From Deltaproteobacteria bacterium (GTDB lineage: Bacteria > Desulfobacterota > Dissulfuribacteria > Dissulfuribacterales > QOAL01), in assembly GCA_026991135.1 (NCBI GenBank), contig JALXCD010000109.1:12284-50943 (forward strand): a stretch of 38,660 nucleotides of DNA, given 5' to 3'. Below the pieces are notes generated by a model, which did no database searches, was not told the origin of the DNA, and saw nothing but the letters and a program-made list of their open reading frames with translations. The stretch's first letter is position 1; the number at the start of each line of letters is the position of its first letter. A program made the position numbers and the translations under genes. Below are positions 1 through 38,660 of the stretch, in pieces.

Positions 1-192
1 GAGTTGTGGAATTTTTGAAGAAATGCTATCAATTTCTCCCATTCTCACCGACAAAAATAGATACCAAAAAAGGGCAATGGGAATAATCCAGGAAATCACC
101 AAAATTAGTATCTTTTGCCACAAGGGCATTGAATAGACTGTATCAAATATTGTAGATGGGATTTTTAATTGTAGATTTGTCTTTAAAGGCAT
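1..192 (-). CDS. pilO: Type IV pilus inner-membrane platform protein PilO (N-terminal part, cut by window edge)
   Basis: The reverse strand from an ATG at 192 stays open to base 1, giving 64 residues and no stop. The translation starts MPLKTNLQLKIP and has one strongly hydrophobic segment (about residues 27-46, ILILVISWIIPIALFWYLFL), as expected for the single-pass N-terminus of PilO. PilO pairs with PilN in the periplasm to align the pilus platform. A Shine-Dalgarno AAGGAG lies inside the end of pilN, and the gap to the pilN stop is 9 nt, so the genes are translationally linked. Identity rests on position after pilM-pilN plus topology; the diagnostic periplasmic part lies outside the window. 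Confidence 0.8.
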   Translation of the reverse strand, partial: MPLKTNLQLKIPSTIFDTVYSMPLWQKILILVISWIIPIALFWYLFLSVRMGEIDSISSKIPQL

Positions 193-201
193 ATTTTCTT
201 G

Positions 202-744
202 TTAACTCCTTAAATCTACAGTCAAATCAAATGACATGAGTTCATGTCCCTGAATATTTTTCCGCCTTGTGGTATTTAATTTCACCTTTTTTGTGAATTT
301 GGAGGCATCCAGACGCCTCATAAACAATGCAACAGTATGGTTATCCATGGCGATACCAGAAACATGAAGAGTTTCTCCCTTAAGGCTCAAGTTTGTTAGC
401 CACATCCTGTTAATTGGTAAAGAAGTGACCACCTCATCCAAAATTTTGACTGTTTTGGTCCTACCTTGTTGTAATTTTTCAATGGCTGAAAATTTTGTTT
501 CAATCTCTTTGCTTTTTTTCTTAACCTGGTTGATTTTTTTATTTACATATGAAAGTTTAGCCTTCCTTGCTTCTAATTTTTTTAACTCTTCTCTTTGAAT
601 AGAAACCTTTCCCTGAATGGCAAAACCAACAGCAAAAAGGGAAACCGACAACAGAATTAATGAAAGAAAATAAATGGATATCTGCTGTCTAACACTCTCT
701 CTTTTTTTCCATTCCCTTACTGGTAATAGGTTGATGGCAATCAC
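202..744 (-). CDS. pilN: Type IV pilus assembly protein PilN
   Basis: A 180-residue bitopic membrane protein of the type IV pilus alignment complex. The cytoplasmic N-terminus carries the INLLP motif (residues 4-8), which in this family docks into the PilM groove. One membrane segment follows at about residues 25-45, then a coiled-coil-like stretch (about 50-90, rich in K/E/Q) and a small alpha/beta periplasmic domain. The start is GTG at 744, and its first base is shared with the pilM stop (TAGTG), indicating coupled translation. Length is normal for the family. The order pilM-pilN-pilO is conserved in proteobacteria. Function is assigned from motif, topology and neighbours. Confidence 0.92.
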   Translation of the reverse strand: MIAINLLPVREWKKRESVRQQISIYFLSLILLSVSLFAVGFAIQGKVSIQREELKKLEARKAKLSYVNKKINQVKKKSKEIETKFSAIEKLQQGRTKTVKILDEVVTSLPINRMWLTNLSLKGETLHVSGIAMDNHTVALFMRRLDASKFTKKVKLNTTRRKNIQGHELMSFDLTVDLRS

Positions 745-1814
745 TATTCGACACTCCTTAGGGCAAGACCTGAGGCAATGGCCATTTGGGGCTCTATTCT
801 CTCAACATATTTTTTATCAATTTCCTTTGGTATAATCAGTTCTGAGAGACAGTTAAACTTTTTAGTCTTAAGTCCCAATTTTTTGGAAAATCTTGTCTCT
901 ATTCCACTTAAAAGAGCAGTTCCCCCACTTAAAAATATACATGTTGGCTGACCTTCATTTGGTGAGCTGGCTTTATAAAAATTTATTGCCTTACCAACTT
1001 CTTCAACCCAAAGATCCACAATTCTTACAATGGTCTCACTTACTTCCTTTTTTAAAAGGTTATCTTTTGTACCGATGATCTTGACTTTTTCCGCTTCCAG
1101 ATTGTTTAAACCTGTGGCCTCTTCTATTGCCTCTGTTAGATGCTCTCCTCCAAAGGCCATATCCCTTGTAAAGACAGGCATACCGGATTTAACGATGTTA
1201 AGATTTGTCTTTGTGGCGCCAATATCAATTAAGACTGCCGCCTCTTCGCTCCTGCCATATGCCATTTCAAAGGCATTTGTGAGACAAAAGGCGTCAACAT
1301 CAATTATAGAAGGGATAAGACCGATGGATTCCAAAAGATCTGCATATTCATCCACAATTTCCTTTTTTGCTGCCACCAAAAATATGTCACTTTCACCCTT
1401 TTCCTCATCCATTTTCAAAATGCTAAAATCGATATAGACCTCTTCAATTTCAAAGGGTACATATTTTTCAGATTCAATTATAAGATTTTCCTCGATCTCT
1501 CGTTCAGTGAGATAAGGGACATTTATTCTCTTTACAATTACAGAATATCCAGAAATGGATGCAGAAACCCTTTTCAATTTTGGTGCACAGTTGGAAATTA
1601 AATTTTTAAGACATTCCTCTACTATCTCTCGATCCTTTAGGGAACCATCTATCACTGCCCCTTTTGGAACTAGAGTCCTTCCAACCGTCTTAAGACATCT
1701 TTTGTCTCCAGAACCCTCAAACTCGATAAGTTTTATGGTATGAGAACCTATATCTATTCCAAGGGTAGGTTTTTGTTTTGGCTTAAAAAATGATTTCAAG
1801 GAAAAACTTTTCAT
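744..1814 (-). CDS. pilM: Type IV pilus assembly ATPase-fold protein PilM
   Basis: A 356-residue cytoplasmic protein of the actin/FtsA-like ATPase fold. The phosphate-1 loop GIDIGSHTIKLIEFEG is at residues 19-34. A second actin-type loop (VLIDIGATKTNLNIV) is near the middle and a third glycine-rich loop (FLSGGTALLSG) near residue 295. PilM binds the N-terminus of PilN and links the cytoplasmic pilus motor side to the membrane platform. It is the first gene of the visible pilM-N-O operon and overlaps pilN by one base. The start is ATG at 1814. It is transcribed away from lepA across a 169-bp AT-rich spacer. Confidence 0.94.
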   Translation of the reverse strand: MKSFSLKSFFKPKQKPTLGIDIGSHTIKLIEFEGSGDKRCLKTVGRTLVPKGAVIDGSLKDREIVEECLKNLISNCAPKLKRVSASISGYSVIVKRINVPYLTEREIEENLIIESEKYVPFEIEEVYIDFSILKMDEEKGESDIFLVAAKKEIVDEYADLLESIGLIPSIIDVDAFCLTNAFEMAYGRSEEAAVLIDIGATKTNLNIVKSGMPVFTRDMAFGGEHLTEAIEEATGLNNLEAEKVKIIGTKDNLLKKEVSETIVRIVDLWVEEVGKAINFYKASSPNEGQPTCIFLSGGTALLSGIETRFSKKLGLKTKKFNCLSELIIPKEIDKKYVERIEPQMAIASGLALRSVE

Positions 1815-1948
1815 TGCAATTTTATCTTTCCCTTTTGTTTATGTATTAAACGGTTCGGCTTCATTTATTTTTTTCTTAAGCACATTAAAAAAACTTGTCT
1901 TAATAAAATTGAAAGTTATCATTAGAGGTCTTATCTTAGGCATCTTGT

Positions 1949-1954
1949 TATAAT
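1949..1954 (+). promoter_or_regulatory. Candidate -10 box for lepA
   Basis: A perfect TATAAT lies 29 bp before the lepA ATG in the lepA-pilM divergent spacer. No convincing -35 hexamer is found at 16-18 bp. The short leader this implies has no clear Shine-Dalgarno sequence. Confidence 0.35.
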
Positions 1955-1983
1955 CTTTAAAAATTACTCAAATAATTTTAACC

Positions 1984-3780
1984 ATGTTTGATATTGAACG
2001 AATAAGAAACTTTTCAATAATTGCCCACATAGACCATGGAAAATCCACCTTGGCAGACAGAATCCTAGAATATACGGGCAGTGTTACAGCTCGGGAAATG
2101 AAAAAGCAATTTCTGGACCAAATGGATCTTGAAAGGGAAAGGGGCATTACCATAAAAGCCCAAACAGCGCGTCTATTCTATGATGCCAGGGATGGAAATA
2201 GATACCTTTTAAATTTGATAGATACCCCTGGGCATGTTGATTTTTCCTATGAAGTGTCAAGAAGTCTAGCAGCTTGTGAAGGCGCACTCCTTGTGGTGGA
2301 CGCAACCCAGGGGGTGGAGGCCCAGACCCTTGCAAACGTATATCTTGCCCTTGAAAACGACCTTGAAATCATACCTGTTATAAACAAGATTGATCTTCCA
2401 AGCGCTGATCCTGAAGGCGTTGCAAGACAGGTGGAGGAAATTATCGGCCTTGATGCCTCTGATGCTATTTTTGTGAGTGCAAAGGAGGGCATAGGCACAA
2501 AAGACGTCTTAGAGGCTATAGTAAATAAAATCCCTCCGCCAAAGGGCAAATCTAATAACCCCTTGCAGGCTCTTATATTTGACTCATGGTTTGATTCCTA
2601 TCAAGGCGCCATAGTCCTGGTGAGAGTTGTTGAAGGGACTCTTAAAAAAGGAATGGGCCTTATGATGATGTCAAACGGCAAAAAATATGAGGCCCTAAGG
2701 ATAGGCGTATTTGCTCCTCACAGTGTGGATGTTGAAGCCCTTGGACCAGGAGAAGTGGGATTTGTTGTGGCCGGTATTAAAAACGTAAGGGACACCCAAA
2801 TTGGCGACACCCTTACAGATTCGAAAAGGCCTGCAAAGGAGCCCCTTCCAGGTTTTAAGCCTGTAAAACCAATGGTCTTTTGTGGACTTTATCCTGTGGA
2901 TTCGAATCAGTACGATCAACTAAAGGAGGCGGTGGAAAAGCTCTGGCTAAATGACCCTGCCTTTTCATACGAGCCGGAAAGCTCTGCCGCCCTGGGTTTT
3001 GGTTTTAGATGCGGGTTTTTGGGACTTTTACACATGGATATTGTGCAAGAAAGACTTGAAAGGGAATTTGAGCTTCAGCTTATCACCACGGCACCTGCTG
3101 TTGCATACAGAGTTGAGCTTACATCAGGCGAAAGGACCACCATTCACAACCCGGCACAGATGCCAGAGGCAGGAAAGATTAAATCCATTTATGAACCCTT
3201 TGTGGAAATGGAGATATATGTCCCAAAGGAATTTGTGGGACCTGTCATGACCCTTTGTGATGAAAAAAGAGGAAAGCAAAAGGACATGACCTATTTGACT
3301 GCCGAAAGGGTCCTTTTAAAGTACGAACTTCCCTTTAATGAAATTGTCCTTGACTTTTACGATAGACTCAAATCAATAAGCCGAGGCTATGCCTCCATCG
3401 ACTATGACTTCCTTGATTATAGACCAGCAAATCTGGTGAAGCTTGATATCCTTATAAACAAGCAGCCTGTTGACGCCTTGTCTGTAATCGTACACAAGGA
3501 CAAGGCCTATTACAGGGGAAGGGAACTTGTGTCAAAACTCAGAAAGATTATTCCAAGGCAGCTTTTTGAGGTGGTAATACAGGCAGCCATAGGAAGTAAG
3601 GTCATTGCAAGGGAACGCATACCTCCCTTAAGAAAGGATGTCACTGCCAAATGTTATGGCGGAGATATCACAAGAAAGAGAAAGCTTCTTGAAAAACAAA
3701 AGGCTGGCAAAAAGAGGATGAAACAGGTGGGGCAAGTGGAAATTCCCCAGGAGGCCTTTTTGAGTGTTCTAAAGGTGTGA
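1984..3780 (+). CDS. lepA: Elongation factor 4 (LepA), ribosomal back-translocase GTPase
   Basis: A 598-residue translational GTPase of standard LepA length. The G motifs are clear: AHIDHGKST (G1) near the N-terminus, [11 protein letters not shown] (G2), DTPGHVDF (G3) and [10 protein letters not shown] (G4). EF-G-like domains II, III and V follow, with the LepA-specific C-terminal domain ending in [16 protein letters not shown]. LepA acts on stalled or mis-translocated ribosomes. The start [19 protein letters not shown] matches the family, though no Shine-Dalgarno is seen before ATG 1984. In many bacteria lepA is directly followed by lepB. Here lepB is about 3.2 kb downstream, with a reverse-strand STAND gene in between. 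Confidence 0.98.
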
Positions 3781-3824
3781 TTCATAAAATTCCTGGCAGT
3801 CTTTTAGGAAAGGGATTTTGGAGT

Positions 3825-3853
3825 TTTGCCTTTTTTATGGAAAAATGGGCAAA
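3825..3853 (+). terminator. Imperfect hairpin after lepA, possible terminator
   Basis: TTTGCC at 3825-3830 pairs with GGCAAA at 3848-3853, and the interior T-run can pair with the following A-run (TTTTT/AAAAA) with a small bulge. It lies 45 bp after the lepA stop, in the convergent gap before the STAND gene. There is no T-tract after the stem, so intrinsic termination is uncertain. Confidence 0.25.
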
Positions 3854-3945
3854 GGGATAAAAATTTTATTGAAATCTTTCATGAAGACGGGAAACTTTCG
3901 AAAATTTTTTGAAATCAGTTTTACATGTTTAGGGTAAAAGCCAAA

Positions 3946-6762
3946 TCAACTGGATAACTTTTTCGCCAAATCATCCAAAAGCTCTTTGCATCCTTTTGTA
4001 TCCGGGTGTGCATCCCCCAAAGCTGAAAGCCATATATCATAGGCCTTCTGGGCTAGATCAAGGGCCTTTTCATAATGGTGCAGGTCCCTATAAACATTCG
4101 CTAAATTGAACTGCCGAATGGCCACGACAGGGTGATTGGGGCCAAAGTTCTTTAGATCAGACGCCAAGGCCTCTTTCAGTAAATCTCGAGCCCTTTTACA
4201 ATCGCCTAAAGCCTGGTAAACAGTCGCCAAATTGTTCTTTCGAACGGCCACCTGTGGATGATCCGGGCCAAAGTTCTTTAAATCAGACGCTAGGGCCTCC
4301 TCCAGTAATTTACGAGCCCTTTCATTATCGCCCAAATCCTCGTAAACTAGCGCCAAATTGGACTTTCGAACGGCCACCCGCGAATGATCCGGGCCAAAGT
4401 TCTCTAAATCAGACGCCAGGGACTCTTCCAGTAATTTACGTGCCCTTTTATATTCGCCTAAAGCCCAGTAAACAGTCGCCAAATTGTTCTTTCGAACGGC
4501 CACATCGGGATGATCCGGGCCAAAGTTCTTTAGATCAGATGCTAGGGATTCTTCCAGTAAATCTCGAGCCCTTTCATAATCGCCTAAAGCCCGGTAAACT
4601 AGCCCCAAATTGGACTTTTGAACGGCCACCCGCGAATGATCCGGGCCAAAGTTCTCTAAATCAGACGCCAGGGACTCTTCCAGTAATTTACGAGCCCTTT
4701 TATATTCGCCTAAAGCCCAGTAAACAGTCGCCAAATTGGACTTGTCAAGCGCCACATCGGGATGATCCGGGCCAAAGTTCTTTAGATCAGATGCCAGGGA
4801 TTCTTCCAGTAAATCTCGAGCCCTTTCATAGTCGCCTAAATCCCTGTAAACTAGCGCCAAATTGTTCTTTCGAACGGCCACATCGGGATGATCCGGACCA
4901 AAGTTCTTTAAATCAGACGCAAGGGCTTCTTCCAGTAATTTACGAGCCCTTTCATATTCGCCTAAATCCTCGTAAACTAGCGCCAAATTGGACTTTCGAA
5001 CGGCCACCCGCAGATGATCCGGGCCAAAGTTCTTTAGATCAGACGCAAGGGCCTCCTTCAGTAAATCACGGGCCCTTTTATAATCGCCCATTTCTCTATA
5101 AACCAATGCTAGGTTATTTTGTAAAAGGGCCTTTTGAGGGGATGTGTCATCTGGAATCCTTTTTAAGAGCGCCTCTCCAAAGGGAATGTATTGAAACTTA
5201 TCAACAGGATTGTCCTTGGTTTCATCAATATCCAACAAATCCGTTACAGACTCAATTAAAAACTTAAGGTCTTTTAAACCGACCTTGAGCTTTAGGGAAA
5301 GGGCTTCTGAAAGGACAGGGTGCATTTTATAGCGGTCACTTTCCTTTTCTTTCAATATAAAGCCCTTTTCATAAAGGCCTTCCAGGTAACCGGCAAAATC
5401 CTCCTCCCATTCCAGTTTCTCAACCTTTAAAAGGGAGGTAAGAAAATCGTATTCAATAAAGGCCGTGGGAAGGGCAGTAAACTGCTTTAATATGTAAATC
5501 TCCCTTTCATCAAGATTACTTAGATCAAAAATACTACTTAGGTAGCTTTTAATGCGTTCGATCTTTTTTTTGGAATGGAGCACACTGACATTTGCCTTGG
5601 CATCCAAGGTCAAGGCTTCCAATATCTTATCAAAGTCCCAGTGATTCCTACTGGATGACTTGGCCAAAATTTCAACAGTAAGGGTGTGCCTTTCCACCCT
5701 GTTTACAATGATGCGCACCTGGTCCCTTGCAAGTTCTGAATTATGCCTTTTAAAAAGGTCAATGGCCTCTTCTTCATCTAAAAAATCAAGCTCAATGATA
5801 TGAAAGCGGGGGATGCGCTCCCGGGAGATAACAAGAAGATGCCAGCCAGGCGGCCATGGCAATAGGTCATAATAACGGGCCAGTTCCTCCCTGGCATTGT
5901 CCAGGACCAGCAGCTTGGGCCCTTTGCTCTCCAGGGTGCGGAGCCTGTTTAAACAGGCCTCCATTTGGTCACTTGGAGGAAAATCTCTAAGGCCAAGGTT
6001 TTCCATCAGGGAAAAATTGGTTTTTATGGCCTCTTCAAAGGAATCTTCAATGGTAAGCCACAGGATGTGGTCATATTCTTCGTAGTATTCATCTACATAT
6101 ACGGCAGCAAGGGTTGTTTTCCCAATTCCACCCATCCCGTTTATAAGTGCGGTTACCCTGTTTTTTAAAAGGGCCTGGCGCAAATCTTCAAGGTCCCCTT
6201 CCCGGCCGACAATCTCCCTTTTGGGGACCCTTACAGGAGGGGTTATCTCCTTGGGAATTTTTGAAGGCTTGCCTTCAGACCCTTCAAGTATTTTAAAGAG
6301 GCTGTCTATTTTTAGAGAGATTTCCGTAAGTTTAAGGGCATTATTAAATATTTGGGATTTATAGTTTTCATCTACTTCCAGCTTTTTAAGCTCTTTATTA
6401 TCTGCAACCTTTTCATTAAAAATTTCAATAAACTTTTGTAATTGTTCCTTGGTAGGGGGGATAATATGGGGATTTTTTTTAAGTTCCCTTTTTAGTTTTT
6501 TCTCATCTATTTTGTAGCCGCCCTTGGCGACAAATCTAAATTTTAGAAGTTCATCAACAATGATCTGGGATTCGTAAAAGGGGAATCTATCGCCTTCATC
6601 TTTTATGGGATATTTCTTTTTGAATTCCTCAATGGTTTCATATATGACCTTGGTAAGATTGTCTTCAAAACTCTTTCTGTCTGAAAATATCCTGTCAAGG
6701 CCTTTATTAAAGGCATAGGTGGCAATGCTATTTGCAACTAGGGAGGCGACCGTATCAAGCAT
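3946..6762 (-). CDS. STAND NTPase: unknown N-terminal domain, NB-ARC, nine kinesin-light-chain-type TPRs
   Basis: A 938-residue signal-transduction ATPase with three parts. Residues 1-165 form an alpha-helical N-terminal domain I do not recognise. Residues 185-490 form an NB-ARC-type core with P-loop GMGGIGKTT (209-217), Walker B LLVLDNA (284-290), a sensor-type LLVISRERIP (309-318) and an MHP motif (480-482) in the winged-helix part, where MHD sits in NB-ARC proteins. Residues 549-926 form nine 42-residue TPRs; the first eight are nearly identical and the last is diverged. Known STAND proteins keep a closed ADP state until the C-terminal repeats bind a ligand, then oligomerise and activate the N-terminal effector. 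Many bacterial ones are anti-phage sensors or regulators. No transmembrane segment is obvious. It sits alone, opposite to its neighbours, between lepA and lepB. A defence role is inference. Confidence 0.85.
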   Translation of the reverse strand: MLDTVASLVANSIATYAFNKGLDRIFSDRKSFEDNLTKVIYETIEEFKKKYPIKDEGDRFPFYESQIIVDELLKFRFVAKGGYKIDEKKLKRELKKNPHIIPPTKEQLQKFIEIFNEKVADNKELKKLEVDENYKSQIFNNALKLTEISLKIDSLFKILEGSEGKPSKIPKEITPPVRVPKREIVGREGDLEDLRQALLKNRVTALINGMGGIGKTTLAAVYVDEYYEEYDHILWLTIEDSFEEAIKTNFSLMENLGLRDFPPSDQMEACLNRLRTLESKGPKLLVLDNAREELARYYDLLPWPPGWHLLVISRERIPRFHIIELDFLDEEEAIDLFKRHNSELARDQVRIIVNRVERHTLTVEILAKSSSRNHWDFDKILEALTLDAKANVSVLHSKKKIERIKSYLSSIFDLSNLDEREIYILKQFTALPTAFIEYDFLTSLLKVEKLEWEEDFAGYLEGLYEKGFILKEKESDRYKMHPVLSEALSLKLKVGLKDLKFLIESVTDLLDIDETKDNPVDKFQYIPFGEALLKRIPDDTSPQKALLQNNLALVYREMGDYKRARDLLKEALASDLKNFGPDHLRVAVRKSNLALVYEDLGEYERARKLLEEALASDLKNFGPDHPDVAVRKNNLALVYRDLGDYERARDLLEESLASDLKNFGPDHPDVALDKSNLATVYWALGEYKRARKLLEESLASDLENFGPDHSRVAVQKSNLGLVYRALGDYERARDLLEESLASDLKNFGPDHPDVAVRKNNLATVYWALGEYKRARKLLEESLASDLENFGPDHSRVAVRKSNLALVYEDLGDNERARKLLEEALASDLKNFGPDHPQVAVRKNNLATVYQALGDCKRARDLLKEALASDLKNFGPNHPVVAIRQFNLANVYRDLHHYEKALDLAQKAYDIWLSALGDAHPDTKGCKELLDDLAKKLSS
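4111..5118 (-). repeat. Eight tandem 126-bp TPR-coding units with a 252-bp higher-order duplication
   Basis: Eight consecutive 42-codon units encode variants of (S/N)NLAxVY..LG.Y.RAR.LL.E.LASDL.NFGPDH..VAV.K. Conservation is at the DNA level: blocks such as GATCCGGGCCAAAGTTCT recur in almost every unit, including at synonymous positions. Units 3-4 and units 5-6 are nearly the same two-unit block. The stretches around 4369-4490 and 4621-4740 differ at very few bases over more than 100 bp, for example TTTACGTGCCC against TTTACGAGCCC. This indicates recent unequal recombination or slippage. A ninth, diverged unit follows (about 3985-4110). Confidence 0.95.
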
Positions 6763-6867
6763 GGTAAAAAGATACCTTTATTTTGGCCCTAAAAAAGGTT
6801 TCAACATGCCCAAAAAAGCCATTTAGACACCCTTTTTACGATTTTTTCCTAAATTTTAACAAAAAAT

Positions 6868-6897
6868 ATTATAAACATTTTCTTATTTGATCATCAA
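6868..6897 (-). promoter_or_regulatory. Candidate sigma70 promoter of the STAND gene, with overlapping palindrome
   Basis: On the reverse strand TTGATG (6892-6897) and a perfect TATAAT (6868-6873) are 18 bp apart, about 105 bp before the ATG. The -35 overlaps a perfect 11-bp palindrome TTGATCATCAA (6887-6897) that could be an operator half-site or chance. It lies in the 241-bp divergent spacer shared with lepB. Confidence 0.5.
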
Positions 6898-6979
6898 GCG
6901 AAAGGATAAAGAAAAAAACGGGTTTAAGTTATTAGTGGCCCTGGCCCTTTTCAAAGGCTGTTGCAATATCTATCCATGA

Positions 6980-6994
6980 GGGCTAACATAGCCC
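6980..6994 (+). promoter_or_regulatory. Perfect short hairpin just before the lepB start
   Basis: GGGCTA-ACA-TAGCCC forms a perfect 6-bp stem with a 3-nt loop, ending 9 nt before the lepB ATG. It occupies the place where a Shine-Dalgarno would lie; only a weak AAGA follows it. It could reduce ribosome access or mark a processing point. No experimental inference is possible from the sequence alone. Confidence 0.4.
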
Positions 6995-7003
6995 ACCAAG
7001 AAA

Positions 7004-7630
7004 ATGGAAAATTCAAAAGACAAATTCATATCCACACTCAAGGAATATGCCCAGGCAATTGTAATTGCCCTTATTCTGGCCCTTTTTATAAGGACATTTG
7101 TGGTCCAGGCCTTTAAGATCCCCTCTGGCTCCATGATAAAAACCCTTTTGATAGGAGACCACATCCTTGTAAATAAATTCATCTACGGGGTCAAAAACCC
7201 CTTTACCCGTGTGACCTGGATACCAATAGACAGTCCCCATAGGGGGGATGTGGTGGTTTTCATCTTTCCAATGGATAGAAGTAAGGACTTTATCAAAAGG
7301 GTTATCGGCCTTCCAGGAGATGAGATAAAGATAGTGAACAAAAAGGTCTATGTTAATGGAAGGCCCTTTGTTGACCCCCCTGGGGTTCAGCACACAGATC
7401 CTAATATTCTTCCTGCAAGCGTAAGCCCAAGGGACAACTTTGGCCCAATAAAGGTTCCGCCAGGAAAGATATTTGTCATGGGAGACAACAGGGATCAAAG
7501 CTTTGACAGCAGATTCTGGGGGTTTGTGCCCCTAAAGGACGTAAAGGGAAAGGCATTTATCATTTACTGGAGCTGGGATTCTGAAAGGTTTGCCCCAAGG
7601 CTTGGAAGGATTGGTCATCTTATTCATTAA
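7004..7630 (+). CDS. lepB: Signal peptidase I
   Basis: A 208-residue S26-family membrane serine protease that removes signal peptides from Sec/Tat-exported proteins on the outer face of the inner membrane. One N-terminal membrane segment (about residues 16-34) is followed by box B IPSGSM with nucleophile Ser43, box D with general base Lys98 in IKRVIGLPGD, and box E GDNRDQSFDSRFWG (160-173). All catalytic elements are present and length is typical of a single-anchor enzyme. It heads a plus-strand series (J-protein, lysC, cimA, HhH protein, cooC). The signal peptides of the exported proteins at 29-34 kb are potential substrates. Confidence 0.97.
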   Translation: MENSKDKFISTLKEYAQAIVIALILALFIRTFVVQAFKIPSGSMIKTLLIGDHILVNKFIYGVKNPFTRVTWIPIDSPHRGDVVVFIFPMDRSKDFIKRVIGLPGDEIKIVNKKVYVNGRPFVDPPGVQHTDPNILPASVSPRDNFGPIKVPPGKIFVMGDNRDQSFDSRFWGFVPLKDVKGKAFIIYWSWDSERFAPRLGRIGHLIH

Positions 7631-7697
7631 CTGAAGTTTCAGGAAAGCTTAAGTTAATCTTGTATTTTCCCCTTCTTGAGATTAGTTTATTTGCCCC

Positions 7698-8009
7698 ATG
7701 AAACCGGATAAATGGAAGGCAATAGATAGGGCCAGAAGGATTCTCGGCCTCACAGACAAGGCCACCAGGAACGAGATAAGACAGGCATATATGCGCGCCT
7801 GCAAGCTGAATCATCCTGATATTGCCTCCTCCAGCCAGGATACTGAAAGGGAAATTGCAAGGATTAATGCAGCCTATCGCCTCTTGATGGAATATGCAGA
7901 CAACTATCGGATAAACTTTATGCCCAATGAGGACGGCATGGACGACACGGACTGGTGGTTTTACCATTTTGGACAGGATCCAATATGGGCCGGAGAACAA
8001 GAGGAGTAA
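7698..8009 (+). CDS. Minimal J-domain (DnaJ-like) protein
   Basis: A 103-residue protein that is little more than a J domain. It has helix [24 protein letters not shown], the HPD motif at residues 39-41 (HPD follows KLN), and a helix III with [12 protein letters not shown] domains stimulate ATP hydrolysis by DnaK-type Hsp70s. The G/F region, zinc fingers and substrate-binding domain of DnaJ are absent. The tail is acidic and aromatic ([12 protein letters not shown]), so any client specificity must come from this short tail. It lies 67 bp after lepB, and its stop is 2 bp before the lysC start with the lysC Shine-Dalgarno inside it, suggesting co-translation. No Shine-Dalgarno is visible for its own ATG. 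Confidence 0.85.
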
Positions 8010-8011
8010 AG

Positions 8012-9244
8012 ATGGCACTTGTAATTCAGAAATACGGTGGAACATCTGTTGCAAACACCAACAGGATAAAGAGGGTTGCAGAAAGGGTAATTGAGCGAAA
8101 AAGACAGGGGGATGACATAGTTGTTGTCCTTTCTGCCATGGCAGGACAAACCAATTACCTCATAAACCTTGCCCTTGAAATGCAGCCCCAGCCTGACAAA
8201 AGGGAACTGGATGTGCTTTTGTCCACTGGAGAGCAGGTTACAATTGCCCTTTTTTCCATGGCAGTGAAAAACCTTGGTTTTGATGCAGAGTCCTTTCTGG
8301 GCTTTCAAATACCCATTGAGACCGATACTGCCCATACCAAGGCAAGGATAAAAAATATCCCCACAGAAAGGCTCAAAAGGGCCCTGAAGGAGGGGAAAAT
8401 TCCGGTGGTTGCAGGTTTTCAGGGAATCGATGCCTCCGGAAGCATCACCACCCTGGGAAGGGGGGGCTCGGATACAACGGCAGTTGCAGTGGCGGTTGCC
8501 CTTAAGGCAGATGTTTGCGAAATATATACAGATGTGGACGGGGTCTATACAACTGATCCGAACATCTGTCCAAGCGCCAGGAAGATAGAAAGGATTTCCT
8601 ATGAGGAGATGCTTGAGATGGCAAGCCTTGGGGCCAAGGTCCTTGAGATTCGCTCTGTTGAGTTTGCCATGAGATACAACATGCCCCTTCATGTCCGGTC
8701 AAGCTTTACCAACAGCCCTGGTACAATGGTAGTCAAGGAGGATAAATCCATGGAAGACGTATTGGTTTCTGCAGTAACCTATAGCAGGGATGAGGCCAGA
8801 ATCACTGTAAAAAAGGTACCTGATAAACCTGGTATTGCAGCAGCGCTTTTTAGCCCCATTTCAGAGGCCAATATAGTGGTAGATATGATTATCCAGAATA
8901 CCAGGGAAGGAAACCTAACCGATATGACATTTACGGTTCCCAAAAATGACCTAGAACAGGCATTGGAAATAGTCAAAAAGACTGCTGAAAAAATAGGGGC
9001 AGAGGCAGTCGTTGGTGACAAAAACATTGCAAAGGTTTCAATTATAGGGGTTGGTATGAGAAATCATGCAGGTGTCGCCAGCAAGATGTTTGATATCCTA
9101 GCAAGACATGGCATAAATATCTTAATGATTAGTACTTCTGAAATTAAGGTTTCATGTGTTATTGATGAAAAGTTTACTGAGCTTGCAGTAAGGGCCCTTC
9201 ATGAAGGTTTTGGCCTGGACAAAGAGGGCTTTAGTGAGGGTTAA
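8012..9244 (+). CDS. lysC: Aspartate kinase
   Basis: A 410-residue aspartokinase catalysing ATP-dependent phosphorylation of L-aspartate, the first step to lysine, threonine, methionine and diaminopimelate. The N-terminal signature KYGGTSVAN, the [13 protein letters not shown] loop and the [12 protein letters not shown] segment are present. Two C-terminal ACT domains (about residues 265-400) make feedback inhibition by lysine and/or threonine likely. The ORF track starts at 7955, but ATG 8012 gives the family-typical [10 protein letters not shown] start and has AGGAG 7 nt upstream, so I use 8012. Length is normal for the monofunctional class. cimA follows after 6 bp. Confidence 0.97.
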
Positions 9245-9250
9245 TGAAAA

Positions 9251-10837
9251 ATGACCAGACGTGTTGAGATCTACGACACAACTTTAAGGGACGGTACTCA
9301 AGCGGAAAATTTTAACCTTTCTGTTGAAGACAAAATTAGAATTGCTATAAGGTTAGACGAATTCGGGATAGACTATATTGAAGGGGGCTGGCCAGGATCA
9401 AATCCAAAGGATGAAAAGTTCTTTTCAGAAATAAGAAACTATTCACTCAAGCACAGCAAGATATCTGCCTTTGGAAGTACTCATCTAGCCAAAAATAAGG
9501 CCCATGAAGACAAGAATCTAAAGGCCCTCATAGATGCAAGGACTCCTGTTGTCACCATATTTGGAAAGAGTTGGGACATACATGTAAAAGACGCCTTGAG
9601 AATTAGCCTTGATAGAAATCTTGAAATAATCCATGACTCAGTAGCCTTTTTAAATCAAAATGTGGATACAGTCTTTTATGATGCAGAACATTTTTTTGAT
9701 GGATTTAAGGCAGATAAGGACTATGCCATATCAACCTTAAAAAAGGCCAAAGAAGCGGGGGCAAAGTGTCTGGTTCTCTGTGATACCAATGGGGGGACTT
9801 TGCCCAATGAAATAAGTGCAATCATTGACGAGGTAAAAAAAGAGCTTGGAGATAATACGGATCTTGGTATCCACTGCCATAACGACTCTGAAATGGCAGT
9901 TGCAAATTCCATTCAGGCGGTTCTTTCAGGTGCACGGCAAGTTCAGGGGACAATAAATGGTTTTGGAGAAAGATGCGGCAATGCTAACCTTTGTTCCATA
10001 ATTCCGGCTCTTGTGCTAAAGCTTGGCTACCAATGTGAGGCTAGTAATAACCTTAAAGAACTCACCAGCACTGCCCGTTTTGTCTATGAAATCGCAAACT
10101 TAGCCCCCAATAAATATCAGCCCTATGTTGGAGCCAGTGCCTTTGCTCATAAGGGAGGAATCCATGTAAGTGCTGTGCAAAGAAATCCTGAAACCTATGA
10201 ACACATAAGACCAGAGCTTGTTGGAAATGTACAAAGGATACTGGTTTCAGACCTTTCTGGAAAAAGCAATGTAATAGCAAAGGCAAAACAGTTCGGCCTT
10301 GATCTATCAAGTGACGACCCACTGGTCCTAGATATTGTTGCAAAGCTAAAGGAGCTTGAGGCACAGGGGTTTCAGTTTGAAGGAGCAGAGGCCTCCTTTG
10401 AACTTCTCATGAGACGGGCAAGTGGAACTCTTAGAAAGTATTTTGATCTTCTGGCCTTTAGAGTAATTGATCAAAAATGCAAAGAAGAAGAGCCTCCTCA
10501 AGCAGAAGCTACTGTCATGGTAAGGGTTGGAGGAAAGGTGGAGCATACGGCTGCAGTAGGAAACGGGCCAGTGAATGCCCTTGACAATGCCATTAGAAAG
10601 GCCCTTGAAACCTTTTATCCTCAGCTTAGGGAAATGACATTGGTGGACTATAAAGTACGTGTGCTTCCTGACAGCCCGGGAACAGGGGCGAAGGTTCGGG
10701 TGCTTATCGAATCAAAGGATGGAAAGGATAAATGGGGAACTGTAGGAGTTTCTCATGATATCATTGAGGCAAGCTGGCAGGCCCTTGTGGATTCAATATG
10801 TTATAAATTGATGAGGGATGAAGGCAAAAGACAATAA
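9251..10837 (+). CDS. cimA: (R)-citramalate synthase, CimA type
   Basis: A 528-residue member of the DRE-TIM metallolyase family (isopropylmalate/citramalate synthases). The N-terminus reads [19 protein letters not shown], followed by [24 protein letters not shown] (metal-binding His-x-His) and [12 protein letters not shown], with a C-terminal LeuA-type dimerisation/regulatory domain from about residue 400. CimA condenses pyruvate and acetyl-CoA to citramalate, feeding a threonine-independent route to 2-oxobutyrate and isoleucine. The EGGWPG segment and overall length fit the CimA group better than LeuA. It is tightly linked to lysC and overlaps the next gene by 20 bp. Citramalate rather than isopropylmalate as product is family-based inference. 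Confidence 0.9.
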
Positions 10838-11198
10838 TTTTTTAAAAGATTACCTTTCCTTTCTTTTGATTCCCCTTTTTTTGATATGTTTTATATCCTT
10901 GAAATCCTTTTTAGCTTTTACGAACGCCAAAACAAGAAACGTCCCAATTAAAGGATCTTTTCTTAACAATAACATTCCCTTCTTTGAGGAAAAACTACAA
11001 GATATCAATGAAGCAAGCCTTCCTGAATTGATAAGGCTTCCTGGAATTGGCCTAAAGACCGCCCAGGCCGTAATAGGCTTCAGGGAAAAAGCTGGGATTA
11101 TTTGGGATATTTCAAGCCTTCTTAAACCCTTTGGCCCTTTAAATGACAGGGAATTTCAGGTAATTTCCTGTTACTATGATGTAAGTTTTAAAGAATAA
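10818..11198 (+). CDS. Membrane-anchored helix-hairpin-helix protein (ComEA-like)
   Basis: A 126-residue protein with a hydrophobic N-terminal segment (about residues 12-34), then a linker and a ComEA-type double helix-hairpin-helix (about 58-115) reading [28 protein letters not shown]. In ComEA such a domain binds double-stranded DNA non-specifically at the outer face of the membrane during DNA uptake. Related small proteins are common in proteobacteria with unknown roles. The ATG at 10818 lies inside cimA, giving a 20-bp overlap, with GAGG just upstream. It is paired with cooC 12 bp downstream. With type IV pilus genes in the same window a role in DNA uptake is possible, but that is inference. 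Confidence 0.8.
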
Positions 11199-11210
11199 AG
11201 GAGTATCAAT

Positions 11211-11981
11211 ATGTCCTATGGTGATGTAAATATCATTGCAATGGCAGGAAAAGGTGGAACAGGTAAAACCACCATTACAGCACTATTGATAAAATACCTG
11301 GTTGAATCCAATCTCACGCCTGTTCTTGCAGTTGATGCAGACGCAAATGCCAACTTGAATGAGCTCCTTGGCCTTCAAGTAGATGTGACCCTAGGTGAAA
11401 TAAGAGACAAAATGAAGACAGAAACCCCACAAGGTATGACAAAAAACGAATTTATGGAAATACATATTAACCAAGCTGTCATAGAAGCAAAGGGATTTGA
11501 TCTTCTCGTAATGGGCCAGCCAGAAGGTCCAGGGTGTTATTGCATGGCAAACTCCATTCTTGCACAGGTTATGGAAAGGCTTTCAAAAAATTATAGGTAT
11601 CTTCTCGTTGATAACGAAGCTGGAATGGAGCATCTTTCAAGACTTAACCTAAGGAAAATAAATACCCTTTTTGTTATCTCTGATCCTTCTTCAAGGGGAG
11701 TGCTTACAGCGGCAAGAATAGCAGATCTCACAAAGGCCCTCCAGGTTCAGGTGGGTCAAAAGGTCCTTATTGTAAATCGTGTCCCTGAGCCTCTGCCTGA
11801 GTCCCTTGACCAGCATGTCAAGGATGCAGTTGAAAAGACTGATCTCGTCTTCGCTGGCTATCTACCTGCAAGTCAGGAAATATTTCAAAAGGAAATGGCA
11901 CAGGAATCTCTCCTGGAACTTCCCTCAGAAACTCCAGTAGTAAAAAAGGCCTTTGATATATTTAAAAGGTTTATTTCCTAG
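11211..11981 (+). CDS. cooC: CooC-type nickel-insertion ATPase for CO dehydrogenase
   Basis: A 256-residue MinD/Mrp-type P-loop ATPase. The deviant Walker A KGGTGKTT (residues 14-21) has the signature lysine K14. DADANANLN follows it, and the CxC motif C109-Y-C111 in GPGCYCMAN is the metal-binding pair of CooC dimers. CooC drives ATP-dependent nickel loading of carbon monoxide dehydrogenase (C-cluster); AcsF homologues serve acetyl-CoA synthase. AAGGAG precedes ATG 11211. No CODH/ACS subunit is in the window, so the client is encoded elsewhere. The 3' end overlaps recO by 4 bp in convergent orientation. The choice between CooC and AcsF is not settled by sequence reading. Confidence 0.88.
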   Translation: MSYGDVNIIAMAGKGGTGKTTITALLIKYLVESNLTPVLAVDADANANLNELLGLQVDVTLGEIRDKMKTETPQGMTKNEFMEIHINQAVIEAKGFDLLVMGQPEGPGCYCMANSILAQVMERLSKNYRYLLVDNEAGMEHLSRLNLRKINTLFVISDPSSRGVLTAARIADLTKALQVQVGQKVLIVNRVPEPLPESLDQHVKDAVEKTDLVFAGYLPASQEIFQKEMAQESLLELPSETPVVKKAFDIFKRFIS

Positions 11982-12736
11982 AAAAGCCTGTCTTTCAAAG
12001 ATTCAATAAGGCGGTATGACCTTGGTTCTTCTTCCAGACAAAAGCTATGCCGCCTTTTAAGATAACTCCAAAGCTCTCGCTTATTGCCATTTGTAATCTT
12101 TAATCTGAATATTCTCGATGGCTCACAATTTGTAAGATAGCTTAAGGACTTAATTGAAGAAAGGTGTATAATATTACCATTTCTATTTTCACAACATGAT
12201 AGACAAATTATTTGTCCTGAACCCAACGAATAGGATACAGAAGGACCCTTCGGTTCCTTTCCGCAGAATTTACACCTTTTTAAAACTGGCAAAAGCCCCA
12301 CTGCTCTTAAAAGCCTTACCTTATAAACAAGTGTAAGAATAAATGGATCTTGCCCATCTTCTAGGCTCACAAGATACCATTTTAAAAGATCAAAAATCTT
12401 GTCATCCTTTTCCCCTTCCTTAAACCACATATCAGTAAGCTCAAGGACAAGGCTTGCCATTAGAAAGCTTAAATAGTCGGATCGTATCCTTTGAAAAGGC
12501 TGAATTGTATGAGAGTTTTCAAGAAAAAAAAGGGAATTATCTCCCTTTTGACGCATACTAATTTTTATAAAACTAAAGGGTTCAAGGGCATTCATAAACC
12601 TTTTTTTGCTCTTTTTTGCACCCTTGGCTATACCCTTTATCTTTCCATGGCCCTTTGTAAAAAGGGTAACTATAAGATCACTTTCACCAAAGGATTCCCT
12701 GGAAAGAACAAATGATGGGCAAGTGATCTGCCGCAT
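11978..12736 (-). CDS. recO: DNA repair protein RecO
   Basis: A 252-residue RecO with an N-terminal OB-fold (MRQITCPSFVLSRESFGESD, KGHGKIKGIAKGAKKSKKRF) and a helical domain holding a zinc-finger-type cluster CKFCGK...CLSCCEN (about residues 156-185). RecO anneals SSB-coated single strands and helps RecR load RecA in the RecFOR pathway. Length is typical. It is last in the minus-strand run and follows the rodZ-like gene after 15 bp. No Shine-Dalgarno is evident. Its 3' end overlaps that of cooC, so the two convergent mRNAs are complementary over at least those 4 bp. Confidence 0.94.
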   Translation of the reverse strand: MRQITCPSFVLSRESFGESDLIVTLFTKGHGKIKGIAKGAKKSKKRFMNALEPFSFIKISMRQKGDNSLFFLENSHTIQPFQRIRSDYLSFLMASLVLELTDMWFKEGEKDDKIFDLLKWYLVSLEDGQDPFILTLVYKVRLLRAVGLLPVLKRCKFCGKEPKGPSVSYSLGSGQIICLSCCENRNGNIIHLSSIKSLSYLTNCEPSRIFRLKITNGNKRELWSYLKRRHSFCLEEEPRSYRLIESLKDRLF

Positions 12737-12751
12737 TATTAGATGCTTGAA

Positions 12752-13342
12752 TTATTTATTGCTACTCTTAACCGTATCTTTAGTAAGATTGGCGTTGTCA
12801 CTATTATTTGGCGAACTTTCCTTTACTTCTTCTTCTAAAAGAATATCTGGTGTCTTATTTATTTTGTTATTACTGCCTCTTATGCGACCCTGCTTATCAT
12901 TTAAAGACGAAGTGACATTAACACTAGGGGATAAAACATTTTGGGAACTTTTTTCTGAAAAGAAATAATAATAGACACCGCCAGAAATGAGAATTATCAA
13001 AATTGCCAATAGTAACCAATAAAAAGGACTTGATTTTTTCTTTGGTTCAATATGAAATTTTGAATCAGGTATTTCTTGAGCAGCAGGAATCTGCTTTTCC
13101 TCCCCTTCAAGGTCTTCTTCCAATCTCAATATTGCCTCTTCAGGGTCAATCCCTATGTATTCTGCATAATTTCTGATAAAACCTCTTACAAAGACCTCTG
13201 CAGGAAGGTCGTCAAATCTATTTTCTTCTATAAGTTTTAGCCGTGCAACAGATATCTTTGTCCCTTCTGAAATTTCTTCTAGGGTAATTTGCCTAAGTTC
13301 CCTTTCTTTTTTTAAATATTCGCCTACAGTCTCCTTTGCCAT
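12752..13342 (-). CDS. rodZ: RodZ-like helix-turn-helix membrane protein, short form
   Basis: A 196-residue bitopic protein. Residues 1-75 form a Cro/C1-type HTH (HTH_25) with EYLKKERELRQITLEEISEGTKIS and the FVRGFIRNYAEYIGID segment typical of RodZ. Then come an acidic linker, a membrane helix at about 107-128 and a low-complexity, Asn/Ser-rich periplasmic tail. RodZ binds MreB through the HTH and stabilises rod-complex assembly; an mreB operon lies 10 kb away. The protein is shorter than the roughly 330-residue E. coli RodZ and lacks the beta-rich C-terminal (DUF4115) domain, which is known to be variable. AGGGG precedes the ATG at 13342. A transcription-factor role is less likely given the membrane helix. 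Confidence 0.85.
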   Translation of the reverse strand: MAKETVGEYLKKERELRQITLEEISEGTKISVARLKLIEENRFDDLPAEVFVRGFIRNYAEYIGIDPEEAILRLEEDLEGEEKQIPAAQEIPDSKFHIEPKKKSSPFYWLLLAILIILISGGVYYYFFSEKSSQNVLSPSVNVTSSLNDKQGRIRGSNNKINKTPDILLEEEVKESSPNNSDNANLTKDTVKSSNK

Positions 13343-13354
13343 GTTAGTTTGCCC

Positions 13355-14335
13355 CTATAATAATATCCGAATGGTTGACTTGGCCCTCAAATCATTTAAC
13401 CATTCCTGAAACCTTTCATTTATGGCCTCACGATAGAGCTTGTTCCTTACCTCTTCCATTTCAGTTGGATCAATATCTATCTGTTTACTATTTGAGATAC
13501 CAGAGAGCCTTAAGATTTCAAAACCCAACTTTGTCCTAATTACCTTAGAATATTCTCCTGGCTCTAACTCTTTTACGACCTTTTTAATATCAGGAGCCAT
13601 CTCATCTATACTGAAAATTCCAAGCCTTAACTCTTTGGCTATGGGATCATTACTGGAATATTTTTGGGCAACTTCATTAAATGGAATCCCATCTTTAAGG
13701 GCCTTTAGAGCCTCTTGAGCCCTTTTTCTCGCCCGCTCAATATCCTTTTTGCTTTCAGACTCGGGAACTATGCAGATATGGTCAATAATATAAAAGGGAC
13801 CTTCATAGGTTGTTTCTCCACGCTCTTTCCTGATATAATCCCTGACCTGTTCATCTGTTATTACTATCTTTGAACGGACTTGGGCATTAATTAATTGCAT
13901 TCTTTCAAGCTGTTTGGCCATTTGCCTCTTATATTGTTCCAGAGTAAGCCCCTCTTTTTTTAATTTCTCTTTAAATTCTTCAAGAGTTATTCCATTTGAT
14001 TGACAAATTCTTTCAATGGCTGCATTTACATCGTCATCTGTGACCTTTATTCCAAGCTTTTTTATCTCTTCATCAACTAGGTAATCATCTATCATTTGAG
14101 GTAAAATCTTTGCATAAATCTGTTGTTTAATCTTTCTTTTTTCCTCGTCTGTGGCAGAATCATCTAGGTATTCCTTTAGAAAAGGGGCAGCCCTTTTTTC
14201 TAGCTCAGAAAGAGTTATTACATTCCCGTTCACTATGGCAACAATTCTATCAACTATCACTGCATAAACTAGATGCAGGTGAAATAAAAGAAAAAAACTG
14301 ACTATAATCCCTAAAATTATCAAATTTTTCTTCAT
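13355..14335 (-). CDS. surA: Periplasmic SurA-type peptidyl-prolyl isomerase/chaperone
   Basis: A 326-residue exported protein. The signal peptide MKKNLIILGIIVSFFLLF...VYA covers about residues 1-26. A SurA N-terminal domain (IVDRIVAIVNGNVITLSELEKRA, long helices to about 185) and one parvulin domain (about 190-295, IIDHICIVPESES...PGEYSKVIRTKLGFEILRL) follow, with a short C-terminal helix. SurA escorts outer-membrane beta-barrel proteins through the periplasm. Only one PPIase domain is present, as in many deltaproteobacterial relatives. The ORF track starts at 14371, but ATG 14335 has AAGGAAG upstream and gives a clean signal peptide. It follows mfd by 58 bp and precedes rodZ by 12 bp. Confidence 0.9.
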   Translation of the reverse strand: MKKNLIILGIIVSFFLLFHLHLVYAVIVDRIVAIVNGNVITLSELEKRAAPFLKEYLDDSATDEEKRKIKQQIYAKILPQMIDDYLVDEEIKKLGIKVTDDDVNAAIERICQSNGITLEEFKEKLKKEGLTLEQYKRQMAKQLERMQLINAQVRSKIVITDEQVRDYIRKERGETTYEGPFYIIDHICIVPESESKKDIERARKRAQEALKALKDGIPFNEVAQKYSSNDPIAKELRLGIFSIDEMAPDIKKVVKELEPGEYSKVIRTKLGFEILRLSGISNSKQIDIDPTEMEEVRNKLYREAINERFQEWLNDLRAKSTIRILL

Positions 14336-14393
14336 GATCTTCCTTTTATTTTTTACTTCATTAAAGAACATTTTGAATCAAAAATATTTTTCA

Positions 14394-17300
14394 TTAATTA
14401 GTAAGTTTAATCAACTCTTTCAACAGTCTTATTACCTTTTTGGTAAAATTGTTTGCATCGACATCTTTCCTCTTCAATTCAATAAAAAGCCTTCCCTCAG
14501 GAAGAAGTTTGAATCTTCCATCTGATTGAACCAGCTTTAAAAGTCCATCAACGTCTTTAGGACCCTCTGGAACAAAGGTCATGGTCAGCTTCATACCCTG
14601 TTTCCAGCTACCATCTAGTCTTAAGACGTTAAGGTGCCTTAAAAGGGCCTTTATAATCATTATATCTAAAAGGTTCTCTACTTCCTTTGGAACAGAACCA
14701 AATCTGTCCCCTAGTTCCTCAATAACCATTTCTTTATCCCTTTCAGTTTCAACTTCTGTAAACCATCTATAAAGCTCCATCCTTTCATGAACACTTGGAC
14801 AGAATTCTTCAGGGATATATGTTGGTATTCCAAGGCTTACCTCAGGCTCAATCCTCTTTTCAGTCTCTTTGCCCTTAAAGGCATCAATGGCCTCCTTTAA
14901 AAGATCAAGATAAAGATCATAACCAACTTCTGCTATCTGCCCTGCTTGGGCTATACCTAAAAGATTTCCAGCGCCCCTTATCTTTAAGTCCTTTAGGGCA
15001 AGATGCATTCCACTTCCAAGCTCTGAGGTCTCCATTATGGCCTTAAGCCTAAGGGCAGCCTCTTTTTTCAAATCGTCAAGGCTTGGCACAAAAAGATAGG
15101 CATAGGCCTTTAAATGACTCCTTCCCACCCTTCCCCTCAATTGATATAAATCAGCTATCCCAAGTCTATCTGCCCTGTTGACTATCAAGGTATTTGCTGA
15201 AGGAATATCAATTCCAGATTCTATTATTGTGGTACAAACAAGACAATCTATTTCTCCTCTGACAAATCGAATCATAATCTCTTCGAGCTTGGAAGGTTCC
15301 ATCTGTCCATGGGCGACTTCCACCCGCACGTCTTTAATAAGTGCCTTAATGTGATCTGCCATCTTGAATATACCTTTTATACGATTCTGTACAAAAAATA
15401 CCTGCCCTCCCCTTTTCTTTTCTCGTAAAATGGCCTCTTTCAAGATGGCATCATCAAATTCAGCAAGAAAGGTCCTAACAGATTGCCTTCCTTTCGGCGG
15501 ATCCTCAAGGATGGACAGATCTCGGATCCCTAAAAGGGAAAGTTGAAGTGTTCTTGGTATGGGTGTAGCAGTAAGGCTAAGGCAATTTACCTCCTTTGTT
15601 ATTGCCTTAAGCCTTTCCTTTTGCTTTACGCCGAATCTATGTTCCTCATCCACTATCACAAGCCCAAGCCTTTTAAAGACCACATCTGATTGAAGTATCC
15701 TGTGGGTACCAATCAATATATCTATCTTTCCACTTCTCACTCCATCGAGGACCTGTCTTTGAAGGCCCTTTGATTTAAGGCGACTAATGGCAGCAATATT
15801 TACTGGAAAATTTTCAAAGCGTGTCCTAAAGGTCCGTTCGTGCTGTTCTGCCAATAGGGTGGTGGGAACAAGAACGGCAACCTGAAAACCGTTTTGAACT
15901 GCCAAAAAGGCCGCCCTCATGGCAACTTCAGTCTTTCCAAAGCCAACATCCCCACAAAGAAGTCTATCCATGGGATAGTCGGCCTCAAGATCTTCGATTA
16001 TCTCATTTATGGCCTTTTCCTGATCCTCTGTAAGTTCATAGGGAAAGCCCATTTCAAATTGTCTGTACATCTCATCTGGCGGTAAAAAGGAAATACCCTT
16101 TGTGACCTTTCGGATGGCATAAAGCTCAACAAGATCATGAGCTATCTCTTTGATGTTCTTTTTTACCTTGGCCTTTCGATTTTGCCACGTCTTTGCACCT
16201 AATCTATCAAGGCTTGGCTCCCTTCCTTCAATTCCTACATAACGCTGAAGCAAATTTAATCTGTCAACAGGTACATAAAGCTTATCTCCACCATGATATT
16301 CAAGATGCACATATTCACCAGAAACACCTGCGATATCCATCTTCACAAGTCCATGATAAAGACCAACTCCAAAGTCCCTATGAACAATAAAATCCCCTGG
16401 AGCCATCTCGGATATAGAGGCTACAGCAAGTTTTTTTTGTCTTCTTTTGGGACTCTTTTTAGAAATTGAGACAGCAAAAAGGCTGTGATCAGGTATAAAT
16501 ACAGAAGAATCATCCAGTAAAAATCCTTCTTCTAGAAAACCCCTTACCAGAAAAAGCCCTGAATTAGTCTTTAGGACACTTTCCCAAAAATCATCCCTTT
16601 GGGAAAAGATATGAAAATTTCTTTGATAGTGTTCAAGAATACCTGTAAGCCTGTTAAGGCTTTTTTCATTTTGATAGAAAAGAAAAACCCTTTTTCCTTG
16701 AGAAAGCCATTTATCTAATGATTCAATAAATCTTGCAAATATCTCAAGTCCTTTTCCAGAAGATATTGTAAGGGCTCCATGCTCTACTCCCTTTATATTT
16801 AAGGTAGCTTGACTCCTCTTTTTAAAAAGTGAGGGTAGAAAAAGATCTTCTTTGCCTAAGATATTGGTTGAATTTAAAAAGATGCGCCTTTTTTCCCCTA
16901 TTTTCTTATCAAGATTATCGAAGTCAAGCACATATCCAGATTTTTCCATGACAAGATGTCCCCTTTGAGAAAGATTCAAAAGGGTTTCTTCCATCTTGAT
17001 CATGGTATCTTGCATTTCCCTTGCAATTAAAAGGGAATCTTCAAAAACAAGAATTGAATCCATAGAAAGATAATCAAAAAAAGAACCAGGATTTATGTAA
17101 ATAAATGGCAAAAGACTCAGGGTCCCTTCCGTATAGCGCTGATGTTCAAGGGCTTGAAGTGCATCTTTTACCATCGAACCAGACCACTTCATTCTTTTGG
17201 CATATTCAACTATGTTTGAGGAGGCATCTTCCAATAGATCTTTAGAAAAAATGCACTCTTTTACAGGTATAAAGACAGCTTCTTTAAGCCTTCTTACTGT

Positions 17301-17891
17301 TCTTTGATCATCTGGATCAAAGACCCTTATTTCTTCAACCAGTTCATCAAAAAATATAAGCCTTATGGGACGTAAATAATTGGGAGTAAAGATGTCTAAT
17401 ACTTCTCCCCTAACTGAAAATTCCCCTACATTTTGAACTCTAGGGAGCCTTTCATAACCTACTTCTGTTAACCATGATATCAGGCCATTACGATCAATTT
17501 CCTCTCCTTCAAGGGCAAGCTCAATATTATTTAGAAGGATATCCCTTGGAATAATCCGCTCCATAAGGGCCCTTGCATGTGTCAACACTATTATGTCCTT
17601 AGACTCAGCAAGATGAAAAAGTGTATTTAATCTTTGAGCAGAAATTTTAGTTGAGGGGACAAGGGGCAAAAATGGAAAATGCTCATAGGCTTGAAAAATT
17701 AAAACCTTTCGGGGTGAAAGACTTGATAACTCTTTAGCTCTTTTAAAGAGGGTGTCTTTATCCTTAACTATCCAGATAAGACCCTTACACTTTTTCAAAT
17801 ACTTTAAAAGCTCTAAAAGTCCGCCAGAAATAACACTGGTATTAAGTTCAAGTGGGAAACCCTTTTTAAAAAGGCTAGATGTATGTGTCAT
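14394..17891 (-). CDS. mfd: Transcription-repair coupling factor Mfd
   Basis: A 1165-residue superfamily 2 DNA translocase of normal Mfd length. It has UvrB-like N-terminal modules with RGEVLDIFTPNYLRPIRLIFFDELVEEIR, an RNA polymerase interaction domain (FIVHRDFGVGLYHGLVKM...GEYVHLEYHGGDKLYVPVD), RecG-like motor motifs (Walker A LLCGDVGFGKTEVAMRAAF, Walker B VDEEHRFGV, SLTATPIPRTL) and a C-terminal TRCF domain (EMELYRW-like ERMELYRWF). Mfd removes stalled RNA polymerase and recruits UvrA. The start MTHTSSLFKKG lacks a visible Shine-Dalgarno. It lies 10 bp after the preceding hypothetical gene. Confidence 0.98.
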   Translation of the reverse strand: MTHTSSLFKKGFPLELNTSVISGGLLELLKYLKKCKGLIWIVKDKDTLFKRAKELSSLSPRKVLIFQAYEHFPFLPLVPSTKISAQRLNTLFHLAESKDIIVLTHARALMERIIPRDILLNNIELALEGEEIDRNGLISWLTEVGYERLPRVQNVGEFSVRGEVLDIFTPNYLRPIRLIFFDELVEEIRVFDPDDQRTVRRLKEAVFIPVKECIFSKDLLEDASSNIVEYAKRMKWSGSMVKDALQALEHQRYTEGTLSLLPFIYINPGSFFDYLSMDSILVFEDSLLIAREMQDTMIKMEETLLNLSQRGHLVMEKSGYVLDFDNLDKKIGEKRRIFLNSTNILGKEDLFLPSLFKKRSQATLNIKGVEHGALTISSGKGLEIFARFIESLDKWLSQGKRVFLFYQNEKSLNRLTGILEHYQRNFHIFSQRDDFWESVLKTNSGLFLVRGFLEEGFLLDDSSVFIPDHSLFAVSISKKSPKRRQKKLAVASISEMAPGDFIVHRDFGVGLYHGLVKMDIAGVSGEYVHLEYHGGDKLYVPVDRLNLLQRYVGIEGREPSLDRLGAKTWQNRKAKVKKNIKEIAHDLVELYAIRKVTKGISFLPPDEMYRQFEMGFPYELTEDQEKAINEIIEDLEADYPMDRLLCGDVGFGKTEVAMRAAFLAVQNGFQVAVLVPTTLLAEQHERTFRTRFENFPVNIAAISRLKSKGLQRQVLDGVRSGKIDILIGTHRILQSDVVFKRLGLVIVDEEHRFGVKQKERLKAITKEVNCLSLTATPIPRTLQLSLLGIRDLSILEDPPKGRQSVRTFLAEFDDAILKEAILREKKRGGQVFFVQNRIKGIFKMADHIKALIKDVRVEVAHGQMEPSKLEEIMIRFVRGEIDCLVCTTIIESGIDIPSANTLIVNRADRLGIADLYQLRGRVGRSHLKAYAYLFVPSLDDLKKEAALRLKAIMETSELGSGMHLALKDLKIRGAGNLLGIAQAGQIAEVGYDLYLDLLKEAIDAFKGKETEKRIEPEVSLGIPTYIPEEFCPSVHERMELYRWFTEVETERDKEMVIEELGDRFGSVPKEVENLLDIMIIKALLRHLNVLRLDGSWKQGMKLTMTFVPEGPKDVDGLLKLVQSDGRFKLLPEGRLFIELKRKDVDANNFTKKVIRLLKELIKLTN

Positions 17892-17901
17892 TTAAGAAAT
17901 T

Positions 17902-18480
17902 TTAAAGGGAAGAAAGACTATACAATTGGGGAATTAGATTTTTTTCAAAAAAGCTGGTGAGTTCTTTTTCTAATTCAATTAGTTGGTCCTTTGAAAAGAC
18001 CATTTCAAATTCATTATTTAGAAGTTCTTTTAAGACCTTATCTAGGGTAACTTTTTTATCTTTGATAAATGTTTCTCTAAATGCCATATATCCTTGGTCA
18101 AAAAGACTTTTAAAATACTCGTAACCACCTTTACTGACATCTTTTTGAAAAAAGACCTTATAAAGCGAATCAGAAAATTCCTTTTTTATATTTTCAATAG
18201 GAAAAAGGCGCCCTTTTGAAACAAAATTTAAAAATTCTCTTTCTAGGATTATAAGAAAACAAAAGACAATGCCCTTTGATATGACTATAAGATCTTCCTT
18301 GGCCAATTGGTCCTCTTTGTGGCCATATTCTTTAAGAATATTTGTTGCATACCCTATAATCTGAGCACTTAACTCCTTAGTCCAGGCATCAACCGTGTCT
18401 TCATTATGTCCAAGTTGATTTCCTGAATTTCGGAATCTGTGCTTAATTTTAATATCTTCTTTTCTTAATGTTTCATTCAT
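17902..18480 (-). CDS. Hypothetical helical protein between mnmE and mfd
   Basis: A 192-residue, predominantly alpha-helical, charged protein that I do not recognise. No signal peptide is seen. One moderately hydrophobic helix (about residues 67-80, ISKGIVFCFLIILE) may be buried rather than membrane-spanning. The second half alternates K/E/F/L-rich helices (LLNNEFEMVFSKDQLIELEKELTSFF). Cys is nearly absent. It lies 61 bp after mnmE and 10 bp before mfd on the same strand, so it is almost certainly co-transcribed with them. The ATG at 18480 has no clear Shine-Dalgarno. The intact 192-codon frame in a compact operon supports a real gene. Confidence 0.75.
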   Translation of the reverse strand: MNETLRKEDIKIKHRFRNSGNQLGHNEDTVDAWTKELSAQIIGYATNILKEYGHKEDQLAKEDLIVISKGIVFCFLIILEREFLNFVSKGRLFPIENIKKEFSDSLYKVFFQKDVSKGGYEYFKSLFDQGYMAFRETFIKDKKVTLDKVLKELLNNEFEMVFSKDQLIELEKELTSFFEKNLIPQLYSLSSL

Positions 18481-18541
18481 AAAAATTTATTCTTTGTCTT
18501 CTAAAAATACGCCAACCACAATTACTGGTCAAGAAGTTAGC

Positions 18542-19966
18542 CTATTTTCCAAGACAAAAATTTGAAAAGATCTTATCGAGGATATCTTCAGTAGCCGTCT
18601 CTCCTGTTATTTCACCCAATAAATCAAGACCTTTTCTTAGATCAATTGCGACAATGTCAGGGCTCATTTTCTGATTAATATTTTCAAATGCTGAAGAAAG
18701 ATAGCTAATACACCTTTCTAGTACCTGCTTTTGTCTAAGATTTGGGACACATTTTACTGTTTCTATTCCTGAATCCCTGGTAAGAATTTCAAAAATCAAT
18801 TCTGTTAGCTTGCCTAAACCTTTTTGTCTTTTGGCTGAAATAAGACAAAAAGGCACCTTACTTAAAATAGGCGCATTTTCTCTCAAATAAGAAATCAACT
18901 CCTTGGCCAGACCGTCTGCATCCTTTACCTTATCAATCTTATTAAAGGCCACAATTATCTTTGTATTCGGATATTCCCTTAAGAAGTCTATAACTGCCTG
19001 ATCTTCTAATACAATTCCTTCAGAGATATCTAAAAGCCATACGAATATCTTAGCCTTTTTTGCTACTTCATGGATTTTTTTTATCCCTATGGCCTCTATT
19101 ACATCTGGAGCCCTTCTTATGCCGGCTGTATCCATAAGAGTTACAGGTATCCCGTTTATCTCTATCTGCCTTTCTACAACATCTCTAGTGGTTCCGGGAA
19201 TATCTGTAACAATGGCCCTTTCTTCAAGGCAAAGGGCATTTAAGAGACTGGATTTCCCAGCATTTGGACGACCAATAAGAATAACATTTACTCCAAACCT
19301 TTGAATCTTTGTCTTTTTGTAACCCTCAATAAGGGTCTTAATAGGCAAAATTACCTTTTCTTTTAGTCGCTTACTTATCTCTTCTTCCTGAAGTATCTCA
19401 GAATCTTCTTCTGGATAATCAATTGCAACCTCAATGGCTGAAAGGCAATAGGTCAACTCTTCTTTTATTGAGGCTAGGATTTCATGAAGTCCACCCTTAA
19501 GCCCTGCCATCCCCAGTTCTACAAGGCCTGAACCTTGGGCTTCAATAATATCAAGAATTGCCTCAGCTTGATCGAGACTTATCCTACCATTTAAAAAAGC
19601 CCTTTTAGTAAACTCGCCTGGCTCTGCAAGCCGTGCCCCCTGTGACATTACTATAGAAAGGATATGGCTTATAACAGCTGGACCACTATGACATTGGATC
19701 TCAACAACATCTTCCCTTGTATATGTCTTGGGTGCCTTCATATAAACACATAGGGCCTCATCAACATCCTTGCCTGTTTCTGGATTGAAAATTGTCCCAT
19801 AATAGAGTCTATGGGAAGAAAAGGGGCAATCCTTTCTGGCGGGCCGAAATATCCGCCTTAAAATAGGAAGGCTTTCAGGGCCGGATATCCTGACAATTCC
19901 AATTCCCCCTTGCCCCAAAGGGGTCGCAATGGCACAAATAGTGTCAAATTCCCTGTCTAATTTCAC
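18542..19966 (-). CDS. mnmE: tRNA uridine-5-carboxymethylaminomethyl modification GTPase MnmE
   Basis: A 474-residue protein. The N-terminal tetrahydrofolate-binding domain reads DTICAIATPLGQGGIGIVRISG, followed by a helical domain with an inserted Ras-like G domain: G1 GRPNAGKSS, G3 DTAG and G4 NKID. The C-terminal FCLGK carries the conserved cysteine. With MnmG it installs the cmnm5 group on wobble U34 of several tRNAs. GTG at 19966 is the start that gives the family N-terminus; no Shine-Dalgarno is visible. It follows jag by 14 bp, the widespread rpmH-rnpA-yidD-yidC-jag-mnmE order. mnmG is not next to it here. Confidence 0.97.
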   Translation of the reverse strand: MKLDREFDTICAIATPLGQGGIGIVRISGPESLPILRRIFRPARKDCPFSSHRLYYGTIFNPETGKDVDEALCVYMKAPKTYTREDVVEIQCHSGPAVISHILSIVMSQGARLAEPGEFTKRAFLNGRISLDQAEAILDIIEAQGSGLVELGMAGLKGGLHEILASIKEELTYCLSAIEVAIDYPEEDSEILQEEEISKRLKEKVILPIKTLIEGYKKTKIQRFGVNVILIGRPNAGKSSLLNALCLEERAIVTDIPGTTRDVVERQIEINGIPVTLMDTAGIRRAPDVIEAIGIKKIHEVAKKAKIFVWLLDISEGIVLEDQAVIDFLREYPNTKIIVAFNKIDKVKDADGLAKELISYLRENAPILSKVPFCLISAKRQKGLGKLTELIFEILTRDSGIETVKCVPNLRQKQVLERCISYLSSAFENINQKMSPDIVAIDLRKGLDLLGEITGETATEDILDKIFSNFCLGK

Positions 19967-19980
19967 TTTTTAAAGGGCAA

Positions 19981-20796
19981 TTATCTACCCCTTCTATTAT
20001 TCTTTTTCCTTCTAAGTGGGGTGATTATCACCTTTCTTTGGGAGCCATCGCCTGAACTATGAGTTCGAACTCCCTTAAAATCTTTAAGGGCAAGATGTAC
20101 TATTCGCCTTTCCCTTGAAGGCATTGGCTGAAGACTTACCGCCCTTCCTGTCCTTTTTGCCTTAATGGCAAGACGCTCTGCAAGGGCAATAAGATTTTTC
20201 TTCCTTCTGTCCCTATATCCTGTAGCCTCCACCATAATTCTGGTGGGAATGTCAGATATTTTTCTTTTTAGGTAAAGATTTACAAGATATTCTAGGGCAT
20301 CTAATGTCTGACCGTCTTTTCCGATAATTAGAGAAAGATCATCTCCTGTTATGTTTAAAAAGGGCTTTTTACCTTGGCTGATAACTTCGGCATGGCCAGA
20401 AAGTCCTGAATTTTTTAAAATACCATTCAAAAATTCACATGCCTTTTGGGCCAGGCCTTCTAATTTTTCAAGGTCCGTCTCCTCACTAATTTCTTCAGCT
20501 AAGGGGCCTTCGACTTCTCCATTTACTTCCTCTTTTTCTTGTAACTCCTCCCCAGATTCTTCCCGAGTTTCTTCATGAGGTTTTTGTTCAAAAGGTTCTT
20601 CTGTTATTCCTTTTTTGGGAAAGGCCTTTATCTTTGCCTTTTTCCCGCCAATACCAAATAGTCCAGTGGAACCTCTTGTTATGATTTCTATCTCAAGGTC
20701 TTCTTCTTCACACCCAAAAAATTCACAAGCAAGCTTTACAGCTCTTTCCACAGTCTTTTCTTCAAATTCTTTTGGTTCTGTATTAAATGTTTGCAT
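19981..20796 (-). CDS. jag: Jag/KhpB RNA-binding protein
   Basis: A 271-residue cytoplasmic protein. The Jag_N domain (about residues 8-60, EFFGCEEEDLEIEI...GSTGLFGIGGKKAKI) is followed by a very acidic Glu-rich linker (about 65-115), a KH domain with the GxxG-type loop IIGKDGQTLDALEYLVN (about 155-200) and an R3H domain (about 205-262, MPSRERRIVHLALKD). KhpB-type proteins bind many RNAs and affect cell-wall elongation and division in Firmicutes. The gene is a constant neighbour of yidC. The ATG at 20796 lies 23 bp after the yidC stop. Confidence 0.93.
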   Translation of the reverse strand: MQTFNTEPKEFEEKTVERAVKLACEFFGCEEEDLEIEIITRGSTGLFGIGGKKAKIKAFPKKGITEEPFEQKPHEETREESGEELQEKEEVNGEVEGPLAEEISEETDLEKLEGLAQKACEFLNGILKNSGLSGHAEVISQGKKPFLNITGDDLSLIIGKDGQTLDALEYLVNLYLKRKISDIPTRIMVEATGYRDRRKKNLIALAERLAIKAKRTGRAVSLQPMPSRERRIVHLALKDFKGVRTHSSGDGSQRKVIITPLRRKKNNRRGR

Positions 20797-20819
20797 ACTC
20801 GACAGAGCCTCACTCTACT

Positions 20820-22472
20820 TTATTCAGTAAATTTATTTACATAATATTGTTGCACTATTGAAAGAATATTATTTACCAGCCAGTAAAGCACTAAACCAGA
20901 TGGGAAATTAATAAACATAAAGGTAAAAATTATTGGCAAAAACTGCATCATCTTTGCCTGGGTTGGATCAAGGGATGAAGGGCTCATCTTTTGCTGTAGA
21001 TACATGGAGGCACCCATTAGCAATGTCAAAACTGGTATGCCATCTATCATTGGAATCTGTATTCCTGGGATCATCAACCTGTCAGGGGCAGAAAGATCAT
21101 TTATCCAAAGAGCAAAGGGGGCATGTCTAAGCTCTATTGCCTGCAATAGAACCTTATACAAGGCAAAAAATACTGGAATCTGGAGTAACATTGGAAGACA
21201 TCCACTCATTGGGTTTACCTTGTAGGTCCTATAAAGTTGCATAAGTTCCTTATTTAGCCTTTCTTTATCATCCCCATATTTTTCCTTTAGCTTTTGAAGC
21301 TTTGGCTGGAGCTTTTGCATGGTTTTCATTGACTGGGCACTTTTATGGGCTAGTGGCCAAAAAAGGACCTTTATAAGAACAGTAAGGACTATTATGGCAA
21401 CACCATAATTATGAAGATACTTGTAAAAGAAATTAAGAACATATAAAAGAGGTTTTGCAATGGGATCAAACCATCCAAAGTTTATTGCTTCTGAAAGGTT
21501 ATGGCCAATTGCCTTTAGCCTGTCAATTTCCTTAGGCCCCAAATAAACAACAATTTTACAAAGTTCATTTCCAAGGGGAATTCCAGAAAGGCGGCTTTCG
21601 GTAAGGCCTAAGTCATCAAGTTTTTTTATTCCAAGACGCCAAGGGCCTTGATGTTCTAGGGGGACTAAAGCAATCATGAAATAGTTGTCGCCAAAGCTAA
21701 CCCAGTCAAGTGGCCCTGAAAATTTATGGACGTCTCCTACTTCCTTTAGCTCTATCTCCTCAAGACCCTTTTCAGGCGTGTAATAGGAAGGACCAGAAAA
21801 GATATAAGCGGAATCAGCCTTATAAGGCCTATCATAAAGATAGACTGAAAAGCTATTGACTGAGGCACCTTCTAACCTCATGGTCATCTGTACAACATAA
21901 CTATCTCTTTTAAATAAAAAATCCTTATATAGTATCACTCCATTACCAAGATCCGTCTTGAAGATAAGTTGAGCCTCTTTTTGTTGATTGTTCAAAATTA
22001 CCTTCTTCGCATTCGCAGAAAATAGCCTTGTCCTCAAATCTATCTCCTGACCGGAACCACGTATCTTGACACCGAGAGGTAAAATGGGAGGCTTTACATT
22101 GATTAGATCAACACCCTTTGCACCTTTATCAAGGCTTTCCTTATATTTTTTTAGGACAAAATGTTTAAAGGTAGCCCCGTTTTCACTCATAACTGCCCTA
22201 AAAAGGGGAGTTTCAATGATAACATCCTTTCCATTACCTTTTGGAGCCGATGGTAGATCAAGGGTGGACAATGTCTTTTTTAGTGACGCCTCTTTTGGCT
22301 TTTCTATGGAATGTTTGCCAACATTCTTAGATAAACTTTGTTTTAAAGATGAATTTGTTGCATTAGTTCCATTTAAGGCAGTTGTAGGAACCATTTGGTT
22401 TCCAAAAAAATATTGAAACCCTGCCAATACTGCAATAGAAAGCACTATTGCCAATAATGCTCTAGTTTCCAT
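20820..22472 (-). CDS. yidC: Membrane protein insertase YidC
   Basis: A 550-residue Gram-negative type YidC. An N-terminal membrane helix (about residues 5-23) is followed by an N/S/T-rich linker, a large periplasmic beta-sandwich (about 85-340) and the conserved Oxa1/YidC core of five membrane helices (about 355-545) with YGVAIIVLTVLIKVLFWPLAHKS and VNPMSGCLPMLLQIPVFFALY. The hydrophilic groove arginine is not placed here. It inserts membrane proteins alone or with SecYEG. The periplasmic domain supports a Gram-negative host. AAGGA precedes ATG 22472. Confidence 0.98.
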   Translation of the reverse strand: METRALLAIVLSIAVLAGFQYFFGNQMVPTTALNGTNATNSSLKQSLSKNVGKHSIEKPKEASLKKTLSTLDLPSAPKGNGKDVIIETPLFRAVMSENGATFKHFVLKKYKESLDKGAKGVDLINVKPPILPLGVKIRGSGQEIDLRTRLFSANAKKVILNNQQKEAQLIFKTDLGNGVILYKDFLFKRDSYVVQMTMRLEGASVNSFSVYLYDRPYKADSAYIFSGPSYYTPEKGLEEIELKEVGDVHKFSGPLDWVSFGDNYFMIALVPLEHQGPWRLGIKKLDDLGLTESRLSGIPLGNELCKIVVYLGPKEIDRLKAIGHNLSEAINFGWFDPIAKPLLYVLNFFYKYLHNYGVAIIVLTVLIKVLFWPLAHKSAQSMKTMQKLQPKLQKLKEKYGDDKERLNKELMQLYRTYKVNPMSGCLPMLLQIPVFFALYKVLLQAIELRHAPFALWINDLSAPDRLMIPGIQIPMIDGIPVLTLLMGASMYLQQKMSPSSLDPTQAKMMQFLPIIFTFMFINFPSGLVLYWLVNNILSIVQQYYVNKFTE

Positions 22473-22514
22473 AATAAAATCCTTCTATTCTACAAAAAAT
22501 AATGTAAAGGAATC

Positions 22515-22760
22515 TTAGGGAACGGGATCAAACCCACCTGGGTATAAAGGGTTGCAGCGGAGAATTCGTAATAAGGAAAGATATATTCCCTTTAAAGGAC
22601 CATATCTTAATATGGCCTCATAGCTATATCTTGAACAGCTTGGATAGAAGCGGCAGGTATTTGGGAAAATAGGTGAGACAAGCGCCTGATAAAATTTGAT
22701 CAGCGCCAATAAACCTTTTGTTATAAGACCAATTTTCAGGCCTTCATTCCCTTTTTTCAT
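22515..22760 (-). CDS. yidD: Membrane protein insertion efficiency factor YidD
   Basis: A small (81-residue) YidD with an amphipathic N-terminal helix ([17 protein letters not shown]), the conserved cysteine-containing block [15 protein letters not shown] and the [14 protein letters not shown] end. It associates with the inner membrane and helps YidC-dependent insertion. The track extends it to a TTG at 22775. I prefer ATG 22760, where the N-terminus matches family length, though no strong Shine-Dalgarno separates the options. It overlaps the 3' end of rnpA by about 17 bp, the usual arrangement. Confidence 0.93.
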
Positions 22761-23115
22761 GAATTCTTTTGGCAATTTTTCTAACTGCCTCCTCTATCCT
22801 CCCATTCAGTTCCTGCCAACTGCTTTCTAATATGGCCTTTTTGGGCAAAAAGATCAAATCTATCCCTTTTGGGATTTTATATTTATTAAGTCTAAAAAGC
22901 TCTCTACACAGCCTTTTTGCCCTATTTCTCTTAACTGCATTACCAAAGCGTTTCCCGACTCCAACCCCCATTCGGGAAATATTTAGATTGTTTAGAGCAA
23001 ATACCAAATTAAACTCTGGAAAATTGATCCTTTCACCTCTTTTAAAAACCTGTTGAAATTCTTGACTCTTTCTAATCCTCTCCGCCTTGGTAAGTTTGAA
23101 CCTTCCCCTTGTCAA
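22744..23115 (-). CDS. rnpA: Ribonuclease P protein component
   Basis: A 123-residue basic protein with the RNR motif region [18 protein letters not shown] and the family N-terminus [21 protein letters not shown]. It binds the RNase P RNA and improves recognition of precursor tRNA 5' leaders. The frame starts at TTG 23115; no ATG lies upstream of the conserved block, so a TTG start is needed. It follows rpmH by 12 bp and overlaps yidD. The RNA subunit (rnpB) is not in the window. Confidence 0.95.
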
Positions 23116-23127
23116 TCCAAAAATCTA

Positions 23128-23262
23128 TTAGACACAAAGCCTTTTTCTTCCCTTAGCCCTGCGCCTTGCCAAAACCTTTCTTCCAGCTTTAGTGCTCATA
23201 CGCTTTCTAAAACCGTGTGTCCTCTTCCTCTTAATGATACTGGGCTGAAAAGTACGCTTCAT
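23128..23262 (-). CDS. rpmH: 50S ribosomal protein L34
   Basis: A 44-residue ORF, too short for the supplied track. It begins [18 protein letters not shown] and contains [20 protein letters not shown], the nearly invariant L34 sequence. The final residues RKRLCV are a little unusual in having a cysteine. AAGGAG lies 8 nt before ATG 23262. It leads the rpmH-rnpA-yidD-yidC-jag-mnmE run. dnaA, often upstream of rpmH in other bacteria, is absent; mreB is found there instead. Confidence 0.98.
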
Positions 23263-23333
23263 CAGTTACAAACTCCTTAGTCAATATATATATTTAAAAA
23301 CGACTTTATAGTCTATATGAACGGAGGTTAAAA

Positions 23334-23362
23334 TTTTTACTAATCCCTTGTTATTATGTCAA
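23334..23362 (-). promoter_or_regulatory. Candidate sigma70 promoter of the rpmH operon
   Basis: On the reverse strand a perfect TTGACA (23357-23362) is followed after 17 bp by TAAAAA (23334-23339), about 70 bp before the rpmH start. The 220-bp rpmH-mreB spacer is very AT-rich. I found no DnaA-box-like TTATNCACA, so there is no support for an origin here. A good mreB promoter was not identified; TAATAT at 23454-23459 is the best -10 candidate. Confidence 0.5.
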
Positions 23363-23473
23363 GATTACCTTTGCTTTTTTATAAAAAAACAAATTTCTCC
23401 ATCAAGCTTATTTCCTTGCTTTTTCAAATGCACTTTGTTAGTTTTTGAGCGTTTAATATTCGAAAAAATGTAG

Positions 23474-24514
<1,041 letters not shown>

Positions 24515-24526
24515 TTTATTTAGAAA

Positions 24527-25375
24527 TTGTCTAGAAGGTCAAATAATTCCTCAGGGAATAGCATCAAAAAACTCTTTGTCATCTTTCTTGTGATTGCTCT
24601 GACCCTTGGTGGTTTTAGTCTTCTTCACCACTTTAGGTCCAGATTGACAAAGCCTATGGAGTTGGCATTAAAGGATGTGAACGGAGAACTCCAGGATTTC
24701 TTTTCCTATCCCTTCTCAAAATTAAACTCTATCTGGAAAAATTACTTAGACCTCGTAAGAGTAAAACAGGAAAATAAAATATTAAAGGCCCATTTATCCC
24801 AGCTTCAAGCCGAAATAACCACCTATAGGGAGGCCCTCATAGAAAATGGCCGACTTAAAAAGCTTTTACAAATCAAAAGAAAAAGGCCGGAAAAATCAAT
24901 TGTAGCCAATGTGGTTGGTTTTGATCTTGCCTCTTGGCGAGCAATTATCACAATTGATGTTGGTAAAAAACAAGATGTCCTAAAGGATATGCCTGTTTTG
25001 AGCCAAGGCGGAGTTATTGGAAGGGTAATTGAAGCTGGAATGACTCATAGTAGAGTAATGCTCGTTACAGACTATAACAGTAGGGTTGCTGCCATCATAC
25101 AGAGAAATAGAGCTAGAGGAATACTAAAGGGACAGGGCAGAGGAGGATGCATTCTTGATTATGTCAAAAAGGGAATTGATGCCCAAGTAGGGGACATGGT
25201 GATAACATCTGGTCTTGATGGAATTTATCCCAAAGGGCTTATTCTTGGAAAGATCAAACTTGTAGGGCCAGGTGATAGGGCAGAGCTATTCCAAAGTATA
25301 TTGGTGGAACCTGCTGCGAATATGGATGAGGTTGAAGAAGTGCTTGTCCTATTGATCAAAAAAGAGGAAAGATAA
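24527..25375 (+). CDS. mreC: Rod shape-determining protein MreC
   Basis: A 282-residue bitopic protein. A short basic cytoplasmic N-terminus and a membrane helix (about residues 15-33) are followed by a periplasmic coiled coil (about 68-110, KQENKILKAHLSQLQAEI) and the MreC beta-barrel domains (VLSQGGVIGRVIEAGMTHSRVMLVTDYNSRVAA, DMVITSGLDGIYPKGL). It activates PBP2 in the periplasm. The frame begins at TTG 24527, 12 bp after mreB; no ATG exists before the membrane helix. The Shine-Dalgarno is weak, so the start is less certain than the gene. Confidence 0.94.
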   Translation: MSRRSNNSSGNSIKKLFVIFLVIALTLGGFSLLHHFRSRLTKPMELALKDVNGELQDFFSYPFSKLNSIWKNYLDLVRVKQENKILKAHLSQLQAEITTYREALIENGRLKKLLQIKRKRPEKSIVANVVGFDLASWRAIITIDVGKKQDVLKDMPVLSQGGVIGRVIEAGMTHSRVMLVTDYNSRVAAIIQRNRARGILKGQGRGGCILDYVKKGIDAQVGDMVITSGLDGIYPKGLILGKIKLVGPGDRAELFQSILVEPAANMDEVEEVLVLLIKKEER

Positions 25376-25376
25376 G

Positions 25377-25865
25377 TTGAAGACATCTTTAATATTTCTA
25401 TTATTGTCATATTTATCTCTATTACTCAATACTACCTCACAATTCCCAGAAAGACTTTCTTTTCTCCACATTGATCTTTTACCCGCCTTATTAAATTGGT
25501 ATGCCCTTAACGAACAGACATTTAAAGGCTCCTTTTTGATTTTACTCGTTGCAGCAATTTCAAGCCTATTTTCAGTTCTTCCTTTCTGGTCTTTTTTTAT
25601 TAGTTACTTAATAGCCTTTTTGATAATAAGATATATTTGTTCCAATGTCCTTGAACTTTCCTGGCTCCACATACACCTTTTGACTTTATTTACAAGTATA
25701 GAGATACTGGTAATAGAAATGATTTTCACAGGAACACCTGAACTCCTTTGGCCTTATGGCATGGCCCAGGCCTTTTTTAATCTTTTATTGAGTCCTTTTT
25801 TATTTTTTATAGCCAACACAATTTTGGAGTTCAAAGAACAAACCTCAACTTCAAGTAGGGAATGA
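25377..25865 (+). CDS. mreD: Rod shape-determining membrane protein MreD
   Basis: A 162-residue polytopic inner-membrane protein with about five hydrophobic helices, e.g. FLILLVAAISSLFSVLPFWSFFISYLIAFLIIRYI. MreD sequences are weakly conserved; identity comes from size, topology and exact position between mreC and mrdA. TTG 25377 is preceded by GAGGAAAG, a good Shine-Dalgarno, 2 bp after the mreC stop. It overlaps mrdA by 4 bp. It is the membrane partner of MreC. Confidence 0.85.
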   Translation: MKTSLIFLLLSYLSLLLNTTSQFPERLSFLHIDLLPALLNWYALNEQTFKGSFLILLVAAISSLFSVLPFWSFFISYLIAFLIIRYICSNVLELSWLHIHLLTLFTSIEILVIEMIFTGTPELLWPYGMAQAFFNLLLSPFLFFIANTILEFKEQTSTSSRE

Positions 25866-27766
25866 AAAAGTCAGAGGATAAAAAAAATAATTCTAAAATC
25901 AAAGTATTTAGCACCAAAATCCGCCTTAAACGCTTTGACTATAAAGAATTAGATCAGCGATTAAGACTTGTAACTTATGCAAGGCTGTTTCTTTTTTTAT
26001 GTTTTCTTCTCATCTGTACAAGGCTTTGGTATCTACAAATATTAAAGGGAAACCAATTTAAGGCCCTTTCCGAAAAGAACAGCATTAAATACATAAGGCT
26101 TCAACCCTACAGGGGCAATATTCTTGATTGTTCAGGAAGATTAATAGCAGGAGTTGAGCCAAGTTTTAACATTGGTATTGTTCTAAAGGATGTAAAAAAT
26201 GTTGAATGGTTAATTGAAAGGCTTGCTCCTTTACTTCAGTTGTCCCCTACTGACATAAGAATGAAACTAGTTGCATCAAAGAATCAGCCATCCTATTTAC
26301 CCATAATTGTGAGAAGAGATGCCACCTGGGAAGAGCTTTCTAAAGTGGAGGCTCGACTTTTCGAACTTCCTGGTGTCGTTATAGAGGTAGCCCCTTCAAG
26401 GCAATATCCCTTTGGCCCAGTTGCACCACATCTTCTTGGATATTTGGGAGAAGTCAGCCTTGAGCAGCTTCGCCAAAAAAAGTTTGCTAATGCAAGGCCT
26501 GGCGACCTTGTTGGCAAATCAGGCATTGAGCTAAGGCATCAAGAAGAACTTTCAGGTATTAGCGGCTATAAAATGATTGAAATAGACGCCAGAGGAAGAC
26601 TTGTAAAGGTACTAAAGATAAAAAGGCCGGAGCCTGGAAAGGACATTCAGCTATCACTCAATCTTGATATACAGCTTGCTGCAGAAGAGGCCCTTTCAGA
26701 TAAAGTCGGTGCCGTTGTAGCCCTTGACCCAAGAAATGGAAAAATATTGGCTATGGCAAGCAGCCCTAAGTTTGACCCTAAGATATTTGCAAGGGGGGTA
26801 ACTAAGGACGAATGGAAAGAGTTAAACAACCCTCTTTTGACTCCTTTGGTCAATAAGGCCATTCAGGGGCAATATTCTCCTGGTTCTACCTTTAAGATTG
26901 TTATGGCCTCTGCTGGCCTAAATGAGCACGTTATTAGTCCTTCTTCAACTTTTTTTTGTAACGGTTCATTTAAGCTGGGAAGAAGGCGTTTTAGGTGTTG
27001 GAAAAAAGGCGGACACGGACAGACTAATCTTTATAAGGCCTTAGTCCAGTCCTGCGATGTCTATTTTTACAATATTGGCCTTAAACTTGGTGTTGACAGA
27101 ATTTCAAAATATGCAAAGGGATTTGGCCTTGGAGAAAAAACTGGTATTGACATAAAAGGAGAAAAATCTGGGCTTGTTCCTACAAAAAATTGGAAACTTA
27201 GAAGATTCAAGGAGCCATGGCAGAAGGGAGAGACCGTCAATTATTCCATTGGACAAGGCTTTCTACTTGTAACACCAATACAGCTTGCACGCCTAATCTC
27301 TGCTGTTGCAAATGGTGGAAAGTTATTTCGTCCTGAATACTTGCTAAATACTGAACCTAATCTTCAGGGCATTGTGCCTGTTAAAAGTTGGATCCTCAGA
27401 ACCATCATTCCTGCCCTTAAGGGCGTAATTTCTGATAAACATGGAACTGCCAGAATATGCAGAATTGAGGGGCTTGAAATAGCTGGAAAGACTGGAACTG
27501 CCCAAGTTATAAAGCAGAAAAAGAGAAGAGAAGATGAAAAAATGGTCTGGCGTTATAGAGATCATGCCCTTTTTGTTGCATTTGCCCCTGTAAAAAATCC
27601 TAAAATAGCCGTTGCAGTTGTAATAGAACATGGGGGACATGGTGGATCAGCTGCTGCTCCAGTTGCCAGAGCTGTTATTGACAGATGGTTCAAGCTTCAG
27701 ATGCCCAAACCTTCTACCATAATTGAGCAAACAGCCCAAAAAGAAAAGGCTAAGGTTCATGGATAA
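25862..27766 (+). CDS. mrdA: Penicillin-binding protein 2 (elongasome transpeptidase)
   Basis: A 634-residue class B PBP. A 37-residue basic cytoplasmic tail and membrane helix (about 38-58) precede a dimerisation/pedestal domain with QPYRGNILDCSGRLIA and the GKSGIELRHQEELSG segment. The transpeptidase domain has SxxK at Ser342-Lys345 (PGSTFK), SCD at 397-399 and a KTG motif in GKTGTAQV near residue 540. It cross-links new peptidoglycan in the lateral wall with RodA. The cytoplasmic tail is rather long and lysine-rich. It overlaps mreD by 4 bp and rodA by 8 bp, so the block is translationally coupled. Confidence 0.97.
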   Translation: MKKSEDKKNNSKIKVFSTKIRLKRFDYKELDQRLRLVTYARLFLFLCFLLICTRLWYLQILKGNQFKALSEKNSIKYIRLQPYRGNILDCSGRLIAGVEPSFNIGIVLKDVKNVEWLIERLAPLLQLSPTDIRMKLVASKNQPSYLPIIVRRDATWEELSKVEARLFELPGVVIEVAPSRQYPFGPVAPHLLGYLGEVSLEQLRQKKFANARPGDLVGKSGIELRHQEELSGISGYKMIEIDARGRLVKVLKIKRPEPGKDIQLSLNLDIQLAAEEALSDKVGAVVALDPRNGKILAMASSPKFDPKIFARGVTKDEWKELNNPLLTPLVNKAIQGQYSPGSTFKIVMASAGLNEHVISPSSTFFCNGSFKLGRRRFRCWKKGGHGQTNLYKALVQSCDVYFYNIGLKLGVDRISKYAKGFGLGEKTGIDIKGEKSGLVPTKNWKLRRFKEPWQKGETVNYSIGQGFLLVTPIQLARLISAVANGGKLFRPEYLLNTEPNLQGIVPVKSWILRTIIPALKGVISDKHGTARICRIEGLEIAGKTGTAQVIKQKKRREDEKMVWRYRDHALFVAFAPVKNPKIAVAVVIEHGGHGGSAAAPVARAVIDRWFKLQMPKPSTIIEQTAQKEKAKVHG

Positions 27767-28853
27767 GAAAAGGCTTTTAAAGGACTTTGACCTTCCCCTT
27801 TTGCTATATCTTTTTTTGATTATGGCCTTAGGTCTTATAAATCTTTGGAGTGCAAGTGCCGCATCAGGATATCCCTTCCACATTAAACAGTTACAATGGT
27901 ATTTGATAGGAACAGGATTTATGTGTGCGGCCTGTTCTTTTGATTATAGAAAACTTTCAAACTATTCTGGCTACATATATGCCATTACCATTTTATTGCT
28001 TATAATTGTAATGGTCGCTGGCAAAAAAGTATCAGGCTCACAGAGATGGATTTCCTTGGGATTTTTTAATTTGCAACCGTCTGAACCTGCAAAACTCTTG
28101 ATGGTAATAGTAATCAGTAGTTTTTTGGCACAGGAAGACAAAGAACAGTTCGGTCTGACAGACCTTATTAAACCATCTCTTTTGGTATTTATTCCCTTCA
28201 TATTAATATTTAAACAACCAGATCTGGGAACAGGACTTTTAATTCTTATAATTTTTGCCTCCCTTGTCTATTTCGTAAGGCTCAAATGGAGTGCCTTTAT
28301 AACCATATTCGCCTTTTTGTTATGTGCCATACCATTGGCATGGAAGATAATGAAACCCTATCAAAGAAAAAGGATAGAAATATTTCTAAATCCAGAGGCA
28401 GATCCTTTTGGCGGTGGCTGGCATGTTATCCAATCAAAAATTGCCGTTGGTTCAGGTGGCCTTTATGGAAAGGGCTTTATGAAAGGCACCCAGGCACAGT
28501 TAAACTTTTTGCCAGAGGTACATACAGATTTTGCCTTTTCCATCTGGTCTGAAGAATGGGGGTTTGTAGGGGCAGTTATACTTATTTCAATATATTTTTT
28601 ATTCCTACTTCGATGCCTTAATATTGCTCAAAACACCAGGGATAAATTTGGCTCCTATCTTGTTTTTGGTATAACCGCTATGATATTTTGGCAGGTAGTC
28701 ATCAATACCTTTATGGTTCTGGGACTATTACCAGTTGTTGGCATTCCCTTGCCACTTATTAGCTATGGCGGTTCATCTGTAATTACCACACTTTTAGGCA
28801 CAGGTCTTATTCTTAACGTAAAACTAAGACGCTCCTTGTTTCAGGGAAGCTGA
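27759..28853 (+). CDS. rodA: Peptidoglycan glycosyltransferase RodA (SEDS family)
   Basis: A 364-residue polytopic SEDS protein with about ten membrane helices. It has family motifs WISLGFFNLQPSEPAKLLMV, FKQPDLGTGLLI and GLLPVVGIPLPLISYGGSS; the Asp of the QPDLGTG motif is the conserved catalytic-region residue. RodA polymerises lipid II glycan strands with PBP2. The ORF track starts at TTG 27723; ATG 27759 with AAGG upstream gives a normal N-terminus and an 8-bp overlap with mrdA, so I use it. It is the last gene before tRNA-Ala. Confidence 0.96.
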   Translation: MDKKRLLKDFDLPLLLYLFLIMALGLINLWSASAASGYPFHIKQLQWYLIGTGFMCAACSFDYRKLSNYSGYIYAITILLLIIVMVAGKKVSGSQRWISLGFFNLQPSEPAKLLMVIVISSFLAQEDKEQFGLTDLIKPSLLVFIPFILIFKQPDLGTGLLILIIFASLVYFVRLKWSAFITIFAFLLCAIPLAWKIMKPYQRKRIEIFLNPEADPFGGGWHVIQSKIAVGSGGLYGKGFMKGTQAQLNFLPEVHTDFAFSIWSEEWGFVGAVILISIYFLFLLRCLNIAQNTRDKFGSYLVFGITAMIFWQVVINTFMVLGLLPVVGIPLPLISYGGSSVITTLLGTGLILNVKLRRSLFQGS

Positions 28854-28873
28854 CAGGTTATTATTTAAAAAAA

Positions 28874-28946
28874 GGGGATGTAGCTCAGTTGGGAGAGCAC
28901 CACGTTCGCAACGTGGGAGTCGGGGGTTCAAATCCCCCCATCTCCA
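28874..28946 (+). tRNA. tRNA-Ala, anticodon CGC
   Basis: A 73-nt cloverleaf. The acceptor GGGGATG/CATCTCC has the G3-U70 wobble that identifies alanine tRNAs. The D arm is TAGCTCAGTTGGGAGAGC, the anticodon stem CCACG/CGTGG has loop TTCGCAA (anticodon CGC, reads GCG), and the T arm is GGGGG TTCAAAT CCCCC. The discriminator is A; CCA is not encoded, as the sequence continues AAAAT. It lies 20 bp after rodA and at the edge of the accessory block. Confidence 0.97.
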
Positions 28947-28971
28947 AAATCTAGATTTTTTTAATAGACAA

Positions 28972-29001
28972 AAGTCCTTATCTAATTCAATATTAGGACT
29001 T
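28972..29001. terminator. Hairpin between tRNA-Ala and the exported-protein block
   Basis: AAGTCCT (28972-28978) pairs with AGGACTT (28995-29001), a 7-bp stem with a 16-nt AT-rich loop. It sits between the tRNA and the convergent 3' end of the next gene and may end transcription from either side. An AT palindrome AAAATCTAGATTTT followed by TTT lies directly at the tRNA 3' end (28946-28962) and is a second candidate. Confidence 0.35.
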
Positions 29002-29038
29002 CTATCCATAAAAATACTCTTTTTCTTGCTTTTGCTAA

Positions 29039-30115
29039 TCACTTTTCATTTTGCTGGATAGACCGTACACTAAGTTTTTCCAGGATCAATTCATCTAGCC
29101 TTTTACCAGTACCTGGAACCTCGTTTCCATTTTTGTCTTTTCTAACGCCTATGCGATGAGAATTAATGCAGGTCTCCCAACTATTTGGATCAGCCGGAAG
29201 CGGATGCCGAGTACACCCAAAACCTGCAACAATGCATGGTGGCCCTGGATGCTGACAGGAATATTTCGGGTTGAATTCGCCCAAAGTGTCAGGGTGATAA
29301 AATTGACGCGTTATGGATGTGCCATAATGGCCCTCCCGGCAGAGACAATCCAAAAACGATCGCGGGAGACTGATATTCATTTTTTTTAAAACAGCTTGTT
29401 GCTTTTTATCACTAAGCCCGCTAAGCATTTCAATAACGATTTGACCTGGTTTTTTTACCCCTTGTGTTTTTTTTGTTTTTGTTGGCGCAGATGGGGTTTG
29501 AGAAGATATTTTTGGTGTGTTTTTTGTTTTTGAAGAATTAGGATGTGAAAATTTGGAATAGCTATCAGTAGAATAGTATAATCTAATACGATATTCTAAC
29601 TTATCCATTGTTGTTTCCTGCATTTTTTCAGAGATTCTCGATGGATCGCGGTAATATCTGACTTTAACCAATTTTTGGGTAAGAGAAAGCTCTCCAAGTT
29701 TAATGCTAAAATTCTTATTCCAATAATATCTTAGTTTGGCCAAGTGGTTTTGACATCTTCTAAATCTTTCTTCTGCAACTTCCAATTTGTTCCGCAATTG
29801 GTTTACCTCCTGCTGCCTAGAATTGCGTGAAACAACACCACTATTATACGCATCAATATCATTTCTGATTTCATTTATCTGTTTTTCCTGAGTTCTTATA
29901 CATTCCTGTGTCTCTTTATAGTCTTTATACAACCGCCAAGCCCACTCGCCTTCTTTGTTCACAAAAACGGGAACCTTGTGCAATGACCTTAAAACAGGAC
30001 CATTTATATTTTTGGCATAAGCTAAAGTTGGTGCGATTAAAAAAACAACATAAAGTATAGATATAATAAACGTATAAAGTTGGATATAATGTTGTATTTT
30101 AAAACGATTAATCAT
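29039..30115 (-). CDS. Exported protein of unknown function with Cys-rich C-terminal domain
   Basis: A 358-residue protein I do not recognise. The N-terminus has a membrane/signal segment (about residues 14-34, IISILYVVFLIAPTLAYA, with AYA-K as a possible signal peptidase site). A helical coiled-coil-like region (about 60-125, TQEKQINEIRNDIDAYN), a Ser/Thr/Lys-rich linker (about 190-225) and a compact C-terminal part (about 245-340) with six cysteines follow, including CLCREGHYG, SCQHPGPPCIVAGFGC and WETCINSHR. The cysteines suggest a disulfide-bonded or metal-binding periplasmic domain. It is downstream of the triple-repeat gene on the same strand after a 104-bp gap and may share its operon. 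Confidence 0.75.
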   Translation of the reverse strand: MINRFKIQHYIQLYTFIISILYVVFLIAPTLAYAKNINGPVLRSLHKVPVFVNKEGEWAWRLYKDYKETQECIRTQEKQINEIRNDIDAYNSGVVSRNSRQQEVNQLRNKLEVAEERFRRCQNHLAKLRYYWNKNFSIKLGELSLTQKLVKVRYYRDPSRISEKMQETTMDKLEYRIRLYYSTDSYSKFSHPNSSKTKNTPKISSQTPSAPTKTKKTQGVKKPGQIVIEMLSGLSDKKQQAVLKKMNISLPRSFLDCLCREGHYGTSITRQFYHPDTLGEFNPKYSCQHPGPPCIVAGFGCTRHPLPADPNSWETCINSHRIGVRKDKNGNEVPGTGKRLDELILEKLSVRSIQQNEK

Positions 30116-30219
30116 GTTTGCACCTTCCGTTTAATAAATACTTAATGAAAACAGGTGGTCCCCGGTTTTCTTTAGAAAAGATAACACAATTATTTCTTAA
30201 TCTTATGACAATTCGTCAA

Positions 30220-32565
30220 TCATTGATTTATTTGTTTTCTCATGTCATCAATAAATGCGTCAACATTAAATTCCTCATCATCCAGCAAACACCATCTCTG
30301 TATTCTAGTCATCCCTTCTGGTGCCACCCACTGCCCTGTAATCTTCTCAAGCTCCATATGTGCTCCACCATTTTGATATGAAGGATGGGCATACACCGTC
30401 ATGTAACCGCCATATAAAAACTTGTTCCAATAATCCCGTATCGATGGTCCGCCTGGAAGGCGGATGCGCAGCCACTTGTTACTGAAAAATTCCATAATGA
30501 TACGGCCATCCCAATGTTTCTTCACCCATTCACCATCAACCGTGCGGCTATATGCACCGTTGCCTCCAAGATCCAGTACGTAATTACCCTTGCGCGGACC
30601 CTTTTCAGCACGGATAAAACTGAAATACATGAACTTTTTAGGCCACATGGCAGGATATTTTCCATCGGCGAACATGACCTGAATGCCACTTGTGGCTTTG
30701 GGATCGAATTTCCAGGTCAGCCGGTAGAATGCCTGATGGATACGCCGATCCACATTAAAGGGCTTAATGGGTTTCGAAGATATTAGGCCACACTTTCCCC
30801 ACCAGTTCACGTTTGCTTTCACATCGGCCACCAGTTTTCTGTCCTGATAATGAGCGCATTGTTTTGCATCAAATCCGACAGCCGCCGGTTCGAACCATTC
30901 CCCTGGGCTGCCGTTGAAAAAGGTCTTGACCGGCAGAGGCGGCACTCCCGGTGCAGGTTTCGGTTCCTGAAGCGGAGCGCCTGGTCTGCGCCTGAGGGTG
31001 ATTTTGGAAAGCGCCATTTTTACCGGCTGGCCGGCCTTGTCTGGTTGAGAATAGACCATTAGGCGAATTCCTGTCCCCTCCTTTAACTCATTCCAAGCTA
31101 TAGGTTCTTGAGGTAGACCAGGCGCCTGGAATATCATCCCTACTGGGGTCAGGTGAATAAGCAGGCTTTTTGGTGCATCGGGGGGCGTAATTACGTCAAA
31201 AATCGTTTTTTTGAATAAATCTTTTGTCAGCGTAGCGTGAGCTCGACCGTCTACTGTTTTGCGCCAGTGAAAAATAAGACTGGGGTAACCAGGGTCGTTT
31301 CCATTTATGACACCATGCCTAATAAAAGCAACAGTAAATCCCGTAGTACGGACAGGATCAAAGCTAAACATTAAGGTCTGTTCCGCCCCTTTCCCGAAAT
31401 TGTCCAGCCATACCAGCGGTTGCGGAGAACAGATGCCCACCATCCCCCACCAAGACTTTGGTGGTACCTCCACTACTAGGCCATCCTCTGAAAGACGGGC
31501 GTGACGGGAAAAATCGCCACCGGCCGCATTGTATCTGCTCCATAACCGTCCCAGACGCCCATTTGCGAATAGTGTCAGTTCATTTTCTTGTAACAGGAAG
31601 GCATCAGGTTCGGGTAGCTTTTCCCATGGAAGTTCCTCTAAAAGTATATCTTTTAGCGCCAGATGGGCTGGTTTACCTGCCTTTGGTGCATGAGCGAGCA
31701 CCAATATTCTGAAAGCCGAATGAACAGCTTCGTCTGGCATTACACCTTGTAATAAGAGCCTATCTTTTTGATCCCTTACAACAATCTCTCCATCCGGGAA
31801 CCGCAAAACCTGTAATTTAGCAAGGCTTCCAGGAGCAATAAATAGGGAATCTACTTTTTCCCGCCTGACAAACAAACTCAGTTCTTGTTTATCGGCCTGT
31901 TTTCCCAAGCCGATCCTGAATTCATGTGCCCACCATTCATCCTGCTGATTGTGCGAAGACTGAGGCACGAAAGAGATGACATAGCCATCATCCGCTCTTG
32001 ACAATAGAGAGAATGTAAGTTTTTGTACCCTTTTGGAAGATGCTAGTAGCAGAGGCACTCTCGAAGCAATACCTGTTTTTCCCCAATTGTTTCCAGCGGG
32101 AACTTCGACCTCCAACACCCCTTTTTTGATTTTTGCAAATTTTTTGAAGTTCCCTCCGGCTGAGGCATAGGGTTGCCAGCTATCGGTCATCTGACCCTGG
32201 AACAACCACCGTTGGGAAGCAGGTTTTGATGTGGAAGATTTGGCGTTAAAAAAAAGATTGCGCAAGGCCTTAAGTCGCTTCAGCCTATCATCACGCTCGG
32301 GTAGTGGTTGAATTCGCTGAGCGGCTTCCAGTGCCTTTATAGCCGCATCAATATCGTCGTCTATTATCGCCTGCTTTACCTTCTCCATGTAACAATTCAC
32401 ATCATTACCACAAAAATCCGCTGCTGCGACCTTTATGGCCAAGAATGCATGGAAAAAGATAATCACGATTCCCATTTTTATTGAAAAAGCGAAACAAGTG
32501 TGCAGTGGTACTAGTTTTATCCCTACTAGTTTATGTCCTCGGTAAAAAACATTTGATTGTTTCAT
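30220..32565 (-). CDS. Large exported protein with three internal beta-rich repeats
   Basis: A 781-residue protein of unknown function. A hydrophobic segment (about residues 31-48, ending KVAAAD) looks like a signal peptide with a long n-region from ATG 32565 (AAAGG upstream); ATG 32475 would give a conventional signal peptide but no Shine-Dalgarno. A helical hairpin (about 50-105) with two cysteines follows. Then come three related modules of about 190-200 residues (about 119-312, 330-525, 547-745), each opening with W..Y.A.GG.F or similar, then a L.VEVP-like strand, an NWWGK.GI.S/WWGMVGICS motif, and closing with a MALSKITL-like strand. The pattern suggests lectin- or LamG-like beta sandwiches. 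DNA is visibly more GC-rich than the flanking core genes, hinting at transfer. Confidence 0.8.
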   Translation of the reverse strand: MKQSNVFYRGHKLVGIKLVPLHTCFAFSIKMGIVIIFFHAFLAIKVAAADFCGNDVNCYMEKVKQAIIDDDIDAAIKALEAAQRIQPLPERDDRLKRLKALRNLFFNAKSSTSKPASQRWLFQGQMTDSWQPYASAGGNFKKFAKIKKGVLEVEVPAGNNWGKTGIASRVPLLLASSKRVQKLTFSLLSRADDGYVISFVPQSSHNQQDEWWAHEFRIGLGKQADKQELSLFVRREKVDSLFIAPGSLAKLQVLRFPDGEIVVRDQKDRLLLQGVMPDEAVHSAFRILVLAHAPKAGKPAHLALKDILLEELPWEKLPEPDAFLLQENELTLFANGRLGRLWSRYNAAGGDFSRHARLSEDGLVVEVPPKSWWGMVGICSPQPLVWLDNFGKGAEQTLMFSFDPVRTTGFTVAFIRHGVINGNDPGYPSLIFHWRKTVDGRAHATLTKDLFKKTIFDVITPPDAPKSLLIHLTPVGMIFQAPGLPQEPIAWNELKEGTGIRLMVYSQPDKAGQPVKMALSKITLRRRPGAPLQEPKPAPGVPPLPVKTFFNGSPGEWFEPAAVGFDAKQCAHYQDRKLVADVKANVNWWGKCGLISSKPIKPFNVDRRIHQAFYRLTWKFDPKATSGIQVMFADGKYPAMWPKKFMYFSFIRAEKGPRKGNYVLDLGGNGAYSRTVDGEWVKKHWDGRIIMEFFSNKWLRIRLPGGPSIRDYWNKFLYGGYMTVYAHPSYQNGGAHMELEKITGQWVAPEGMTRIQRWCLLDDEEFNVDAFIDDMRKQINQ

Positions 32566-32954
32566 TGGCTAGTACCTTTTTATCAAATGATAAGCTGAGA
32601 AGCCTTAAAAAAGGAGATTGCTTTCAGCAAATGGATCGATGGAAGGGAAAACTGTCCACCAACGAAAATACCCTAAATTTATTTCTAGTCCGTCCTCTTA
32701 TTTTTGTCAATAATCATCCAAGATTCCCGTTTAAGACCCCGCACCAAGCCTGTTTAACACGTTTTTTTGTTTCTTTTCTAAGAAAAATCAGTGTCTTTTC
32801 ATACTGCTTCTTGTCTTTGTTAAAGTCGTTTGCTCCCCCACCGCGGGTTCTTAAAAAACCCCACTTGATTATTGATTAGCACAAGGATAATTAATGGTTA
32901 CCTTGTCTGGTTGGAGTAATAAACCAGATAGGGACCCTCTATGAATGGTATTGA
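32566..32954. other. 389-bp intergenic region with a strong imperfect hairpin (32896-32936)
   Basis: No convincing gene lies between the discoidin gene and the triple-repeat gene. It holds a long stem at 32896-32936: CCTTGTCTGGTT (32901-32912) pairs over 12 bp with AACCAGATAGGG (32922-32933), two pairs being G-T, and GGT/ACC extends it after a 2-nt bulge. The wobble pairs make it more stable as a plus-strand RNA than as the downstream end of the minus-strand discoidin mRNA. A smaller GGGTT/AACCC hairpin is at 32845-32861. No T-tract follows either stem on the coding strand. Confidence 0.5.
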
Positions 32955-34289
32955 TCAGTCCACGCAGATACCCATAGTTTTTCGCGACAAGCGAGGCATG
33001 TTTTCTTCAGCCAAAACCTCGATCTTTCCATTTGGAGTCACCTGATAAAGCATTCTCTGGGGTTTATGTGTGCCACAACCGAATCTATGTTTTTTGACAG
33101 CAAAAACCAGGTAATCTCCATCAAATTGCGCTGCACTGAAGACCCTAGTGTCGGACAACAACGAATGAACCAAAAGCATGGCCTTGTTTGCCGTGTTTAC
33201 GGTTCCAATCCATTGGCGCAGGGCATCCGCCGTGCGAATCTCTGTGCCGTTCTTGTCAACCAGCCGGTAATAGATACCGACCATTCCGCCTTCCCGTCGC
33301 AGGTATTCGTCATCTTCACTTCCTTCCCCCCTGGCAGGGATAAAGGTCTTTTCCCTAAGGCCAAAAAATTTCATAAGTTCCTTATTACCTGGGTAAGGTT
33401 GCCACTTCTGTATAGACAATGTCAACAGCACATTTTCTGCAGCCGTGTCCCATTTCCAGTCCACGCCGTCCATAGGGGGAGCCTTTTCCTTCTTCCACGT
33501 TCCCTGCCGGCAGACAAAATACCCTTTCTTGAGACAATCGACTTTGTCCCCGTATTGGAGGCACTGGAGGAATTCACCCTCTTTATAGGTCCACTTTGAA
33601 TTTGTACAATGAACTTTGGAAATACTGTCAGTGGAATCGGCCAGCTCACCAAGACGAACGGATGCTTTTTGCCCGCCTCCATCTCCCCCAAATCCATACA
33701 CCTCCACTTCCCTAAAATGTAAAAAGTTCCTATCCTGAAGCTGGAGTCTTACAAATCGTGCCCTGATCCGATCAATGGGCACGTCCAGCTTGTCAAAATT
33801 ACGCCCGTCATGACTGTAAACCGTCTTCCAGTTGTTTCCGTCATTGGAGACCTTTATCTCGAGAGTTGCGATCTTTTCACCGCAGCAGTCCACCCTGTTA
33901 TATATCCTTACCAGGGTTAGGGCATAAACCTTGCCAAGGTCAACCTGCCACCAGGGAGACTGCTCCATTGCCGTGTGGACCAGTCCGTAAGGGGTAACCG
34001 ATGGAGGATTGATGACGCCATCAACACCAAGATGTGGCCCCTGATCCACCCCTGTACCTCTATAAACACTGCTCTGGGTGGCTGGCTTGCCTCTGGCTAA
34101 ATTGACTGGTTTTTTCGAACCGGGTTTTGAAACCTTGACAATCTTACGCTCCTTGAAAAAATACGCCCCTTCCGATGCGAAAGAATATGTAGAAGAAAGC
34201 ATAAATATGACCATAAATACAACAATTGTTACATAACTAGACCACTTCATTTTTCCCTGAATGTGTATTTTTTCAGTGGATAATTTCAT
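32955..34289 (-). CDS. Exported discoidin (F5/8 type C) domain protein with Cys cluster
   Basis: A 444-residue secreted protein. The signal peptide runs to about residue 39 (SSTYSFA). An F5/8 type C/discoidin galactose-binding-like domain spans 63-200, opening VNLARGKPATQSS and containing PWWQVDLGKVYALTLVRIYNR and VSNDGNNWKTVY. A short Cys cluster (C228, C243, C252, C260, in KEGEFLQCLQYGDKVDCLKKGYFVC) and a C-terminal domain with no assignment (about 275-444) follow. F5/8C domains bind glycans or phospholipids, so surface carbohydrate binding is the family-based guess. Two starts are plausible: ATG 34289 (AAAGGGG upstream) and ATG 34250 (AGGGA upstream). It is the most upstream gene of the exported block. 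Confidence 0.85.
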   Translation of the reverse strand: MKLSTEKIHIQGKMKWSSYVTIVVFMVIFMLSSTYSFASEGAYFFKERKIVKVSKPGSKKPVNLARGKPATQSSVYRGTGVDQGPHLGVDGVINPPSVTPYGLVHTAMEQSPWWQVDLGKVYALTLVRIYNRVDCCGEKIATLEIKVSNDGNNWKTVYSHDGRNFDKLDVPIDRIRARFVRLQLQDRNFLHFREVEVYGFGGDGGGQKASVRLGELADSTDSISKVHCTNSKWTYKEGEFLQCLQYGDKVDCLKKGYFVCRQGTWKKEKAPPMDGVDWKWDTAAENVLLTLSIQKWQPYPGNKELMKFFGLREKTFIPARGEGSEDDEYLRREGGMVGIYYRLVDKNGTEIRTADALRQWIGTVNTANKAMLLVHSLLSDTRVFSAAQFDGDYLVFAVKKHRFGCGTHKPQRMLYQVTPNGKIEVLAEENMPRLSRKTMGICVD

Positions 34290-34736
34290 AATAGCCCCTT
34301 TCTTGAATTAGCCTTTGAAATTTTCAAATCTTTCTTTGAAAAAGTCCTGTGGTTCAAGGACTGGACTTTCTCAATAAAAAATCACTTTCCACCAATTAAT
34401 GGCCTATCAAAAGCGTCCATTTGCCTATTAAGTTTATCCCCATAAGCGTTTATCGAAAAAAAGGAATAACTTAAGAAAAAATGAAAGATAGCAATGGGTT
34501 TCAAAAATAAATCCAGTAAATGGGGCTTGAGTTCTTGACCTTTAGGGAAAGAAATGCAACTGGCAACGGACACTCAAACCGCCATAAACAGGCGCCACTG
34601 CCCTTTCAATTTTCCAAAGCGTTATATCCACTCCTTTTAGCCAAAAAGAAAAGGCGAGGTGACAGGAAATGGCCTTAAGCAATTGGGCCTGTGGAGTGAA
34701 ATTTTAATTTCCCCAACATTTTCCAATCTAAATTTG

Positions 34737-34774
34737 TTTTTAGTTGACTATCTAATTATTGTCAACAGTATAAT
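34737..34774. promoter_or_regulatory. Divergent promoter candidates over an operator-like inverted repeat
   Basis: GTTGAC (34743-34748) and GTCAAC (34761-34766) form an inverted repeat, with AT/AT also matching inside. On the minus strand TTGACA (34760-34765) is followed after 17 bp by TAAAAA (34737-34742), the same architecture as the rpmH candidate promoter. It points toward the discoidin gene. On the plus strand TTGACT (34744-34749) and TATAAT (34769-34774) are 19 bp apart, pointing into the 3' side of norD. A dimeric regulator could block both. Confidence 0.45.
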
Positions 34775-34901
34775 CGCTTCAAAAATTGCTGTTATTGACG
34801 GAAAAAGGCTCTACATAAGATATGATAAACCGAAGTGAAAGAAGCTTTTAAAATAAAATCACAAGGGTTTTAACAAAATTATCAAAAATCAAAGTAATTT
34901 T

Positions 34902-34930
34902 TAAGTAAAAACCACCAATTTTTATACTTA
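34902..34930. terminator. Hairpin downstream of norD-like gene
   Basis: TAAGTA (34902-34907) pairs with TACTTA (34925-34930), and A/T runs inside can extend the stem with one bulged base around CCACCAA. It lies 28 bp after the norD stop. No T-tract follows on the minus strand, so termination is only suggested by position. Confidence 0.3.
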
Positions 34931-34958
34931 GAAAAATCCTTTAATTTAAAAGCGCTCC

Positions 34959-37322
34959 TTATGTGGTCAAAACCCTGTATATTTCCGGTACCCGCTTATG
35001 AAGCAGCCTTACATCAGGGACAAATATATAGTTTGCAGCCCCATAAAGCCTTGGCAGGTAACTTCTTGCCTCCTTGTCAATGGTGATGCAAAATGGTCTT
35101 ACTCCATACTGCCGTGCCTCAAAAAGGGCCATTCTGGTATCCTCTATGGCATAGGGTCCTTTGTATTCATCATAGTCCTCTGGCTTCCCGTCGCTTAGAA
35201 CCAAAAGTATCTTGATCCTGGCCTCCACTTCCTTGAGCCTATTTGTTGAATGTCTTATGGCTGGCCCCATCCTGGTATAATCCTTGGCGGTAATTCCAAT
35301 AATCCGTTCCTTTACCGTGGTAGTTAACCCTTCATTAAAATCCTTTATGACAAAGTATTGGCAGCCTGTCCGTCTCATACCGGAAAATCCGTAGATTCCG
35401 TATTGATCCCCAACAAGTTCAATGGCATGAGTTAAAAGGACAAGGGATTCCTTGATGGCTTGATTTACCCAGCCCTCTGTTGAGGCGGACATATCAACCA
35501 AAAAAAGGACCGCAATATCTCTTTTGGCCTGATTCAATCTATAATAGAGCCTTTCAGTAGGACTTAGCCTTGCCATAAGGTCTGTATATGCCTCAACATA
35601 TGCGTCTATATCTATTTCTTGCCCGTCCTTTTGCCTCTTTTCACACCTGAAATCCTGACGCATAAGCTCGAACTGTCTTCTTAGGGTTTCCACCTGGCCC
35701 TTGTATTTTCTAAGGGTTGTCTCTATGAAATTTCCAGATGCCCTGCTCGAATGCATCTCTTTTACAGTGCACCAGTTTTCCCGGTAATTTCCCCGCCTAA
35801 AATCCCATTCCGGGTAACTGAAGAATAAAAAGGCAGGCCCTTCATCCTTTTTGGAATCCAGTAAAAGGGTGGGGTCATAAAGACCTGTAGCCAGATCTAG
35901 GGTGGTTGAGACATAGGAGCTTGGAATCCTTCCAAGGTCCTTCATTATCTCCCTTCCAACCTTTTCAAGTTTTTCTAAAAGGTCCCTATTTTCGTGAAGG
36001 GTAATGTGTTCACCATCTAAAAAACAATCCTTTTTGTCCCTGCAAAGGCCCTTTTGAAACACCATTGCCAGTGCTGACTCCATATCGTCTGCCGTGAAAG
36101 GCATATTTTTAAGCTCTTCTGGGCCTTTCTCCCTGTCTTTTTTAATTGATCCTTGGCCACGGGACTTTACAATGAGGGCTCCGAGGATTTCGATAAATCT
36201 CTTTTCAAGCCTCTTTCGTCTTTCTAAAAGCCTTATCTCCAGCCTTGAAAGGTCTATTGTGCCCACATAAAGAAAAAGGTCCTTAAAGGGCATAAGATCA
36301 AGGCTGTAAGGGCCTTCGAGTAAAGATTTTAAGGTCTTAAGGGAGTCAATATTGGTGCTTTCCCTGTCAAGAAGCCTTTTAACATGAGCTCTTAACAGTC
36401 TATCTTCAGGAAGAAATTGGGAATCGTAGTCATTTAAGATAAAACGGGCAATTTGAGAAATGGCGCCTTTTTCTTTAAAAGACCCCTTTAAGGTGATTAG
36501 CCTGGATAGGTTCTTTTTAAAGGATGAAATATCCCTTTTAAATCCATTAAAGTCTTCTTCCAGCCTTTTTTCTATCCTTATCGTCTCTATTACAGAGTAA
36601 AGGGTTAAGATATCAAGCTTTTTATACCTTTCAGAAAGGATATTCAGTAAGTGGACAATACCAGGTCTTTCTATTTCATTTTTAAGTTCTTCCAGTTCGG
36701 GAAAAACCTCCATTAAAAGGCCCTTTGGGGCAAGAAAGCTATTAAGGCGTATCTGGCCAATCTTATGGATGGCGCACACCTTTAAAAAAAGGATGTTTTC
36801 CTCAAAACTTTTGAACCTTGAAAAGGTCCTTGGAAGATAAATGGTTTCGCTGTCTGTAAAGGGCACGTCTGAAGGCTCAAAGCAAATGGCCCTTTCCGTA
36901 AGCCCGGAGGCCAGAATGGATAGCTTTGCAGCCACGTCTTCAAGGGTTGCAACACGTCTTGAATTTCCAAAGGAAAGGGCGGTTTCCTGGGGCCTTGATA
37001 AAAACTCAGTGGCAGGATGAAGCCCCTGGGCCTCATATATTGAAAGGGCCTTTGTAACCCACTCTTCCATCTGGTCCAGATCAAGATACTTGAGGGCCTT
37101 TGAGCAATTTTCCATGAAGCTAAAGGCCAAAAGGTCAGATACCGAGCCTGAAATGAGCCTTACAAACCTAAGGATCGGCCCTATCTTTTCATTTGGAATC
37201 GGCCTAAGAAATTCAACGGCATTTTCAACATGACATGAGCCTATTGTATCGGTGTAAAAGATCTGGATGAGGGCATTTTTAAGGGCCTCTTCACGCCTTT
37301 TTTCCTTGGGAGTAATGGTCAT
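34959..37322 (-). CDS. NorD/CbbO-type VWA-domain protein
   Basis: A 787-residue protein. A long helical N-terminal part (about 1-600) is followed by a C-terminal von Willebrand A domain (about 604-787). The MIDAS motif DMSAST is at 610-615, with a TRMGPAIRH segment and LLVLSDGKPEDYDEYKGPYAIEDTR, the hallmark of the NorD/CbbO group. These proteins work with a CbbQ/NorQ/MoxR AAA+ hexamer as an activase: CbbO docks on Rubisco and NorD helps mature nitric oxide reductase. No Rubisco, nor or nir gene is in the window, so the client is unknown and I give no symbol. It starts 2 bp after the AAA+ gene. The N-terminal part contains a Cys pair CRDKKDC around residue 425. Confidence 0.88.
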   Translation of the reverse strand: MTITPKEKRREEALKNALIQIFYTDTIGSCHVENAVEFLRPIPNEKIGPILRFVRLISGSVSDLLAFSFMENCSKALKYLDLDQMEEWVTKALSIYEAQGLHPATEFLSRPQETALSFGNSRRVATLEDVAAKLSILASGLTERAICFEPSDVPFTDSETIYLPRTFSRFKSFEENILFLKVCAIHKIGQIRLNSFLAPKGLLMEVFPELEELKNEIERPGIVHLLNILSERYKKLDILTLYSVIETIRIEKRLEEDFNGFKRDISSFKKNLSRLITLKGSFKEKGAISQIARFILNDYDSQFLPEDRLLRAHVKRLLDRESTNIDSLKTLKSLLEGPYSLDLMPFKDLFLYVGTIDLSRLEIRLLERRKRLEKRFIEILGALIVKSRGQGSIKKDREKGPEELKNMPFTADDMESALAMVFQKGLCRDKKDCFLDGEHITLHENRDLLEKLEKVGREIMKDLGRIPSSYVSTTLDLATGLYDPTLLLDSKKDEGPAFLFFSYPEWDFRRGNYRENWCTVKEMHSSRASGNFIETTLRKYKGQVETLRRQFELMRQDFRCEKRQKDGQEIDIDAYVEAYTDLMARLSPTERLYYRLNQAKRDIAVLFLVDMSASTEGWVNQAIKESLVLLTHAIELVGDQYGIYGFSGMRRTGCQYFVIKDFNEGLTTTVKERIIGITAKDYTRMGPAIRHSTNRLKEVEARIKILLVLSDGKPEDYDEYKGPYAIEDTRMALFEARQYGVRPFCITIDKEARSYLPRLYGAANYIFVPDVRLLHKRVPEIYRVLTT

Positions 37323-37324
37323 GG

Positions 37325-38134
37325 TTAAAAGACTGCCTTTATCATCTCTTTTAAACCGTTTAATAGCTCTTCATCATCGGTAAGGGGCTGACAGATTGCA
37401 ACCTCACAGGCAAGATTCACATCAATACCAGATTTTATAAGCTTTCCTGCATGGATTAAAAGCCTTGTGCTTGCACCCTCTTGAAGGCCCTGCTCCTTTA
37501 GCCTTCTTGTCATTCTTCCAAGCTTTACAAGATTTGCCGAAAGCTCATGGTCAATCCCTGCCTCTTTCTCAACGATCTTTTTTTCATGCTCTTCATCGGA
37601 GTATCTGAAATCTATGGCAAGAAATCTCTGTCTTGTGCTGGGCTTAAGGTCCTTGAGGACGCTTTGATAGCCTGGGTTATAAGAGATTACAAGCATGAAT
37701 TCCCTTGGGGCATCAAGAATTACTCCAAGCTTTTCCATGGGAAGTTTTCTCCTGTCATCTGCCAGGGGATGAATGACAACCGTGGTGTCCTTTCTTGCCT
37801 CCACCACTTCATCAAGATAACATATTCCCCCATTTTTTACCGCAAGGGTTAGGGGGCCGTCCATCCAGATTGTCTCGCCCCCTTTTATAAGATAACGCCC
37901 CACAAGATCACTTGTGGAAAGATCGTCATGGCAAGATACGGTAAAAAGAGGCCGTTTCAGCCTCCAGGCCATATATTCCATAAACCTCGTCTTTCCACAG
38001 CCGGTCGGCCCTTTCAAAAGTAGCGGAAGGCAGTGCCTAAAGGCGATCTCAGCAAGCTCAATCTCATTACCAAGGGGAAGGTAAAAGGGTTCCCTTGTTA
38101 TAAAAAAGCTTGAAAGTTTCTGCTCAGACTCCAT
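37325..38134 (-). CDS. CbbQ/NorQ/NirQ-type AAA+ ATPase
   Basis: A 269-residue MoxR-class AAA+ ATPase. It has Walker A GPTGCGKTRF, the CHDDLSTSDLVGRYLI segment typical of CbbQ/NorQ, Walker B ICYLDEVVEARKD, a sensor-1-region SYNPGYQS and arginine-rich ASTRLLIHAG. The C-terminal CbbQ_C-type region ends LTDDEELLNGLKEMIK. The hexamer remodels client enzymes together with the VWA partner encoded immediately downstream. The track starts at 38197, but ATG 38134 has AAGGGG 6 nt upstream and gives the usual N-terminus, so I use it. It is divergent from the 90-residue gene, with a shared 114-bp control region. Confidence 0.92.
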   Translation of the reverse strand: MESEQKLSSFFITREPFYLPLGNEIELAEIAFRHCLPLLLKGPTGCGKTRFMEYMAWRLKRPLFTVSCHDDLSTSDLVGRYLIKGGETIWMDGPLTLAVKNGGICYLDEVVEARKDTTVVIHPLADDRRKLPMEKLGVILDAPREFMLVISYNPGYQSVLKDLKPSTRQRFLAIDFRYSDEEHEKKIVEKEAGIDHELSANLVKLGRMTRRLKEQGLQEGASTRLLIHAGKLIKSGIDVNLACEVAICQPLTDDEELLNGLKEMIKAVF

Positions 38135-38185
38135 TTGTGCCCCTTTTGACTTATTACTTTTTAGATAAAATTTATCATATTTATA

Positions 38186-38214
38186 TTGATTTTTCAATAA
38201 AAAAGAATTATAAT
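38186..38214 (+). promoter_or_regulatory. Strong sigma70-type promoter for the 90-residue gene
   Basis: TTGATT (38186-38191) and a perfect TATAAT (38209-38214) are separated by exactly 17 bp. The expected start near 38221 leaves a short leader with AAGGAGG (38237-38243) 5 nt before ATG 38249. It is the best promoter/RBS combination in the window. A weaker reverse promoter (TTGAAA, then TAAATT after 17 bp) for the AAA+ gene overlaps it. Confidence 0.65.
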
Positions 38215-38248
38215 GTTTTTAAATATTAGGTATCAAAAGGAGGATGAC

Positions 38249-38521
38249 ATGAACAAGGAAGAATTATACAAAAAGATCCAGGAAATTTACCCTGACATTG
38301 GCCAGTGCGGAATAAACCTGGATGTAACCTATGATGAAGAAAAAAAGGCATGGGTGGTCAATCTGGAAAGAAAGGGAAAAAGGCTTTCCCACTATCTGGA
38401 TGAGGAAGACATAAAGGCCTGTATGGAAGGAAGACAGTGCGTTGCCCTTGGCATCCAGGTTGGAGAACTCAAAAGAGATGTGGAAGAGATGCCTTCAACA
38501 AGGCAATCTGAAGGGGTTTGA
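38249..38521 (+). CDS. Small hypothetical protein, 90 residues
   Basis: A 90-residue cytoplasmic protein I do not recognise, beginning MNKEELYKKIQEIYPDIG. It has an N-terminal helix, a strand-rich middle (INLDVTYDEEKKAWVVNLERKG), a helix with HYLDEEDIKACMEG, and a short end. Three cysteines (GQCG, KACMEGRQC) could bind metal or be redox active. The track starts at 38213, but ATG 38249 with AAGGAGG directly upstream is clearly better; the longer start overlaps the -10. It is divergent from the NorQ/NorD-type pair. The good promoter and Shine-Dalgarno suggest strong expression. Confidence 0.85.
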   Translation: MNKEELYKKIQEIYPDIGQCGINLDVTYDEEKKAWVVNLERKGKRLSHYLDEEDIKACMEGRQCVALGIQVGELKRDVEEMPSTRQSEGV

Positions 38522-38528
38522 ACCTAAA

Positions 38529-38546
38529 GGGGCCTTATCAGGCCCC
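38529..38546 (+). terminator. GC-rich hairpin after the 90-residue gene
   Basis: GGGGCCT-TATC-AGGCCCC is a perfect 7-bp GC-rich stem with a tetraloop, starting 7 nt after the stop codon. No T-run follows (ACTAGATG), so it may be a Rho-independent terminator of atypical form or an mRNA 3'-end stabiliser. Nothing else was seen in 38547-38660, which is AT-rich. Confidence 0.55.
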
Positions 38547-38660
38547 ACTAGATGAGACCTCTGAGAAACTCTCTATTTAAATTAAGAACTAACTTTGTAT
38601 AATTATTACAAATTTTTGCAAAATAATACTTATTTTTATATAATTGATACAGTTCATAAT

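Follow-up and report, generated by a model that had tools for sequence, protein, structure and literature searches.

The stretch of DNA analysed here (the window; 38,660 nucleotides) carries a minus-strand open reading frame at positions 30220 to 32565 that begins with ATG and encodes a 781-aa protein, as a sequence-only reading of the same DNA had claimed. On the left side of this gene, mreB, mreC, a 162-aa gene in the mreD position, PBP2, and rodA are followed by tRNA-Ala(CGC) on the plus strand (28874 to 28946), a conserved border of the cluster. The other border is formed by a VWA protein gene (34959 to 37322, minus strand), which pairs with a gene for a CbbQ/NorQ-type AAA+ ATPase (37325 to 38197, minus strand). 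Three genes between tRNA-Ala and VWA share the minus strand; these encode a 444-aa exported-type protein (32955 to 34289), the 781-aa protein, and, next downstream, a 358-aa orphan protein (29039 to 30115). A pattern scan listed no minus-strand terminators in the gaps between the three genes, so their co-transcription is possible. The 358-aa protein is hydrophobic at its N-terminus and includes a coiled-coil-like region, and no relatives were found in 59 related genomes. Its C-terminal part is rich in Cys.

The VWA/CbbQ pair at this border belongs to the same kind as the MoxR-VWA pairs NorQ/NorD and CbbQ/CbbO (PMC9976466). The VWA gene was present in 22 of 60 related genomes. Its flank was read in five congeners, where VWA is followed by a 2-oxoacid oxidoreductase-type operon and no exported cluster is found. 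Since the pair occurs order-wide without the exported cluster, it appears to be a neighbour and not evidently a component of the system.

The 781-aa protein is probably exported, presumably by the Sec route. Sequence reading and hydropathy suggest an N-terminal export signal at residues 1 to 50 (32416 to 32565, minus strand), with a basic start, a hydrophobic core at about residues 31 to 48 (mean hydropathy of 2.46 over residues 33 to 47), and AAADF at its end; its long n-region was counted against this reading. No lipobox was found at Cys-52. The mature protein has a pI of about 9.4. Residues 51 to 115 (32221 to 32415, minus strand) read as a short helical hairpin that contains the two N-terminal cysteines already pointed out from the sequence, Cys-52 and Cys-58, in a C-x5-C arrangement. 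This segment gave no significant match to TPR or any other profile in Pfam, its TPR-like appearance being visible by eye only. Kinship of the hairpin with the TPR region of a protein from the sister species, described below, was considered and rejected, as the similarity is at chance level.

The remainder of the protein is dominated by three modules delimited by repeat comparison on the minus strand: M1 (residues 116 to 322; 31600 to 32220), M2 (residues 323 to 540; 30946 to 31599), and M3 (residues 541 to 750; 30316 to 30945), the most divergent. All three are basic and contain many aromatic residues. The earlier claim that the three are related was borne out by pairwise Smith-Waterman comparisons against 1,000 shuffles (z-scores of 24 for M1-M2, 12 for M2-M3, and 6 for M1-M3) and by leave-one-out profiles, in which two modules recovered the third with E-values of 1.9e-13 for M1, 1.6e-17 for M2, and 6.7e-8 for M3; the best E-value among 3,000 shuffled controls was 0.06 or worse. 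Identity between the modules is just 24 to 30% or thereabouts, which marks the duplications as old, and a genome-wide search disclosed no paralogues elsewhere in the organism's own genome.

The motifs that the earlier reading had listed as shared are exact in M2 (GGDF, VEVP, WWGMVGICS, ALSKITL) and vary in the other modules: M1 has GGNF, VEVP, NWGKTGIAS, and ALKDILL, while M3 has GFDA, VADV, WWGKCGLIS, and ELEKIT. Consequently, neither GG.F nor VEVP nor WWG is common to all three. Alignment of the modules revealed 22 invariant columns that include W-G-x-x-G-x-x-S; a single acidic residue is among them, while Arg, His, and Tyr are missing. The W-G-x-x-G-x-x-S motif may represent a structural strand, which makes its tryptophans weak evidence for ligand contact.

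To our reading, the fold of the modules is more familiar than their sequence. M2 was modelled by AlphaFold2 from an alignment of three rows (M1, M2, and M3), all from one protein, and the model reached a modest pLDDT of 62 and a pTM of 0.69. A Foldseek comparison of this model with the PDB returned 51 matches at E <= 0.001, the top one at 4.1e-6 with a TM-score of about 0.5. The matches listed comprise enzymes (PL7 alginate lyases and GH16-type glucanases), lectins (legume and Emp46), calreticulin, and multidomain enzymes, either glycosidases or sialidases, that carry a concanavalin A (ConA)-like domain. Among the viral models matched by M2, several bear the name ConA-like or LamG. For M3, the model is poor (pLDDT 48) and places strands at corresponding positions in the same order as in M2; its match list is mostly of the ConA-like superfamily, including DUF1080-type proteins, some CBMs and viral capsids also appear, and its best E-value of 1.4e-3 does not pass 1e-3. 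Taken as a statement on the fold alone, it is likely that the modules are ConA-like beta-sandwiches. The sequence-only reading had held that no fold family could be assigned and had proposed structure prediction of the single modules; the M2 model points to a ConA-like sandwich, which was among that reading's own suggestions, and the weaker M3 model leads mostly to the same superfamily.

At the sequence level the protein stands apart. Neither Pfam, NCBIfam, PHROGs, nor PDB sequences gave a significant match to the 781 aa, and no module scored above the curated cut-off for LamG or any other Pfam family. Related genomes were searched with the full protein and with profiles in overlapping sets of 99, 60, 395, and 46 genomes (more than 400 overall), and no credible relatives turned up among the eight congeners, at the level of family or class, or in the 395-genome sample of the phylum. 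A partial match in genome G171 (18 bits, with a stop inside) was treated as chance. Seeded scans of GTDB contigs, for which both the protein and the module alignment served as queries, yielded no confirmed relatives, and viral contigs, phages, and plasmids yielded none; the GTDB scans are less than fully sensitive, and orphan is used here for the collections searched, metagenomes lying outside them. No description of the triple-module architecture was found in the literature searched. Among the genomes searched, the triple-module gene is confined to one species. Thus, the earlier proposal of a new beta-sandwich family holds for the sequence, for which no relative was found in these collections, and probably fails for the fold itself, which the M2 model places in a known class; the modules would constitute a new sequence family within the ConA-like superfamily. 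The sequence match to a characterised enzyme or lectin family that had been named as counter-evidence was not found.

Comparison with the superfamily (PL7, GH16, L-type lectins, and DUF1080) illustrates the similarity in the predicted jellyroll, with two sheets and some 200 residues, and in the export-type context. In contrast, the modules have no detectable sequence similarity to these proteins and occur in tandem, three in a row after a leader segment with C-x5-C. Proteins with LamG-type repeats likewise are exported and carry tandem ConA-like beta-sandwich modules; however, the LamG Pfam model matches none of the modules here.

Because the best structural neighbours of M2 in the PDB are PL7 and GH16 enzymes and DUF1080-type proteins appear in the M3 match list, we considered whether the protein could be a divergent polysaccharide-active enzyme, in which at least one module is a hydrolase or lyase of GH16-, PL7-, or DUF1080-like type whose active site escapes recognition. 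A motif search revealed neither the GH16 catalytic motif E-x-D-x-(x)-E nor the PL7 motifs RxE(L/V/I/M), Q(I/V)H, and YxKxGxY in any module, although other active sites of the superfamily are only partly covered by it. The single acidic residue and the lack of Arg, His, and Tyr in the invariant columns also argue against catalysis, and tandem triplication suits binding better. An enzyme is therefore improbable.

The adjacent 444-aa protein is, by its sequence, a fucose lectin. Its F-type lectin domain at approximately residues 62 to 206 was recognised by the Pfam F5/8 type C model and aligns to FBP32 (3.5e-18), eel agglutinin (3.2e-12), and also Sm-hPAF. The fucose-binding motif of F-type lectins is given as H...RxDx4, with an H-to-R distance printed as 24 (PMC5712786). 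In the 444-aa protein the signature is intact as H-x26-R-V-D-CCGE-K, with adjacent cysteines. Both the H-to-R spacing and the adjacent CC are the same as in eel agglutinin when the two are aligned, so the signature residues correspond. The protein thereby shows the domain of about 140 aa with H..R-x-D-x4-R/K that is expected of an F-type lectin. The triple-module protein, unlike its neighbour, lacks the F-type fucose signature and is not an F-type lectin.

A weak match between M2 and the lectin region of the 444-aa protein (BLASTP E-value of 0.005 in a single pairwise comparison; score of 58, where shuffles averaged 33) could indicate that the modules diverged from galactose-binding-like (F5/8 type C) domains and are not ConA-like. 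Homology of the two regions was rejected, as the match is weak and mis-registered, with the WW motifs out of register. Module length (about 200 aa versus about 140), the lack of an F5/8 type C Pfam match in the modules, and the ConA-like top matches in Foldseek speak against this assignment as well, and we consider it highly improbable.

Our preferred reading, to which we assign a probability of roughly 0.5 as a whole, is that the 781-aa protein is a non-catalytic, multivalent, exported binder of glycans or matrix, built from three ConA-like modules and encoded beside a fucose lectin. The protein would leave the cell, probably by the Sec route, and its modules, with no recognisable catalytic centre, would together bind a polysaccharide or glycoprotein multivalently on the cell surface or within the matrix, possibly in joint action with the F-type lectin. 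Export, the final location, the carbohydrate ligand, and the joint action are what we infer. ConA-like folds also serve as structural, scaffold, or protein-binding domains, and thus the fold alone is no proof of sugar binding; it is the adjacent fucolectin gene that makes glycan binding by the modules more likely and marks the protein as a probable glycan binder of the cell surface, specific to this species. The use of such domains as scaffolds in other proteins, together with the presence of three lineage-specific exported-type proteins on a common strand and in a common neighbourhood, is compatible with a scaffold in the cell envelope, structural or for protein-protein contacts, in which the modules assemble with the 358-aa and 444-aa proteins without binding glycans. 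We consider this less likely, since the adjoining gene encodes a fucose lectin whose sugar signature is intact, which points to glycan recognition as a local theme.

The locus differs among relatives. The triple-module gene is missing from all eight congeners, among them the closest sister (G004), whose RodA is 97.6% identical. In G004 both the triple-module and the 358-aa genes are absent, and different exported proteins occupy the locus. One of these, incomplete at its recorded length of at least 1,437 aa (L027:3-4316), contains PKD, TPR, and F-type lectin domains and points towards VWA; its lectin domain is 85% identical over 137 aa to that of the 444-aa protein. The sequence following tRNA-Ala in G004 (L014:1672-1861) matches positions 34584 to 34771 of the window at 74%, and its orientation with respect to rodA is reversed. 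This match and the orientation of the G004 lectin protein fit one inversion of the tRNA-Ala-VWA block, with gene turnover and shuffling of lectin domains; as the two G004 pieces lie on separate contigs, the inversion itself is deduced. Inverted repeats at the cluster borders, as in phase inversion, were short, imperfect, and unconvincing, the sole pair near both cluster ends being 24 nt at 71%. It is doubtful, if conceivable, that the tRNA-Ala-VWA stretch is a fast-changing surface-recognition locus, an invertible block in which lectin-type domains are exchanged, and that the triple-module protein founds a new lectin family, with a ligand peculiar to the partner, host, or matrix of this species.

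Should the modules bind glycans, they would add to the ConA-like superfamily a sequence family that present libraries miss, and they would illustrate how adhesion-type genes turn over at the species level, the rest of the genus being without them. The impact would be modest because the fold and the general role are familiar. The bacterial F-type lectin domain common to the sister species, there in a different protein, offers a testable case of lectin domain shuffling. By eye, the G004 protein of at least 1,437 aa has a TSP1-like start, and it adjoins the same VWA/CbbQ pair. Near the G004 cluster, a further gene (L027:8005-9024) encodes a protein with two Lcl C-terminal domains.
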